Shown: piece after piece, positions 1 through 64,000 of the stretch
Layout: each line of letters opens with the position of its first letter
How positions within the stretch are numbered: position 1 is the first letter of the stretch
NCBI RefSeq assembly: GCF_021606685.1
Contig: NZ_WKCB01000003.1
Coordinates: 124,001-188,000, forward strand
From: Pseudomonas syringae
Lineage (GTDB): Bacteria > Pseudomonadota > Gammaproteobacteria > Pseudomonadales > Pseudomonadaceae
Direction: 5' to 3'
Length of the DNA stretch: 64,000 bases
The notes under the pieces: generated by a model
The model's database searches: none
What the model was told of the DNA's origin: nothing
What the model saw: the letters and a program-made list of their open reading frames with translations, nothing else
Translations under genes and position numbers: made by a program

Positions 1-704
<704 letters not shown>

Positions 705-3700
705 TTAGTCGAGTTTGGTGGGCGGCGGTTCCGGCGCATCGTCGACTTTGCCGGGTGGCGGCTCGGGCGCGTCCTGCTCTGCGGCAGGCCCGGCGATGGT
801 CTTGCGATCATCCTCCACCGGCACCAGTTTGTACTCTTGACCGTGCATGTTCTTGAGGTACACCTCCATCTGCCGGAACGAGATGTTGATGTGCTGTTTC
901 TTGAACTCACGGTTGATATAGCGGTTGACCTCGTCCAGCACCGGGTTGCGGTCACCCAGGTCGCGCACGTGCATGCGCAGTTCGTGGTCGAGGGTGCTTT
1001 CGCCGAAGTTGAGGAAGTAAACGTGGGGTTCTGGTTCTTTCAGGACACGCGGGTTTTCCCTGGCGGCCTTGAGTAACAGTTCCTTCACCAGGTCCAGGTC
1101 GGAGCCGTAGTCCACACCCAGCTTCAAGGTGACGCGGGTGATGGTGTCAGTCAGCGACCAGTTGATCAGTTGCCCGGTAATGAACGTCTTGTTCGGGACG
1201 ATGATGTCCTTGCGGTCGAAGTCGGTGATGGTGGTGGCGCGAATGCGGATCTTGCTCACCGTGCCCGACAGGTTGCCGATGGTGATGGTGTCGCCGATAC
1301 GTACCGGGCGCTCGAACAGGATCATGATGCCGGAGATAAAGTTGGCGAAAATCTCCTGCATCCCGAAGCCCAACCCCACCGATAGCGCCGCGACCAGCCA
1401 TTGCAACTTGTCCCAGCTCACGCCGAGTGTGGAGAGGGTAGAGACAAAGCCCACGCCGGCGATCACATACGACAGCAAGGTAGTGGTGGCGTAGGCACTG
1501 CCCTGGGCCAGGTCCAGCTTGGACAGCACCAGCACTTCCAGCAGGCCGGGCAGGTTGCGGGCCAGGGCGAAAGTGATGCCGATGATGATCAGCGCGCCGA
1601 GCAAATCGCCGATGCTGATCGGCACCATGCTGATATTGGCGCCGGTGCCGCTGGTGTATTCGTAGAGGGTGACGTTGTCGAGGTAGGAGAAGACCGAAAT
1701 CAGGTCCGACCACACCCAATACAGCGCGGCGATAAAGCCGCCGAGCAGGGCCAGGCGGATCAGGCGCATCGACTGTTCGTTGACCTGCTCGATGTCCAGG
1801 GTCGGCTCTTCGATCACCGCTTCGCCGTCGCCGGCTTCCTTGGCGGCCTGGCGTTTGGCCAGCGCCCGCGCATAGGCCAGGCGCCGTGCGGCGACGCCCA
1901 GGCCGCGTACGAAGGTGGCTTCGATCACCAGCCAGAACATCAGCAGATACAGGGTGTTGATCAAGCGGTCACTGAGCTTGAGCGCGGTGTAGTAGTAGCC
2001 AAAGCACACCGCGATAAACAGCGCGACGGGCAGGGCGGTAAACATCAAGCCCACGGCTTTGCGAAACAGCGAGGCTTTTTCGTGGGTCGGGCTGTTCAGC
2101 AGCAGGCGGCCGAGCAGCCAGGCCATCAGCGCGTAGCACGTCAAGACCACGCCGATGCCCAGTACGTCGTCGGCCAGCGCCGCCGGTTGATGCTCGGCAA
2201 TCGCCACCACGGCCACCAGTGCCAGCACCACAAGGCCGAGCTTGCGCACCCAGCCCTGGAGGAATTCGACCTGGGGTTTTTCCCAGCGAAAATGCAGCTC
2301 GGCCACGCCGCCCGGCGCCAGGATGCGGTAAGCGGTGTAGAACACCAGCCACGCCTGGGCGATTTGCAACAGCGCCGCGCCGAGGTTGGCGTTTTGCCCA
2401 CGGGCGTCGATCTGCAGCGCGTAGCCACACAGCGCCAAGCCCAGGGCCACCGGCATGGCCAGCAGGATATTGATCAGAATCGCCTGAGGGGTGTGCCATT
2501 GGCTGTCGCGCTTGAAGTGGCCAATGTCCAGATGGACCTTGTTCAGGCGCTGGTACAGGGCTTTGCGGCGCCACAGCAGCGCGCCGATCAACAGCAGCAG
2601 CGGCAGGAACAGCAGCGGGCGCTGGGTCAGGCCGTCGTACAACTCGCTGACACTGGAGGCCCAGGGCAGGGTGGTGACTTGCTTGCTCAGGTGCGCCGGC
2701 ACGGTTTCCAGCCACTCGGTGTCCAGCGGCTTGTTGCTGGGGATCCAGAACATTTGCTCATCGAGGGTCGCGCGCAGAGTGGTGGCGGTACTCAGCAGTT
2801 GTTTCTGGTTCAGTTGCAGGGTGATGGATTCGTTCAGCAGCGCGCTCAGCTCGCGGCTCAAGCGCTCCAGCAGGTCGCTGCGGGTGATCGCCAGTTCCAG
2901 CAGGGTGCGCCGCAGCTGGGGGGTGACATCAGCCGGTGGCTGGTTGGCCAGCAAGTTATCCACATAGGTGCTGGGCGAGCTGATCAGCTCACGTTGCTGG
3001 TTGACCTCAAACTGGTACAGGCGAATGTTGGCGATGTCGTCCGCCAGGTCGCGGTCCACGGTGAGGCGTGGCAGTGCCTGTTTTTGTTTGTAGAGGATCT
3101 TGGACAGCAGCAGGCTGCCCTTGAGCACGCTGATCTGCTCGTCCAGGGCCGAATCGCTTTGGGTCACGGTGTCCAGTTGCTGCTTGGTCTGCAGGTTCTT
3201 CTGGGTCAGGTCGTTGAGGCGGTCAGTGCTTTTGAGCAGGTAGTCGGACAGCTTGAGGTTGGCCGCGCTTTCCGTCGCCAGCAGGCTGCTGCCGCCGGCC
3301 TTCTGCGCTTCGATCGATTGTTGGGTAACGGTTTGCTGCGATTGGGCCAAGCGCTTCTGGTTGATCAGGGTTTGCAGGTCCTGGATCTCTTGCTCAAGGC
3401 GCGCGGTTTTTTCCACCACCAAGTCATGCTGGCTGTTGCCCAGGTCCTGCAACTGGCTGTTCCCGGCCAGCTCCTGGCGACGCAGGGGGATCAGCGCATT
3501 CAGGGCGGCGAGTTCGGCATTCAGCTGGTTGCGCTGGTCGCTCGTGAGGGCTTTGCCATTGTCTTTGCCAGCCTTGAGGGTCGAGTTGATCTGCAGGATG
3601 CGCGTCTGGCTGCTGCTGATTTCGGTCTGGGCGCGCTCGGGGCGGGTCTGGGCAGCGATGGTCAGGCTGTTGGCGTCGGCCAGTTCCTTTTGCAGGTCGC

Positions 3701-4088
3701 CTTGTTGGGTCGTGCGCTGCACCAGCAGTTGCTCAAGCTGCGGCACCGGCAGGGTGGCGTAGCGCTGAGCAACCGGGATGACCTTGGTGGCCTTGAGCCG
3801 GGTCAGCTCACGTTGGTTCTCGGTGGTCTGGCGCGGCGCGTCGTCGAGCTGGCGCTTGAGGTCGGTCAGGCGCTGCTCGTAATCCTGCTTGTTGCCCAGG
3901 TAGGTCAGGGTCTGTTGCAGGATCGACTGCAGCGCCTTCATGTCGGCGTCGGGCAATTTGCGGTCGGGCAGTTTGTCCAGGCTTTGCTGGATGGCGTCGG
4001 CGCTGGGCGGGTCGGCGGCGTAAACGCTGCCGACACAAAGGGTCAGGCCCAGCAGGGCAGTGGCTAAAAAGGTGCGCAGGATTGTCAT
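705..4088 (-). CDS. mscK: Mechanosensitive channel MscK (KefA)
   Basis: Large MscS-family channel (1127 aa, against about 1120 in E. coli MscK) that opens under membrane tension and is K+-modulated in E. coli. A signal peptide ends near residue 24 (SVYA before ADPP). Residues about 25-480 form the long, coiled-coil-rich periplasmic region, followed by many membrane segments (about 490-870). The pore helix and MscS beta domain sit around residues 930-1090, with GLGFGMQEIFANF and FERPVRIGDTI as family signatures. The acidic, proline-rich tail (PEPPPGKVDDAPEPPP) contains a short repeat and is probably disordered. The start lies 56 nt after the nhaP2 stop, so nhaP2-mscK-selO could be one transcription unit. 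Pairing an antiporter with a tension-gated channel suggests a shared role in K+ and turgor control. Confidence 0.93.
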   Translation of the reverse strand: MTILRTFLATALLGLTLCVGSVYAADPPSADAIQQSLDKLPDRKLPDADMKALQSILQQTLTYLGNKQDYEQRLTDLKRQLDDAPRQTTENQRELTRLKATKVIPVAQRYATLPVPQLEQLLVQRTTQQGDLQKELADANSLTIAAQTRPERAQTEISSSQTRILQINSTLKAGKDNGKALTSDQRNQLNAELAALNALIPLRRQELAGNSQLQDLGNSQHDLVVEKTARLEQEIQDLQTLINQKRLAQSQQTVTQQSIEAQKAGGSSLLATESAANLKLSDYLLKSTDRLNDLTQKNLQTKQQLDTVTQSDSALDEQISVLKGSLLLSKILYKQKQALPRLTVDRDLADDIANIRLYQFEVNQQRELISSPSTYVDNLLANQPPADVTPQLRRTLLELAITRSDLLERLSRELSALLNESITLQLNQKQLLSTATTLRATLDEQMFWIPSNKPLDTEWLETVPAHLSKQVTTLPWASSVSELYDGLTQRPLLFLPLLLLIGALLWRRKALYQRLNKVHLDIGHFKRDSQWHTPQAILINILLAMPVALGLALCGYALQIDARGQNANLGAALLQIAQAWLVFYTAYRILAPGGVAELHFRWEKPQVEFLQGWVRKLGLVVLALVAVVAIAEHQPAALADDVLGIGVVLTCYALMAWLLGRLLLNSPTHEKASLFRKAVGLMFTALPVALFIAVCFGYYYTALKLSDRLINTLYLLMFWLVIEATFVRGLGVAARRLAYARALAKRQAAKEAGDGEAVIEEPTLDIEQVNEQSMRLIRLALLGGFIAALYWVWSDLISVFSYLDNVTLYEYTSGTGANISMVPISIGDLLGALIIIGITFALARNLPGLLEVLVLSKLDLAQGSAYATTTLLSYVIAGVGFVSTLSTLGVSWDKLQWLVAALSVGLGFGMQEIFANFISGIMILFERPVRIGDTITIGNLSGTVSKIRIRATTITDFDRKDIIVPNKTFITGQLINWSLTDTITRVTLKLGVDYGSDLDLVKELLLKAARENPRVLKEPEPHVYFLNFGESTLDHELRMHVRDLGDRNPVLDEVNRYINREFKKQHINISFRQMEVYLKNMHGQEYKLVPVEDDRKTIAGPAAEQDAPEPPPGKVDDAPEPPPTKLD

Positions 4089-4144
4089 GGATACCGGTCA
4101 AGCAAGGCAAAGAAAGTGGGGGCGTGACGCCAATGCCCCGCAGT

Positions 4145-5887
<1,743 letters not shown>

Positions 5888-6008
5888 AGGCAGTACTCCA
5901 TGAGCAAACAAGACGGGGCGCAAACTGACCATGCAGTCTGCGTGCCAGCGATTCTAACCTGTTGAATTGCTGTGCTGTCAAAAAGCTTTTTCTGATTCGC
6001 TCAGATCC

Positions 6009-6103
6009 AAATGTGGGAGGGGGCTTGCTCCCGATGGCGGTGTATCAGTCAATCCATCTGATACTGATATACCGCCATCGGGAGCAAGCCCCCTCCCACA
6101 TTT
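6009..6103. repeat. REP doublet (REPIN-like), GGAGGGGGCTTGCTCCCGAT type
   Basis: Two inverted copies beginning AAATGTGGGAGGGGGCTTGC are separated by a variable centre and can fold into one long hairpin. It ends directly at the mcp stop codon and lies between mcp and nhaP2. This is the commonest REP subfamily in the window; near-identical doublets are at 10441 and 23655. Such elements are spread by RAYT transposases, none of which is encoded here. Confidence 0.9.
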
Positions 6104-7729
6104 TTAGAGGCGAAAACGGCCGACCATCCCATTCAAATCCACCGCCAGGCGCGACAACTCACTGCTGGCCGCGCTGGTCTGGCTGGCACCCGTCGCCGAC
6201 TGCACCGACAAATCACGAATGTTCACCAGGTTGCGGTCGACTTCCCGCGCCACCTGCGCCTGCTCTTCGGCGGCGCTGGCGATGACCAGGTTGCGTTCGT
6301 TGATCTCGACAATCGCTGTGTTGATCGTATCCAGGGACATCCCTGCGCCTTTGGCGATGTTCAGCGTCGATTCCGCGCGCTCGGTGCTGTTACGCATCGA
6401 ATCCACCGCGTGCTCGGTACCGGCCTGGATGCTGCCGATCATCCGTTCAATCTCGCTGGTGGACTGCTGCGTGCGATGGGCCAGGGCGCGCACCTCATCG
6501 GCGACCACGGCAAACCCGCGGCCCGCTTCCCCGGCGCGCGCGGCTTCAATGGCGGCGTTCAGGGCGAGCAGGTTGGTCTGATCGGCCAGGCCACGAATCA
6601 CGTCGAGCACTTTGCCGATGTCCCGCGACTCATTGGCCAGCTCACCAATCAGCGTGGCGGTGGCTTGCACGTCGCCGCTCATGCGCTCGATGGCGCTGAC
6701 GGTTTCCTGCACCAGGTCACGGCCATCGCCCGCCGAGGTCGTGGCATTGCGCGAGGCTTCAGAGGTGCTCACCGCGTTACGCGCGACTTCTTCGACGGCG
6801 CTGGTCATCTCGTTGACGGCAGTGGCGGCCTGTTCGATTTCGTTGTTTTGCTGAGTCAGGCCGCGTGCGCTTTCGTCAGTGACGGCGTTCAGCTCTTCGG
6901 CCGCAGAAGCCAGTTGGGTGGCGGAGCCCGAGATGCGTTGCAGGGTGTCGCGCAGCTTGTCCTGCATCTTGGCCATGGCGGCGAGCAGGCGGCCAGCTTC
7001 GTCGTCGCCGTCGACCTTGATCGGGCGCGTCAGGTTGCCTTCGGCGATTTCTTCGGCGGCCCCCAATGCCTGGGAGATCGGCAAGGTGATGCTGCGGGTC
7101 AACAGCCAGGCGAACAACACGGTCAGCGCCGTGGCGATCACCAGCAGGCCAATCACCCAGTCAAAGGCCATGTTGTACTGGTCTTCGGCTTGCTGGTTGG
7201 TGGCCAGGGCCGCCTTGTTGTTGTAGTCCAACAGGCGGTTGAGCACGCTGTTGACCTGATCGGAGTTGCTCAACAGCTCAGTGTTGAGCAGGGTGCGCAG
7301 CTCTTCGATCTGGTTGGCGCGCGACAGGCTCTTCATGCGCTCTTCAATTTGACGGTACTGGTCGAGCAGGCGCATGTATTCGTCATAGATCGAGCGCTCT
7401 TCACGGCTGTCGATCAGCTTTTCGTAGATGGCCTGGGCGGTGCGGATCTGCTGGTTGCGCAGTTCGAAGTTTTCCAGGGTCTTTTGCTGGACCTCCGGCT
7501 CGCGGTTGGTAAGCAGGCGATACGACAGCACCCGCAGCCGCAGGGTCAATTGGGTGAACTCATCGAGGGCACGAATGCTCGGCACGCTGGACAGGGTGAT
7601 GTCCTGGGTGGCGCCGCGGATCTTGCTCATCTGGTTCAGGGCGAACACGCCGAGAAGCAACATGAGGGCACCAATCATCGCGAAGCCGAGAAAGGCCCTC
7701 GGAGCAATATTCATAGAACGAAGCGACAT
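6104..7729 (-). CDS. Methyl-accepting chemotaxis protein, four-helix-bundle sensor
   Basis: A 541-aa transmembrane chemoreceptor. TM1 is at about 10-32, followed by a periplasmic helical domain (about 33-188, 4HB_MCP-like, rich in Gln and Glu), TM2 (about 189-210) and a HAMP domain (about 211-264). The long cytoplasmic signalling coil holds the invariant hairpin tip, recognisable from [19 protein letters not shown] and [10 protein letters not shown]. It has no C-terminal CheR/CheB pentapeptide. The ligand cannot be read from sequence; 4HB receptors in Pseudomonas bind organic acids, amines or other small molecules. A second ATG five codons in (MNIAPRAF) is a credible start, but AGGA lies about 10 nt before the longer one. 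Upstream on the same strand is CCGATA, as in FliA -10 elements, but the -35 match is poor. Confidence 0.93.
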
Positions 7730-8006
7730 GCGGGAATCCTGGGGGGAAGCGCGATCCGTGCGGGGGTGAGACGAGGTGTGCTTCTCTATCGGGCGTACGA
7801 CTAAAGTCTAAAGGGGGCTGTGCGTTTTTGTCGCATCTGACGAGGGGTTACGCGGTTTCAGGAACCAGATGGGGTAAATGCAGTCACTAAGGCTCGAAAG
7901 TGTAGCCCGGCCCTTAAAAAACGGGCTGCGCGCCGGGGATAACCCTGGCTTGCGAGGTGAATTTTCTTTATCTTCACCGCCCTTTGAAAAAACCCGAGAA
8001 ATCAAA

Positions 8007-8237
8007 ATGTTAGAAGCATCCCTCAGCCAGCTTGAACAGCTTGTCACTGACCTCGTACAGCAGAACCAGGACCTGCTGGGCAGCAACGAATCCCTCAAGG
8101 CCGAACTCGCCCGCGCCAAGGATGAAAACGACAGCCTGCAGTTGAACCTGATGGAACAGGAAGAAAAGCACGGTGCCACCGCCGCCCGTATCCAGGCGTT
8201 GGTTGAGCGCGTGAGCGCAGGGCCCGTCAGCGCATGA
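8007..8237 (+). CDS. Small coiled-coil protein, TIGR02449/ZapB-like
   Basis: A 76-aa acidic, almost wholly alpha-helical protein with heptad-like spacing (LEQLVTDLVQQNQDLL, ESLKAELARAKDE), typical of the short ZapB-like coiled coils that sit before zapA in pseudomonads. Its stop overlaps the zapA-like start by 4 nt (ATGA), so the two are translationally coupled. I chose the ATG giving MLEASLSQLEQ rather than the ATG at 7878, because the upstream extension has no helical pattern and contains the leader. A role in stabilising FtsZ-ring assembly together with the next gene is inferred from position and fold. Confidence 0.8.
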   Translation: MLEASLSQLEQLVTDLVQQNQDLLGSNESLKAELARAKDENDSLQLNLMEQEEKHGATAARIQALVERVSAGPVSA

Positions 8238-8524
8238 ATGAAGGGATAAAGGTCGTTTCGATTCTCGGTGAGGATTACTCGATCAAGGCGCCTGCCGGGG
8301 AAGACAAAACCCTGATGCACGCCGTGACCATGCTCAAGGCCTCCCTGGCCACCACCAAGAAAAAGTACCCGACCCTGATCGGTGACAAATTACTGGTGTT
8401 GGCGGCGCTGAACCTGTGCGCCGAGCAGATCGAAATGCAGCAGGCTCACCAGCAGGAACTCGACCGTTACCAAGAGCAAGTCAGCGCCACGGTCGAGGTG
8501 ATTTCCAAGGCAATCCAGCCTTAG
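8234..8524 (+). CDS. zapA: ZapA-like cell-division protein
   Basis: A 96-aa protein with the ZapA pattern: a short beta segment (IKVVSILGEDYSIKAP), a helix, the conserved core LLVLAALNLCAEQ (compare LVFIAALNIS in E. coli ZapA) and a C-terminal helix for tetramerisation. ZapA cross-links FtsZ filaments. From memory, the canonical Pseudomonas zapA sits beside 6S RNA and the 5-formyltetrahydrofolate cyclo-ligase gene. Here the neighbour is an acyl-CoA dehydrogenase, so this may be a second, divergent paralogue. The stop overlaps the stop of the convergent gene (TTAG). Confidence 0.78.
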   Translation: MNEGIKVVSILGEDYSIKAPAGEDKTLMHAVTMLKASLATTKKKYPTLIGDKLLVLAALNLCAEQIEMQQAHQQELDRYQEQVSATVEVISKAIQP

Positions 8525-10323
8525 AACCACTCATCCTGCATGCCCAGGCACGTGTCATCGCGTGCCTCCAGAATTGCCAGTTCATGATGGCAGCTTGGTA
8601 CTTCCCAGGTCAGGAAGTACCGGGCGGCCTGGAGCTTGCCTTTATAGAAGGCAACATCCGCAGCATTCCCCTTGGGCAACCCCTCTTCGGCGCGAATCGC
8701 CTGCTCCAGCCAGCGCCAGCCGATCACCGTATGCCCAAACACTTTCAGGTACAGCGCCGAGTTCGCCAGGCTGCTGTTGACCTTGCCGTGGGCGAGATCC
8801 GTCAGCAGGCCGATGGTCACGTGTTGAAGGCGCGCCACCAACGCTTCGAGGGGTTCTCTGAGTGCCGTGAGGCCAGGATATTCCTGGGCCCGGGCGCCGG
8901 TGTCGGCGATTAACCGAATCAACTGTTTCAACCCGGCGCCGCCGTTCTGCGCCAGCTTGCGCCCCAGCAGGTCCAGGGACTGGATGCCATGGGTGCCTTC
9001 GTGGATCGGGTTCAGGCGGTTGTCGCGGTAGTACTGCTCCACCGGGTATTCGCGGGTGTAGCCATGGCCGCCGAGGATCTGGATTGCCAGCTCGTTGGCC
9101 TTGAGGCAGAACTCCGACGGCCAGGATTTGACGATGGGGGTCAGCAGGTCCAGCAGTTCGTGGGCATGCTTGCGTTCGGCCTCCGATTCCAGGGTGGTGG
9201 TGTCGTCGAACAACCGCGCGGCGTAAAGGCCGAGGTCGAAGGCGCCTTCCACGTAGGACTTTTGGGTCAGCAGCATGCGTTTAATGTCCGCGTGCTGGAT
9301 GATCGAGACGGGTGCTGTTGTGGGATCTTTGCTATCGGGTAGACGACCCTGCGGCCGTTCGCGGGCGTACTCCAGCGAATACAGGTAGCCGGCGTAACCG
9401 AGCATCACCGCGCCCATGCCCACGCCGATGCGGGCCTCGTTCATCATCTGGAACATGCAGCTCAGGCCCTGGTGCGGTTTGCCTACCAAATAGCCGACAC
9501 AGTTGCCGTTATCGCCGAAATTCAGCGCTGTGGACGTGGTGCCGCGCCAGCCCATCTTGTGGAACAGCCCGGCCAGCAGCACATCGTTGCGTTCGCCCAG
9601 GCTGCCGTCATCGTTGACCAGGAATTTGGGCACGATAAACAGCGAAATGCCCTTCACCCCTGGCGGCGCGTCCGGCAACTTGGCCAACACCATGTGCACG
9701 ATGTTTTCCGACAGCGGGTGGTCGCCACCGGAGATGAAGATCTTGTTGCCCTTGAGCCGGTAGCTGCCATCCGCTGCCGGTTCTGCGCGGGTGCGAATAT
9801 CCGACAGCGACGAGCCTGCGTGCGGTTCGGTCAGGGCCATGGTGCCGAAGAAACGCCCGTCGATCATCGGCTGCAGGAAGCGTCGTTTCTGCTCCTCGGT
9901 GCCGAAGCTTTCGATCAGGTTGGCGGCGCCCATGGTCAGGAACGGGTAGGAAGTCGACGCCGCGTTGGCCGACTGGAAGTGCGCGAAACACGCCTGGGAC
10001 AGCAGGGTCGGCAGCTGCATGCCGCCAGCCTCGAAGCTGCGGGCCGCGTTCAGAAAGCCGGCTTCCAGGAAGGCGTCCACGGCCGGTTTCACTTCCGGAA
10101 TCAGAATCGCCTTACCGTCTTCATAGCGCGGTTCGTTTTCATCGTTTTTGCGGTTGTGGGGCGCGAAGAACTTCTCGGCGATGTTACGCGCGGTGCTGAT
10201 GGCCGCGTCGAAGGTTTCGCGATTGTGCTCGGCAAACCGCTCGCGCTGGGTCAGGCCCTCGGCATCGAGGACTTCGTACAGCTCGAAAGCCAGATTGCGG
10301 GAACTGAGCAGCGTCTCGGACAT
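8521..10323 (-). CDS. Acyl-CoA dehydrogenase (FadE type, about 600 aa)
   Basis: FAD-dependent alpha,beta-dehydrogenation of acyl-CoA in fatty-acid degradation. The 600-aa length and C-terminal extension after the catalytic part match the bacterial long form with an extra C-terminal domain, as in P. aeruginosa PA2815. Visible marks are MALTEPHAGSSLSDI (about 162-176, flavin/substrate region), GHKM-like LFHKMGWRGT (253-262), GGHGYTREYPVEQYYRD (418-434) and the likely catalytic base Glu442 in NPIHEGTHG. The start is ATG (MSETLLSSRN). It is convergent with the zapA-like gene, with overlapping stop codons. Chain-length preference cannot be read from sequence. Confidence 0.92.
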   Translation of the reverse strand: MSETLLSSRNLAFELYEVLDAEGLTQRERFAEHNRETFDAAISTARNIAEKFFAPHNRKNDENEPRYEDGKAILIPEVKPAVDAFLEAGFLNAARSFEAGGMQLPTLLSQACFAHFQSANAASTSYPFLTMGAANLIESFGTEEQKRRFLQPMIDGRFFGTMALTEPHAGSSLSDIRTRAEPAADGSYRLKGNKIFISGGDHPLSENIVHMVLAKLPDAPPGVKGISLFIVPKFLVNDDGSLGERNDVLLAGLFHKMGWRGTTSTALNFGDNGNCVGYLVGKPHQGLSCMFQMMNEARIGVGMGAVMLGYAGYLYSLEYARERPQGRLPDSKDPTTAPVSIIQHADIKRMLLTQKSYVEGAFDLGLYAARLFDDTTTLESEAERKHAHELLDLLTPIVKSWPSEFCLKANELAIQILGGHGYTREYPVEQYYRDNRLNPIHEGTHGIQSLDLLGRKLAQNGGAGLKQLIRLIADTGARAQEYPGLTALREPLEALVARLQHVTIGLLTDLAHGKVNSSLANSALYLKVFGHTVIGWRWLEQAIRAEEGLPKGNAADVAFYKGKLQAARYFLTWEVPSCHHELAILEARDDTCLGMQDEWF

Positions 10324-10440
10324 GGCGGCTTACCTATGTGGGAATAGGCCTGAGTCTAAGTGCGCGAATGGGGGGTGGATAGCAAGATTGATCTGGGTGA
10401 TGGAGCGGCAGAACGCAGGCAGTGAATTGAAATGAGGCCC

Positions 10441-10533
10441 AATGTGGGAGGGGGCTTGCCCCCGATGGCGGAGTTTCAGTAACAGGTGTACTGACTGACA
10501 CACCGCCATCGGGAGCAAGCCCCCTCCCACATT
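10441..10533. repeat. REP doublet, same subfamily as 6009-6103
   Basis: Inverted copies of AATGTGGGAGGGGGCTTGC with the variable centre AGTTTCAGTAACAGG. It lies 18 nt beyond the putA stop, between putA and the start of the acyl-CoA dehydrogenase gene. The left arm has GCCCCCGAT where the right arm has GCTCCCGAT (one mismatch). Confidence 0.9.
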
Positions 10534-10551
10534 TTTACTGCATTTCTACAG

Positions 10552-13500
10552 TTAGCCGATGGTCATCAGGCTGGCGTTACCACCTGCGGCAGCCGTGTTA
10601 ACGCTTAGCGCGCGCTCGATCACCAAGCGCTCCAAGGCAATGGATGTCTCACCCTGAGACAAACCATGCACGCCGACAATCGCCCCACCACGCTGGGCCA
10701 CTTGCTGGCACACCGCGCGCAGTTGGTCGGAATCGCCGTGATGAATGACCGCGTCGAACACCACCTCGTCCTTGGTCCAGTCGGCCACGCGCTTGATCTT
10801 CGCCTGAATGTCCTTGGGCAGGCGTGGTAACACAGCTTTGGTCAGGTCGGTTTCCGGCCATACCGCCGCGCCACCCACCGCCAATACCGCGGCCAGTTGG
10901 GTCAGCAGGTCGCCTTCCACCTCGGCCAGGCACAGCACGTGCTCGCGCGGCAGGATCGCGTAGCTGTTGCGCTCGCCGGTCGGGCCTGCCAACTGGCGGG
11001 TGATGCCGCTTTGCGACTGCGCGGCGAACTGCACGCACAAGGCGCTCAGGTCGCTGAACTGATTGCTCTCGGCCCAGGTTTTCAGGGCAGTCAGCGGTTG
11101 GCTCATGGCGTCGCGCAGGCGTACATCCGGTGCAGCCAATTTGTCGCCACGGACGAAGGATTGTTCGATCGCATCAGTAGGGCGCGTCGACAGCAGGCGG
11201 TACAGGTACAGCGGGCCGCCGGCTTTAGGGCCGGTGCCCGACAGGCCTTCGCCGCCGAACGGTTGCACGCCGACCACGGCACCCACAATGTTGCGGTTGA
11301 CGTAGACGTTACCGGCATTGACGTTGTCGATCACCTTGGCGATGGTTTCGTCGATGCGGGTGTGTACGCCCAGGGTCAGGCCGTAGCCCGACGCGTTGAT
11401 CTGGCCGATGAGCTGGTCGATCTCTTTGCGCTTGTAGCGCACCACGTGCAGTACCGGGCCGAAGATCTCGCGTTGCAGCTCGTCGAAGCTTTCCAGCTCG
11501 ATCAGGGTTGGCGTCACGAAGGTGCCGCGCTTGATCTCTTCGCCGTCGGCAATTGCCACTTGGTAAACGTTACGGCCTTTGTCGCGCATGGCCTGGATGT
11601 GCTTCTCGATGCCAGCCTTGGCTTCAGCGTCGATCACCGGGCCGATATCCACCGACAGGCGTTCCGGGTTACCCAGGCGGCATTCAGCCATGGCGCCCTT
11701 GAGCATTTCGATTACACGGTCTGCCGAATCTTCCTGCAGGCACAGTACACGCAGGGCCGAGCAGCGCTGGCCGGCGCTGTCGAAGGCCGAGGACACCACG
11801 TCGATGACCACTTGTTCGGTCAGTGCCGAAGAATCCACGATCATCGCGTTCTGGCCGCCGGTTTCGGCGATCAACGGAATTGGGCGGCCCTGAGCATCCA
11901 GGCGACCTGCAACATTACGTTGCAGCAGGCGCGCCACTTCGGTGGAGCCGGTGAACATCACGCCTTTGACGCGATCATCACCCACCAGTCGTGCACCGAC
12001 GCTTTCGCCCTGGCCCGGCAGCAGTTGCAGCACGCCTTCCGGAATACCGGCTTCCAGCAAGATGCGCACCGCTTGAGCGGCTACCAGCGGAGTCTGTTCG
12101 GCAGGCTTGGCCAGTACCGGGTTACCGGCGGCGAGCGCCGCAGCGACCTGGCCACTGAAAATTGCCAGTGGGAAGTTCCACGGGCTGATGCAGACCACTG
12201 GACCCAGTGGGCGGTGGGCATCATTGGTGAAATCGTTACGGGCCTGCACGGCGTAGTAGCGCAGGAAGTCCACCGCTTCGCGCACTTCGGCGATGGCGTT
12301 GGCGAAGGTCTTGCCCGCTTCACGGGCCAGCAGGCCCATCAGCGGCTGGATCTCGCCTTCCATCAGGTCGGCGGCGCGTTCCAGGATCGCGGCGCGCTCG
12401 GCGGGTGGGGTGGCCTGCCAGATCGGGCCGGCATTGATGGCACACTGGATGGCGTTGTCGACGTCTTCGACGGTGGCTTCTTGTACGTGACCGACCACAT
12501 CGCGCAGGTCGGACGGGTTCAGCACGGGTGCTGCCGCCTGCTCGCTGGCGGTGCAACCGAGCATCGGCGCGGCTTTCCAGTGGTTGTGAGCGGTGGCCAG
12601 CAGGGCGCAGGACAGCGACGCCAAGCGGTGTTCGTTGGCCAGATCGATACCCGCCGAGTTGGCGCGCTCGCTGCCATACAGGTCACGCGGCAGCGGAATA
12701 CGCGGGTGTGGCAGACCGAAGCCGCCTTCCAGCGTTGCCATCTGCTCGATGCTGGCCACTGGATCGGCCACCAGCTCCTGAATCGAGATGGACTGGTCGG
12801 CAATACGGTTGACGAACGAGGTGTTGGCGCCGTTTTCCAGCAGGCGACGCACCAGGTAGGCCAGCAGTGTTTCGTGAGTGCCGACCGGTGCGTACACGCG
12901 GCACGGACGGTTCAGCTTGCCTTCAGAGACCTTGCCTACAACCTGCTCGTACAGCGGTTCACCCATGCCGTGCAGGCATTGGAATTCGTACTGGCCGGGG
13001 TAATAGTTCTGACCGGCGATATGGTAAATCGCCGACAAGGTGTGGGCGTTGTGAGTGGCGAACTGCGGGTAGATAACTTCCGGCACCGACAGCAGTTTGC
13101 GCGCGCAGGCGATGTAGGAAACGTCGGTGTACACCTTGCGGGTGTATACCGGGTAGCCTTCCAGGCCTTCGACTTGGGCGCGCTTGATTTCGCTGTCCCA
13201 GTACGCGCCTTTTACCAGGCGGATCATCAGGCGATGGCGGCTGCGGCGTGCCAGGTCGATTACATAGTCGATCACATACGGGCAACGCTTCTGGTAAGCC
13301 TGGATCACGAAACCGATGCCGTTCCAGCCGGTCAGTTGCGGCTCGAAGCACAGGCGTTCCAGCAGGTCCAGGGACAGCTCCAGGCGGTCGGCTTCTTCGG
13401 CGTCGATGTTCAAACCGATGTCGTATTGCTTGGCCAGCAGGGTCAGGGACAGCAGGCGCGGGTACAACTCGTCCATCACGCGTTCGTACTGCGCGCGGCT

Positions 13501-14505
13501 GTAACGCGGGTGCAGTGCCGACAGCTTGATCGAGATGCCCGGGCCTTCATAAATCCCACGGCCGTGGGAGGCTTTGCCGATGGAGTGAATGGCTTGTTCG
13601 TACGAGGCCAGGTACTTCTGCGCGTCATGTTCGGTCAGTGCGGCTTCACCGAGCATGTCGTAGGAATAGCGGAAGCCCTTGGCTTCGAACTTGCTCGCGT
13701 TGGCCAGGGCTTCGGCGATGGTTTCGCCGGTCACGAACTGCTCGCCCATCAGGCGCATGGCCATGTCGACGCCCTTGCGGATCATCGGCTCGCCGCTCTT
13801 GCCGATGATGCGGCTCAGAGACGAGGTAAGGCCGGCTTCGTTGTGGGTGGCGACCAGTTTGCCGGTCAGCAACAGGCCCCAGGTGGCGGCGTTGACGAAC
13901 AGCGACGGGCTGTTGCCCAAGTGCGGCTGCCAGTTGCCGGTGCTGATCTTGTCGCGGATCAGCGCGTCACGGGTGCCTTTGTCCGGGATACGCAGCAGCG
14001 CTTCGGCCAGGCACATCAGTGCCACGCCTTCCTGGGACGACAGGGAGAATTCCTGCAACAGGCCCTGGACGATACCGGCACGGCCGCCGGCGCTCTTCTG
14101 ATTGCGCAGTTTTTCGGCAATCGAGGCGGCCAATTTGTTGGTGGCCTCGGCCATCTGTACCGGAAGACGGGCCTGCTCGATCAGCATGGGCACCACTTCC
14201 GGCTCAGGGCGGCGGTAGGCGGCGGTGATCGAGGCGCGCAACACCGATTGCGGCAGGATGCTCTCGGCAAACTCCAGGAAGCACTGGTGCGCGTGGTCGG
14301 CCTGTACGTCGCCTGCGTCTTCGGCGTCCTTGCTGCTCAAGCCGTTAAGCTCGGTCAGGGTTGCACCACCCTCGAGTTTCTCCAGGTAATTGAAAATCGC
14401 CTGCTTGATCAGCCAGTGCGGCGTGCGATCAATGGAGGTCGCGGCGGCCTTGAGGCGTTCGCGGGTCGGGTCGTCGAGTTTGACCCCAAGGGTGGTCGTT
14501 GCCAT
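10552..14505 (-). CDS. putA: Trifunctional PutA: proline dehydrogenase, P5C dehydrogenase and transcriptional repressor
   Basis: A 1317-aa protein that oxidises proline to glutamate in two channelled steps (FAD, then NAD+) at the membrane and represses put genes when proline is low. The N-terminus [19 protein letters not shown] (about 1-47) is the ribbon-helix-helix DNA-binding domain. The proline dehydrogenase barrel spans about 240-560 ([25 protein letters not shown]; final FATHNAHT). The aldehyde dehydrogenase spans about 640-1120, with the [11 protein letters not shown] turn and catalytic Cys in [12 protein letters not shown]-terminal domain follows. I chose the ATG at 14505, with GAGGA 8 nt upstream; the longer frame from 14541 adds 12 unconserved residues. 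Five GTTGCA operators lie upstream. It is divergent from putP. Confidence 0.97.
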
Positions 14506-14577
14506 CTTTTTATCCTCATGGGTGCCACTACCGAGTGGCATCTGCTGGCGGCAAGATTAGCTTTGCGCAGAAAGAGG

Positions 14578-14593
14578 TGCAACCGGGTGCAAC
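14578..14593 (-). promoter_or_regulatory. PutA operators 1 and 2 (tandem GTTGCA, 10-bp phase)
   Basis: TGCAAC (GTTGCA on the minus strand) occurs at 14578-14583 and 14588-14593 within GGTGCAACCGGGTGCAACC. The spacing of one helical turn would put two PutA dimers on the same DNA face. They lie 73-88 nt upstream of the putA ATG. Confidence 0.72.
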
Positions 14594-14741
14594 CCTTTTT
14601 ATTCAGGAATTTTTTGAGGGTGATCGAGAAAAAACCGCAGCCTCAGCGGAATCGGCTTTGCCTTGGTGCGTTTACTTCTGACTTACGCTGTTCTTGCTCC
14701 GAAAAGGAGCAAAAAACCGATGTTTTTCGTAATACACACAT

Positions 14742-14776
14742 AGGTGCAACTAATTCTCAAGAAACTGGTTGCACCT
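14742..14776. promoter_or_regulatory. PutA operators 3 and 4 (inverted repeat)
   Basis: AGGTGCAAC and GTTGCACCT form a perfect 9-bp inverted repeat with a 17-nt spacer. The GTTGCA cores are at 14745-14750 (reverse) and 14768-14773 (forward). Confidence 0.72.
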
Positions 14777-14810
14777 TATTTGCTTTGTTGAATAGCATTC
14801 GCGCCCAAGG

Positions 14811-14816
14811 TGCAAC
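14811..14816 (-). promoter_or_regulatory. PutA operator 5
   Basis: TGCAAC in AAGGTGCAACCAGA, 151 nt before the putP ATG. It has the same AGGTGCAAC context as operator 3. Confidence 0.6.
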
Positions 14817-14966
14817 CAGACTAAACGTTTGGTTCATCGGCTGACGGCTTTCCTGGGGAAACGTCAGTCATAAATGCGCGGCACGCAGTTACGTTTACTC
14901 ACTTATCGGTGGGTGGCCGTCTGACAGGCCGCTGCTACATAAAAACAAAGCCAGGGCGTCACTCTT

Positions 14967-16451
14967 ATGAGCGTTAGTAATCCAACCCTGATCACGTTCG
15001 TGATCTACATCGCAGCAATGGTGCTGATCGGCTTCATGGCCTATCGCTCCACCAACAACCTTTCCGATTACATCCTCGGCGGTCGCAGCCTCGGTAGCGT
15101 GGTTACCGCGTTGTCGGCCGGCGCGTCCGATATGAGTGGCTGGTTGTTGATGGGCCTGCCAGGCGCGATCTACATGTCCGGCCTGTCGGAAAGCTGGATC
15201 GCCATTGGCCTGATCGTCGGTGCCTACCTCAATTGGCTGTTCGTGGCCGGTCGCCTGCGGGTGCAGACCGAACACAACGGCGATGCCCTGACCCTGCCGG
15301 ACTACTTCTCCAGCCGCTTCGAAGATAAAAGCGGCCTGCTGCGGATCATCTCTGCCGTGGTGATCCTGGTGTTCTTCACCATCTACTGCGCGTCCGGCAT
15401 TGTGGCCGGTGCCCGTCTGTTTGAAAGCACCTTCGGCATGTCCTACGAGACTGCGCTGTGGGCCGGTGCTGCAGCGACTATTGCCTACACCTTTGTCGGT
15501 GGTTTCCTGGCAGTGAGCTGGACTGACACCGTACAAGCCACGCTGATGATCTTCGCGCTGATTCTTACGCCGATCATCGTGCTGCTGGCCACCGGGGGCG
15601 TCGACACCACCTTCCTGGCCATCGAAGCCAAGAACCCCGACAACTTCAACATGCTGAAAAACACCACCTTCATCGGCATTATTTCGCTGATGGGCTGGGG
15701 CCTGGGTTACTTCGGCCAGCCGCACATCCTTGCGCGCTTCATGGCGGCGGATTCGGTGAAGTCGATTGCCAACGCACGTCGCATCTCCATGACCTGGATG
15801 ATCCTGTGCCTGGGCGGCACCGTGGCGGTGGGCTTCTTTGGTATTGCTTACTTCTCGGCGCACCCGGAGGTGGCAGGTCCTGTCACCGAAAACCACGAAC
15901 GTGTGTTCATTGAACTGGCCAAGCTGCTGTTCAACCCGTGGATTGCCGGTGTACTGCTGTCGGCCATTCTGGCGGCGGTGATGAGTACCCTGAGCTGCCA
16001 ATTGCTGGTGTGCTCCAGTGCCCTGACCGAAGATTTCTACAAGACTTTCCTGCGTAAAAACGCCTCCCAGCTTGAGCTGGTGTGGGTCGGCCGCCTGATG
16101 GTGTTGGTGGTTGCGCTGATCGCCATCGCCATGGCCGCCAACCCGAACAATCGAGTGCTGGGCCTGGTGAGCTACGCCTGGGCCGGTTTCGGCGCAGCGT
16201 TCGGCCCTGTGGTGCTGATCTCGGTGATCTGGAAACACATGACCCGCAACGGCGCACTGGCCGGTATCCTGGTCGGCGCGATCACCGTGATCGTGTGGAA
16301 ACACTTCGAGTTGCTGGGCCTGTACGAAATCATCCCGGGCTTCATCTTCGCCAGCCTGGCGATCTACTTCGTGAGCAAGATGGGCGCGCCGACTGCGGGT
16401 ATGGTCGAGCGTTTTGATGCTGCGGAAAAAGACTACAACCTCAACAAGTGA
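14967..16451 (+). CDS. putP: Sodium/proline symporter PutP
   Basis: A 494-aa inner-membrane Na+/proline symporter of the SSS family, with about 13 membrane segments. Typical stretches are ISVSNPTLITF-like TM1, DYILGGRSLGSVVTALSAGASDMS (split here as DYILGGRSLG and ALSAGASDMSGWLLMG), GLGYFGQPHI and SAILAAVMSTLSCQLLVCSS. The Na+/substrate loop residues SAGASDMS near residue 50 are intact. It supplies proline to PutA, divergently encoded. The start ATG gives MSVSNPTLITF. A strong terminator follows about 40 nt after the stop. Confidence 0.96.
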   Translation: MSVSNPTLITFVIYIAAMVLIGFMAYRSTNNLSDYILGGRSLGSVVTALSAGASDMSGWLLMGLPGAIYMSGLSESWIAIGLIVGAYLNWLFVAGRLRVQTEHNGDALTLPDYFSSRFEDKSGLLRIISAVVILVFFTIYCASGIVAGARLFESTFGMSYETALWAGAAATIAYTFVGGFLAVSWTDTVQATLMIFALILTPIIVLLATGGVDTTFLAIEAKNPDNFNMLKNTTFIGIISLMGWGLGYFGQPHILARFMAADSVKSIANARRISMTWMILCLGGTVAVGFFGIAYFSAHPEVAGPVTENHERVFIELAKLLFNPWIAGVLLSAILAAVMSTLSCQLLVCSSALTEDFYKTFLRKNASQLELVWVGRLMVLVVALIAIAMAANPNNRVLGLVSYAWAGFGAAFGPVVLISVIWKHMTRNGALAGILVGAITVIVWKHFELLGLYEIIPGFIFASLAIYFVSKMGAPTAGMVERFDAAEKDYNLNK

Positions 16452-16487
16452 TTCCTCGGGCGTTCAGCGCCCGTTGAGTTGAAAAAG

Positions 16488-16522
16488 AAGGCCCGCGTCC
16501 TACGGATAGCGGGCCTTTTTTT
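16488..16522 (+). terminator. Intrinsic terminator of putP
   Basis: AGGCCCGC pairs with GCGGGCCT across a 12-nt loop and is followed by a run of T. A smaller hairpin (CGGGCG-TTCAG-CGCCCG) sits between it and the stop codon. Confidence 0.9.
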
Positions 16523-16657
16523 GCGTGCGATTTGAAAGGGGTTGAGGAAAGTTCTTACATTTTTGTGTAGGGATTTACTGATTTGCTCGGGGCATGCTCA
16601 GCGGCGGCGCGCCGTGATGCAGAATCGGCGACCTATCCCTTTGCAGAGAAACACTGG

Positions 16658-18730
16658 ATGTTCGCTCCTGCCAACCGCGCACCGGCCAACCAAAGCGCCT
16701 TTACCCTGACTCTGGATGGCGTTGCCAGCGACCTCAAGGTCTACAGCTTCAACGGTGAGGACCGGCTCAGTCAGCCCTACAGCTTTGACCTTGAATTGGT
16801 CAGCGAACAGCCTGACCTGGACCTGGAGAGCCTGCTGCATCGCCAGGCCTACCTGAGTTTTGATGATCAGGGCCATGGGGTTCATGGCCTGGTTTACCGG
16901 GTAGCACAGGGCGACTCCGGGCGGCGGCTCACGCGTTACCGGCTCCGCCTGGTGCCGCAGCTGGCCTACCTGGTGCACAGCAGTCACCAGCGTATTTTCC
17001 AGCACAAGACCGTGCCGCAGATCGTGGCGCTGGTGTTGACGGGGCAGGGCATCCAGAGCGACCAATTCGAATTTCGCCTGAGCGGTACATACCTGCAGCG
17101 GGAGTATTGCGTGCAGTTCGGTGAAACCGATCTGGCATTCGTGCAGCGCTTGTGTGCCGAACTGGGTATTCACTATCACTTCCAACATTCCCCTCAGGGG
17201 CATCTACTGGTGTTTGGCGATGACCAGACAGTGTTCGTCCAGGCAGATCAACCCACGCCTTACATGCCCGGTTCCGGGATGGTCGCGCAAACTCCGGCGA
17301 TCAAGCGTTTTGCCGTGCAATTGGCGACCCGCACCACGGCGGTGAACCTGCGTGATTACGATTTCCGAAAACCGCGCCTGGCATTGGAAAGCACGGCGAC
17401 CGGTGAGGAGCTTCCCAAGCTCGAGCAGCAGGGCTATCCGGGCCAATTCAGCGACCGTGCCCATGGTAAATACCTTGCGCAGCGTGGGTTGGAGCGCCAT
17501 CGCAGCGACTATCGGCTTGCCCATGGCGAGGGCGATGAACCGGCATTGTTCAGTGGTGGTTTCCTCAAGCTTTCCGGGCACCCCCGCGAGGGCTGGAATG
17601 AGTTGTGGCTGGTGCAGCAAGTGACCCACGAAGGCAAGCAGCCCCAAGTGCTGGAGGAGGCGGTCACCGAGGTCGCCGGCGGGGAGTTTCGTCAGGGTTA
17701 CCGCAATGAGTTTGTCGCTGCGCCCTGGGATGTGATCTTCCGCCCGCCCTTGCCTGATCTGGCGCGCCCGATGATCGCGGGCTATCAGAACGCCGTGGTC
17801 ACAGGGCCCGCTGACAGTGAAATCCATTGCGACGAATACGGCCGGGTCAAGGTGCAGCTCGCCTGGGATCGCGCTGGCGAACACAACGACCATTCCAGTT
17901 GCTGGTTGCGGGTGGCCAGCGGCTGGGCCCATGACCGCTATGGCTCGGTGCTGATCCCCAGGGTCGGCATGGAAGTGCTGGTGGGCTTCGTCAATGGCGA
18001 TATGGACATGCCGCTGGTGATGGGCTGCCTGCCCAACGCGGCGACGCAGCTACCCCTTGATCTGCCAGCGGACAAGACCCGCAGCATTTTGCGCAGCCAA
18101 AGCAGCCCTGGTGGTGGCGGTTATAACGAGCTGCGCATCGAAGACCGCAAGGGCGCCGAAGAAATCTACCTGCGCGCCCAGCGCGATTGGACCCAGCACG
18201 TGCTGCATGACCAGCAGGTGCAAGTCGACAACCAACGGCGGGTTAGGGTTGGCGGTGAATCGCACCATGAACTGCAGGGCGAAGAGCAACGCATCACCCA
18301 CGGCAACCGCCTGACCGAACTCAAGCAGGATGATCACCTGGTGGTCGGCGGCTCGCAGCAGGTAAAGGCGGGGCTGACCATTCAGATCGGTGCAGGGCAG
18401 AGCATCGTGATCGATGCCGGAGCCACCGTGACGATCCAGGCGGGAGGGCAGTCCATCACGCTGTCGGCGGGCGGCATATTCAGCAGCGTGCCGATCCAGA
18501 TTGGCGGTGGCCCCGGGCCAGCGCCAGCGCCATTGATGCCAGGCGTGAAGGAGAAGCTGGTGGCGTTGATTCCCGCGCCACTCAGCTCTGTGCAGGTGGC
18601 GAGCTTGAAACGCAGTGCGCCGTTCTGTGAGGAGTGTGAGCGTTGCAAGAATGGGCAGTGCGATATCGAGCAGCATGTAAGTGACAGTAATAAAGGTCGC
18701 CGGGCCATGATGGGAAAGCCTCGGGTGTAG
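16658..18730 (+). CDS. vgrG: Type VI secretion spike protein VgrG (TssI)
   Basis: VgrG trimers cap the T6SS tube and carry effectors into target cells. The 690-aa protein has the gp27-like N-terminal part (SDLKVYSFNGEDRLSQPYSF; REYCVQFGETDLAFVQRL), the gp5-type OB fold (CDEYGRVKVQLAWDR; SCWLRVASGWAHDRYGS; IPRVGMEVLVGFVNGD) and the beta-helix spike (SSPGGGGYNELRIEDRKGAEE, then the VGGSQQVKAG and IVIDAGATVTI repeats). The C-terminus carries a Cys cluster, C-x2-C-x2-C-x4-C (FCEECERC...GQC). The last 17 residues (from VSDSNKGRR) look like the start of the following effector read through. I chose the ATG at 16658; the upstream ATG adds 25 unconserved residues. No tss core genes are nearby, so this is an orphan vgrG island. 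Confidence 0.93.
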   Translation: MFAPANRAPANQSAFTLTLDGVASDLKVYSFNGEDRLSQPYSFDLELVSEQPDLDLESLLHRQAYLSFDDQGHGVHGLVYRVAQGDSGRRLTRYRLRLVPQLAYLVHSSHQRIFQHKTVPQIVALVLTGQGIQSDQFEFRLSGTYLQREYCVQFGETDLAFVQRLCAELGIHYHFQHSPQGHLLVFGDDQTVFVQADQPTPYMPGSGMVAQTPAIKRFAVQLATRTTAVNLRDYDFRKPRLALESTATGEELPKLEQQGYPGQFSDRAHGKYLAQRGLERHRSDYRLAHGEGDEPALFSGGFLKLSGHPREGWNELWLVQQVTHEGKQPQVLEEAVTEVAGGEFRQGYRNEFVAAPWDVIFRPPLPDLARPMIAGYQNAVVTGPADSEIHCDEYGRVKVQLAWDRAGEHNDHSSCWLRVASGWAHDRYGSVLIPRVGMEVLVGFVNGDMDMPLVMGCLPNAATQLPLDLPADKTRSILRSQSSPGGGGYNELRIEDRKGAEEIYLRAQRDWTQHVLHDQQVQVDNQRRVRVGGESHHELQGEEQRITHGNRLTELKQDDHLVVGGSQQVKAGLTIQIGAGQSIVIDAGATVTIQAGGQSITLSAGGIFSSVPIQIGGGPGPAPAPLMPGVKEKLVALIPAPLSSVQVASLKRSAPFCEECERCKNGQCDIEQHVSDSNKGRRAMMGKPRV

Positions 18731-18869
18731 AGCCGGGTTTTCATATCGTGCAACGCGCCATGCCGCGTGGTGAGTTGGAGAAGTCTCTGTTCGAGTCTCC
18801 CAGTGCGATTGTACTGGAGCGTTTCGCAGCCTGAATCCACAGCTCACGCAGTATGCCCGACCGGGACAG
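18675..18869 (+). pseudogene. Out-of-frame N-terminal segment of the VgrG-linked effector
   Basis: Protein-like sequence continues upstream of the intact downstream ORF but in other frames. One frame gives VSDSNKGRRAMMGKP (shared with the VgrG tail). The next gives SGVEPGFHIVQRAMPRGEL followed by EKSLFESPSAIVLERFAA, ending at a TGA (18832). The third gives LNPQLTQYARPGQM and runs into the ATG at 18870. Joining them needs a one-base gain near 18718-18722 and another near 18829-18832, for example CC to CCC in GCAGCCTGAAT. I infer an effector N-terminus broken by two -1 shifts, or sequencing errors; neither shift is at a convincing slippery site. The initiation region (ATGTAAGTGAC) is also odd: ATGAGTGAC would give a classic overlapping start. 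Confidence 0.6.
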
Positions 18870-19718
18870 ATGCTCGTCCTCAGCGACCCACTTAACAGCC
18901 AGTGCACACGCGAGGAAGCATTGCTGATGGAGGCCGCGCAGGAGGTGAACAATGCGCTGGCGCCGATGAGTGATGAGGACGCGGCGTTTATGGTGGAGCA
19001 CCATGAGGTGGTTCGGGGTTTTTTGGTGGAGAGTTCAACGGCGGTGGGTATGGGTTCCTCAATGGTGAGCAAGCATTTGGGCGACATTGAAAAGACCCTT
19101 ACAAACCTTGAGAGGTTGCATTTAGAAACCTTTCAACAGCACGGCAAGTTGCAAGGCGCTGAATTCTTCGCTGAGCGAAAAATTTTGCTGAACCAGTTGG
19201 ATAACGGTCTCGGCCCTCTTGTACGTAAAGGCGTTGGCATTCCTGATCATCCAAAGCTGAAAAGTGCGATGGGTATCTCTAGTCGCAGCCTTGTCCATCA
19301 TTGGAAAAAAGCAGGTGTTTCAGGAGGGATCCCCGGTTATGCGACGCACATACAGGGTGTTGCACGGGCTAGCCGATATATGAAGGTTGGTGGTTTCGTC
19401 GGTATCGGTTTAGGGGCATCGGCCTCAGCGTTAAAGGTGAAGGAAACGTGTCGAGTTGGAACTGCTACGGAGTGTAACAAAGTGAAAGTCACGGAGGGCG
19501 GCAGCTTTGTAGCCTCCGTTGGAGGTGGGGCGGTGGGTGCGTATTTGGGAACATTGGCGGCCGCTCCGGTATGTATTGCTATAGGTGTAGGAACCTTTGG
19601 CATAGGCGGGTTGGTTTGTGGCGTGGTGGTTGTGGGGGCTGGAGCTGCAATAGGGGGTAATGCCGGAGCTGGCATAGGGGGTAAGTTGGGAGAAGTTGTT
19701 TATGAGGGGGTGGTATAG
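18870..19718 (+). CDS. Putative T6SS effector, glycine-rich membrane-active C-terminus
   Basis: The intact frame encodes 282 aa. A conserved-looking N-terminal block (MLVLSDPLNSQCTREEALLM) precedes a helical middle part and the motif ISSRSLVHHWKKAG. The C-terminal third (about 175-282) has glycine-zipper-like hydrophobic stretches (VGGFVGIGLGASASALKV; GGGAVGAYLGTLAAAPV; GLVCGVVVVGAGAAIGG). This resembles pore-forming or membrane-inserting toxins, and it sits directly after vgrG and before two membrane proteins, so I infer an antibacterial effector that depolarises membranes. No catalytic motif was recognised. The ATG is probably internal: coding sense extends upstream in shifted frames, so this copy may be truncated or the upstream sequence contains errors. 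GC content falls toward its 3' end. Confidence 0.7.
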   Translation: MLVLSDPLNSQCTREEALLMEAAQEVNNALAPMSDEDAAFMVEHHEVVRGFLVESSTAVGMGSSMVSKHLGDIEKTLTNLERLHLETFQQHGKLQGAEFFAERKILLNQLDNGLGPLVRKGVGIPDHPKLKSAMGISSRSLVHHWKKAGVSGGIPGYATHIQGVARASRYMKVGGFVGIGLGASASALKVKETCRVGTATECNKVKVTEGGSFVASVGGGAVGAYLGTLAAAPVCIAIGVGTFGIGGLVCGVVVVGAGAAIGGNAGAGIGGKLGEVVYEGVV

Positions 19719-19720
19719 AT

Positions 19721-20107
19721 ATGGAGAGCGCAAGAGTTTTATATTTTTATTGTTTGGGTGCCGCAGCGGTATGGGTTGTTCTTGTTTTAGTAGGGCAGGT
19801 ATATTTTTCATATCGTAAAGTCGATGAAATACTGGAGTGCTTGGGTGCTTCAAGATTGGTCTCTTACCGTAAGCGTTTTATTGGTTCTGATTTTTTTAGC
19901 AAGATGTTTTTCGTAAATACTGTCGCTGGAATGTTTGTTTTCCAGAAATTGCATATTAAGGATGGAGCTGTTACGCGTGAGGAGTTGGACCAGGTGCCTC
20001 GCCGGCTAATGCGTGAGTTACGGCTGTGGGGTTTCTTCTTGATGGGTATGGGGGGGTATGCGGTTACTTTGTGGTGTGTGGGTGAATATGTGGGCTGGCT
20101 TAAATGA
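19721..20107 (+). CDS. Putative immunity protein 1, two-TM membrane protein
   Basis: A 128-aa protein that starts 3 nt after the effector stop, with GAGGGGG upstream. It has hydrophobic segments at about 7-29 (LYFYCLGAAAVWVVLVLV) and 103-122 (WGFFLMGMGGYAVTLWCVG), with a polar middle that would face the cytoplasm or periplasm. No known family was recognised. A small membrane protein directly behind a membrane-active toxin fits an immunity protein. It resembles the next gene in its second half (a GYAVTLWCVGEYVGW against GIFISLAIGDLTGW pattern). Base use is unlike the neighbours: a sampled 60-nt stretch from 19741 is 43% GC. Confidence 0.65.
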   Translation: MESARVLYFYCLGAAAVWVVLVLVGQVYFSYRKVDEILECLGASRLVSYRKRFIGSDFFSKMFFVNTVAGMFVFQKLHIKDGAVTREELDQVPRRLMRELRLWGFFLMGMGGYAVTLWCVGEYVGWLK

Positions 20108-20132
20108 CGCTGTTTGGGGGGGTATAAGTGAA

Positions 20133-20522
20133 GTGCAGGATTTTTATTTTCTTTTTTTGAGTTTGTTGTTTTTATTGGCGTGCATCGTACCTCTTTGGGC
20201 GTTATTTCTCGCCTATTTTAAAATTGAAAAGATAAAGGTCAATTTAAAGCGTAGTAGTCTGGCCATAAGTGTAGGCGAAGATATCGGCTGGGACCCTATA
20301 AGTAGGTCATGGGCGATAAGAGGTGTGGTCGGTGCTTTCGCCTTTCCCGCGCAGTCTATAAAGCACGGGGTTCTTAGTGCTGAAGACTACGCTGAGTTTC
20401 CTATGACACTCAAGGTTACTTTGAGATGCCTGGGTGTCTGTCTGGTAGTCTCTGTCCTTGGTATTTTTATTTCGTTGGCAATAGGGGATCTTACGGGATG
20501 GGTGGATGTTGATTGGTTTTAG
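20133..20522 (+). CDS. Putative immunity protein 2, paralogue of the preceding gene
   Basis: A 129-aa protein with the same layout: an N-terminal membrane segment (about 5-30), a polar middle, a helix with the VVGAFAFPAQSIKHGVLSAED block (compare VAGMFVFQKLHIKDGAVTREE upstream; each is quoted only in part here) and a C-terminal membrane segment. I place the start at GTG 20133 (MQDFYFLF), because the earlier ATG at 20058 lies deep in the previous gene and gives a non-hydrophobic leader. A sampled 60-nt stretch from 20161 is 40% GC. Probably the product of tandem duplication followed by divergence; either gene could protect against a different effector allele. Confidence 0.62.
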   Translation: MQDFYFLFLSLLFLLACIVPLWALFLAYFKIEKIKVNLKRSSLAISVGEDIGWDPISRSWAIRGVVGAFAFPAQSIKHGVLSAEDYAEFPMTLKVTLRCLGVCLVVSVLGIFISLAIGDLTGWVDVDWF

Positions 20523-20630
20523 ATTGGTAAAGAGATTTTCAATCTGTAATTTTTAGTGGTTTGTTTGTCGCGGAAATTATTTTGAAAAGTAAATCACTGC
20601 TTGCGTGTGGCTTTTATTGGAGTGTGTTAA

Positions 20631-21356
20631 ATGCCGAATCAGTTGTTACCAAAAACCTGGTTAACCCATTGCCCCCTTCAGACGACTGAGAGTGCCTTCG
20701 CCATCCTCAGCAACGCCAGCGACGCAAAACCAATCGATGCCTGGCGAAGCACTGCTGCCGGCATGCCGCCCCAACCCATCTGGGCAGGCACAGCCTACGC
20801 CGAATGGAATGAGGTAATGCCCTACGTCGCAGTCATTGAGCCCGGTAGCCCCTTTCTCGATTGGATAGCCACCACCGCCTCAACTGATTGGGGCTGGCTG
20901 GCAGTGTCCTCCAGCCCGTTGGAAACCGTGATTGCGCACTTGCGAGGCTTGACCAAGGTCTATCTGCCTGATGAGCAGGAAGTGTTTCTACGCTTCTGGG
21001 ATGGCGGCCAGTTTTTGCCGATGTTGCAAGGGCTAGGTGATGAGGCCGGTAAGGTCTTGCCGGTATTCCAGCGCTACCTGATCAATGGCCAGCCGCTGAC
21101 GGTTGCGCCGACCTCGATGACCCAGGCCAAAGCCAGCCCCTGGTGGCGAGTGCCTGCGCCGTTGCTCAAGCACTTGGCGGAGCACTCGCCGCAAACTTTG
21201 ATCGACAACCTGCTGCAATGGCTCGAAGAGCAGCGGCCCGACCTGTACACGGCCTTTACCCCGGCGACCTTGCGGCACAAGGTCGCCTACTTCGCGCGCG
21301 GTACGGATATCAGCTATGAAGCACTGACCAACGCTCTGGCGTCAGACTCGGGTTGA
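20631..21356 (+). CDS. DUF4123 T6SS effector adaptor
   Basis: A 241-aa cytoplasmic protein of the DUF4123 family, whose members load effectors onto a cognate VgrG. Typical features are the early ESAFAILSNASDAKPIDAW region, PYVAVIEPGSPFLDWI, the WGWLAVSSS strand with a following helix that ends HLRGLTKVYLPD, and FLRFWDGGQFLPML. A GGAG lies 9 nt before the ATG. It is GC-rich, unlike the two genes before it. It is unusual that the adaptor follows the immunity genes instead of lying between vgrG and the effector. Its stop lies 15 nt inside the 3' end of the convergent metY-like gene. Confidence 0.83.
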   Translation: MPNQLLPKTWLTHCPLQTTESAFAILSNASDAKPIDAWRSTAAGMPPQPIWAGTAYAEWNEVMPYVAVIEPGSPFLDWIATTASTDWGWLAVSSSPLETVIAHLRGLTKVYLPDEQEVFLRFWDGGQFLPMLQGLGDEAGKVLPVFQRYLINGQPLTVAPTSMTQAKASPWWRVPAPLLKHLAEHSPQTLIDNLLQWLEEQRPDLYTAFTPATLRHKVAYFARGTDISYEALTNALASDSG

Positions 21357-22619
21357 ACCCAGCGCCTGCTGCAAATCGTCGATCAGGTCTTCAATCGCCT
21401 CGATGCCCACCGACAGGCGGATCATCTCCGGCTTTACGCCAGCCATGGCCTGCTCCTGCTCGTTCATCTGCCGATGAGTGGTGGAGGCGGGGTGGCAGGC
21501 CAGGGATTTTGCATCGCCGATGTTTACCAGGCGCTTGAAGATCTGCAGCGCATCGTAGAAACGCACGCCTGCATCGAAGCCGCCCTTCAAGCCGAAGGAT
21601 AGGATCGCCGAGGGTTTGCCCTGCATGTATTTCTGCGCCAGCGCGTGGTGCGGATGGTCCGGTAGGCCGGCGTAGCTGACCCATTCCACCTCGGCATGTC
21701 CTTGCAGGAATTGCGCGATCTTGAGGGCGTTCTCGGTGTGGCGCTCCATGCGCAGGGCCAGGGTTTCCAGGCCTTGCAGCAGCAGGAAAGCGTTCATCGG
21801 CGCCAGCGCCGCGCCGGTGTTGCGCAGCGGCACGGTGCGAGCCCGAGCGATAAAGGCGGCCGGGCCGAATTTTTCGGTGTAGACCACACCGTGATAGGCC
21901 GGCTCGGGGTTGTTGAGGCCGGGGAATTTTTCTGGGTACTGGGCCCAGGGGAACGTGCCGCTGTCGACGATCACCCCGCCCAGAGAGTTGCCATGCCCGC
22001 CGACATATTTGGTCACCGAGTGCACGACGATATCGGCGCCGAACTGGATCGGCTTGCACAGGATCGGCGTGGCCACGGTGTTATCCACCATCAGCGGTAC
22101 GCCACGGGCGTGGGCCACGTTGGCCAGGGCTTCGATGTCGATGATATTGCCCGCCGGGTTGCCGATGCTTTCGCAGTACACCAGCTTGGTGTTGTCATCG
22201 ATCAGCTCAGCGATGGCCTCGGCTGAGTCGTCGCGGGCGAAGCGCACGTCGACGCCAAAGCTCGGCAACAGGTGCGCGAACAGGGTGTAGGTGCCGCCGT
22301 AGAGTTGCGGGGTGGTGACAATGTTGTCGCCAGCGCGGGTCAGGGTCTGGATCGCATAGTGGATCGCGGCGCTGCCAGCCGAGACAGCCAGGGCTGCGAT
22401 ACCGCCTTCGAGGGCGGCGATGCGCTGCTCCAGCACGTCGTTGGTGGGGTTCATGATCCGCGTGTAGATATTACCGGGCACGTCGAGGTTGAACAGGTCG
22501 GCGCCGTGCTGGGCGTTATCGAATTCGAAGGCGACGTTCTGGTAAATCGGCACCGCGACGGCTTTGGTGGTCGGGTCGGACTTGAAGCCGTGGTGCAGGG
22601 CGATGGTGGCGTCTTTCAT
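21342..22619 (-). CDS. metY: O-acetylhomoserine sulfhydrylase (MetY-like)
   Basis: A 425-aa PLP enzyme of the Cys/Met metabolism family that makes homocysteine from O-acetylhomoserine and sulfide, or a related reaction. The PLP lysine is Lys204 in HSVTKYVGGHG. Other family marks are YTRIMNPTNDVLEQR, ESIGNPAGNIIDIEAL and CHPASTTHRQM. It differs from the MetY sequence I recall from P. aeruginosa PA5025 (N-terminus MKDATIALHHGF), so it may be a second paralogue with a different thiol donor. The start ATG has AAGGAGG upstream. The longer frame to 22796 overlaps the divergent rlmJ start and is rejected. Confidence 0.9.
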   Translation of the reverse strand: MKDATIALHHGFKSDPTTKAVAVPIYQNVAFEFDNAQHGADLFNLDVPGNIYTRIMNPTNDVLEQRIAALEGGIAALAVSAGSAAIHYAIQTLTRAGDNIVTTPQLYGGTYTLFAHLLPSFGVDVRFARDDSAEAIAELIDDNTKLVYCESIGNPAGNIIDIEALANVAHARGVPLMVDNTVATPILCKPIQFGADIVVHSVTKYVGGHGNSLGGVIVDSGTFPWAQYPEKFPGLNNPEPAYHGVVYTEKFGPAAFIARARTVPLRNTGAALAPMNAFLLLQGLETLALRMERHTENALKIAQFLQGHAEVEWVSYAGLPDHPHHALAQKYMQGKPSAILSFGLKGGFDAGVRFYDALQIFKRLVNIGDAKSLACHPASTTHRQMNEQEQAMAGVKPEMIRLSVGIEAIEDLIDDLQQALGSTRV

Positions 22620-22794
22620 GATTATTGTTGTCCTCCTTGGATGGGCTGCCCGCCACAATAAATCCGCGCCTGCGCTGTCATTTAGATTTTTTTCAACCGC
22701 CTGCCTGTGTTTGCGGCATAAGCACCGCCCGGCATGCGGCCCTGCACCTTTGCGCCGGTAAAAGGTAAACTTCGCCCCCTGCGCAGGAGCAACC

Positions 22795-23631
22795 ATGAAT
22801 TATCGTCACGCCTTTCACGCCGGCAACCACGCCGATGTCTTCAAACACCTGACCTTGACCCGCCTCATCGCCCTGATGTCGCGCAAGGAACAGCCGTTCG
22901 CCTATCTCGACACCCACGCGGGCATCGGGCTATACGACCTGCAAGGCGACCAGGCCAACCGCACCGGTGAATACCTGGAAGGCATCGCGCGCCTGTGGGG
23001 CAAAAGCGACCTGCCGCCGCTGACCGCCGACTACATGCGCGTGCTGCACGAGATGAACCCGGACGGCCAGTTGCGTTACTACCCAGGCTCGCCGGAGTTT
23101 GCGCGACGCCTAACGCGGCCTCAGGACCGTGTATTGCTCAATGAAAAGCACCCGGAAGACGGCGTGCTGCTCAAGGACAATATGAAGGGTGATCGCCGCG
23201 TGAAAGTGCATCTGGGCGAAGGCTGGCATGTACCCCGGGCCTTGCTGCCGGTGCCGGAAAAGCGCGCGCTGATGTTGATTGACCCGCCGTTCGAGAAGCT
23301 TGATGAGATGCAGCGCTGCGCCGCGTCCCTCAAAGAGGCGGTAAGTCGTATGCGCCAGACCGTCGCGGCCATCTGGTACCCGGTGAAGGACCAACGCATG
23401 CTGCGGCGCTTCTACCAGGACCTGGCCGGCACCGGCGCGCCTAAATTGCTGCGCGTGGAGTTGCTGGTGCATCCGCTGGACACGCCCAACACCCTGACCG
23501 GCTCGGGCCTGGCAATCGCCAACCCGCCGTGGGGCTTGGAGGAGGAGTTGCGTGAGTTGCTGCCGTGGCTGTCCAAGCAGCTGGGCCAGACCCAGGGCGG
23601 GTGGCAGATGGATTGGCTGATTGCTGAGTAA
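22795..23631 (+). CDS. rlmJ: 23S rRNA (adenine-2030-N6) methyltransferase RlmJ
   Basis: A 278-aa SAM-dependent enzyme that methylates A2030 of 23S rRNA. The N-terminal MNYRHAFHAGNHADVFKH motif is diagnostic. SAM-binding residues lie in LDTHAGIG (38-45), and the amino-methylase catalytic tetrapeptide DPPF is at 163-166. The length matches E. coli RlmJ (280 aa). GCAGGAG lies just upstream of the ATG. It is a single gene, divergent from metY and convergent with msrA. Confidence 0.95.
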   Translation: MNYRHAFHAGNHADVFKHLTLTRLIALMSRKEQPFAYLDTHAGIGLYDLQGDQANRTGEYLEGIARLWGKSDLPPLTADYMRVLHEMNPDGQLRYYPGSPEFARRLTRPQDRVLLNEKHPEDGVLLKDNMKGDRRVKVHLGEGWHVPRALLPVPEKRALMLIDPPFEKLDEMQRCAASLKEAVSRMRQTVAAIWYPVKDQRMLRRFYQDLAGTGAPKLLRVELLVHPLDTPNTLTGSGLAIANPPWGLEEELRELLPWLSKQLGQTQGGWQMDWLIAE

Positions 23632-23654
23632 TCAGGTCCCAAGCCAGATACCTA

Positions 23655-23753
23655 TCAAATGTGGGAGGGGGCTTGCCTCCGATAGCTTAGTGTCAGTCAG
23701 TGCATCTGTAGCTGACCCACCGCTATCGGGAGCAAGCCCCCTCCCACATTTGA
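23655..23753. repeat. REP doublet, same subfamily as 6009-6103
   Basis: TCAAATGTGGGAGGGGGCTTGC and its inverse flank a variable centre. It sits between the convergent 3' ends of rlmJ and msrA. The left arm reads GCCTCCGATAGC and the right arm GCTATCGGGAGC, so the inner part has diverged from the other two copies (GATAGC in place of GATGGC). Confidence 0.9.
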
Positions 23754-23766
23754 ATTGTGCTGGGGC

Positions 23767-24414
23767 TTAGATCGGGCAAGTCACGCCCGTGCCGCCGATC
23801 CCGCAATAGCCCTGGGGATTCTTCGCCAGGTACTGCTGGTGATAGGTCTCGGCGAAGTACACCGTCGGCGCCTCATCGATCTCGGTGGTAATCACACCCA
23901 GGCCTGCTTTGGTCAACTCACCCTGATAAGCCTCTGCGCTGGCCTGCGCCGCCGCCAATTGCTCCGGCGTGGTGGCGTAGATCACCGAGCGGTATTGGCT
24001 GCCGATGTCATTGCCCTGGCGCATGCCCTGAGTCGGGTTGTGCAGTTCCCAGAACATCTTCAGCAGGTCTTCATACTTGACCTTGGCCTGGTCATACACC
24101 ACCAGCACCACTTCACTGTGGCCGGTCAGGCCGGAGCAGACTTCTTCATAGGTCGGGTTCGGCGTGAAGCCGCCTGCGTAACCGACCACGGTGCTGACCA
24201 CGCCGTCGCGCTGCCAGAACCTGCGTTCGGCGCCCCAAAAGCAACCCAGGCCGAAAATTGCAAAGCCGACATCGTCAAGGAACGGGCCCAGCAGTGGGTT
24301 GCCGTTGACGAAGTGCGTTTCCGGCAGGGTCATCGGGGTTTCACGGCCAGGCAAAGCTTGTTCTTGAGTAGGCAACACGTTTTTGTTCACCAGAATTTCC
24401 GAGCGCAAGACCAT
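23767..24414 (-). CDS. msrA: Peptide methionine sulfoxide reductase MsrA
   Basis: Repairs the S-epimer of methionine sulfoxide in proteins. The 215-aa sequence has the active site [13 protein letters not shown] with catalytic Cys58. [18 protein letters not shown] and [10 protein letters not shown] follow, and the C-terminal resolving cysteines are in GYCGIGG and TCPI. The start ATG gives [12 protein letters not shown]. Its position beside dipA matches P. aeruginosa PA5018/PA5017. Confidence 0.95.
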
Positions 24415-24486
24415 GATCAGTCCTCTCAGTCAGATTGAGTAAGGTAAGAATTCAGACAGCCAGTGTGCCCGAGTGTTACAGCGCTG

Positions 24487-27180
24487 TCAGGCGATTGGCC
24501 CGCGCGGGTAGCGTTTAAGCTTCTCGAGCAGCTCTGCGCCGGGGATCGGCCGGTCGAACAGGTAGCCCTGGCCCACGTCGCAACGATGCCGACGCAGGAA
24601 CGCCAGTTGCTCGGACGTCTCGATGCCTTCGGCTACCACCTTGAGCTTGAGGTTGTGGGCCATGGCGATCACGGCCGAGGTGATTTCCATGTCGTCCTGG
24701 TTGTCCGGGATTTCGTGGATAAAGCTGCGATCGATCTTGATGATGTCGATGGGGAATTTTTTCAGGTAGCTGAGCGACGAGTAGCCGGTGCCGAAGTCGT
24801 CCATGGCCAGGGTCAGGCCAAAACTCTTCAATTGATCCAGCTGCAGGCGCGTGTCTTCAGTGGCTTCCAGCAGCAAGCCTTCAGTCAGCTCCAGCTCCAG
24901 CAGGTTGGCCGGCAGCTGTTCTTCCTTGAGGATGGTGGCGATCGAGGCCACCAGGTCCGGGTCGGAGAACTGCTTGGGCGACAGGTTGATCGCCACCTGC
25001 AGGTTGCCCATGCCAGCGGCGCTCAGTTGCTTGCTCATGCGGCAGGCCTGGCGGGCGATCCACTTGCCGATGGGGATGATCAGCCCGGTTTCTTCGGCCA
25101 CGCTGATGAACTGGTCGGGACGGATCATGCCCTTTTCCGGGTGGTTCCAGCGCAACAGCGCTTCCATCCCCAGCAAGCGGCCGCTGCGCAGGCACAGCTT
25201 GGGTTGGTAGAACACGTCCAGCTCGTTCTGGGTCAGGGCGCGGCGCAGGTTGTTTTCCACGAACAGCTTGTAGCTGGCCTCGGCGTTCAGCGCTTCGGTG
25301 AAGACCTGTACCTGGTGTTTGCCGTTGGCCTTGGCCTTGTGCAGCGCCAGGCCGGCGTTACGCATCAGGGTCTGCGGGTCGCGGCCATGCAATGGCGCGC
25401 AGGCCAGGCCCACGGAGCCGGTGACGCTGATCAACTGGTTGTCGACGAACATCGGCTTGTCGAGGGTCGCGAGCAGCTGGCTGGCCACCAACTGGCCGCT
25501 TTCCAGGTCGGTGTCGTCGAGCAGCACCGCAAACTCGTTACTGGCAAACCGCGCCAGGCTGCCCCCGGCACTCAGGCTGTTGCGCAGGCGACGGGCGAGG
25601 CTGATCAGCAGTTTGTCACCGGTCTGGTGGCCAAGGCTGTCGTTGATTCGCTTGAAGTTGTCGATGTCTACCAGCAGCAGGCTGATCGAGCTGTCGCTGT
25701 CGCGGGCAAAGCGTTCGTCGAGGTTGCGGATGAATGCCGGGCGGTTGCCCAGGTTGGTCAGGTTGTCGGTGTAGGCCAGGCGCTCGATGCGTTGCTGCGC
25801 GAGTTTGGTCTGGGTGATGTCTTCGTAAATGCCGATGTAGTGAGTCAGCTCACGGTTATCGCCATACACCTTGGAGATCGACAGCTGGCCCCAGTAGGGT
25901 TCGAGGTTTTTACGCCGGCTTTTGAATTCACCCTGCCAGCTGTTGCTCTTGGCCAGGCTCGATGGCGCGTCGAACAGCAGCTCACTGAGGTTTTCCAGGG
26001 CCGGCAGCTGCGCCAGGCGGTGGCCGTGGACTTCTTCGGCGCTGTACTGGGTGATCGCGGTGAAGCTGGGGTTGACGTACTCCACCACGCCGTCGCAGTT
26101 GACCAGCAAAAACGCATTGGCGCTTTGCTCTACCGCGCGCTGGAACAAGTGCAGGGCGCTGGTGGCGGTGCGGCGGTTGTGGTTGTTGATAACGTGCGCG
26201 AACTGGTCTGCCAGCTCGCCGGCAAAGGCGATCTCATCGGCTTGCCAGGCGCGTGAACTGCCGTTTTGTTCCAGGCACAGCACGCCGACCACCTGGCCGT
26301 CGACGCGGATGCTCGCGTCGAGCATGGCGTGGATGTTCTTGGCGCGCAGGTTCTCAGCCATTTCACGGGTGCGCGGGTCGCGCATGGCGTTGGTGGCGTC
26401 GATGGCGCGGCTGGTGTGCAGGGCTTCCAGGTAATCCGGGAAGCAGCTGGCGTCAATCGGTTCGGGCAGATGGTACTGCTGATCGGCGCGGTGGTACGCC
26501 GAGATCGGCACCAGGCGTTGGCCTTCGAGGTTCCAGATGCTGGCACAGTCGATCTGGTAAATATCGCAGGCGCTGCGGGTGATCAGCTCGGCGGCTTCCT
26601 GCAGCGAATTGTTGGCGGTGTAGCGCTGGCGGGCCAGCAGCAGGATCAGCTCCTGCTGGGCGCGCACCCGCTCCAGGTGCTGCAGTTGTTCCTGCTGGGC
26701 ACGCTGGTTGAGTTCCAGGGCGATCTGCAGGCGGCTGTTCTGGTTTTCCAGGTCCGCGGTGGGGGCGGCGCAGGGGATTTCGCTGAACAGGCCGTCAACC
26801 ACCATCAGGTAGCCGCGCAGCAGGTGGCGATTGTGTTGTTTGTAGGCTTCGCCCATTTCCAGCAGGCTCAACGGGCCGTCGCTGGTGTGCAGGGTGTAGC
26901 GCACCAGGTAATGAGGGCTCTGGGTCAGTTGCTGCTGGATGGCGTCGTGCAGTTGATAGCGCGCCTGGGGCTCCATCAGGCTGGCGTAGGGTGTGCCGAG
27001 CAGGGCACACAGCTCGACCGCCGGCAGGCCGAATTGGCGCTCGCAATTGGGGTCGAGGTAGAGCAGGGCCCAGCTTGCCTCATTAAGCCGCTCGAAACGC
27101 AGCATACCGAGGCGCGAGGGCACCGGTAACTGCGTCACTACCTCGGCCGCCATACGGGCGACATCGGGTTGGCTTTTCAT
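24487..27180 (-). CDS. dipA: c-di-GMP phosphodiesterase DipA (PAS-GAF-PAS-degenerate GGDEF-EAL)
   Basis: An 897-aa soluble multidomain protein. A PAS-like domain covers about 20-130, a coiled coil about 140-185, GAF about 190-350, PAS about 355-465, GGDEF about 475-630 and EAL about 645-890. The GGDEF site reads ASNEF (in RFASNEFAVLLDD), so cyclase activity is not expected. The EAL domain keeps MEALLRW, the NLS and ELTEG glutamate, DDFGTGYSS and KIDRSFI, so it should hydrolyse c-di-GMP. P. aeruginosa DipA (PA5017) has this architecture and controls biofilm dispersal, and its neighbours there are also msrA and aceF. No signal peptide or membrane segment was seen. What the PAS and GAF domains sense is unknown. 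Confidence 0.92.
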   Translation of the reverse strand: MKSQPDVARMAAEVVTQLPVPSRLGMLRFERLNEASWALLYLDPNCERQFGLPAVELCALLGTPYASLMEPQARYQLHDAIQQQLTQSPHYLVRYTLHTSDGPLSLLEMGEAYKQHNRHLLRGYLMVVDGLFSEIPCAAPTADLENQNSRLQIALELNQRAQQEQLQHLERVRAQQELILLLARQRYTANNSLQEAAELITRSACDIYQIDCASIWNLEGQRLVPISAYHRADQQYHLPEPIDASCFPDYLEALHTSRAIDATNAMRDPRTREMAENLRAKNIHAMLDASIRVDGQVVGVLCLEQNGSSRAWQADEIAFAGELADQFAHVINNHNRRTATSALHLFQRAVEQSANAFLLVNCDGVVEYVNPSFTAITQYSAEEVHGHRLAQLPALENLSELLFDAPSSLAKSNSWQGEFKSRRKNLEPYWGQLSISKVYGDNRELTHYIGIYEDITQTKLAQQRIERLAYTDNLTNLGNRPAFIRNLDERFARDSDSSISLLLVDIDNFKRINDSLGHQTGDKLLISLARRLRNSLSAGGSLARFASNEFAVLLDDTDLESGQLVASQLLATLDKPMFVDNQLISVTGSVGLACAPLHGRDPQTLMRNAGLALHKAKANGKHQVQVFTEALNAEASYKLFVENNLRRALTQNELDVFYQPKLCLRSGRLLGMEALLRWNHPEKGMIRPDQFISVAEETGLIIPIGKWIARQACRMSKQLSAAGMGNLQVAINLSPKQFSDPDLVASIATILKEEQLPANLLELELTEGLLLEATEDTRLQLDQLKSFGLTLAMDDFGTGYSSLSYLKKFPIDIIKIDRSFIHEIPDNQDDMEITSAVIAMAHNLKLKVVAEGIETSEQLAFLRRHRCDVGQGYLFDRPIPGAELLEKLKRYPRGPIA

Positions 27181-27398
27181 GGGGGAGACTCACTTGAAAT
27201 ACTGCGCACGGCGCCGGGCTCACGCCCTCTTTTCTGTTGCCTGCGGCAAGGTTGCATCATGCGGCGCGGGCTGACAAGAGAGGATGAAGGCTAAGTGCTA
27301 TAAGGGGGTTATCGGCCGCGTGAGGGGTTTCTTCAATCGGTATGACAGAAGGTGTACAAACCTGTTTTGTCGGTGCAATTTATTGCCCTTGCGCAGGC

Positions 27399-27425
27399 AA
27401 AAAAAAGCCCCGCCAAGTGGCGGGG
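27399..27425 (-). terminator. Intrinsic terminator of the aceEF operon
   Basis: On the minus strand CCCCGCCA pairs with TGGCGGGG over a 2-nt loop and is followed by eight T. It lies 72 nt after the aceF stop. The rest of the 316-nt gap up to dipA should hold the dipA promoter; I see no clear hexamers. Confidence 0.9.
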
Positions 27426-27496
27426 TTGAGGTACGAGCGTGGCGCTCGGAAATCGCTGCAGCCAGGCCTCCCCGGTGAAGAGGAGGCCTTTGCCGC

Positions 27497-29143
27497 TTAC
27501 AGCAGGATGGTGCGGATATCGTTCAGCAGTTGGCTCAAGCGCTGCGTGAAGCGTGCAGCGGCGGCGCCGTTGATCACTCGGTGATCGTAGGACAACGACA
27601 GCGGCAGCATCAGCTTGGGCTGGAACGCTTTACCGTCCCACACAGGCTGGATGGTGGCCTTGGACACGCCAAGGATCGCCACTTCCGGTGCGTTGACGAT
27701 TGGCGTGAAGCCAGTACCGCCAATGTGACCGAGGCTGGAGATGGTGAAGCAAGCGCCTTGCATGTCGTCTGCGGTGAGCTTCTTGTCGCGGGCCTTGGCA
27801 GCCAGCGCAGCCGCTTCGGCAGCGAGTTGCAGCAGGCTCTTCTGGTCGACGTTCTTGATGACCGGTACCAGCAGGCCTTCCGGGGTGTCGACTGCGAAGC
27901 CTACGTGCACGTACTTCTTGCGAATGATCGCCTTGCCGCTTGGCGCCAGCGAACTGTTGAAGTCCGGCAGCTCCTTGAGCAGGTGTGCACACGCCTTGAG
28001 CAGCAGCGGCAGCACGGTCAGTTTCACGCCGGCTTTCTCGGCCACGGCTTTCTGCGCAACGCGGAAAGCTTCCAGGTCGGTGATGTCGGCCTGGTCGAAC
28101 TGAGTCACGTGCGGGATATTCAGCCAGCTCGCGTGCAGGCTCGACGCGCCGATTTGCATCAGGCGGGTCATCGGCACTTCTTCGGTTTCGCCGAAGCGGC
28201 TGAAGTCCACGGTGCGGATCGGCGGAATGCCCGAACCACCGGTAGCGCCACCGGCAGCCGGCGCTTCCTTGGCTTTTTGCATCATGGCTTTGACGTAGAC
28301 CTGCACGTCTTCCTTCAGCACGCGACCGTGCGGGCCAGTGGCCGACACAGCGTTCAGCTCGACGCCGAATTCACGGGCCAGTTGACGCACTGCAGGGCCG
28401 GCGTGAACCTTGGCACCGCTTGGGGCAGGGGCGGCAGGCGCAGGGGCCGGTGCGGCCTCGGCTTTTGCAGCCGGTGCAGGTGCAGCTGCAGCCGGTGCAG
28501 CTTCAGCTTTGGCGGCTGGAGCAGCGGCCGGTGCTGGCGCAGCAGCAGGCGCAGCGCCTTGTACTTTCAGCTTGAGGATGAAGTCGCCAGTGCCGACTTC
28601 GTCTTCCAGCTTGACCGCGATGCTTTCCACCACGCCGGCAGCCGGCGAAGGGATTTCCATGGAGGCCTTGTCGGACTCCAGGGTGATCAGCGACTGGTCG
28701 GCTTCGACGGTGTCGCCGACCTTGACCAGCAGCTCGATGATCTTGGCCTTACCCGACGAGCCGATGTCCGGCACGTGAATATCCTGAACGGAGGCGGCAG
28801 CCGGTGCAGCAGCCGGGGCCGCAGGGGCCTCGGCAGCAGCAGGCTTTTCAGCAGCCGGTGCGGGTGCAGCAGCGGCAGCAGGAGCTGGCGCAGGGGCCGC
28901 ATCAGCGGCACCTTCGATTTCCAGCTCCAGCAGTTCGTCGCCTTCTTTCAGGCGGTCGCCCAGCTTCACTTTCAGGCTCTTGACCACGCCGGCCTTGGGA
29001 GCAGGGATTTCCATGCTCGCCTTGTCCGATTCCAGGGTCAGGATGCTCTGATCGGCTTCGACAGTGTCGCCGACCTTCACAAACAGCTCGATTACTTCAC
29101 CTTCACCGCTGCCGATGTCAGGTACGCGAATGAGTTCGCTCAC
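27497..29143 (-). CDS. aceF: Pyruvate dehydrogenase complex E2, dihydrolipoamide acetyltransferase
   Basis: The structural core of the pyruvate dehydrogenase complex (548 aa). It has two lipoyl domains (about 1-75 and 119-193), each with the lipoylation motif ESDKASMEIP, joined by long Ala/Pro/Glu linkers. A peripheral-subunit-binding domain follows at about 250-285 (VRQLAREFGVELNAV). The catalytic domain from about 320 ends in SYDHRVINGAAAARF, with the catalytic His. Asn stands where E. coli AceF has Asp (DHRVIDG). The start is GTG; its GAGGAG site overlaps the aceE stop codon (TGAGGAG), indicating tight translational coupling. The linkers give internally repetitive GCAGCCGGTGC-type DNA. Confidence 0.96.
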   Translation of the reverse strand: MSELIRVPDIGSGEGEVIELFVKVGDTVEADQSILTLESDKASMEIPAPKAGVVKSLKVKLGDRLKEGDELLELEIEGAADAAPAPAPAAAAAPAPAAEKPAAAEAPAAPAAAPAAASVQDIHVPDIGSSGKAKIIELLVKVGDTVEADQSLITLESDKASMEIPSPAAGVVESIAVKLEDEVGTGDFILKLKVQGAAPAAAPAPAAAPAAKAEAAPAAAAPAPAAKAEAAPAPAPAAPAPSGAKVHAGPAVRQLAREFGVELNAVSATGPHGRVLKEDVQVYVKAMMQKAKEAPAAGGATGGSGIPPIRTVDFSRFGETEEVPMTRLMQIGASSLHASWLNIPHVTQFDQADITDLEAFRVAQKAVAEKAGVKLTVLPLLLKACAHLLKELPDFNSSLAPSGKAIIRKKYVHVGFAVDTPEGLLVPVIKNVDQKSLLQLAAEAAALAAKARDKKLTADDMQGACFTISSLGHIGGTGFTPIVNAPEVAILGVSKATIQPVWDGKAFQPKLMLPLSLSYDHRVINGAAAARFTQRLSQLLNDIRTILL

Positions 29144-29154
29144 AAAAAATCTCC

Positions 29155-31800
29155 TCAGCAGTCCAGTGGGTTGCGTTTTTCCGGGTTGATCCCGAACTTG
29201 ACGATAGCGTCAGCCACCACCTTGGGTTCGATCTCACCACGGTCAGCCAAGGCTTCCAGGGCTGCCAACACCACGAAGTGACGGTCGACTTCGAAGAAGT
29301 GACGCAGCTTCTTGCGGCTGTCACTGCGGCCGAAACCGTCGGTGCCCAGGACTTTGAATTCCTTGGACGGGACCCACTGGCGAATTTGTTCAGCAAACAG
29401 CTTCATGTAGTCGGTGGATGCAATGACCGGACCTTTACGGCCGTTCAGGCATTCTTCGACATAGCTCAGTTGTGGCTTCTGACCAGGGTGCAGGCGGTTG
29501 TTGCGCTCTACGGCCAGGCCATCGCGGCGTAGTTCGTTGAAGCTGGTAACGCTCCAGACGTCAGCGCCGACGTTGAACTCGTCACGCAGGATCTTCGCCG
29601 CTTCACGCACTTCACGCAGGATGGTGCCGGAGCCCATCAGCTGTACGTGGTGCGCCGCTTCCTTGGTGTCTTCTTCGAGCAGGTACATGCCCTTGATGAT
29701 GCCTTCCTCGACACCGGCCGGCATGGCTGGCTGCTGGTAGGACTCGTTCATCACGGTGATGTAGTAGAAAACGTCCTGCTGCTCTTCGGTCATCTTCTTC
29801 ATGCCGTCCTGGATGATCACCGCCAGCTCATAGCCGTAGGTTGGATCAAAGGTGCGGCAGTTCGGGATGGTGGCAGCCAGGATGTGGCTGTGACCGTCTT
29901 CGTGTTGCAGGCCTTCGCCGTTCAGCGTGGTGCGGCCGGCGGTACCGCCGATCAGGAAACCACGGGTACGGCTGTCGCCTGCTGCCCACGCCAGGTCGCC
30001 GATACGCTGGAAACCGAACATCGAGTAGAAGATGTAGAACGGCAGCATCGGCTGGTTGTGGCTGGAGTACGAAGTACCGGCAGCGATGAAGGAGCTCATG
30101 GCGCCCGCTTCGTTGATGCCTTCTTCGAGGATCTGGCCCTTCTTGTCTTCCTTGTAGAACATCACCTGGTCTTTATCGACTGGCTCGTAGAGCTGGCCGA
30201 CGGAGGAGTAGATGCCCAACTGGCGGAACATGCCTTCCATACCGAAGGTACGGGCTTCGTCCGGGATGATCGGAACGATGCGCGGGCCGATTTCCTTGTC
30301 CTTGACCAGCTGCGCCAGGATGCGCACGAAAGCCATGGTGGTGGAGATTTCACGGTCGCCCGAGCCGTCAAGGATAGCCTTGAGGGTGCTGAGGTCTGGC
30401 GTCGGTACGCTGAAGCTCTGCGCGCGGCGCTGTGGCACGAAACCGCCCAGGGCAGTACGACGCTCGCTGAGATAACGGGCTTCGGCGCTGTTTGGCTCGG
30501 GCTTGAAGAACGGCAGGTTTTCCAGCTCTTCGTCTTTCACTGGAATGTCGAAGCGGTCGCGGAACAACTTCAGGCTGTCGACATCGACTTTCTTGGTGTT
30601 GTGCGCAGTGTTTTTCGCTTCGCCGGCACCGGTGCCATAACCCTTGATGGTCTTGGCCAGGATGACGGTTGGTTGTTCTTTGTGGTTGACCGCTTCGTGG
30701 TACGCCGCGTAGACCTTGTACGGGTCGTGGCCGCCACGGTTGAGTTTCCAGATCTCGTCGTCGGACAGGTCTGCAACCATTGCCTTGAGTTCAGGCGTGT
30801 TGAAGAAGTGTTCACGCACGAACGCGCCGTCTTTGGCTTTGTAGTTCTGGTACTCGCCGTCGATGACTTCGTCCATGCGACGTTGCAGGATACCGTCGAC
30901 GTCCTTGGCCAGCAGTGGGTCCCAGAAACGGCCCCAGATGACTTTGGTCACGTTCCAGTGAGCACCGCGGAACACGCCTTCGAGTTCCTGGATGATCTTG
31001 CCGTTGCCGCGAACCGGGCCGTCGAGGCGCTGCAGGTTGCAGTTGATGACGAAGATCAGGTTGTCCAGCTTCTCGCGGCCGGCCAGGGAGATGGCGCCCA
31101 GGGATTCCGGCTCGTCGCACTCGCCGTCGCCCAGGAAGCACCAGACTTTCTGCTTGCCTTCAGGGATGAAGCCACGCGCTTCCAGGTACTTCATGAAACG
31201 TGCCTGGTAGATCGCTTGAATTGGGCCCAGACCCATCGAAACGGTCGGGAACTGCCAGAAATCAGGCATCAGCCAAGGGTGCGGGTACGACGACAAGCCG
31301 CCACCGTCGACTTCCTGGCGGAAGTTGTTCATCTGGTCTTCGGTTATGCGACCTTCCATGAACGCACGGGCGTAGACGCCTGGCGAGGTGTGGCCCTGGA
31401 AGTAGATCAGGTCGCCGCCGTGTTCGTCGGTCGGGGCCTGGAAGAAGTAGTTGAAGCCGATGTCATACAGGGTTGCGCTGGAAGCGAAGCTGGAGATGTG
31501 ACCGCCCAGGTCCGAATCTTTCAAGTTCGTGCGCATTACCATCGCCATGGCGTTCCAACGTACCAGCGAGCGAATGCGGCGTTCCATGAACAGGTCGCCA
31601 GGCATGCGTGCTTCGTGGGTAACGGGGATGGTGTTGCGGTACGGCGTGGTGATGGCGTAAGGCAATTGCGAACCGCTGCGGGTTGCGAGTTCGCCCATAC
31701 GGGTCATCAGGTAGTGAGCACGGTCTTCGCCTTCTTTGTCGAGAACCGATTCCAGGGCGTCCAGCCATTCCTGGGTTTCGACGGGATCGAGGTCTTGCAT
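29155..31800 (-). CDS. aceE: Pyruvate dehydrogenase E1 component, homodimeric type
   Basis: A thiamine-diphosphate enzyme that decarboxylates pyruvate and acetylates the lipoyl arms of AceF. The 881 aa match P. aeruginosa and E. coli AceE (about 882-887). The ThDP motif is GDGECDEPESLGAIS running to NCNLQRLDGPV, and the active-site region includes HTSPGVYARAF and SSYPHPWLMPDFWQFPTVSMG (quoted in part). I chose the ATG giving MQDLDPVETQEW with GGAG 8 nt upstream; the longer frame from 31875 adds 25 unconserved residues that overlap the leader. The leader carries two GntR-like inverted repeats and a candidate promoter. It is the first gene of aceEF, divergent from glnE. Confidence 0.96.
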   Translation of the reverse strand: MQDLDPVETQEWLDALESVLDKEGEDRAHYLMTRMGELATRSGSQLPYAITTPYRNTIPVTHEARMPGDLFMERRIRSLVRWNAMAMVMRTNLKDSDLGGHISSFASSATLYDIGFNYFFQAPTDEHGGDLIYFQGHTSPGVYARAFMEGRITEDQMNNFRQEVDGGGLSSYPHPWLMPDFWQFPTVSMGLGPIQAIYQARFMKYLEARGFIPEGKQKVWCFLGDGECDEPESLGAISLAGREKLDNLIFVINCNLQRLDGPVRGNGKIIQELEGVFRGAHWNVTKVIWGRFWDPLLAKDVDGILQRRMDEVIDGEYQNYKAKDGAFVREHFFNTPELKAMVADLSDDEIWKLNRGGHDPYKVYAAYHEAVNHKEQPTVILAKTIKGYGTGAGEAKNTAHNTKKVDVDSLKLFRDRFDIPVKDEELENLPFFKPEPNSAEARYLSERRTALGGFVPQRRAQSFSVPTPDLSTLKAILDGSGDREISTTMAFVRILAQLVKDKEIGPRIVPIIPDEARTFGMEGMFRQLGIYSSVGQLYEPVDKDQVMFYKEDKKGQILEEGINEAGAMSSFIAAGTSYSSHNQPMLPFYIFYSMFGFQRIGDLAWAAGDSRTRGFLIGGTAGRTTLNGEGLQHEDGHSHILAATIPNCRTFDPTYGYELAVIIQDGMKKMTEEQQDVFYYITVMNESYQQPAMPAGVEEGIIKGMYLLEEDTKEAAHHVQLMGSGTILREVREAAKILRDEFNVGADVWSVTSFNELRRDGLAVERNNRLHPGQKPQLSYVEECLNGRKGPVIASTDYMKLFAEQIRQWVPSKEFKVLGTDGFGRSDSRKKLRHFFEVDRHFVVLAALEALADRGEIEPKVVADAIVKFGINPEKRNPLDC

Positions 31801-31910
31801 GGCTTGCTCCAGGGCGGAAAGGCTACCAGAATCGGTTGCCTGAAGTTTGCGACTGGCCTTGTGGGCAGACGACATAAATTCTTGGATGGCCGAAGGTTGC
31901 TTCGGCGTCC

Positions 31911-31925
31911 TGTAGTTTTACTACA
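31911..31925. promoter_or_regulatory. GntR-type operator candidate, site 1, upstream of aceE
   Basis: TGTAGTTTTACTACA is a perfect 6-3-6 palindrome about 111 nt upstream of the aceE ATG and just downstream of the predicted transcription start. Its GTNNNAC core matches the GntR/FadR family layout; E. coli PdhR, which controls its pdh operon, binds a TGGTNNNACCA form. Regulator identity is inferred. Confidence 0.6.
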
Positions 31926-31952
31926 AATCGTCGGCCATTTCAGCCTTTCGAA

Positions 31953-31980
31953 TGTATATACGAGTAGTAAAACTACACAA
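31953..31980 (-). promoter_or_regulatory. Candidate aceE promoter overlapping operator site 2
   Basis: On the minus strand, TTGTGT (31980-31975) and TATACA (31958-31953) are 16 nt apart. The spacer contains a second inverted repeat, GTAGTAAAACTAC (31964-31976), a near copy of site 1. A repressor bound there would block RNA polymerase. The rest of the aceE-glnE gap (about 31981-32183) should hold the glnE promoter; nothing clear was seen. Confidence 0.5.
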
Positions 31981-32183
31981 GACCGAGCGGATTGCTCGGT
32001 CTGGCTGGTGAGCATAATCGTTATTGTTGATCTTTTGCGAACAAGAAAAGGTAGAAGTTTAATGTTCCCTGCCAACAACTATGAATTTTCAGCTATTTAT
32101 AACCTTTGTTCGACAGTCCTTCATGTAGCGCCAGTATCACGTACACAGCAACACGCCATTTACGCGCCGATCAAGGATAGACC

Positions 32184-35123
32184 ATGAGCCTTCCAACACG
32201 GGCCGAACTGCCGGTCATTCTCTTGCCAAAAGCTCAGCGGGCCGAGCAGTCATTTCGTGACGCCGTGGCCGCGCTGGACGACGATCATGGACTTTCTGCG
32301 TGGACGCCGCAACGGTGGGCCGACTTCGCACGGGTGTGCGCCGCGAGTGATTTCGTCATTGAACAGAGTGTTCGTGACCCTTTGATGTTGCTCGAACTGG
32401 CGGCCTGGGGCGAGCTGGACCGTGGCTTTGCGCCGGGTGAGCTGTGCAGCCAGATTGCCGGCGCGGTGCAACAGGCTGAAACAGAAGATGAGCTGGGCCG
32501 CGTGCTGCGGCGCCAGCGTACGCGCCAGCAAGTGCGCATCATCTGGCGCGACCTGACCCGCCAGGCTGACCTTGTACAAACCTGTCGCGACCTATCCGAC
32601 ATGGCCGACGCCAGCATCGACCAGGCCTACCAATGGCTGTACCAGCGCCACTGCGTACAGTTCGGCACGCCCACCGGTCGGCGCAGCGGTGAGCCGCAAC
32701 ACATGGTCATTCTCGGCATGGGCAAGCTCGGTGCGGTGGAGCTGAACCTGTCGTCGGATATCGACCTGATCTTCGCCTACCCCGAGGGCGGCGAGACGGT
32801 GGGCGTGAAGCGCTCCCTGGACAACCAGGAATTCTTTATTCGTCTTGGTCAAAAACTGATCAAGGCTCTCGACCCGATGACCGTCGATGGTTTTGTCTTC
32901 CGCGTCGACATGCGCCTGCGCCCTTACGGCTCGGCCGGCGCCTTGGTGCTCAGCTTCAACGCATTGGAGCAGTACTACCAGGATCAGGGTCGCGACTGGG
33001 AACGCTACGCGATGATCAAGGCGCGGGTCGTCGCCGGTGACCAGGTGGCGGGAGCACAACTGCTCGACATGCTGCGACCGTTCGTCTACCGCCGCTACCT
33101 GGACTTCTCCGCCATCGAAGCGCTGCGCACCATGAAGCAGTTGATACAGCAGGAAGTGCGCCGCAAGGGCATGGCCGACAACATCAAGCTGGGCTCGGGC
33201 GGCATCCGCGAGGTGGAGTTTATTGCCCAGGCGTTCCAGTTGATCCACGGTGGCCGCGACCTCAGCCTGCAACAGCGGCCGCTGTTGAACGTGCTCGGCA
33301 CGCTGGAGGGCCAGGGCTACCTGCCGCCGGCGGTGATCGCCGAATTGCGCAATGGCTATGAATTCCTGCGCTACACCGAGCACGCGATCCAGGCGATTGC
33401 CGATCGCCAGACGCAAATGCTTCCGGACAGCCCCGAAGACCAGGCCCGCATCGCGTTTATGCTCGGCTTTGCCGACTGGGCTGCCTTCCATGAGCGCCTG
33501 ATGTACTGGCGTGGTCGCGTGGACTGGCACTTCCGCCAGGTGATTGCCGACCCTGATGAGGAAGAGGGCGAAGAAAGCGAGTTGGTTGTGGGCGGGGAAT
33601 GGTTGCCGCTGTGGGAAGAGTCCCAGGACGAAGACGCTGCCTGTCGCCAGCTTCACGAGGGCGGTTTTACCGATGCGCCCAAGGCCCTCAAAGCACTGGC
33701 CGGGCTGCGCGGCAGCCCGCAGCTGCGCGCCATGCAACGCCTGGGGCGCGAACGCCTGGATGCATTTATCCCGCGTCTGCTGGCCCAGGCCGTCGAGCAC
33801 GCCAACCCGGACCTGGTGCTGGAGCGCGTGTTGCCACTGGTGGAGGCCGTCGCGCGGCGTTCCGCCTACCTGGTGCTGCTCACGGAAAACCCCGACGCGC
33901 TGCGTCGCTTGTTGACCCTGTGCGCCGCCAGCCCGTGGATCGCTGAGCAGATCACACGCTTCCCGCTGTTGCTCGACGAGTTGCTCAACGAAGGTCGCCT
34001 GTTCAAGCCACCCTTGGCCCCGGAACTCGCCGCCGAGCTGCGCGAGCGCCTGACGCGCATCCCCGAGGACGACCTTGAGCAGCAGATGGAGGCCCTGCGT
34101 CACTTCAAGCTGGCTCACCGCCTGCGTGTGGCCGCGTCGGAAATCGCCGGCAGCCTGCCGTTGATGAAGGTCAGCGATTACCTGACCTGGCTTGCCGAGG
34201 CCATACTCGAACAAGTACTGGCCCTGGCCTGGCGCCAGACCGTCGCCCGCCACGGCTCACCGCAGCGGGTTGACGGCAGCCTGTGCGACCCAGGGTTCAT
34301 CATTGTCGGTTACGGCAAGGTCGGCGGGATTGAGCTGGGGCATGGTTCCGACCTGGACCTGGTGTTCATCCATGATGGCGACCCTCAGGCCGAAACCGAC
34401 GGCGCCAAGCCGATCGACGGCGCGCAGTTTTTCACGCGCCTGGGCCAGCGGATCATCCATCTGCTGACCACCCAGACCAACTCCGGTCAGTTGTATGAAG
34501 TGGACATGCGCCTGCGGCCTTCGGGGGCTTCCGGGCTGTTGGTGAGTTCTCTGGGGGCGTTCGCGCGTTACCAGGAAAATGAAGCCTGGACCTGGGAGCA
34601 TCAGGCCCTGATCCGCGCGCGGGTGCTGGTTGGTAGCCAGGATGTGGGCCATGCGTTCGAACAGGTCCGCGCTAAGGTGCTGGGGCGCGAGCGCGATTTG
34701 GCGAAGCTGCGCCAGGAGGTCAGCGAGATGCGCGCCAAGATGCGCGACAACCTGGGCACCAAGGCCACGGCGGCCGGCACCGGTGCCAATGCCTTCGAAG
34801 CCACGGTGGCGTTCGACCTCAAGCAGGACGCCGGAGGTATCGTCGATATTGAATTTATGGTGCAATACGCGGCTTTGGCGTGGTCTGCGCAACATCCATC
34901 GTTGCTGCGCTACACCGACAATATCCGCATTCTGGAAGGCTTGGAGCAGGTGGGGTTGATGCCCGCTGCCGATGCCCATCTGCTGCGCGAGGTGTATAAG
35001 GCCTACCGTTCCGCCGCGCACCGCCAGGCCTTGCAGAACGAGGCCGGTACGGTTGCCGGGGATCAGTTCGCCGACGAACGGCGCCAGGTGATGCGAATCT
35101 GGCAAGAACTGGGGTTAAGCTGA
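32184..35123 (+). CDS. glnE: Bifunctional glutamine synthetase adenylyltransferase/deadenylase
   Basis: Adenylylates glutamine synthetase when nitrogen is plentiful and removes AMP when it is scarce, under PII control. The 979-aa protein has two nucleotidyltransferase domains, each followed by a helical bundle. The N-terminal one (deadenylylase) has GMGKLGAVELNLSSDIDL near residue 175-192; the C-terminal one (adenylylase) has GYGKVGGIELGHGSDLDLVF near 705-725. Both keep the metal-binding aspartates (SDIDL, SDLDL). The length is close to the 946 aa of E. coli GlnE. The start ATG follows CAAGGATAGACC. The gene order aceF-aceE-glnE is as in P. aeruginosa. Confidence 0.96.
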   Translation: MSLPTRAELPVILLPKAQRAEQSFRDAVAALDDDHGLSAWTPQRWADFARVCAASDFVIEQSVRDPLMLLELAAWGELDRGFAPGELCSQIAGAVQQAETEDELGRVLRRQRTRQQVRIIWRDLTRQADLVQTCRDLSDMADASIDQAYQWLYQRHCVQFGTPTGRRSGEPQHMVILGMGKLGAVELNLSSDIDLIFAYPEGGETVGVKRSLDNQEFFIRLGQKLIKALDPMTVDGFVFRVDMRLRPYGSAGALVLSFNALEQYYQDQGRDWERYAMIKARVVAGDQVAGAQLLDMLRPFVYRRYLDFSAIEALRTMKQLIQQEVRRKGMADNIKLGSGGIREVEFIAQAFQLIHGGRDLSLQQRPLLNVLGTLEGQGYLPPAVIAELRNGYEFLRYTEHAIQAIADRQTQMLPDSPEDQARIAFMLGFADWAAFHERLMYWRGRVDWHFRQVIADPDEEEGEESELVVGGEWLPLWEESQDEDAACRQLHEGGFTDAPKALKALAGLRGSPQLRAMQRLGRERLDAFIPRLLAQAVEHANPDLVLERVLPLVEAVARRSAYLVLLTENPDALRRLLTLCAASPWIAEQITRFPLLLDELLNEGRLFKPPLAPELAAELRERLTRIPEDDLEQQMEALRHFKLAHRLRVAASEIAGSLPLMKVSDYLTWLAEAILEQVLALAWRQTVARHGSPQRVDGSLCDPGFIIVGYGKVGGIELGHGSDLDLVFIHDGDPQAETDGAKPIDGAQFFTRLGQRIIHLLTTQTNSGQLYEVDMRLRPSGASGLLVSSLGAFARYQENEAWTWEHQALIRARVLVGSQDVGHAFEQVRAKVLGRERDLAKLRQEVSEMRAKMRDNLGTKATAAGTGANAFEATVAFDLKQDAGGIVDIEFMVQYAALAWSAQHPSLLRYTDNIRILEGLEQVGLMPAADAHLLREVYKAYRSAAHRQALQNEAGTVAGDQFADERRQVMRIWQELGLS

Positions 35124-35170
35124 TACTCGATGAATTGAGCGACGCCGATCTGATGATGAAACCGGCTTTA

Positions 35171-35256
35171 TGTGGGAGCGGGCTTGCTCGCGAAGCAGAC
35201 GCTGCGGTCTGCCTGGCGGACCGCGGTGATGCTTTCGCGAGCAAGCCCGCTCCCAC
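35171..35256. repeat. REP doublet, GGAGCGGGCTTGCTCGCGA subfamily
   Basis: TGTGGGAGCGGGCTTGCTCGCGAA and its inverse flank a variable centre. It lies between the glnE stop and waaF. The core differs from the doublets at 6009, 10441 and 23655, so it belongs to another REP subfamily. Confidence 0.88.
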
Positions 35257-35296
35257 ACAAAGCGGCTCTGTGGCTAGCGCAATCTAGGCTAATTTT

Positions 35297-35328
35297 CGAT
35301 GCGGGGAGGCATAAGCCTCCCCGCATCG
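35297..35328 (+). promoter_or_regulatory. Perfect 14-bp hairpin in the waaF leader
   Basis: CGATGCGGGGAGGC pairs perfectly with GCCTCCCCGCATCG over the loop ATAA. Only TTTG follows, so it is at best a weak terminator for glnE. The 3' arm ends 14 nt before the waaF ATG and just ahead of the modest GTGGAAAC ribosome binding site, so it may affect waaF expression or insulate the LPS operon. Confidence 0.55.
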
Positions 35329-35342
35329 TTTGTGGAAACTAC

Positions 35343-36377
35343 ATGAATATTCTGATCGTTGGGCCCAGTTGGGTCGGTGACATGGTGATGGCACAGACAC
35401 TGTTCCAGTGCCTGCGCCAGCGCTATCCAGACTGCCAGATCGACGTGCTCGCCCCTGAGTGGAGCCGGCCGATCCTTGAGCGCATGCCCGAGGTGCGCAA
35501 GGCCTTGAGCTTTCCGCTCGGCCACGGTGCCCTGGAGTTGGCGACCCGCCGTCGCATCGGTAAATCCCTGGCGGGCGCATACGACCAGGCGATCCTGCTG
35601 CCCAACTCGCTCAAGTCGGCGCTGGTGCCGTATTTTGCCGGCATCCCCAAGCGCACCGGCTGGCGCGGCGAGTTCCGTTACGTGCTGCTTAACGACGTGC
35701 GCACGCTGGACAAAACCCGCTACCCGCTGATGATCGAACGCTTCATGGCCCTGGCGTATGAGCCGGGTGCCGAGTTGCCCCAGCCGTACCCGCGCCCGCG
35801 CCTGCAGATTGACCCGGTGAGCCGCGACGCGGCCCTGGCCAAGTTCGGCCTGAGCCTGGATCGCCCGGTATTGGCCCTGTGCCCGGGTGCCGAATTTGGC
35901 GAGTCCAAGCGCTGGCCTTCGGAGCACTACGCCAAGGTGGCCGAGGCCAAGATCCGCGAAGGCTGGCAGGTGTGGTTGTTTGGTTCGAAGAAGGACCATC
36001 CGGTCGGTGAGGACATCCGCCAGCGCCTGATCCCGGGGCTGCGCGAAGAGGCGGTGAACCTCAGTGGCGACACGTCCCTGGCCGAGGCCATCGACCTGCT
36101 GTCCTGCGCTGACTCGGTGGTGTCCAACGACTCCGGCCTGATGCACGTGGCGGCTGCGCTGAACCGTCCCCTGGTGGCGGTGTACGGTTCCACCTCGCCG
36201 GGCTTCACCCCGCCACTGGCCGACCAGGTCGAAGTGGTGCGCCTGGGCCTGGAGTGCAGCCCGTGTTTTGATCGCACCTGCCGTTTCGGCCACTACAACT
36301 GCATGCGCCAGTTGCTGCCACAGCCGGTGAACGAAGCCTTGCAGCGGTTGCAGGGCACTGCGGTCGAGGTCCGATAG
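35343..36377 (+). CDS. waaF: ADP-heptose:LPS heptosyltransferase II
   Basis: A GT9 enzyme that adds the second L-glycero-D-manno-heptose to the inner core of LPS. The 344 aa match WaaF in P. aeruginosa. Family marks are the N-terminal MNILIVGPSWVGDMVMAQTL pattern, LLPNSLKSALVPYFAG, LCPGAEFGESKRWP and SNDSGLMHVAAALNRP with the ADP-heptose loop GSTSPGFTPP. The ATG at 35343 gives the usual N-terminus; the ATG at 35172 would start inside the REP element and is rejected. First gene of a tightly packed operon of seven genes. Confidence 0.96.
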   Translation: MNILIVGPSWVGDMVMAQTLFQCLRQRYPDCQIDVLAPEWSRPILERMPEVRKALSFPLGHGALELATRRRIGKSLAGAYDQAILLPNSLKSALVPYFAGIPKRTGWRGEFRYVLLNDVRTLDKTRYPLMIERFMALAYEPGAELPQPYPRPRLQIDPVSRDAALAKFGLSLDRPVLALCPGAEFGESKRWPSEHYAKVAEAKIREGWQVWLFGSKKDHPVGEDIRQRLIPGLREEAVNLSGDTSLAEAIDLLSCADSVVSNDSGLMHVAAALNRPLVAVYGSTSPGFTPPLADQVEVVRLGLECSPCFDRTCRFGHYNCMRQLLPQPVNEALQRLQGTAVEVR

Positions 36378-36378
36378 T

Positions 36379-37440
36379 TTGCGCGTACTGGTAATCAAGA
36401 CCTCATCCCTGGGCGACGTGATCCATGCCTTGCCGGCGCTGACCGATGCCGCACGGGCGATCCCCGGCATTCAATTCGACTGGGTGGTGGAAGAAGGCTT
36501 TGCCGAGATTCCCACCTGGCACCCGGCGGTGGACAAGGTGATCCCGGTGGCGATCCGTCGCTGGCGCAAAAATATCTGGCAGACCCTCAAGAGTGGCGAA
36601 TGGCGGCGCTTCAAGCAGCGCATCCAGTCGACCAAGTACGACTTGGTGATCGACGCCCAAGGCTTGCTCAAGAGCGCCTGGCTGACCCGTTATGTGCGCG
36701 CACCCGTGGCCGGCTTCGACAAAAACTCGGCCCGCGAACCTATCGCCGCGCGCTTCTACTCGCGACGTTTGGCCGTGGCCCGTGGGCAGCATGCCGTGGA
36801 GCGCTTGCGCCAACTGTTCGCCGTGGCCCTCGGCTACGACCTGCCCAAAGGCCTGGGCGACTATGGCCTGAGCACCGAAAAGCTGCTCGGCCTGCCGCCC
36901 GAGAAACCCTTCGTGCTGCTGTTGCACGGCACCACCTGGGACACCAAGCACTGGCCCGAAGCCTACTGGCGCGAGCTGGCCGAGCGCATGGGTCGCCTGG
37001 GCGTGGACGTCAAATTGCCGTGGGGCAACCCCGCTGAAAAAGCCCGCGCCGAGCGCCTGGCCCACGGCCTGAAAAATGCTCAAGTGCTGCCCAAGTTGAA
37101 CCTGGCCGGCGTCGCCCGTGTGTTGGCCGGCGCCCGTGCCTGTGTGGCGGTGGACACCGGCCTCGGCCACCTGGCCGCGGCGCTGGATGTGCCGACCATT
37201 TCCCTGTTCGGCCCGACCAACCCCGGCCTGACTGGCGCCTACGGCAAGGGCCAGATTCACCTGGGCAGCGATTTCCCCTGCGCGCCGTGCCTGCAAAAGC
37301 AATGTACCTATCAACCCACGGCCGACGACCTGCGTCGGTTCGACATCAAGCGCGAGTCGCCCCTGTGCTTCACGCGTCTGAACCCTGAGCGTGTGGCAAG
37401 CCGGCTGAGCACGTTGTTATTGGCTGAGGAGCTGCACTGA
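36379..37440 (+). CDS. waaC: LPS heptosyltransferase I
   Basis: A GT9 enzyme that transfers the first heptose onto Kdo of the inner core (353 aa). Features are MRVLVIKTSSLGDVIHALPAL at the N-terminus (quoted only as a family signature), QGLLKSAWLTRY, LLHGTTWDTKHWPE, VDTGLGHLAAALDVPTISLFG and the C-terminal GPTNPGLTGAYG loop. The start is TTG, one nucleotide after the waaF stop (TAG-T-TTG). The WaaF C-terminus just upstream supports translational coupling. The stop overlaps the waaG ATG by one base. Confidence 0.95.
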   Translation: MRVLVIKTSSLGDVIHALPALTDAARAIPGIQFDWVVEEGFAEIPTWHPAVDKVIPVAIRRWRKNIWQTLKSGEWRRFKQRIQSTKYDLVIDAQGLLKSAWLTRYVRAPVAGFDKNSAREPIAARFYSRRLAVARGQHAVERLRQLFAVALGYDLPKGLGDYGLSTEKLLGLPPEKPFVLLLHGTTWDTKHWPEAYWRELAERMGRLGVDVKLPWGNPAEKARAERLAHGLKNAQVLPKLNLAGVARVLAGARACVAVDTGLGHLAAALDVPTISLFGPTNPGLTGAYGKGQIHLGSDFPCAPCLQKQCTYQPTADDLRRFDIKRESPLCFTRLNPERVASRLSTLLLAEELH

Positions 37441-38564
37441 TGCAACTGGCTTTTGTTCTGTACAAATACTTCCCCTTCGGTGGCCTGCAGCGCGATTTCA
37501 TGCGCATCGCCCTGGAGTGCCAGCAGCGCGGCCATCAGATTCGTGTCTACACGCTGATCTGGGAAGGTGACATCCCGCCCGGCTTCGAAGTGCTGGTGGC
37601 GCCGGTCAAGGCGTTCTTCAACCATCGGCGCAACGAGAAGCTCACTGCCTGGATGGAAGCCGACTTGGCCAAACGCCCGGTGGACCGTCTGATCGGGTTC
37701 AACAAGATGCCCGGCCTGGACGTGTACTACGCCGCCGACGGCTGCTTTGAAGACAAGGCGCAAAACCTGCGCCATTCGCTGTACCGCTATTTTGGCCGCT
37801 ACAAGCACTTTGCCGACTACGAGCGCGCGGTGTTTGCCAAGGACGCCAAGACCCAAGTCCTGATGATCTCCGAAGTGCAGCAGCCGCTGTTCATCAAGCA
37901 TTACGACACCCCGCTGGAGCGCTTTCACCTGCTGCCGCCGGGCATTGCCCAGGACCGTCGCGCGCCGCCGAATGCGGCTGAAATTCGCGCGGGTTTCCGC
38001 GAGGAATTCAACCTCGGCGCCGATGATGTGCTGCTGGTGCAGATCGGTTCCGGCTTCAAGACCAAGGGCGTCGACCGCAGCCTGAAAGCCGTGGCCGCGC
38101 TGCCGGCCGAGCTGAAAAAACGCACGCGGCTGTTTGTAATCGGCCAGGACGACCCCAAAGTATTCCAATTGCAAAGCGCCACGCTGGGCCTGGGCGATAA
38201 CGTGCAGTTCCTCAAGGGCCGCAGCGATATCCCGCGCTTCCTGCTGGGCGCCGACCTGTTGATCCACCCGGCGTACAACGAAAACACCGGCACGGTGTTG
38301 CTCGAAGCCCTGGTGGCCGGGTTGCCGGTGCTGGTTTCGGCCGTGTGTGGCTATGCCCATTACATCGCCCAGGCCGACAGCGGCCTGGTGCTGGATGAGC
38401 CGTTTGAACAAGCGCAGCTCAACCACTACCTGGCGCAAATGCTCACCGACACTGCACAGCGCGCGGCCTGGGGCCGCAATGGGTTGGCGTTCGCCGAGAC
38501 GGCCGACCTCTACAGCATGCCGCAGCACGCTGCGGATGTGATTCTGGCGGAGCCAAAACGATGA
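37440..38564 (+). CDS. waaG: LPS core glycosyltransferase WaaG (GT4)
   Basis: A 374-aa retaining glycosyltransferase that adds the first hexose to heptose II (glucose in enterics, galactosamine in P. aeruginosa core). The N-terminal motif FPFGGLQRDFMRIA, DVYYAADGCF and the EX7E-type block HPAYNENTGTVLLEALVAG are intact. It is coupled to waaC (TGATG), and its last codons overlap the waaP start by 4 nt. The donor sugar is inferred from the genus, not from sequence. Confidence 0.95.
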   Translation: MQLAFVLYKYFPFGGLQRDFMRIALECQQRGHQIRVYTLIWEGDIPPGFEVLVAPVKAFFNHRRNEKLTAWMEADLAKRPVDRLIGFNKMPGLDVYYAADGCFEDKAQNLRHSLYRYFGRYKHFADYERAVFAKDAKTQVLMISEVQQPLFIKHYDTPLERFHLLPPGIAQDRRAPPNAAEIRAGFREEFNLGADDVLLVQIGSGFKTKGVDRSLKAVAALPAELKKRTRLFVIGQDDPKVFQLQSATLGLGDNVQFLKGRSDIPRFLLGADLLIHPAYNENTGTVLLEALVAGLPVLVSAVCGYAHYIAQADSGLVLDEPFEQAQLNHYLAQMLTDTAQRAAWGRNGLAFAETADLYSMPQHAADVILAEPKR

Positions 38565-39367
38565 AGTTGATTCTTGCCGAACCGTTCAAGACGCTATGGG
38601 CCGGGCGGGATGCCTTTGCCGAAGTCGAAAAACTGCAAGGCCAGGTATTCCGTGAGCTGGCGGCGCGCCGCACGTTGCGCACCGAGGTGGCGGGGCGTCC
38701 GTATTTTGTGAAGATCCACCGGGGTATCGGTTGGGGTGAAATCTTCAAGAACCTGATCACCGCCAAATTGCCGGTGCTCGGTGCCGGGCTGGAATGGGAT
38801 GCCATTCACCGCTTGCAGGAGATCGGCGTACCGACCATGACCGGCGTGGCCTTCGGCGAAAAAGGCAGCAACCCGGCGGACCAGCACTCGTTCATCATCA
38901 CCGAAGAGCTGGCGCCGACCCTCAGCCTCGAAGACCTGACGCTCAACTGGGTCGCCGAGCCGCCGGCACCGGCCTTGCGCCATGCGCTCACGGCGGAACT
39001 GGCGCGCATGGTTGGCGACATGCACCGTGGCGGCGTGAATCACCGTGACTGCTACCTGTGCCACTTCCTGCTCGACACGTCGAAGCCGGTCGACGCGAAC
39101 GCCATCAAGCTCTCGGTGATCGACCTGCACCGCGCCCAACTGCGCGCGCATTTGCCGCTGCGCTGGCGCGACAAAGACTTGTCGGCGCTGTACTACTCGG
39201 CGCTGGACATCGGCTTGACCCAGCGCGACAAGCTGCGCTTCCTCAAGGGCTATTTCCGCCAGCCGCTGCGCCAGATCCTGGCTGAGCAGTCGGCGTCGCT
39301 GAACCTGATGCAGCGCAAGGCCGACAAACTGTATGCGCGCAAACTACGTTACGGAGATGCGATCTGA
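38561..39367 (+). CDS. waaP: LPS core heptose(I) kinase WaaP
   Basis: A cytoplasmic eukaryotic-like kinase that phosphorylates heptose I; essential for outer-membrane integrity in P. aeruginosa. The 268-aa sequence keeps the nucleotide-binding Lys region (YFVKIHRG), the catalytic loop NHRDCYLCHFLL with Asp in HRD, and the metal-binding VIDLHRAQ. The start overlaps waaG and the stop overlaps the next kinase gene. Confidence 0.95.
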   Translation: MKLILAEPFKTLWAGRDAFAEVEKLQGQVFRELAARRTLRTEVAGRPYFVKIHRGIGWGEIFKNLITAKLPVLGAGLEWDAIHRLQEIGVPTMTGVAFGEKGSNPADQHSFIITEELAPTLSLEDLTLNWVAEPPAPALRHALTAELARMVGDMHRGGVNHRDCYLCHFLLDTSKPVDANAIKLSVIDLHRAQLRAHLPLRWRDKDLSALYYSALDIGLTQRDKLRFLKGYFRQPLRQILAEQSASLNLMQRKADKLYARKLRYGDAI

Positions 39368-40101
39368 TGGCGGGTTGGAACCTGGAACCTGCTTACGCCC
39401 CTCTGGCGGACGATTTTGGCAGCCTTGAAGCGGTGTTCGCCCTGCAAGGCCAGCGCCTGACGCGTGACCCGCTGTCGGAGGTGATCCGCGTGGAGCGCGG
39501 CGGCGTCAATTACTACGTCAAGCGCTACACCGGCGCGGGTAAAGGGCTGCGGCGCTACCTGGGCAAGCCGCGGGTCAAGTCCGAGTGGCAGAACCTCAAG
39601 CGCTTCGCCAAGTGGGGCATCCCGACTGCCGACGTGGTGGCCTGGGGCCTGGAACGCAAGGGCATGGCCTACGACCGTGGCGCGATGATCACCCGCGAGC
39701 TGCCGAGGACAGAAGACCTCTCGGTGCTGGCCGAGCGTAACGATGCGCGCCTGCGCGACCCCAAGTGGGTCGACGCGGTCAGCCGCCAGCTCGCCGAATA
39801 CACGCGGACCATGCACGACCACCGTTTCACCCATAACGACTTGAAGTGGCGCAACCTGCTGATTGACGACCAGTCGACCCTGTACCTGATCGACTGCCCC
39901 AACGGCGATTTCTGGCGCGGCTTCTGGCTCAAATACCGCATCACCAAAGACCTGGCGTGCCTGGACAAAGTGGCCAAGTATCACCTGTCGGCCACCCAGC
40001 GCCTGCGGTTCTACATGCAATACCGTCAGCGCCGGCACCTGAGTGCATCGGATAAAGAGCGGATTCGCCACGTGGTGAAGTTTTTCGAGGGACGCGAATG
40101 A
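39367..40101 (+). CDS. LPS core kinase, InaA/Kdo-kinase family
   Basis: A 244-aa kinase-fold protein in the position of P. aeruginosa PA5008 (wapP in that literature, from memory). It has a nucleotide-binding Lys in YYVKRYTG, a catalytic loop FTHNDLKWRNLLI with Asp present, and LYLIDCPNGDF as the DFG-equivalent. It probably phosphorylates a core heptose at a site other than that used by WaaP. It is coupled on both sides: the start overlaps the waaP stop and the end overlaps the next start by 4 nt. Confidence 0.85.
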   Translation: MAGWNLEPAYAPLADDFGSLEAVFALQGQRLTRDPLSEVIRVERGGVNYYVKRYTGAGKGLRRYLGKPRVKSEWQNLKRFAKWGIPTADVVAWGLERKGMAYDRGAMITRELPRTEDLSVLAERNDARLRDPKWVDAVSRQLAEYTRTMHDHRFTHNDLKWRNLLIDDQSTLYLIDCPNGDFWRGFWLKYRITKDLACLDKVAKYHLSATQRLRFYMQYRQRRHLSASDKERIRHVVKFFEGRE

Positions 40102-40850
40102 GTGATTTCCTGGCGGCTGAAGACCGTGCGCTGCTGGAGCGCCACGGCCTGGCTACTTTCGACGCGCTGTGGGCCAAGCAATTGGACGCGGTGGACGAGC
40201 CCAACACCAGCCGTGGCGGCTGGAGCAGCGTGTTCCGTCTGGAGCTGGACGGCCACGGTTACTACCTCAAGCGCCAGAGCAACTACCTCACGCGCAGCTT
40301 GCACCGCCCGCTGGGGGAGCCCAGTTTCTCCCGCGAATTTCGCAACATCAGCCGTTACCGCACACTCGGCATTCCGGCGTTGCAGGCCGCGTTCTATGGC
40401 GAGCGCAAGGTCGCCGGCGAATACCGCGCGATGCTGCTGACCCGTGCCCTGGACGGCTGGAACGACCTGGAGTCAGTGCTGGAGCAGTGGTCGCACCTGA
40501 GCGACGCCCAGCACCGTGCGATCCTGCTGGCCTGCGGTCAGCTGGCGCGTCGCTTGCACAGCGTCGGCCAGGTGCATGGCTGCTTTTACCCCAAGCATAT
40601 TTTCCTGCAGGCCACCGGCGACGGTTATGCCGCGCAGTTGATCGACCTGGAGAAAACCCGCCCGCTGCTGTTCGGCTGGCGCGATCGGGTCAAGGACCTG
40701 GAGCCGTTGTTGCGACGTGCGCGGCCATGGTCGGACGTGCAGGTACGCCAACTGCTGGCGGCCTACCTGGAGCAGCCGGAAGACAGCGCACTGGTCAGCA
40801 CCTGGCTGCAACGCCTGACCAAGCGGCGTAGCCACAAGGAGAACCGCTGA
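40098..40850 (+). CDS. LPS kinase-like protein, catalytic Asp replaced
   Basis: A 250-aa member of the same family in the PA5007 position. The nucleotide-binding region (YYLKRQSNY) and the DFG-equivalent LIDLEKTR are present. However, the catalytic loop reads VHGCFYPKHIFL: aligned with HRDCYLCH in WaaP, the HRD aspartate is a cysteine. It may therefore be a pseudokinase or use another base. Adjacent kinases could need it as a partner. Translation is coupled by 1- to 4-nt overlaps. Confidence 0.82.
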   Translation: MSDFLAAEDRALLERHGLATFDALWAKQLDAVDEPNTSRGGWSSVFRLELDGHGYYLKRQSNYLTRSLHRPLGEPSFSREFRNISRYRTLGIPALQAAFYGERKVAGEYRAMLLTRALDGWNDLESVLEQWSHLSDAQHRAILLACGQLARRLHSVGQVHGCFYPKHIFLQATGDGYAAQLIDLEKTRPLLFGWRDRVKDLEPLLRRARPWSDVQVRQLLAAYLEQPEDSALVSTWLQRLTKRRSHKENR

Positions 40851-42301
40851 TGCGTTTGTCCGCACTGAAAAACGCCGGCCGCACGCCGAACCTGCCCCTG
40901 ACCGTCGACCTGGCGGATGCCGCCGGCCCCGGCCAATTGCAGCTGCTGAGCCTGTTGCGAGTCTTGCCGGGTGAGCGTTACGTGGGCGCGGCGGTATGGC
41001 GCGGGCGCCCGGTGTTGGCCAAGTTACTGGTGGGCAGCAAGGCGGCGCGGCATTTTCAGCGTGAACTCAAGGGCGTGCGCCTGCTCGCCGAGCAAGGCCT
41101 GACCACACCGCAGCTGCTGGCCGATGGCTTGCAGGAAGGCGAGGGCGGCTGGCTGCTGTTCGAGTTTATCGACGGTGCCGAAAGCCTTGCCGATGCCTGG
41201 CACGCCGTCGAAGCGCTGCCGCCGTTGGCCGACGAACAAACCGCCGTACTCGCCGAGGCGCTGGGCGCGATTGCACAGATGCACGCCAAGGGCCTGTGGC
41301 AGGAAGACCTGCACCTGGACAACCTGCTGCGCCAGGGCGGCAAACTCTACATCATCGACGGCGCCGGGATTCGCGTGGAAGAGGCCGGCAAGCCGCTGTC
41401 GCGCAACCGTGTGCTGGAAAACCTTGGGGTATTTTTCGCCCAGTTACCCAAGCACCTTGAGCCGTTCACCGAAGAGTTATTGGTCTACTACCTGCTGAGC
41501 AACGGCGAGCACGCCTTGCCCCTGCAGGCCCTGGAAGCACAGGTGCGCAAGGTCAGCGCGTGGCGCCTGAAAGACTTTTTGAACAAGGTTGGCCGCGAGT
41601 GCACGCTGTTCAGCGTGGCGCGTGGCGCCTTCGCCTTGCGCGCAATTCGTCGCGAGGAAGAGCCCGCGATGCTGCCGGTACTCGCGCAGGCTGACGCGCT
41701 TCTGGATCAGGGTCACCTGTACAAGACTGGTGGTGCGGCCAGTGTGGCCAAAGTCGAAGTGGCCGGCCGGCCGCTGGTGATCAAGCGCTACAACATCAAG
41801 GGGTTTGCCCATTGGCTCAAGCGCTTCTGGCGCCCGAGCCGCGCCTGGCATTCGTGGCGCGAAGGCAACCGCCTGGCGTTCCTCGGCATCGCCACGCCCA
41901 AGCCGCTGGCCGTGTTGGAAACGCGTTTTCTGTGGCTGCGCAGCCGCGCGTACCTGGTCACCGAATACCTGCCGGGGCCGGACATCATCGAGCGCTTCGC
42001 GCCCTACGTCGAACACGGCGATGCACCGGAAAACGAGCTGCAGGCACTGGACCAGCTGTTCGCCGAACTGATCCGTGAGCGCATCAGCCATGGCGATTTC
42101 AAGGGCCATAACCTGTTCTGGGACAAAGACCGCTGGTCGCTGATCGACCTCGACGCCATGTGCCAACACAGCTCCCTTGCCAGCTTCGCTCCGGCATACG
42201 CCAAGGACCGTGCGCGCTTTATGCGTAATTGGCCGCAGGAGAGTGCGTTGTACAGGTTGATTGATCAGCGTTTGCCACAGCGAGTTGATATGCCCGTGTA
42301 G
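40850..42301 (+). CDS. Two-domain LPS kinase-like protein
   Basis: A 483-aa protein in the PA5006 position, made of two consecutive kinase-like folds. The first (about 1-235) has LWQEDLHLDNLLRQGG and LYIIDGAGIRV. The second (about 240-483) has LVIKRYNIKGFAHWL, ISHGDFKGHNLFW and WSLIDLDAMCQHS. Both catalytic aspartates are retained, so it could phosphorylate two core positions or one half could be regulatory. Last gene of the waaF operon here; in P. aeruginosa the carbamoyltransferase gene follows, whereas here 7.7 kb intervene. Confidence 0.83.
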   Translation: MRLSALKNAGRTPNLPLTVDLADAAGPGQLQLLSLLRVLPGERYVGAAVWRGRPVLAKLLVGSKAARHFQRELKGVRLLAEQGLTTPQLLADGLQEGEGGWLLFEFIDGAESLADAWHAVEALPPLADEQTAVLAEALGAIAQMHAKGLWQEDLHLDNLLRQGGKLYIIDGAGIRVEEAGKPLSRNRVLENLGVFFAQLPKHLEPFTEELLVYYLLSNGEHALPLQALEAQVRKVSAWRLKDFLNKVGRECTLFSVARGAFALRAIRREEEPAMLPVLAQADALLDQGHLYKTGGAASVAKVEVAGRPLVIKRYNIKGFAHWLKRFWRPSRAWHSWREGNRLAFLGIATPKPLAVLETRFLWLRSRAYLVTEYLPGPDIIERFAPYVEHGDAPENELQALDQLFAELIRERISHGDFKGHNLFWDKDRWSLIDLDAMCQHSSLASFAPAYAKDRARFMRNWPQESALYRLIDQRLPQRVDMPV

Positions 42302-42363
42302 AAGGGGCGATGCCTAACGGCTGTTGTTCAAGCAATACGGACTGGAAAATGAAGCGGATCGAG

Positions 42364-42470
42364 TGTGGGAGCTGTCGAGCTTTAGCGAGGCTGCAATAGC
42401 ATCACCTCGGTATACCTGATAGACCGCAGCGCCTGCATCGCAGCCTCGCTATAGCTCGACAGCTCCCACA
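42364..42470. repeat. REP doublet, GGAGCTGTCGAGC subfamily
   Basis: TGTGGGAGCTGTCGAGCTTTAGCGAGGCTGC and its inverse (quoted here only as the family core GGAGCTGTCGAGC) flank a variable centre. It lies 62 nt after the kinase operon stop. It is distinct from the other subfamilies and marks the left edge of the ABC/TonB block. Confidence 0.85.
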
Positions 42471-42610
42471 TTGAATCGGTTTATGCCCCAAGCTCATCAG
42501 CAATGGGCAACTGTTGCCTGAGCAACAGCAGTCGGGCAGTTGATGGCTGATCACGACAGTCCGAATCCACTCAAGGCTTTTATCCCGTTGATTTAACGCG
42601 ATAAAAATCC

Positions 42611-42626
42611 TGGCACGGGCTCTGCA
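42611..42626 (+). promoter_or_regulatory. Sigma-54 (RpoN) promoter of the sugar ABC operon
   Basis: TGGCACGGGCTCTGCA fits the -24/-12 consensus TGGCACG-N4-TTGCW at every fixed base but one (C for the first T of TTGC). The predicted start is near 42637, giving a 36-nt leader to the ATG with GGAG at the right distance. An enhancer-binding activator would be required; none is encoded nearby. Confidence 0.7.
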
Positions 42627-42672
42627 ATGGCTTCTGGTGAATCCTTTCACCGGTCGCACAGCGGAGCCCTGT

Positions 42673-43653
42673 ATGCCTTCCAGCCTTTCCTCGCTTTCCC
42701 GTTTGATCTGCCTTGGCGCCACCCTGCTGTTGAGCTTCGCGGCGCATGCCGCAGACGGCGACGATGCCGTGCCGTCCCTGGCCGGAAAGCGCATTGCGGT
42801 GAGCATGACCGGCACCAGTCATTATTTCGATATCAAGGCGTTTCAGGCGCAGGTGGATGAGATCAAGCGTTTGGGCGGTACGCCCATCACCCTGGATGCG
42901 GGGCGTAACGACAAGAACCTGGTGACCCAGCTGCAAACCGTGGTCACCCAAAAGCCCGATGCGGTGATCCAGACCCTCGGCACCCTCAGCGTGATCGACC
43001 CTTGGCTCAAGCGCATCAGCAAGGCGGGCATCCCGTTGTTCACCATCGATGCGCCGTCGCAGTACAGCCTCAACAACACCACGTCGGACAACGTCGCCAC
43101 CGGCAAGGCGCTGGCCGATCAGTTGATCAAGGACGCTGGCGGCAAAGGCAAGATCCTGGTGTTCAATGGGTTTTATGGCGTGCCGGTGTGCGCGATCCGT
43201 TATGACCAGTTGAAGCTGGCGCTCAAGGACCATCCGCAACTGGAGATCATTCAGCCGGAGCTGCGTGACGTGATCCCCAACACCGTGCAGGACGCCTATT
43301 CACAGGTGTCGGCGTTGCTCAACAAATACCCCAAGGGCAGTGTCTCGGCGATCTGGTCGGCGTGGGACATCCCGCAGTTGGGCGCGAGCAAGGCGCTGAT
43401 CGATGCCAAGCGCACCGAGATCAAGACCTACGGCGTGGATGGCACCCCCGAAGTGTTGGTGCTGCTGGGCCAGGCGGATTCGCCGGTGGGTGCGGTGGTG
43501 GCGCAGCAACCGGCGCTGATCGGCAAGACGGCTGTGCAGAACGTGGCGCGCTACCTGGCCGGGCAACGTGACCTGCCCAAGGAAACCCATGTGGCCACGC
43601 TGCTGACCACCGCCGGCAACCTGGCGCAGGTCCAGCAACTGCGAGGTGACTGA
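42673..43653 (+). CDS. Sugar ABC transporter periplasmic binding protein (RbsB-like)
   Basis: A 326-aa periplasmic protein with a signal peptide (cleavage after about Ala26, SFAAHA before ADGDD) and a type I binding-protein fold (Peripla_BP_4: KRIAVSMTGTSHYFDIKAF, then QKPDAVIQTLG and GIPLFTIDAP). It delivers a monosaccharide or similar ligand to the two permeases that follow. I chose the ATG with GGAG 8 nt upstream over the earlier ATG at 42637, which coincides with the predicted sigma-54 transcript start. The ligand is unknown. It overlaps the ATPase start by one base. Confidence 0.88.
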   Translation: MPSSLSSLSRLICLGATLLLSFAAHAADGDDAVPSLAGKRIAVSMTGTSHYFDIKAFQAQVDEIKRLGGTPITLDAGRNDKNLVTQLQTVVTQKPDAVIQTLGTLSVIDPWLKRISKAGIPLFTIDAPSQYSLNNTTSDNVATGKALADQLIKDAGGKGKILVFNGFYGVPVCAIRYDQLKLALKDHPQLEIIQPELRDVIPNTVQDAYSQVSALLNKYPKGSVSAIWSAWDIPQLGASKALIDAKRTEIKTYGVDGTPEVLVLLGQADSPVGAVVAQQPALIGKTAVQNVARYLAGQRDLPKETHVATLLTTAGNLAQVQQLRGD

Positions 43654-45176
43654 TGGCGGCGTTGCACCTGCAGAACCTGCGCAAACGCTTCGGCGCGACC
43701 CTCGCGCTGGACGACGCCAGCCTTAAAGTCGAGCGCGGCACCGTGCATGGGCTGGTGGGCGAAAACGGCGCGGGCAAGTCGACCCTGATCAAGATCCTGG
43801 CCGGCATCCACAAGGCGGATGCGGGGCAGGTGAGTATCGACGGCCAGTCGTACGGCGCGTTGTCACCGCGCCAGGTCGATGCACTGGGCGTGCAATTTAT
43901 CCACCAGGAACGCTTGCTGCCCGCCAGTTTTACCGTGGGCGAGGCGCTGTTTTTCGGCCACGAATTGCGCCGTGGACCGTTTGTGGATCGACGTCGACAG
44001 CAGCGTGAAGCGGACCGTTTGTTGGCGCAGTATTTTGATCTGCAACTGCCCGCCGGTGCCCTGGTGGGCGAGTTGAACAGTGCCGAGCACCAGGTGCTGC
44101 AAATCACCCGGGCGTTGATTCGCCAACCCAAGATCCTGGTGTTCGACGAACCCAGCGTGGCGTTGGTCAAGCGTGAAGTCGACCAGTTGCTGCGCATCGT
44201 CAAGCGTCTGCGCGACCAGGGCTTGTCGATTCTGTACATCTCCCATTACCTGCAGGAAATCGACAGCCTGTGTGATGAGGTCACGGTGCTGCGCAATGGC
44301 CGGGATGTGGCGGTGGTGCAGCCACGGCAGACGTCCAGCGCAGAGATCGCGCGGCTGATGGTGAACCGCGAAGTGCAGGAGATGTACCCCAAGGCTCAGA
44401 TCACGTTGGGCGCGCCCTTGTTGCAGGTGCGTGGGCTGAGCCTGGCGCGGCATTATCGGCAGATAGACCTGGAGGTGCGGCGCGGTGAAATCGTCGGCCT
44501 CACCGGGTTGGTTGGTTCGGGCGCCAAGGCGTTGTTCAAGACGCTGTTTGGCGTCGAACGGGCCGACAGTGGCAGTGTGCGTCTGGACGGGCGTTTGCTG
44601 CGCCTGCGCTCACCGGGCCAGGCGATCGCCGAGGGCATTGCGTTGGTGCCGGAGGAGCGGCGCAGCCAGGGCATTTCACCGGTGCTGTCGGTGCTCGAAA
44701 ACCTCACGCTGGCCGGGCTTGGGCAGTTCAGTCGGTGGGGCCTGCTGAACCGGCGTAAGGAGCTGGCGCAAACAGCGCGGCTGATTGACGAGCTGGCGAT
44801 CAAAGCGCCGGGGCCGCAGGCGGCGGTCAGCCAGTTGAGTGGTGGTAACCAACAGAAAGTCGCCCTGGGCAAATGGCTGAGCCGCCGCTCGGCGGTGTAC
44901 CTGTTGGATGAGCCCTGCGTCGGTGTGGATGTGGGGGCCAAAGTGGAGATCTATCGCTTGATCGGGCGCCTGGTGGAAGAGGGCGCGGCGGTGCTGGTGC
45001 TGTCCTCGGACTTGCCTGAGTTGCTCGGCATCAGCGATCGAATCGTGGTGCTGCATCGCGGTGAAATCGCCGGTGAGTTCCGCGCGGGCGAGGTCGACAG
45101 CGACCAGTTGCTGGCGTGTGCGACGGGGGCTGTGGCGGCCACGGCGCCGCTGGTTCGGGAGGTGGAACATGCTTGA
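43653..45176 (+). CDS. Sugar ABC transporter ATPase, two NBDs (RbsA/MglA-like)
   Basis: A 507-aa protein with two fused nucleotide-binding domains, as in carbohydrate importers of the CUT2 type. The N-terminal domain has Walker A GENGAGKST, Walker B ILVFDEPSVAL and a degenerate signature (LNSAEHQ). The C-terminal domain has the altered Walker A (GLVGSGAKALF), a full signature LSGGNQQK and VYLLDEPCVGVDVG. This asymmetry is normal in the family. Translational coupling (TGATG) with the binding-protein gene and an 8-nt overlap with the first permease show an operon. Confidence 0.93.
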   Translation: MAALHLQNLRKRFGATLALDDASLKVERGTVHGLVGENGAGKSTLIKILAGIHKADAGQVSIDGQSYGALSPRQVDALGVQFIHQERLLPASFTVGEALFFGHELRRGPFVDRRRQQREADRLLAQYFDLQLPAGALVGELNSAEHQVLQITRALIRQPKILVFDEPSVALVKREVDQLLRIVKRLRDQGLSILYISHYLQEIDSLCDEVTVLRNGRDVAVVQPRQTSSAEIARLMVNREVQEMYPKAQITLGAPLLQVRGLSLARHYRQIDLEVRRGEIVGLTGLVGSGAKALFKTLFGVERADSGSVRLDGRLLRLRSPGQAIAEGIALVPEERRSQGISPVLSVLENLTLAGLGQFSRWGLLNRRKELAQTARLIDELAIKAPGPQAAVSQLSGGNQQKVALGKWLSRRSAVYLLDEPCVGVDVGAKVEIYRLIGRLVEEGAAVLVLSSDLPELLGISDRIVVLHRGEIAGEFRAGEVDSDQLLACATGAVAATAPLVREVEHA

Positions 45177-46119
45177 GGCGATAGTGCGCCGGGGTTCGCT
45201 GGGCGTGTTCCTGGCGATCCTGTTGGGGTTTGCCGTGGCCGCGCCGAATTTTTTGTCGCTGGGTAACCTGGCCAATGTGTTTAGCCAGTCGGCGATCCTC
45301 GGCGTGTTGGCCTTGGGGCTGACCTGCGTGATTATCGGCGGTGGGTCGAATGTGCTGGCGGGCGGGCTCGACTTGTCGCTGGCGGCCAATCTGGGGTTGT
45401 GTGCGGCGGTGTTCAGCCGTCTCAACAACGCCGGCCTGGACCTCTGGCTCACCCTGTTGCTGACCCTGGGCTGCGGCCTGGCGGTTGGTTTTCTCAATGG
45501 CCTGGCGGTGGTGTTGTTGCGCTTGCCGCCGTTGCTGGCGACCTTGGCGAGCATGAACGTGCTGGCCGGGTTGGAACTGGTGCTGACGGAAAACACGGTG
45601 GTCTCCACGGACTCGCCGTTGCTCGATCTGCTCAGCGGTGGGGCGTGGCTGGCGGTGCCGGCGCTGGCGTGGGTGTTGTTGCTGACGGCGGGGTTGCTGA
45701 CCTTGCTGATCCAGCATTCGCCCTACGGGCTGCGCCTGCATGCGGTCGGTGAATATCCCCAGGCGGCCGAAGCGGCTGGCCTGCGCGTACCGGCCTACGT
45801 GTTGTCCAGTTATGCACTGTCGGGCCTGTGCGCCGCGGTGGCTGCGCTGTGTTCGGCGGCATTTTTCAGTGGCAGCACCACGGGCTCCGGCGACATGTTG
45901 CTGTCGGTGGTGGCGATTGCCTTTCTGGGTGTGGTGTTTTCCAGGCGGTTGGTGGCGAGTATCCCCGGCACCTTGCTGGCGGCGCTGTTGATTGGTTTTC
46001 TGATCAATGGCTTTCAATTGCTCAATGTGTCGAGTTTCTGGGTCAACGGCGTGCAAGGCGTGCTGATTTTGCTGGTGGTGGCCGCATCCAGTGCCTTGAG
46101 CCGAGGAGCGCAGTCATGA
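45169..46119 (+). CDS. Sugar ABC transporter permease 1
   Basis: A 316-aa inner-membrane permease of the BPD_transp_2 (RbsC) type with 8-10 hydrophobic helices. It has the EAA-like cytoplasmic region HAVGEYPQAAEAAGLRV, and the typical GLDLSLAANLGL and FLINGFQLLNV segments. The ATG follows GGAGGTGGAAC. It is paired with a second permease, so the channel is probably a heterodimer. Confidence 0.92.
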   Translation: MLEAIVRRGSLGVFLAILLGFAVAAPNFLSLGNLANVFSQSAILGVLALGLTCVIIGGGSNVLAGGLDLSLAANLGLCAAVFSRLNNAGLDLWLTLLLTLGCGLAVGFLNGLAVVLLRLPPLLATLASMNVLAGLELVLTENTVVSTDSPLLDLLSGGAWLAVPALAWVLLLTAGLLTLLIQHSPYGLRLHAVGEYPQAAEAAGLRVPAYVLSSYALSGLCAAVAALCSAAFFSGSTTGSGDMLLSVVAIAFLGVVFSRRLVASIPGTLLAALLIGFLINGFQLLNVSSFWVNGVQGVLILLVVAASSALSRGAQS

Positions 46120-47042
46120 ACCTGCGTGCTGTGTTGCCGCTGACGTTGCCGGCGGTGTTCGTGCTGATCGTCGTGGTGTTTGCGGTGCAGGCGCCGGGGT
46201 TCTTGAGTGCCGGCAACTTGCAAAGCCTGCTGTTGAACAACTTCGTGTTGCTGGCGATTGTCGCTATCGGCATGACCTATGCCGTGGCCGCCGGTGGTAT
46301 CGACCTGTCGGTGGGCACGGCGCTGGATTTCGCCAGTTTCAGTTTTGTGCTGTTGCTTAACGGCGGGCATGGCTGGGCGGTCGCCGTCACGGGCGCGCTG
46401 GGTGCCGGGCTGCTGGTGGGGTTGGTGAATGCGGGCTTGATTGCCGGGCTGCGCATCAGCCCGTTCCTGGCGACGCTGGGCACCTTGTTTATCGGCACCA
46501 GCGCCCAGCAATTGCTCTCGGACGGCGGCCAGCCGATCTACCTGGCCGAGGGGCTGAAGCCCGAGTTTGCAGGCCTGACCCCCTTGTTGGTCGTTTTAGG
46601 GTTGGCACTGTTCTACGGCCTGGCCCTGGCGCGCGGCCGCCTGGGCCGCGAATTGCTTGCGCAAGGCACTCAGCCGCTGCTGGCGTATTACTCGGGGTTG
46701 TCGGTGCGGCGCATCGTCACCGTCGTGGCCCTGGCCACCGCGTTGGCGTGCGCGGTGGCCGGGGTGCTGCTGAGTGCCACGGTCAGCGCCTATGTGCCAC
46801 TGTCCGGCAACGCGTTTTTGCTCAATGCGATTGGCGCGGTGTTTATCGGCACCACCTTGAGCCGGCAGGGCCGCGCGAACATCCCCGGAACCCTGCTGGG
46901 CGTGTTGTTTATCAACGTGATCGCCAACGGCCTGCTGCTGATTGGCTGGAACTTCTACTGGCAGCAGGTGGCAACCGGCGTGCTGATTTTTGTGGTGTTG
47001 GCGTTCAGCTTCGCCAGTCGACGCATGGTTGAGCGCACTTAA
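46116..47042 (+). CDS. Sugar ABC transporter permease 2
   Basis: A 308-aa permease of the same family, with GGIDLSVGTALDF, an ISPFLATLGTLFIG helix and the terminal ANIPGTLLGVLFINVIANGL region (quoted in parts). The EAA loop is less conserved than in permease 1 (GTQPLLAYYSGLSV). The ATG overlaps the previous stop by 4 nt. Last gene of the operon, convergent with the TonB receptor across a REP/duplication region. Confidence 0.92.
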   Translation: MNLRAVLPLTLPAVFVLIVVVFAVQAPGFLSAGNLQSLLLNNFVLLAIVAIGMTYAVAAGGIDLSVGTALDFASFSFVLLLNGGHGWAVAVTGALGAGLLVGLVNAGLIAGLRISPFLATLGTLFIGTSAQQLLSDGGQPIYLAEGLKPEFAGLTPLLVVLGLALFYGLALARGRLGRELLAQGTQPLLAYYSGLSVRRIVTVVALATALACAVAGVLLSATVSAYVPLSGNAFLLNAIGAVFIGTTLSRQGRANIPGTLLGVLFINVIANGLLLIGWNFYWQQVATGVLIFVVLAFSFASRRMVERT

Positions 47043-47101
47043 ATGTGTTTTGGGGCCGCTGCGCGGCCCAACGCGGGCAAGCCCGCTCGCCACGGATGTG
47101 C

Positions 47102-47168
47102 TCAGAATTGATACTGCCCCCGTTCCGGCGTACCACGAGCGCTGCGGTGCAGCCTCGTAATAGCGGCC
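47102..47168 (-). pseudogene. Vestigial C-terminus of a second TonB-dependent receptor
   Basis: The minus strand reads RYYEAAPQRSWYAGTG and then, after a one-base shift, QYQF followed by a stop, against RYYEAAPGRSWYAGAG and EYQF at the end of the intact receptor gene. Nothing else of the gene is present upstream, so this is a leftover of a duplicated or deleted receptor gene. Confidence 0.72.
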
Positions 47169-47176
47169 ATTTAAAC

Positions 47177-47269
47177 CTGTGGCGAGCGAGCTTGCTCGCG
47201 TTGGACTGCGTAGCAGTCCTGGTTTTGGGGCTGCTGCGCAGCCCAACGCGGGCAAGCCCGCTCGCCACG
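47177..47269. repeat. REP doublet, GCGAGCGAGCTTGCTCGCG subfamily
   Basis: CTGTGGCGAGCGAGCTTGC on the left and GGGCAAGCCCGCTCGCCAC on the right flank a centre with two small palindromes (GGACTGCGTAGCAGTCC and GGGCTGCTGCGCAGCCC). A lone right arm recurs at 47067-47096 as part of the direct repeat. It lies between the convergent permease and receptor genes. Confidence 0.8.
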
Positions 47270-47276
47270 GATGTGC

Positions 47277-49358
47277 TCAGAATTGGTATTCGGCGCCCGC
47301 GCCGGCGTACCACGAGCGGCCTGGTGCGGCCTCGTAATAACGGCGGTTGCCGTCGCCGACGATCACTGAGCCGATGTACTGGCGGTCCAGCAGGTTGTCC
47401 AGGCGCAGGGTCTGGTGGAAGGTCCAGTGCTCGACCTTCTGTTCGAAACGCGCGCGCCAGTTGAACACGCTGTAGCCCGGCGCGGCGTGTTGCTGGTTGG
47501 TGTCTTCGACGTAGACCTTGCTGCGGTACATGCCTTCCAGGGCAGTACTGACCCAGTCCCTGGGTTTCCAGTTCAGCTCGGCGAACAGGGTGGTTTGCGG
47601 CACGCCCGGAAGGTAGTTGCCCTTGTCGACAGCGGTACTGCCGCCACTGACGAAGTCGCTGTCATAGGTGGCTTGCAGGCGAGTGTAGGCAAGGTTGGTG
47701 CTCCAGTGCTCGGCCAGCTGGCTCTCGATGCCCAGTTCGAAGCCCCGGCGCAGCGTGCGGCCGGCGTTCTGGTAAGTGGTGCGACCGCCGCTGGATTGCT
47801 GCACCACCAATTCGTCTTCGGTGGTGATCTGAAAGAGCGCCGCGTTCACCCGGGTGTCTTGGCCGACGCGTGCTTTTACGCCGACTTCATACTGCTTGCT
47901 GACCGATGGCTTGAGCGCAAAGTTGAAGCCGTTCGACGTGCTCGAATAGGCCGATTCCGCCTGGGTCGGGGTTTCAAAACCTTTGCCCGCGCTCACATAG
48001 CCGTGCAGGTCAGGGGTGAAGGCGTACATCACACTGACCGACGGCGTGTTCTTCTGGTAGGTCTTCTTGCCGCTGTCGTCGCCGTCGCTGAGGAAGTGAT
48101 CGTCCACCTGCATTTCCATGGTGCTGTGGCGCAGGCCGGCTTGCAGGGTCCAGTCGCCCAGCAGCCAGTTGGCTTGCACGAACGGGTCGAGGCTGGTGGC
48201 GGTGTCGATCTCGTCACGGCCCAAGGCACCTTTGACGCCTTGCACGCTGTTCACGGTGTTGGAATAACCCTGGCGATCATCCTGGCTGCGGTCGTAGTCG
48301 AGGCCGGCGATCAACGTCAGGTCGCCGGGGGCGCTGCTGATGGGTTGCAGCCAGTGGGCGGAGCCGCCGTAGAACTGGCGGTCGAAGGCCACTACGCCAC
48401 CGCGTTTGCCGGCGGGGATAGTGCCTGGAATCGACAGATACTGAATCACACTGCGCCGCCCCGTGTAGCCATTGACCTGCAGCGTCGCATCGCCGAAATA
48501 GTGTTCGTAATTCACGCCCAATTGCTGATGATCGATGCTTTTGCGTGTGTTGTAGGTCAGCGCATTGATGCTTACCGAGCGCGGGTCGGCCTTATAGCCC
48601 TCCCAGGTCTGCCCCAGCGGGTCCTGGGTGCCGTTCTGCTCCAGGCTGCTGTAGATCAGCGCGAGCTTGCTGTCATCATCCGGTTGCACGTTGAGCTTGG
48701 CGAAGGTTTGGTCGCGGCGCGCGCTGCTGTGGTCGCGGTAGCCGTTGGTGTCCATGCGCGAGGCGTCGAGCACAAAACCTGCGCCATTGGCTGCACCTTC
48801 GGCGGTGAGGTGGTTTTTGTTCAGGCCGTCACTGCCCACCAGCGTTTCGGCGCCGATGCGCGGTGGGCCTTCGCCGTCGCGGGAAAACATCTGGATAACG
48901 CCGCCGGCGTTGCTGCCATACAGGGTGGCGGCTGGCCCGCGCAGTACCTCGATGCGCTCGGCGGTGTCGAGGTTGAACGTGGCGGCCTGGCCCTGGCCGT
49001 CCGGGGTGCTGGCGGGGATGCCGTCGGCGATCAGCTTGAGGCCCCGCACGCCGAAGGCTGAACGGGCGCCGAAGCCACGGGAGGAAATCTGCAGGTCCTG
49101 CGCATAGTTCTGGCGGTTCTGCACCACCAGCCCAGGTACGCGGGACAGGGCTTCGGAGGCATTGATGCCCAATTGGCCGTCGCTGATCTGCTCGCGGCTG
49201 ATGCCATCCACCGAGTACGGCAGGTCGAACGTCGGGCTGGCGCTGCGCGAGCCGGTGACCACGCTCGGGTCGAGGACCAGCGTGGCGTCTTCGGCCAGGG
49301 CAGAGGTGCACAGGCCCAGCAACAGCAGGCCAATACGGGTGGGGGCAGAGGGTGTCAT
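47277..49358 (-). CDS. TonB-dependent outer-membrane receptor
   Basis: A 693-aa outer-membrane transporter with a signal peptide (LLLLGLCTSALA before EDATL), a plug domain (about 30-160: VVTGSRSASPTFDLP, ALSRVPGLVVQNRQN, IEVLRGPAATLYGSNAGGVI) and a 22-strand barrel ending in the C-terminal Phe (EYQF). The plug has no signalling extension, so there is no FecR-type transcriptional loop. The ligand is unknown; the sequence is nearer to catecholate/FecA-like iron receptors than to CirA or BtuB by general look, which is weak evidence. No Fur box was seen upstream. I chose the ATG at 49358 for a normal signal peptide; neither start has a strong ribosome binding site. Confidence 0.88.
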   Translation of the reverse strand: MTPSAPTRIGLLLLGLCTSALAEDATLVLDPSVVTGSRSASPTFDLPYSVDGISREQISDGQLGINASEALSRVPGLVVQNRQNYAQDLQISSRGFGARSAFGVRGLKLIADGIPASTPDGQGQAATFNLDTAERIEVLRGPAATLYGSNAGGVIQMFSRDGEGPPRIGAETLVGSDGLNKNHLTAEGAANGAGFVLDASRMDTNGYRDHSSARRDQTFAKLNVQPDDDSKLALIYSSLEQNGTQDPLGQTWEGYKADPRSVSINALTYNTRKSIDHQQLGVNYEHYFGDATLQVNGYTGRRSVIQYLSIPGTIPAGKRGGVVAFDRQFYGGSAHWLQPISSAPGDLTLIAGLDYDRSQDDRQGYSNTVNSVQGVKGALGRDEIDTATSLDPFVQANWLLGDWTLQAGLRHSTMEMQVDDHFLSDGDDSGKKTYQKNTPSVSVMYAFTPDLHGYVSAGKGFETPTQAESAYSSTSNGFNFALKPSVSKQYEVGVKARVGQDTRVNAALFQITTEDELVVQQSSGGRTTYQNAGRTLRRGFELGIESQLAEHWSTNLAYTRLQATYDSDFVSGGSTAVDKGNYLPGVPQTTLFAELNWKPRDWVSTALEGMYRSKVYVEDTNQQHAAPGYSVFNWRARFEQKVEHWTFHQTLRLDNLLDRQYIGSVIVGDGNRRYYEAAPGRSWYAGAGAEYQF

Positions 49359-49539
49359 GAGTAGGCCAAGTCGGTGGCACGACGCGGTTGAGCGGCGTAA
49401 GCGCAAAAAAATGCGAGTTTAACCACTCGCTGTCCGTTTGTTTATCAGGAATGTTCCTACGCAAAGTGGCGTTGCCGGTAGCTGGGAGCGGGGGCGCGGC
49501 GGTGATAGCTTCTTGGGCTGTTCAAACGGAGCGCAAAGC

Positions 49540-49875
49540 ATGAAGGCTACGAGTGTGAGTTTGATGGCGTTGCTGGGAATCACGTCGGTTATGGCTGGCT
49601 GCGGCACTGTGAATACCGCGATTCGTGGCGATAGCGTCGCCGTCCGGGAACTCAAAGCCAAGAAAACCTATTGCCAGTCGGTCCCGCGGATATACAGCGG
49701 AGTGGCGTATGACCTGTGCGTGTTGCATGCGCCACCGCAGTCAGGCAGTGGTTTGTCGTTGAATGATATTCCCTGGCCTTTTCTCGACCTAGCGTTCTCC
49801 GGTATCGCCGACACGCTCTTTTTGCCCTATACGATCTACCGGCAAAACGCCGATGGCAGCCTTGAGCTTCACTAG
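49540..49875 (+). CDS. Small lipoprotein, YceK/YidQ (DUF1375) family
   Basis: A 111-aa lipoprotein with a signal peptide and lipobox VMAGC (Cys21), followed by GTVNTAIRGDSVAVR and the family-type YSGVAYDLCVLHAP and PWPFLDLAFSGIADTLFLPYT patterns (quoted in parts). Function is unknown; members are outer-membrane or periplasmic lipoproteins. GGAG lies 9 nt before the ATG. It is divergent from the receptor gene and last of the inserted block. Confidence 0.82.
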   Translation: MKATSVSLMALLGITSVMAGCGTVNTAIRGDSVAVRELKAKKTYCQSVPRIYSGVAYDLCVLHAPPQSGSGLSLNDIPWPFLDLAFSGIADTLFLPYTIYRQNADGSLELH

Positions 49876-50032
49876 CCTGTGGCGCGTCGCCCAACCTCGC
49901 CGTTTGCCGCTAGAGGCTTCCCACTTCTTTTAAGTTATAATCCCGCCCTTTAGCTGTTTCCTGCCCACGCGGGAAGCACACTTTTTTCAGGCGCAACCCG
50001 CCTGCATGCAGACTAAAAGAGGCTAGACCCCT

Positions 50033-51790
50033 GTGGCATTGACGATTCTTGGCCTGTCCGGCGCCCTTAGCCATGATCCTTCCGCAGCCTTGTACATCGA
50101 CGGCAAGCTGATCGCGGCCGCCGAAGAAGAGCGCTTCGTACGCGACAAACATGCAAAGAACCGCATGCCTTACGAATCGGCGAAGTTCTGCCTGGAACAG
50201 GCCGGCATCAAGCCTTCCGACGTTGACGTGGTGGCGATCCCGTTCGCCCCGATCAGCCTGTTCGGCGAGGCGCGCTGGCACTATGCCAAACGTTACTGGT
50301 ACGCCCCGGACCGCGCCCTCGACGCGATCCTGATGGGCAACCGTCGCTACAAGCGCTATCGCAACAAGATCGTCTGGTGCCTGGAGCAACTGGGCTTCGA
50401 TCCCAAGAAAATCAAGATCGAGCCGGTCGAGCACCACCTGGCCCACGCCTCCAGTGCCTACCACTGCTCGGGTTTCCAGGAAAAAACCGCGATCCTCGGT
50501 ATCGACGGCAAGGGTGAGTACGCCACCACGTTCTTCGGCTACGGCGAAAACGGCAAGATCCACAAGATCAAGGAATTCTACGACCCGGACTCCCTCGGTG
50601 GCCTGTACGGTGCGATCACCGAGTTCCTCGGTTTCGAGATGCTTGACGGTGAGTTCAAGGTCATGGGCATGGCGCCGTATGGCGATGCGAGCAAATACGA
50701 TTTCTCGCGCCTGGCCTCGTTTGAAAACGGCGAGCTGGTGATCAACACCGAATACGCCAACGTCATCGGCCTGCGCCGTTATAAAGAGAAGGGCAAGGGT
50801 TTCTACTTCTCGCCAAAACTGATCGAGTGGCTGGGCCCCAAGCGCGAAGGCGACATCGCCGACGAGCCGTACATCCACTACGCGGCCAGCATGCAGGCGC
50901 TGTTCGAGAAGCTTGCCCTGCAGATGATCGACCACTACCTGGGCGACATACTCAAAGACACCGGCAAGCTGGCCTTCGCTGGCGGCTGCGCGCTGAACGT
51001 CAAGCTGAACCAGAAAATCATCGCCCGTGACGACGTCAAAGAGCTGTTCGTACAGCCAGCGTCCGGCGATGCCGGCACCGCCGTGGGTGCAGCAGCCTAT
51101 GTGTCCCACGCCCGTGGCGTACCGGTCGAGAAGATGGAACACGTCTACCTCGGCCCGTCGTACAGCAACGAAGACGTGATTGCCGCGTGCGCCAAGCATG
51201 AGAGCAAGCCGAACTGGCGCAAGATCGAAAACATGCCCCAGCGCATCGCCAAGATCATGGTCGACGGCAACCCGGTGGCCTGGTTCCAGGGCCGCATGGA
51301 GTTTGGCCCGCGTGCGTTGGGCGGTCGTTCGATCATCGGTTGCCCAAGCGCTACCGGCGTGGCCGACCGCATCAACCACCAGATCAAGTTCCGCGAGCGC
51401 TGGAGGCCTTTCTGCCCGTCGATGCTCGACACCGTTGCGCCGCAGATGATCAAGGTCGATCACCCGGCGCCGTTCATGACCTTCACCTTTGAAGTCTCGG
51501 AAGAGTGGAAGACCCGCGTGCCGGAAGTGGTGCATGAAGATGGCACTTCCCGCGCCCAGGTGCTCAAGCGCGAATACAACCCGCGCTACTACGACATGAT
51601 GAAGGAGCTTGAAGTACTGACCGGCAACGGCGTGTCCCTGAACACCTCGCTCAACCGTCGTGGCGAGGCGATGATCTGCTCGCCGACCGACGCCTTGAAC
51701 ATGTTCTTCGGCTCAGACCTGCAGTACCTGATCATGGAAGACATCCTGGTCGTCAAAGACGGCGTGGACCCTTATGACGCGCTCGGCTGA
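50033..51790 (+). CDS. LPS core carbamoyltransferase (NodU/CmcH family)
   Basis: A 585-aa enzyme in the position of P. aeruginosa PA5005 (wapO), which adds the 7-O-carbamoyl group to heptose II of the core. The N-terminal part (about 3-340) has the Kae1-like fold with metal-binding histidines in HHLAHASSAYH and GGCALNVKLNQK. The C-terminal part has PASGDAGTAVGAA, EFGPRALGGRSI and SLNTSLNRRGEA. It needs carbamoyl phosphate and ATP. The start is GTG (MALTILGLSG). The 157-nt gap upstream contains TATAAT at 49936, but I see no matching -35. It overlaps the next gene by 17 nt. Confidence 0.92.
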   Translation: MALTILGLSGALSHDPSAALYIDGKLIAAAEEERFVRDKHAKNRMPYESAKFCLEQAGIKPSDVDVVAIPFAPISLFGEARWHYAKRYWYAPDRALDAILMGNRRYKRYRNKIVWCLEQLGFDPKKIKIEPVEHHLAHASSAYHCSGFQEKTAILGIDGKGEYATTFFGYGENGKIHKIKEFYDPDSLGGLYGAITEFLGFEMLDGEFKVMGMAPYGDASKYDFSRLASFENGELVINTEYANVIGLRRYKEKGKGFYFSPKLIEWLGPKREGDIADEPYIHYAASMQALFEKLALQMIDHYLGDILKDTGKLAFAGGCALNVKLNQKIIARDDVKELFVQPASGDAGTAVGAAAYVSHARGVPVEKMEHVYLGPSYSNEDVIAACAKHESKPNWRKIENMPQRIAKIMVDGNPVAWFQGRMEFGPRALGGRSIIGCPSATGVADRINHQIKFRERWRPFCPSMLDTVAPQMIKVDHPAPFMTFTFEVSEEWKTRVPEVVHEDGTSRAQVLKREYNPRYYDMMKELEVLTGNGVSLNTSLNRRGEAMICSPTDALNMFFGSDLQYLIMEDILVVKDGVDPYDALG

Positions 51791-52904
51791 CCGCCACGTC
51801 CTGCAGTTCTGTCATAGCTATGACGGGCCTTTCCTGGACTGCGCACGGCAGTACGCCAGCCTGTTCGCAGGCTCCGGCTATAAGGTGACCACGGTGTTTC
51901 TCACCGGGGTCGCCGACCCCGAGGTGGCCGCCGGGTGTGCCAGCGATGAAGTGCTCTTCATGGAATTCAGCTCCAAGGCCGTGCGCGGCCTGAAGCTGGG
52001 CGCCATCGCCGAGTTGCGCAAAATCGTCGCGTCGCGCAATTTCCGCTTCTGCATTGCTCACCGTTTCAAGCCGATCTATGTGGCCTTGCTGGCCACGCGG
52101 CTGCCGGTGATTGGCGTGCATCACGCGTTTGGGGACTACCAGCGGCGCAGTCGCAAGCTGTTTGCCGGGTTTTTCCGCAAGCGCCTGAGCCTGTTGGGTG
52201 TTTCCGAGGCGGTGCGTGACGACATGCGCCGCTGCCTGCCGGCCTGGCCCGAGGCGCGTATCCAGACCTTGTACAACCGGATTGATGTCGACGCCTTGCA
52301 GGCCATCCAGCTGCCTGCGGATGCGGCGCGCGATGCCTTGGGGCTGTCACCGGATGAATGGGTGGTCGGCAATGTCGGCCGCCTGCACGCGGACAAGGAC
52401 CAGGCCACGCTGCTCAAGGGTTTTGCCCTGGCGCTGGCGCATTTGCCGGTCGACAGCCGCCTGGCGATCCTCGGCAGCGGGCGCCTGGAGCACGACCTCA
52501 AGGCGTTGGCACGGGAGCTGGGGATTGCCGACCACGTGCTGTTCCTTGGCCAGGTGCCGGACGCACGTCGCTATTTTCGCGCATTCAACGTGTTTGCGTT
52601 GAGCTCCGACCATGAGCCCTTCGGCATGGTGCTGCTGGAAGCCATGGCGGCCGGCGTGCCGTTGCTGGCCACAGCCTGCGGCGGCGCGAAGGAAGTGGTC
52701 GAGGGCGTAGGGATTCTGTTCCCCCTGGGCGACGCCGAACATCTCGCCCAGGGGCTGCAGCACCTCGCGGCGATGGACCAGCACCAGCAACGGCAGTGCG
52801 CCGAGATGATGCTGGAACGCCTGCGGGTGCGTTTCTCGGATCAGGCGGTACGCGATACTTTCTGGCAATTGCCGCACGTTATTGAACTGACCGCGGGGGC
52901 TTGA
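51774..52904 (+). CDS. LPS core glycosyltransferase, GT4 (PA5004/WapH-like position)
   Basis: A 376-aa GT-B glycosyltransferase with an N-terminal acceptor domain (HVLQFCHSYDGPFLDC; AHRFKPIYVALLA) and a C-terminal donor domain (VVGNVGRLHADKDQATLLKG; SSDHEPFGMVLLEAMAAGVPLL, quoted in parts) with the EX7E motif. It probably adds an outer-core hexose. The start lies inside the carbamoyltransferase gene and the stop overlaps mig-14 (TGATG). Confidence 0.9.
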   Translation: MTRSADRHVLQFCHSYDGPFLDCARQYASLFAGSGYKVTTVFLTGVADPEVAAGCASDEVLFMEFSSKAVRGLKLGAIAELRKIVASRNFRFCIAHRFKPIYVALLATRLPVIGVHHAFGDYQRRSRKLFAGFFRKRLSLLGVSEAVRDDMRRCLPAWPEARIQTLYNRIDVDALQAIQLPADAARDALGLSPDEWVVGNVGRLHADKDQATLLKGFALALAHLPVDSRLAILGSGRLEHDLKALARELGIADHVLFLGQVPDARRYFRAFNVFALSSDHEPFGMVLLEAMAAGVPLLATACGGAKEVVEGVGILFPLGDAEHLAQGLQHLAAMDQHQQRQCAEMMLERLRVRFSDQAVRDTFWQLPHVIELTAGA

Positions 52905-53800
52905 TGCTCAATCGATTCCAAGGCTGGCGCGAGCGCGGCTGGTCCGTCGTTGACGCGCCTGCGTACAACGCCGCCTGGCAGCGTTTTGGCGGCAGTGTCG
53001 CGACCCACCCGCAGGTGATCGAACGCCTGGCCGGGCTGGCCGACATCCCGGTGCGCTACCTGGCGTGGGAGCAAGGTGGCGACCTGCAGGCGTGCATTGC
53101 GACCTGGGGTCGCGACCTGGCCTTGTCCAAGGATGTGCTCAAGCAACGAGGCAAAAAGGGCCTGTTCGACCTCGGTAACGCCGAGTTGATCCTGCCCGCC
53201 GCGCCTGCCGCCCAGGCGCCTTTGCGCCACCGTGCACGCTACCTGTCGGCCTTGAATGAAGGCCGTTTCAGCGGCCTCAAGCCCCAGGCCGAGCAACTGG
53301 CCATGGCGCGCACTCCGGAAGAGCTGTCGAAGAAATTCCGATACAACCAGCGCCGCGAGCTGCGCTTGCTCGAAGAGGCAGGCGGAGTGGTGCGCCCGGT
53401 GAGCGAGTTCTCCAGCACTGAACTGGCGGCGATCTACTGCGACCTGTTCCTGCGCCGCTGGGGCTTTGTCGCCACCGGTGCCGAGCGGATGGCCGAGGTG
53501 ATCGAACTGCTGCGCGAGTGGCTGATCGGCTCGGTGATCTTGCTCAATGATGCACCGATTGCCGTCCAGTTGGTGTACCGGGTCGAGTCGCCCGAGTGGA
53601 TCAGCGTGGAGTACGTCAACGGCGGCGTAGACCCCGAAACCCGTGCCTTCAGCCCGGGCAGTGTGTTGAGTTTTCTCAATACCCAGAGTGCCTGGGAGCA
53701 GGCGCGTGAAGTGGGCAAGCCGCTGCGCTTCTCCTTTGGGCGCGCCGACCGGGAGTACAAGGACCGTTGGTGCAACCCCGTGCCGGTATTGACCGTATGA
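52904..53800 (+). CDS. mig-14: Mig-14-like antimicrobial peptide resistance protein
   Basis: A 298-aa inner-membrane-associated protein of the Mig-14 family, linked in Salmonella and P. aeruginosa to survival with cationic antimicrobial peptides. Marks are GKKGLFDLGNAELILP, ELSKKFRYNQRRELRLLEE and FSFGRADREYKDRWCN, with a GNAT-like fold in the C-terminal half. I chose the ATG overlapping the previous stop (TGATG) rather than the TTG one codon earlier. Its biochemical activity is not established. Confidence 0.9.
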   Translation: MLNRFQGWRERGWSVVDAPAYNAAWQRFGGSVATHPQVIERLAGLADIPVRYLAWEQGGDLQACIATWGRDLALSKDVLKQRGKKGLFDLGNAELILPAAPAAQAPLRHRARYLSALNEGRFSGLKPQAEQLAMARTPEELSKKFRYNQRRELRLLEEAGGVVRPVSEFSSTELAAIYCDLFLRRWGFVATGAERMAEVIELLREWLIGSVILLNDAPIAVQLVYRVESPEWISVEYVNGGVDPETRAFSPGSVLSFLNTQSAWEQAREVGKPLRFSFGRADREYKDRWCNPVPVLTV

Positions 53801-55194
53801 GCCGTAAACAGCAATTGCTCAAGCGCCATCGGCGCAACAAGCGCATCGGCGTGTTGATCGGCCTGGTGCTGCTGGTGGTGATCGGTGTCTGCGTCGCCTG
53901 GTGGTTGCCGTTGGTACTTGGCGTGCTGGCCTGGGTGGCTCATGAAGCCTGGTTTGCCGATCACCTGTTTTATGCACCGAGCGAAGACTATCAATACCGT
54001 TTTGCGGCGGATGCCGAGGTCGCCGGGGTTCGCCTCGAAGGCGGTCGACTGCAGGTGGATTCGCCGCTGCACGCCGAGGCGACGTTGGTGCTGGCGATCA
54101 CGGTCAAGAGCAGTTGGTTGGGACGTTTTCTGGACCCGGCCATCGAGATTTCGGGCGGCGACAGCCTGGACCGGCAGGCATTCGAGCGTGGCGTGAACGG
54201 CGTGCGTTACCTCAACCTCAGTGGTTCGGCGCTCGCTTTGGCGGGCGGCGAGCTGCGTTTGCGCGGGCGCTTTTGTTCGCTGCGGGGCGCGCCCCGGCTA
54301 TGGGCCTGGGCCCATCCGGATTACACCGCGCAGCGCGTGATGGTGATCGCGCCGCATGCCGACGACGCCGAGCTGGCGGCCTTTGGTCTCTACAGTCAGG
54401 CGGACAAGCCGTGGATCGTGACCCTCACCGCCGGTGAAATCGAAGCCGAACACTATCAGCAGATGGGCCTGGATTCGGTCGAAGCCTCGCGTATCAAGGG
54501 CCGTTTGCGCGCCTGGGACAGCATTGCCGTGCCGCGTTGGGCCGGGGTGCCGCAGGCGCAATGTGTGCAACTGGGCTACTTCTGCCTGCAATTGCCGGCG
54601 ATGCGCGCAACCCCTGATCAGCCCGTTGCCTCACGCGAGGCCGACCTGTCGGATATTCGCCTGTTTCGCCAATTCAACCCCTTCGAGCTGCCGGCGGATC
54701 AGGACGGCCTGCCGACCTGGAACAACTTGCTGGCCGATCTGCGCCACCTGCTGCTGACCGCGAAGCCTGAGGTGATCGTGTTGCCTCATCCGGTCATCGA
54801 CCCCCATCCCGATCACATCTGCGCACAGCAAGCCGTGATCGAGGCGTTGCAGGGGTTGGAATGGCAGCCCACGACGATACTGGGCTACGCCAACCATTTG
54901 CACGACAACGACCGCTGGCCCATGGGCGACTCGGGCGCCGGGATTGCCCTGCCGCCGGTGTTCGATGATGCGCAGACGCTGTCGCCGTGCAGCCTGTCGC
55001 TGTCATTGGCGCAACAGCGTGACAAAGCCATGGCGCTGGGCATGATGCATGACCTGCAACCTGCCCCCCCGTTCAAACGGCGCGTACGCCGTTGGCTGCA
55101 ACGTGTATTGGCTGGGCGCGCACGCTCGCCATACGGTGAGAACGAGTTTTTCCGCAAGGCCGTACGACGGCATGAGTTGTTCTGGCGTTTGTAA
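53797..55194 (+). CDS. dnpA: PIG-L family de-N-acetylase (DnpA, PA5002-like)
   Basis: A 465-aa protein with a basic N-terminus, two close hydrophobic segments (about 18-48) and a PIG-L/LmbE deacetylase domain. The metal-binding motif is PHADD (186-190), with the second site HPVIDPHPDH (331-340). P. aeruginosa DnpA, in the same place, affects fluoroquinolone tolerance and is thought to deacetylate an LPS or surface sugar. The start ATG overlaps the mig-14 stop by 4 nt. The C-terminal tail is Arg-rich (FKRRVRRWLQRVLAGRAR). Confidence 0.9.
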   Translation: MSRKQQLLKRHRRNKRIGVLIGLVLLVVIGVCVAWWLPLVLGVLAWVAHEAWFADHLFYAPSEDYQYRFAADAEVAGVRLEGGRLQVDSPLHAEATLVLAITVKSSWLGRFLDPAIEISGGDSLDRQAFERGVNGVRYLNLSGSALALAGGELRLRGRFCSLRGAPRLWAWAHPDYTAQRVMVIAPHADDAELAAFGLYSQADKPWIVTLTAGEIEAEHYQQMGLDSVEASRIKGRLRAWDSIAVPRWAGVPQAQCVQLGYFCLQLPAMRATPDQPVASREADLSDIRLFRQFNPFELPADQDGLPTWNNLLADLRHLLLTAKPEVIVLPHPVIDPHPDHICAQQAVIEALQGLEWQPTTILGYANHLHDNDRWPMGDSGAGIALPPVFDDAQTLSPCSLSLSLAQQRDKAMALGMMHDLQPAPPFKRRVRRWLQRVLAGRARSPYGENEFFRKAVRRHELFWRL

Positions 55195-55205
55195 AAGGGA
55201 AAGTA

Positions 55206-56162
55206 ATGAAAGTCTTGTTTCTGGTGCAGAAAGAACAGCGTGCCATCCTGGATCGCTTGTACGAAGGCATTGCCGAGCACTGCGAGTGTGATACCCGCTG
55301 GCTGAGCAGTGATGAGCAGCGCAACCTGCGCGGCTACTTCAAGCGCGAAGTCGACGTGAGCCGCTATGACCGCATTGTCTTCTTCCTGCGCTTCAAGCAG
55401 GAAATCCGCCAGGCCGGGTTTATCCGTACGATCCCGAACCTGGTGATCCTGGAGCACGACGCCTACCAGAACTACATACCTTGCAAGTACACCGGCAAGT
55501 TCAGCGCGCATTACCGCCGCTTGCCGTGGGTGCGGGTGATCAGCTCCGGCCACATGGTGACCGAGCGTCTGCGGGCGGAGGGCTTTGACGCGGTGTTCGT
55601 GCCCAAGGGCTATGATCAGGCACTCTTGCAGGCGCAGGGCCTTGAGCGCGACATCGAGCTGGCGTTTGTCGGCAGTACCAACAGCGTCGCCTATAGTGGT
55701 CGCAAGGCGTTGCTCGATGAGCTGGCCCGCGTCGAGCCTTTGGTGGTGACGCGAACCAAGTCCGGTGAGGAATACTGCGCAACCCTCAACCGCATTCGCT
55801 TTTTCGTCAGTGCCGATGTGGGCATGGGCGAATACATGATCAAGAATTTCGAGGCCATGGCCTGCGGCTGTGTGCTGCTGGCGTTTGATCAGGGGGCTGC
55901 GGAAAACGCGGCCCTGGGCTTCCAGGACATGGTCAACGTGGTGTTCTACAAAGACATCCCACAGCTGCAGGAAAAGCTCGCCGTACTGCGCGCTGATCCG
56001 CAGCTGGCGGCAGATATTGCGCGTAACGGGCAGGCCCTGGCTGTCAGCCAGTTCAGCTTTGCCCGTATCGGTCAGCGTATTGTCGAAGTGCTTCAGCCGC
56101 CCCTGCGACCTCATGGGCCACTGAGCTTGCTGGAGAGGTGGCGTCAGAAACTGGGCGTGTGA
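55206..56162 (+). CDS. ssg: Cell-surface sugar glycosyltransferase (Ssg, PA5001-like)
   Basis: A 318-aa GT-B type protein in the position of ssg, which affects O-antigen/core structure, phage sensitivity and exopolysaccharide in Pseudomonas. Features are MKVLFLVQKEQRAILD, PNLVILEHDAYQNYIP, DVGMGEYMIKNFEAMACG and a C-terminal helix. AAAGGGAAAG precedes the ATG. There is an 11-nt gap after dnpA, so it is in the same operon. Confidence 0.88.
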   Translation: MKVLFLVQKEQRAILDRLYEGIAEHCECDTRWLSSDEQRNLRGYFKREVDVSRYDRIVFFLRFKQEIRQAGFIRTIPNLVILEHDAYQNYIPCKYTGKFSAHYRRLPWVRVISSGHMVTERLRAEGFDAVFVPKGYDQALLQAQGLERDIELAFVGSTNSVAYSGRKALLDELARVEPLVVTRTKSGEEYCATLNRIRFFVSADVGMGEYMIKNFEAMACGCVLLAFDQGAAENAALGFQDMVNVVFYKDIPQLQEKLAVLRADPQLAADIARNGQALAVSQFSFARIGQRIVEVLQPPLRPHGPLSLLERWRQKLGV

Positions 56163-56214
56163 TAGCGAGTGAGTGGTTGTGCGTAATGGCTATATGATAT
56201 CTTCGAGGCCTGGA

Positions 56215-56976
56215 ATGCAATTCTCCGATCAAAGCGACATAACGCTCGTGGTGACCAGTTGTGGTCGCTTCGATTTGTTGAAACGCACGCTCGAGAGCTT
56301 CGATCTGTTCAACACCGCTGCCGTGCGCGAAGTCTTCATTACCGAGGACGCCGGGGATGAAGCGGTACGCCTTGCGATCCCTGAACACTGGCGAAGTCAT
56401 TGCACATTCCTGATCAACCGCCCCAAGCTTGGGCAATTGGCGTCGATCGACCTGGCTTACGCGTTGGTCAAAACCCCTTACATATTCCATTGCGAAGATG
56501 ATTGGGCGTTTTATCGACCCGGCTTTGTCGAGGACTCCAGGACGGTACTGGAGCAGCGCCCCGACATTCTTCAAGTCTGGTTGCGCAACTACGTGTACGA
56601 CCTGCAAGTGCACAGCCCTTATATCCATCTGGGGCCGCGCGAGCTGATTGGCGGGGTGGCGTGTTATCCCTTGCTGTCGGACAAGCCCGATTGGCAGGGT
56701 TTTTCGCTGAATCCCGGGCTGCGGCGCATCAAGGAATACCGGTTATGTGCACCCTATGCCGGGTTTGAGGGTGAGAAGGGGCTTTCCCGGCGTTACGCGC
56801 AGTTGAATTTGGGCGCTGTTACCCTGGAAGGCGACGCGGTGTTGCACACCGGCTTCGGTTTGCACGTGGCGACGGCGCAAGAACGTGCAATCAAGGCGCG
56901 GCGCAAGCGCCGCGAGCGGATCAAGCTGGCAGTCATGCTGATCCTGGGTGTGGGAGTCGGCTGGCTGATTGATTAG
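56215..56976 (+). CDS. Glycosyltransferase family 2 (WapR-like position)
   Basis: A 253-aa GT-A protein: DITLVVTSCGRFDLLKRTLE at the N-terminus (quoted as family signature), the acidic metal motif CEDDW (in HCEDDWAF) and a C-terminal hydrophobic segment (LAVMLILGVGVGWL). In P. aeruginosa the GT2 gene here (wapR) adds the rhamnose that accepts O-antigen, so that is the likely role. Three in-frame starts exist; I prefer ATG 56215 with GAGG 6 nt upstream over ATG 56194 and GTG 56173. Confidence 0.8.
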   Translation: MQFSDQSDITLVVTSCGRFDLLKRTLESFDLFNTAAVREVFITEDAGDEAVRLAIPEHWRSHCTFLINRPKLGQLASIDLAYALVKTPYIFHCEDDWAFYRPGFVEDSRTVLEQRPDILQVWLRNYVYDLQVHSPYIHLGPRELIGGVACYPLLSDKPDWQGFSLNPGLRRIKEYRLCAPYAGFEGEKGLSRRYAQLNLGAVTLEGDAVLHTGFGLHVATAQERAIKARRKRRERIKLAVMLILGVGVGWLID

Positions 56977-57024
56977 TTACCTGTTTAAAGCCACCAAAAC
57001 GCCGCATAAGGGTCTTTTTTTTCG

Positions 57025-58110
57025 ATGAGTATCCTCAACATCATGTGGGCCGGTGGTACTGCATTCGCCTCAGTGCAGAAGGTTCATCAACAAATTCTGT
57101 CTCATTCCGTCAGCCGTGCACCGATCGACACCTGGCTGCTTCAAGGCAGTGCGCAGGGCGGGGAGCCGGCGCACGAGTGGAAACTCTCGTCCGCCCAGCT
57201 CAAGGGCCGGCACCTGTGGAAGTTGCTGACGCCGTTGATGCGTGCGCGCTTTCAAAAGGCGCTGCCGAGCGCGGTGCAGGTCGTGCTGTTGGACGGGATC
57301 GGGGTTGCCCGGGTCATGTTGCCCGTGCTTCAGCGCTTGCCACAGGTGCGCGCGGTTGTCGTGTTTCATGGCACCACCCGCGTGCGTCGGGCTGATCGGA
57401 AACTGTTTGAGCAATGTCCGGCAGGGCAATTGACCTTGGCGGCCGTGTCGCAAACCCTGGCCGATTCGCTTGAGCATGACCTGCAGCGGCCGGTACTGGT
57501 GCTGCGCAGCGCGTTTGACCCGGTGGCTTTTCGTGCTGCCACGTTGCCAGCGGAGCAAGCGCGCTCGCGCCTGGGCCTGCCGTTGCAAGGCTCGCCAGTG
57601 CTGGGTGCAGTGGGGCGGCTGGTCGAAAGCAAGGGGTTCGGTTGCTTGCTGGAGGCGTTTGCCGGTGTGTCGGCCCATCAGCCTCAGGCGCGCCTGGTGA
57701 TCATCGGCGAGGGGCCTGCAAGGCCTGCCCTCGAGGCGCGTATCGAGCAGCTTGGCTTGCACGGCAAGGTGTTACTGCCGGGCCATCTGCCGGACGCGGC
57801 GACGCTTTACCGTGCCTTTGACTGGGTCGCCATTCCCTCGACGCAAGAGGGCTTGGGACTGATCCTGCAAGAGGCAGTGATGGCCGGCGTGCCCGTGTTG
57901 ACCAGTGAGTTGGCGGTGTTTCGCGAGCAGGTCGCGGATGCCGGCTGGTACGCCCCTTCAGATGATGCAGAGGCCTGGGGCCGTCTGATAGAACGCGCCT
58001 TTGCCACCTCTGCGCAGGCGGTCGTCGAGGCTCAGTCGCACGCGCTGGCGCCGGAACAGGCCTGGAAGGCGTTCAGTGAAACCTCCCAGAGCTTGTTCTC
58101 ATGCCGCTAG
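57025..58110 (+). CDS. Glycosyltransferase family 4
   Basis: A 361-aa GT-B glycosyltransferase: VLLDGIGVARVMLPVLQ, FHGTTRVRRADRKLF, LGAVGRLVESKGFGCLLEAF and the EX7E motif in STQEGLGLILQEAVMAG. It has no counterpart at this position in the P. aeruginosa order that I recall, so it may give this strain a different outer-core sugar. Its 3' end overlaps the convergent kinase-like gene by 12 nt. The 48-nt gap upstream ends in a T-rich stretch. Confidence 0.86.
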   Translation: MSILNIMWAGGTAFASVQKVHQQILSHSVSRAPIDTWLLQGSAQGGEPAHEWKLSSAQLKGRHLWKLLTPLMRARFQKALPSAVQVVLLDGIGVARVMLPVLQRLPQVRAVVVFHGTTRVRRADRKLFEQCPAGQLTLAAVSQTLADSLEHDLQRPVLVLRSAFDPVAFRAATLPAEQARSRLGLPLQGSPVLGAVGRLVESKGFGCLLEAFAGVSAHQPQARLVIIGEGPARPALEARIEQLGLHGKVLLPGHLPDAATLYRAFDWVAIPSTQEGLGLILQEAVMAGVPVLTSELAVFREQVADAGWYAPSDDAEAWGRLIERAFATSAQAVVEAQSHALAPEQAWKAFSETSQSLFSCR

Positions 58111-58704
58111 CAGCGCTTGCTCCAATGCTTGCATTGGAAAGCGATCGTTCAGCTTCTCGCGCGCAATGTAGCGCGCGAAGTGCTGCAGGTTACGCCGTGC
58201 AAGTTCCGGGTTCAGCGGCGCACGCAGGAAGCGCATGTCGGCGACGTCGATCAGCCCCATTTCATTGTCTGGCGTCACCACGATATTGCCCAGGTGCAAG
58301 GACCGGAAGTAGATACCTGCGCCATGCAGGCGGCGGATAAGTGCCACCAGGGGCGCGAGGTTCGATTCCCACTCAAAGCCTTCTTTGTTGGAAATCTGCC
58401 GCAATGTTTCCCCCGGCAGCGGGCGGTACAGCACGGCGGTCATGCCGGGCGTCGGCAGTTGATAAAACGCCAGTACGCTCAAGGTGGGGATACCGCGCTG
58501 TTGCAGTTGCGCCACGTTGTCGATGAATCGCTTGGAGTAGGGGCGAAACAGGGCGGACGAAAACAGGCGTTTACGCCGAAAAAGTTTGAGGATATTTCCG
58601 TCAGACAGCAGGTAGACTTTGGGCCCGTAGCTGTCCTTCTCCAGGATTCTGGCACCTTCAATCATCTTGTCTAGATCGGCTTGGGCAAGCCTTGAACATT
58701 GCAT
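58099..58704 (-). CDS. Kinase-like 'toluene tolerance' family protein (PA4998-like)
   Basis: A 201-aa protein of the small LPS-kinase-like group often named toluene tolerance protein in Pseudomonas. A nucleotide-binding lobe (YLLSDGNILKLFRRKRL) is followed by LRRLHGAGIYFRSLHLGN and GLIDVADMRF. The catalytic Asp of the usual HGDLHxGN is Ser here (FRSLHLGN), so catalysis is doubtful. It is the only gene on the minus strand in this part of the LPS cluster, with waaL divergent. Confidence 0.8.
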   Translation of the reverse strand: MQCSRLAQADLDKMIEGARILEKDSYGPKVYLLSDGNILKLFRRKRLFSSALFRPYSKRFIDNVAQLQQRGIPTLSVLAFYQLPTPGMTAVLYRPLPGETLRQISNKEGFEWESNLAPLVALIRRLHGAGIYFRSLHLGNIVVTPDNEMGLIDVADMRFLRAPLNPELARRNLQHFARYIAREKLNDRFPMQALEQALLAA

Positions 58705-58814
58705 CGTTGGAAAGCCTTGTGGGGAGTCGCGGGCACAGTGATCGGTAATAATGCCGAAAGTTTTGGGTTTTAACCATGCCGGGTTGGCGGGTTGAACGTA
58801 TTCAGGAGCGGGTG

Positions 58815-59993
58815 ATGCAAGCTAGTCGTTGGGCGCAGGTATGGATGATTTTCGGGTTATTTTGGTTTTTGCTGGCGATTGCGTTTGCGCCGTCCAACAA
58901 GATTTATCAACAGGGGCTGACCGTGTTCCTGTGGTTGCCGGCGATAGTATTTGCCTGGTCGGCCCGTGAGCGCCTCATGGAGGTCTGGCGCGAGCAGCGC
59001 TGGATGTGCCTGATGTTTGCCGCGCTCGTGGTGTGGGGCGCGGTCAGTTTGTTGTGGACCAATGCCGAGGACCCTTCGCGCGAAGCCAAGCGCCTGCTGT
59101 ACATCGGCGTCTTCCTGCTGTTTTTCCCGGTGATGGCGGGTGGCCAGGCCGATCGTGTCATTCGCGTGATGCAGTGGGGTGGCTTCGGGCTCGCCTTGTC
59201 GTCGCTGGTGGCGATCATCAAGTTTTATGGCGTCGAGCATAATGCCTGGACGGCTCGCCTCGAAGGTTTGGGGCAATTGTCCCACCCGATCCTGGGCGCT
59301 TATGTGATTGGCGTGGCTGCTGTCTGGTTGCTGCACTGGCTGCCCCGTGGCCGCTGGATGCAGGTGGCGTGGGTGCTGTCGGTCGGGTTCCTCGGGCTGT
59401 TCGTGGTGTTGAGCCAGAGCCGTGGTGCGGCACTGGCGCTGTTGCTGACCGTTGTGGCAATGCCTGTCTGGTGCCGTGACCGACGCACGGTGTTGCTTGC
59501 CATCGCCGCTGTGGTCGCAGCGCTGGCGGTATTCTTCGCGATGCAGTCGCTGATGCTGGCGCGCGGTGTTTCCTACCGGCCACAGATCTTCATGGCGGCC
59601 GTGCAGATGATCGCCGAGCACCCATGGACCGGCTTGGGGTTAGGCGGCGACTACAAGGTTTTTGCCGATAATCTGTTTTTCCAACATTCCCATAACCTGT
59701 TCACCCACGTGGGCATCGAGCTGGGGCTGCCTGGCCTGTTGCTGTGGATTGGCCTGTGGTTCGGCGTGTTGTGGCAAGCCTGGAAGGCCCGCGACACGCT
59801 CTACGGCAAGGGCGTCATCGGCGTCTGGGTGTTCTCGTTCCTGGCCATGCAGTTTGACGCCGCGAGCCTCACGGGAACGCCACGGGCCGAGTGGTTCATC
59901 TCGTGGTTGCCGGTCGCGCTGGCCAGTGTTTTGGTCTGGGCTCGGGCCAAACCCGACGCTTGTGATAAAGTTCGCGTCCTATCCAATCAGTGA
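58815..59993 (+). CDS. waaL: O-antigen ligase WaaL
   Basis: A 392-aa polytopic inner-membrane enzyme that transfers O-antigen from undecaprenyl diphosphate to lipid A-core in the periplasm. It has about 11 membrane segments, the Wzy_C region with SQSRGAALALLL, and a large periplasmic loop with conserved Arg and the FQHSHNLFTHVGIELGLPG block (quoted in part) holding the essential His. I chose the ATG preceded by AGGAGCGGGTG; the earlier ATG at 58776 lacks a ribosome binding site. Confidence 0.9.
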   Translation: MQASRWAQVWMIFGLFWFLLAIAFAPSNKIYQQGLTVFLWLPAIVFAWSARERLMEVWREQRWMCLMFAALVVWGAVSLLWTNAEDPSREAKRLLYIGVFLLFFPVMAGGQADRVIRVMQWGGFGLALSSLVAIIKFYGVEHNAWTARLEGLGQLSHPILGAYVIGVAAVWLLHWLPRGRWMQVAWVLSVGFLGLFVVLSQSRGAALALLLTVVAMPVWCRDRRTVLLAIAAVVAALAVFFAMQSLMLARGVSYRPQIFMAAVQMIAEHPWTGLGLGGDYKVFADNLFFQHSHNLFTHVGIELGLPGLLLWIGLWFGVLWQAWKARDTLYGKGVIGVWVFSFLAMQFDAASLTGTPRAEWFISWLPVALASVLVWARAKPDACDKVRVLSNQ

Positions 59994-60002
59994 GCTCGAC
60001 AC

Positions 60003-61811
60003 ATGAGTGACGCACCGCCCAAAGCGGACCAGGAGTCCAGCCTCAAAATCTATTTGCGGCTGCTGGGCTATGTGAAACCGTATCTCGGCATGTTCATGCT
60101 GAGTATTGTGGGCTTCGTGATCTTTGCGTCCACCCAGCCCATGCTCGCCGGGATCCTCAAATATTTCGTGGATGGCCTGAGCAATCCCGATGTGGTGTTC
60201 CTGCCCAAGATCCCGTTGTTCAAGGACCTCAAGTTGCTGATGGCCGTGCCGCTGCTGATCATCCTGATCGCTGCGTGGCAGGGCCTGGGCTCGTTCCTGG
60301 GCAACTATTACCTGGCCAAGGTTTCCCTGGGGCTGGTGCACGACCTGCGGGTTGAGTTGTTCAACAAACTGCTGGTGCTGCCCAACCGTTACTTCGATAC
60401 GCATAACTCCGGGCACCTGATTTCACGCATCACCTTCAACGTCACCATGGTGACCGGTGCCGCCACGGATGCGATCAAGGTGGTGATCCGCGAAGGCCTG
60501 ACGGTGGTGTTCCTGTTCGGCTACCTGCTGTGGATGAACTGGAAGCTGACGTTGGTCATGCTGGCGATCCTGCCGCTTATTGCAGTGATGGTCAGCAGCA
60601 CCAGCAAGAAATTCCGCAAGCAGAGCAAGAAGATCCAGGTGGCGATGGGCGACGTGACGCACGTCGCCTCCGAGACCATCCAGGGCTACCGCGTGGTGCG
60701 CAGCTTCGGCGGCGAAAGCTATGAGCAGCGTCGTTTTGCCGCCGCCAGCCAAGGCAACACCGACAAGCAACTGCGCATGAACAAGACCGGCGCGGTCTAC
60801 ACCCCGATGCTGCAACTGGTGATCTACACCGCCATGGCCACGCTGATGTTCCTGGTGTTGCTGTTGCGCGGCGACGCCACGGCGGGTGACCTGGTGGCCT
60901 ACATCACCGCTGCGGGCCTGCTGCCCAAGCCTATCCGCCAGCTGTCGGAAGTCAGCTCGACGATCCAGAAGGGCGTGGCGGGTGCCGAGAGCATCTTCGA
61001 GCAGTTGGACGAAGTGCCGGAAGTCGACAGCGGCACCGTGGAGCGTGATCGCGTCAGCGGCCGCCTCGATGTGCGTAACCTGAGCTTCACCTACCCCGGC
61101 ACCGAGCGTGAAGTCCTCAAGAACATCAGCTTCAGTGCGGCACCGGGTCAGATGATCGCGCTGGTCGGGCGCTCGGGCAGTGGCAAGTCGACCCTGGCCA
61201 GCCTGATCCCGCGTTTCTACCACCATGAAACCGGGGAGATTCTCCTCGACGAGGTGGAAATCGAAGACTACCGCCTGCGCAACCTGCGCCGCCATGTGGC
61301 CCAGGTGACCCAGCACGTGACGCTGTTCAACGACACCGTGGCCAACAACATCGCCTATGGCGACCTGGCGGATGCGCCGCGTGCGGACATCGAGAAAGCC
61401 GCGGCGGATGCCTACGCCATGGACTTCATTGCCGAGTTGCCCAAAGGCCTCGACACCGAAGTCGGCGAAAATGGCGTGCTGCTGTCCGGCGGCCAGCGTC
61501 AACGCCTGGCGATTGCCCGCGCACTGCTCAAAAATGCCCCGCTGCTGATTCTGGACGAGGCGACGTCGGCGCTGGACACCGAGTCGGAACGGCATATTCA
61601 GGCTGCGCTGGACAAGGTCATGAAGGGCCGCACGACCCTGGTTATCGCGCACCGCTTGTCCACTATCGAGAAAGCCGACCTGATTCTGGTGATGGACCAC
61701 GGTGAAATTGTCGAGCGTGGTACGCATGTCGAGCTACTGGCCATGGCCGGCTATTACTCGCGCCTGCACGCCATGGGCCTGGATGAGCCGGCAACGGCGA
61801 ACATCACCTGA
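60003..61811 (+). CDS. msbA: Lipid A export ABC transporter MsbA
   Basis: A 602-aa half-transporter that flips lipid A-core across the inner membrane. Six membrane helices lie in about 25-330. The NBD (about 360-595) has Walker A GRSGSGKST, Q-loop, signature LSGGQRQRLAIARAL, Walker B LLILDEATSALD and the H-loop IAHRLST. The ATG follows the waaL stop by 9 nt. Strongly conserved; the intrinsic terminator directly after it ends the transcript. Confidence 0.95.
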   Translation: MSDAPPKADQESSLKIYLRLLGYVKPYLGMFMLSIVGFVIFASTQPMLAGILKYFVDGLSNPDVVFLPKIPLFKDLKLLMAVPLLIILIAAWQGLGSFLGNYYLAKVSLGLVHDLRVELFNKLLVLPNRYFDTHNSGHLISRITFNVTMVTGAATDAIKVVIREGLTVVFLFGYLLWMNWKLTLVMLAILPLIAVMVSSTSKKFRKQSKKIQVAMGDVTHVASETIQGYRVVRSFGGESYEQRRFAAASQGNTDKQLRMNKTGAVYTPMLQLVIYTAMATLMFLVLLLRGDATAGDLVAYITAAGLLPKPIRQLSEVSSTIQKGVAGAESIFEQLDEVPEVDSGTVERDRVSGRLDVRNLSFTYPGTEREVLKNISFSAAPGQMIALVGRSGSGKSTLASLIPRFYHHETGEILLDEVEIEDYRLRNLRRHVAQVTQHVTLFNDTVANNIAYGDLADAPRADIEKAAADAYAMDFIAELPKGLDTEVGENGVLLSGGQRQRLAIARALLKNAPLLILDEATSALDTESERHIQAALDKVMKGRTTLVIAHRLSTIEKADLILVMDHGEIVERGTHVELLAMAGYYSRLHAMGLDEPATANIT

Positions 61812-61816
61812 CACCC

Positions 61817-61844
61817 CGGGGCGCGCAATGCGCCCCGTTTTTTT
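61817..61844 (+). terminator. Intrinsic terminator after msbA
   Basis: CGGGGCGC pairs with GCGCCCCG over GCAAT and is followed by seven T. It starts 6 nt after the msbA stop. The remaining 230 nt before hldE should hold the hldE promoter; nothing else was recognised. Confidence 0.93.
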
Positions 61845-62074
61845 GTGTCAGGCCCGTTACGGGGCTTGGCCAAAGCCAGATAATCCGGCGCCTGTCGTTT
61901 GTTATGTTGGCCCCCTCGACGCGTTGGCCGACGCCGTGGAGCGTGTCCTGGTGACTTTGTTTAAAAAGTAACCAGTTTTCCCGCCGGATGCATTGTGCAT
62001 AAAGCTCTCGAACTAGGCAGCGCTCACCCTGTGCTAATATCGCGCCCCTGTTCATTTTGTATGTGGGTTGCTCC

Positions 62075-63499
62075 ATGAAGTTGTCCATGCCGCGATTCGA
62101 TCAAGCCCCTGTCTTGGTGGTCGGCGATGTCATGCTCGACCGTTACTGGCATGGCGGTACCTCACGGATTTCCCCTGAGGCGCCGGTTCCGGTCGTCAAG
62201 GTCGAGCAAATCGAAGACCGCCCGGGTGGCGCTGCCAACGTTGCCCTCAATATTGCCGCTCTCGGCGCCCCGGCCTCCCTGGTCGGTGTGACCGGCGACG
62301 ACGAAGCCGCCGACAGCCTGGCCAACAGCCTGCGCGGCGCCGGCGTGCGCGCACTGTTCCAGCGCATTGCCCACCAGCCGACCATCGTCAAGCTGCGGGT
62401 CATGAGCCGTCACCAGCAATTGCTGCGTATCGATTTCGAAGAACCCTTCAGCACCGACGCCCTGGCCCTCAGCGGCCAGGTCGATGAGTTGCTCGAAGGC
62501 GTCAAGGTGCTGGTGTTGTCCGACTACGGCAAAGGCGCCTTGAAGAACCACCAGATGCTGATCCAGGCCGCCAAGGCCAAGGGCATCCCCGTCCTGGCCG
62601 ATCCCAAGGGCAAGGACTTCTCGATTTATCGCGGGGCCAGCCTGATCACGCCGAACCTCAGCGAGTTCGAAGCCATCGTCGGCGGTTGCGCCGACGAGCA
62701 TGAGCTGGTGACCAAAGGCGCGGCGCTGATGGCCGAACTCGACCTGGGCGCCTTGCTGGTCACCCGTGGCGAGCACGGCATGACCTTGCTGCGCCCTGGC
62801 CACCCGGCGATGCACTTGCCGGCGCGGGCTCGTGAAGTGTTCGACGTCACCGGTGCCGGTGACACGGTGATCTCCACCCTGGCCGCCTCCATCGCGGCCG
62901 GCGAAGAGCTGCCCCACGCAGTGGCCCTGGCCAACCTGGCGGCGGGCATCGTGGTCGGCAAGCTGGGTACGGCGGCCATCAGCGCGCCGGAGTTGCGCCG
63001 GGCCATCCAGCGCTCCGAAGGCTCGGAGCGCGGCGTGCTGACCATCGAGCAATTGCTGCTGGCGATTGACGATGCCCGTGCTCACAACGAAAGCATTGTG
63101 TTTACTAACGGCTGCTTTGACATCCTGCACGCCGGCCACGTGACGTACCTGGAGCAGGCGCGCGCCCAAGGCGATCGCCTGATTGTCGCGGTCAACGATG
63201 ATGCTTCGGTCAGCCGCCTCAAAGGGCCGGGCCGTCCGATCAACAGCGTCGACCGGCGCATGGCCGTCCTCGCTGGCCTGGGCGCGGTGGACTGGGTGAT
63301 CAGCTTCCCTGAAGCGACCCCGGAAAACCTGTTGGCTCAGGTCAAGCCGGACGTGCTGGTCAAGGGCGGCGATTATTCCGTCGACCAGGTGGTGGGTGCC
63401 GATATCGTCAGCGCCTACGGTGGCAAGGTCAAAGTCCTGGGCCTGGTTGAGAACAGCTCGACCACCGCCATTGTCGAGAAGATCCGCAACAATGAGTAA
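62075..63499 (+). CDS. hldE: Bifunctional heptose kinase/adenylyltransferase HldE (RfaE)
   Basis: Makes ADP-heptose for the LPS core: the N-terminal ribokinase-like domain (about 1-318) phosphorylates heptose-7-phosphate at C1 and the C-terminal cytidylyltransferase-like domain (about 340-474) adds AMP after GmhB action. The kinase has VLVVGDVMLDRYWHG, RPGGAANVALN and the anion hole DVTGAGDT; the transferase has FTNGCFDILHAGHVTYL and KGGDYSVDQVVG. I chose the ATG giving MKLSMPRFDQ (474 aa, the usual length). The stop overlaps the epimerase start by 8 nt. Confidence 0.96.
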   Translation: MKLSMPRFDQAPVLVVGDVMLDRYWHGGTSRISPEAPVPVVKVEQIEDRPGGAANVALNIAALGAPASLVGVTGDDEAADSLANSLRGAGVRALFQRIAHQPTIVKLRVMSRHQQLLRIDFEEPFSTDALALSGQVDELLEGVKVLVLSDYGKGALKNHQMLIQAAKAKGIPVLADPKGKDFSIYRGASLITPNLSEFEAIVGGCADEHELVTKGAALMAELDLGALLVTRGEHGMTLLRPGHPAMHLPARAREVFDVTGAGDTVISTLAASIAAGEELPHAVALANLAAGIVVGKLGTAAISAPELRRAIQRSEGSERGVLTIEQLLLAIDDARAHNESIVFTNGCFDILHAGHVTYLEQARAQGDRLIVAVNDDASVSRLKGPGRPINSVDRRMAVLAGLGAVDWVISFPEATPENLLAQVKPDVLVKGGDYSVDQVVGADIVSAYGGKVKVLGLVENSSTTAIVEKIRNNE

Positions 63500-64000
63500 T
63501 GCTGATAAGTGGGTTCTGATCACCGGCGGCGCGGGCTTTATTGGCTCGCATCTGGTCGATGCGCTGCTTGCCAAGGGCTACGCGGTGCGGGTGCTGGATA
63601 ACCTGTCCACGGGCAAACGCAGCAACTTGCCGCTGGGCAACCCGCGCGTTGAGCTGCTGGAAGGTGACGTCGCGGATGCCGCACTGGTGGCCCGCGCCGC
63701 GCTCGGCACGACAGCGGTGGTGCACCTGGCGGCGGTGGCCTCCGTGCAAGCGTCGGTGGATGACCCGGTCAGCACGCACCAGAGCAATTTCGTCGGCACC
63801 TTGAATGTCTGCGAAGCCATGCGCGAGGCGGGCGTGAAGCGTGTGGTGTTTGCTTCCAGTGCGGCGGTGTATGGCAACAATGGCGAGGGGGCTTCGATTG
63901 ATGAGGAGACCACCAAGGCGCCGTTGACGCCCTATGCGTCCGACAAGTTGGCGGGTGAGCATTACTTTGATTTCTACCGTCGCCAGCATGGTTTGGAGCC
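63492..64000 (+). CDS. NAD-dependent nucleotide-sugar epimerase/dehydratase, 5' part
   Basis: An extended SDR protein with the Rossmann motif GGAGFIGSHLV (about 12-22), the SSAAVYG strand carrying the catalytic Ser/Thr and the YASDK catalytic Tyr-Lys pair, followed by GEHYFDFYRRQHG. About 169 residues are visible and the frame is open at the window edge. It resembles UDP-glucose/GlcNAc 4-epimerases, but the substrate-specific C-terminal half is missing. The ATG lies inside the hldE 3' end, so it is co-expressed with ADP-heptose synthesis. Confidence 0.87.
   Translation, partial: MSNADKWVLITGGAGFIGSHLVDALLAKGYAVRVLDNLSTGKRSNLPLGNPRVELLEGDVADAALVARAALGTTAVVHLAAVASVQASVDDPVSTHQSNFVGTLNVCEAMREAGVKRVVFASSAAVYGNNGEGASIDEETTKAPLTPYASDKLAGEHYFDFYRRQHGLE

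Follow-up and report, generated by a model that had tools for sequence, protein, structure and literature searches.

A probable short tandem duplication of a gene tail and a REPIN behind a TonB-dependent receptor gene of Pseudomonas syringae

The receptor-permease gap and its direct repeat

The window considered here is a stretch of 64,000 nucleotides from a Pseudomonas syringae genome (contig NZ_WKCB01000003.1, positions 124,001 to 188,000), in which a gene for a TonB-dependent receptor and one for an ABC-transporter permease converge. The gap between them holds a second copy of the receptor gene end and a REPIN, a non-autonomous element that belongs to the REP family and folds into a hairpin. 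The parts of the locus, in window coordinates and from the receptor towards the permease, are as follows.

47277..49406, minus strand: intact TonB-dependent receptor gene, 709 aa (ORF; Pfam PF00593, TonB_dep_Rec_b-barrel, 1.3e-49; PF07715, Plug, 7.9e-20)
47277..47344, minus strand: repeated gene tail in its live copy, the final 68 nt including the stop (direct repeat)
47269..47276, minus strand: 8-nt spacer from the stop to the REPIN, identical in both copies (sequence comparison)
47179..47268, minus strand: complete REPIN, whose two REP arms lie inverted to each other and make up a single long hairpin (inverted repeat, DNA fold, REP family found genome-wide)
47168..47178, minus strand: 11-nt spacer, the junction of units 1 and 2 (the 11 nt preceding the repeated tail)
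47102..47167, minus strand: orphan (fossil) receptor tail, with 11 substitutions and a 2-nt deletion relative to the live tail (direct repeat, alignment)
47094..47101, minus strand: second copy of the 8-nt spacer (direct repeat)
47053..47093, minus strand: single REP arm, apparent remnant of a second REPIN, agreeing with arm 1 of the first REPIN at 39/41 sites (direct and inverted repeat)
45828..47042, plus strand: convergent ABC-transporter permease gene bounding the array (ORF; Pfam BPD_transp_2, 3.7e-21), its start taken from a mechanical ORF listing, the true start probably lying further in

Read in the direction of the receptor gene, the order is therefore the receptor tail, its stop, 8 nt, a full REPIN, 11 nt, the orphan tail, the same 8 nt, a single REP arm and the end of the convergent permease gene at 47042. 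What recurs is the final 68 nt of the receptor gene, followed by the 8-nt spacer and a single REP arm. A repeat scan of a 1.5-kb region returned two adjoining direct-repeat pairs, one of 67 nt at 96% identity (47047-47113 and 47222-47288, spacing 175) and one of 57 nt at 81% (47111-47167 and 47288-47344, spacing 177), the runner-up in the same region being 28 nt long at 75%. Self-BLAST joined both pairs in a single match of 123 nt (47047-47167 against 47222-47344; 87.8% identity, 152 bits), whereas the top self-match in 100 dinucleotide-preserving shuffles of the region scored 30.1 bits. The preliminary description, which had placed a frameshifted recurrence of the receptor tail together with a REP arm 175 nt away, was thus correct as to observation, coordinates and frameshift, and the identity of the YYEAAP..RSWYAG region, which it had named beforehand as the point on which the reading could fail, is significant. 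With regard to the accompanying REP arm, the distal copy is indeed a single arm (47053-47093), but between the tails lies a complete two-armed REPIN (47179-47268). An assembly artefact was also considered and is unlikely, since the copies share just ~88% identity and the contig around them is 189 kb long.

The inverted arms of the REPIN at 47179-47268 are 88% complementary, and its DNA fold has a predicted energy of -45.4 kcal/mol (z -11); the distal unit, with one REP arm only, falls outside the two-armed definition of a REPIN. The two arms of the complete element are unlike, one carrying GAGCGGGCTTGCCCGC and the other GAGCGAGCTTGCTCGC; doublets of mixed REP type are described as rare in PMC3116915. 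The genome contains at least 125 matches to the REP region, with 40 of 365 candidates scored, and the REP copies are extragenic at the clusters inspected.

Divergence of the tails and the site in relatives

Over the 68 nt of the tail, the orphan copy differs from the live one by 11 substitutions (11/66 aligned sites) and a frameshifting 2-nt deletion, while the REP parts of the two units differ at 2/41 sites only. Three of the orphan-tail substitutions hit sites that are identical in 36/36 relatives, which implies that the orphan tail is under no coding constraint. Certain third-position differences are instead changes in the live gene, the orphan keeping the state that is commoner among relatives. 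As the tails have diverged more than the REP parts (11/66 against 2/41), a two-unit model must add either conservation or homogenisation of the REPIN.

The orphan tail was searched for in 398 genomes of the genus and matched in 67, of which 66 have one copy and only the present genome has two, live and fossil. No genome with two receptors, both above 36% identity, was present among the matches listed in a search of 194 relatives. A convergent receptor-permease pair was recovered at eight loci, six of them distinct by gap sequence, a ninth (L020) being excluded for a match over only 62 bases. The gap lacks any REP in two relatives (13 nt in L047, 20 nt in L091), is 191 nt long with a single REPIN and no tail copy in L102, and contains REP remnants within 140-196 nt in L109, L094 (= L043) and L138 (= L042). 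A second tail appears in 0/6 of these distinct gaps, where the only matches, 7-13 nt long (E 0.2 or worse), were at chance level. Arranged in order, the relatives' gaps would fit a path from a gap without REP, through the arrival of a REPIN, to a local duplication; no intermediate with two near-identical units was found at this locus. A strain with two full receptors at the site, which the preliminary description had proposed to look for, was found neither among the 67 tail-matching genomes of the 398 nor in the six distinct gaps.

REPIN clusters at other genes of the genome

Ten loci with tandem REPIN units and repeated flanks were examined, that is, the window locus and nine further ones. 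In 8/10 clusters, a count drawn from 20 regions picked for listed REP matches together with the window locus and two loci from a REP-spacing search, the repeated flank includes the 3' end of the adjacent gene, and these genes belong to unrelated Pfam families. Besides the TonB receptor of the window, they encode an NAD-epimerase (L071, three units), a GNAT protein (L072), CobN (L073), an ApeI-like/AMP-binding protein (L074), FecR (L087, three units), an MFS protein (L088) and an MCP (L090). The copied gene tails measure 30-128 nt across the eight clusters. L181 and L184 are the exceptions without a gene tail: judged by eye, their flank falls outside the neighbouring ORF or is a terminator-like hairpin. 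Two loci were not counted (L075, with just two unlike REPINs at 70%, and L004, whose sole match, of 49 nt, falls in a short-period repeat), and self-comparison of L005, L006, L007 and L010 showed no direct repeat.

The recurrence of short units with the tails of unrelated genes indicates that what is duplicated is a REPIN with 30-130 nt of gene end. The gene survives every time because the gene-proximal unit stays in one piece with the rest of the gene. In the eight clusters the REPIN starts 4-82 nt past a stop and the units extend tens of nucleotides beyond the REPIN; given this geometry, gene ends may be captured without any special targeting. With regard to the junctions, a microhomology of ~7 nt, read by eye, is seemingly common to both in L074, the only cluster in which it was seen.

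Several further arrangements were observed. At L087:3964-4466 (contig C147 of the same genome), the FecR tail and REPIN occur three times, the tails with a 6-nt deletion and the REPINs practically identical. The tandem unit at L184:1385-1712 (contig C135) comprises one REP arm and a GC-rich hairpin with a T-run, an apparent multiplied terminator, and at L004:1397-1505 (contig C138) a 12-nt unit (TGTGGCAGTACC) that begins like a REP end is repeated several times directly before a REPIN. An exact search for the REP-spacing pattern was positive in 2/298 genomes, the present one and G244, probably because other species have other REP classes. In G244 (locus L178), a mixed REPIN occurs in four tandem units. 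It is bordered on one side by a T-run resembling a terminator and on the other by what seems to be a convergent ORF end, apparently included in the repeat.

The difference in divergence between tail and REPIN recurs across clusters. Coding tails differ at 43/603 aligned sites and REPINs at 15/974, about five-fold less (Fisher p 2e-8), in counts whose boundaries were set by hand and in which three-unit array copies, treated as independent in the test, share a first unit and are non-independent. The rate is higher for the tail than for the REPIN in 10/10 comparisons from 8 clusters, the second REPIN of L090 ending at the stretch boundary with six bases, four of them aligned; a looser earlier alignment gave 48/697 for tails and 15/974 for REPINs. 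Either selection-based conservation or homogenisation by gene conversion would be sufficient to account for the low REPIN divergence. It is conceivable, though we would put it forward only tentatively, that the 3' ends of adjacent genes are routinely picked up by REPIN clusters, that the unconstrained tails serve as a neutral clock, and that the REPINs, changing about five times less, are maintained by selection or by gene conversion among themselves, which would be measurable per cluster. The value of such co-duplicated tails is that they provide an internal control for the strength of REPIN conservation after duplication.

One RAYT was found in the genome (NF047646, 151.5 bits), which is a draft assembly of 164 contigs. 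At the RAYT locus (L189:1300-2100, contig C83), the flanking REPs are GTGGGAGGGGGCTTGC and not of the cluster-forming GTGGCGAGCGGGCTTGC class. A role of RAYT in the duplication at the receptor locus is not supported, since the sole RAYT found sits among REPs of the other class, and the GTGGCGAGCGGGCTTGC class may lack a transposase of its own in this draft.

Origin of the duplication and comparison with known systems

Taken together, these observations make it very probable that the locus is a two-unit tandem REPIN cluster that arose by a short duplication of the gene 3' tail and the REPIN. A REPIN would have settled 8 nt past the receptor stop, in the gap to the convergent permease gene. A short tandem duplication of this REPIN and ~68 nt of receptor gene end would have followed, most likely through replication slippage or a template switch at the long hairpin, or else through an exchange between short homologies; later units would have been added by unequal exchange. 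The gene-proximal copy is still attached to the gene body and the receptor is intact, whereas the distal tail, with neither start codon nor function, has decayed; the distal REPIN would have lost one arm. The repeat and its decay, the single receptor and the empty or REPIN-bearing gaps of the relatives, and the recurrence at seven other genes are direct observations, while both the order of these events and the molecular mechanism of the duplication are deduced from the present arrangement. Points against this account are the greater divergence of the tails than of the REP parts, the missing intermediate, the single REP arm of the distal unit and the different REP class beside the RAYT.

The preliminary description had instead proposed a tandem duplication of the receptor together with a REP, followed by the deletion of nearly all of one copy. 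A whole-receptor duplication would leave the same repeat, and a distal tail downstream of the intact gene is as expected from it, but it requires a second large deletion ending exactly at a REPIN, two receptors were found in no relative searched, and tails of similar length lie at unrelated genes in seven other clusters of the genome. A tandem duplication involving the REP and a subsequent decay can accordingly be retained from that proposal, while the copying and near-total deletion of the whole distal receptor is highly improbable in view of the single tail in 66/67 genomes, the 0/6 gaps with a copy and the short units at unrelated genes. By the same token, the locus can no longer be regarded as a fossil of receptor gene turnover: no second receptor was found in the relatives, the same architecture occurs at unrelated genes, and REPIN clusters with repeated flanks are known (PMC3116915). 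Turnover through a displaced receptor was dropped, as no two-receptor genome was found and the relatives' gaps have no tail copy, and so was a mobile element that integrates, restores the gene 3' end and displaces the old tail, as nothing but a REPIN separates the tails and three-unit arrays are found at other loci.

A replacement of alleles, in which an incoming receptor allele recombined in with its own REPIN and left the end of the displaced allele as the distal tail, is a little less improbable, yet still unlikely. In its favour, the base that most relatives carry is found in the fossil but not in the live gene at some sites (codon 1 G in 22/36 relatives, codon 2 C in 30/36), third codon positions account for 8/12 of the substituted bases in the relatives' alignment, and the fossil is slightly closer than the live tail to two relatives of the same layout (0.86 against 0.83 for L138, 0.83 against 0.80 for L094). 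Nevertheless, the two tails are about equally distant from these nearest relatives, which would follow if a simple duplication was succeeded by drift in the live gene too, and the 8 nt next to the stop are identical. Furthermore, the same architecture is found at many genes, and the three units at L071 and L087 better suit repeated local amplification.

The repeat is thus real and ordinary, of a kind already described, and the receptor-turnover reading should be dropped. On its own it is a minor feature, a decayed by-product of local REPIN amplification, but it carries a warning for annotation, as orphan gene tails beside REPs are no relics of genes that have been lost.

In Salmonella, tandem duplications of the histidine transport genes reportedly have REP sequences at the join point. 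The present locus would resemble that case in that REP sequences promote a tandem duplication, although whole genes are said to lie between two REPs there, while here the unit is one REPIN and a gene end only. Enterobacterial BIME tandem arrays are similar in that palindromic units are locally amplified between genes. BIME units consist of REPs and linkers and are not known to contain gene tails, in contrast to the unit described here, which includes one. BIMEs are mentioned in PMC2817692. According to PMC8049555, REPINs are often in tandem and open to local amplification or deletion, as in a five-copy deletion in E. coli.

The closest parallel is found in P. fluorescens SBW25, for which Bertels and Rainey (2011; PMC3116915) report 16 ordered clusters in which REPINs are tandemly repeated 'including the flanking sequences', each unit reading f1-REPIN-f2 (Figure S7 legend). 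A statement that the f1 flanks are gene ends was not found in the searched passages of that paper or in the other literature searched. The receptor locus shares with the SBW25 clusters at least two tandem units of flank and REPIN, the species complex and the order of magnitude of the unit spacing, 175 nt at this locus. A repeated flank on at least one side, as in the SBW25 type, is present (the 68-nt tail and 8-nt spacer), while of the second, shorter flank f2 only ~5 nt align after the REP, the loss of the arm obscuring the comparison. Unlike in the SBW25 clusters, which are described as nearly identical, the distal REPIN here is one-armed and f1 is a coding gene tail at ~83% identity.
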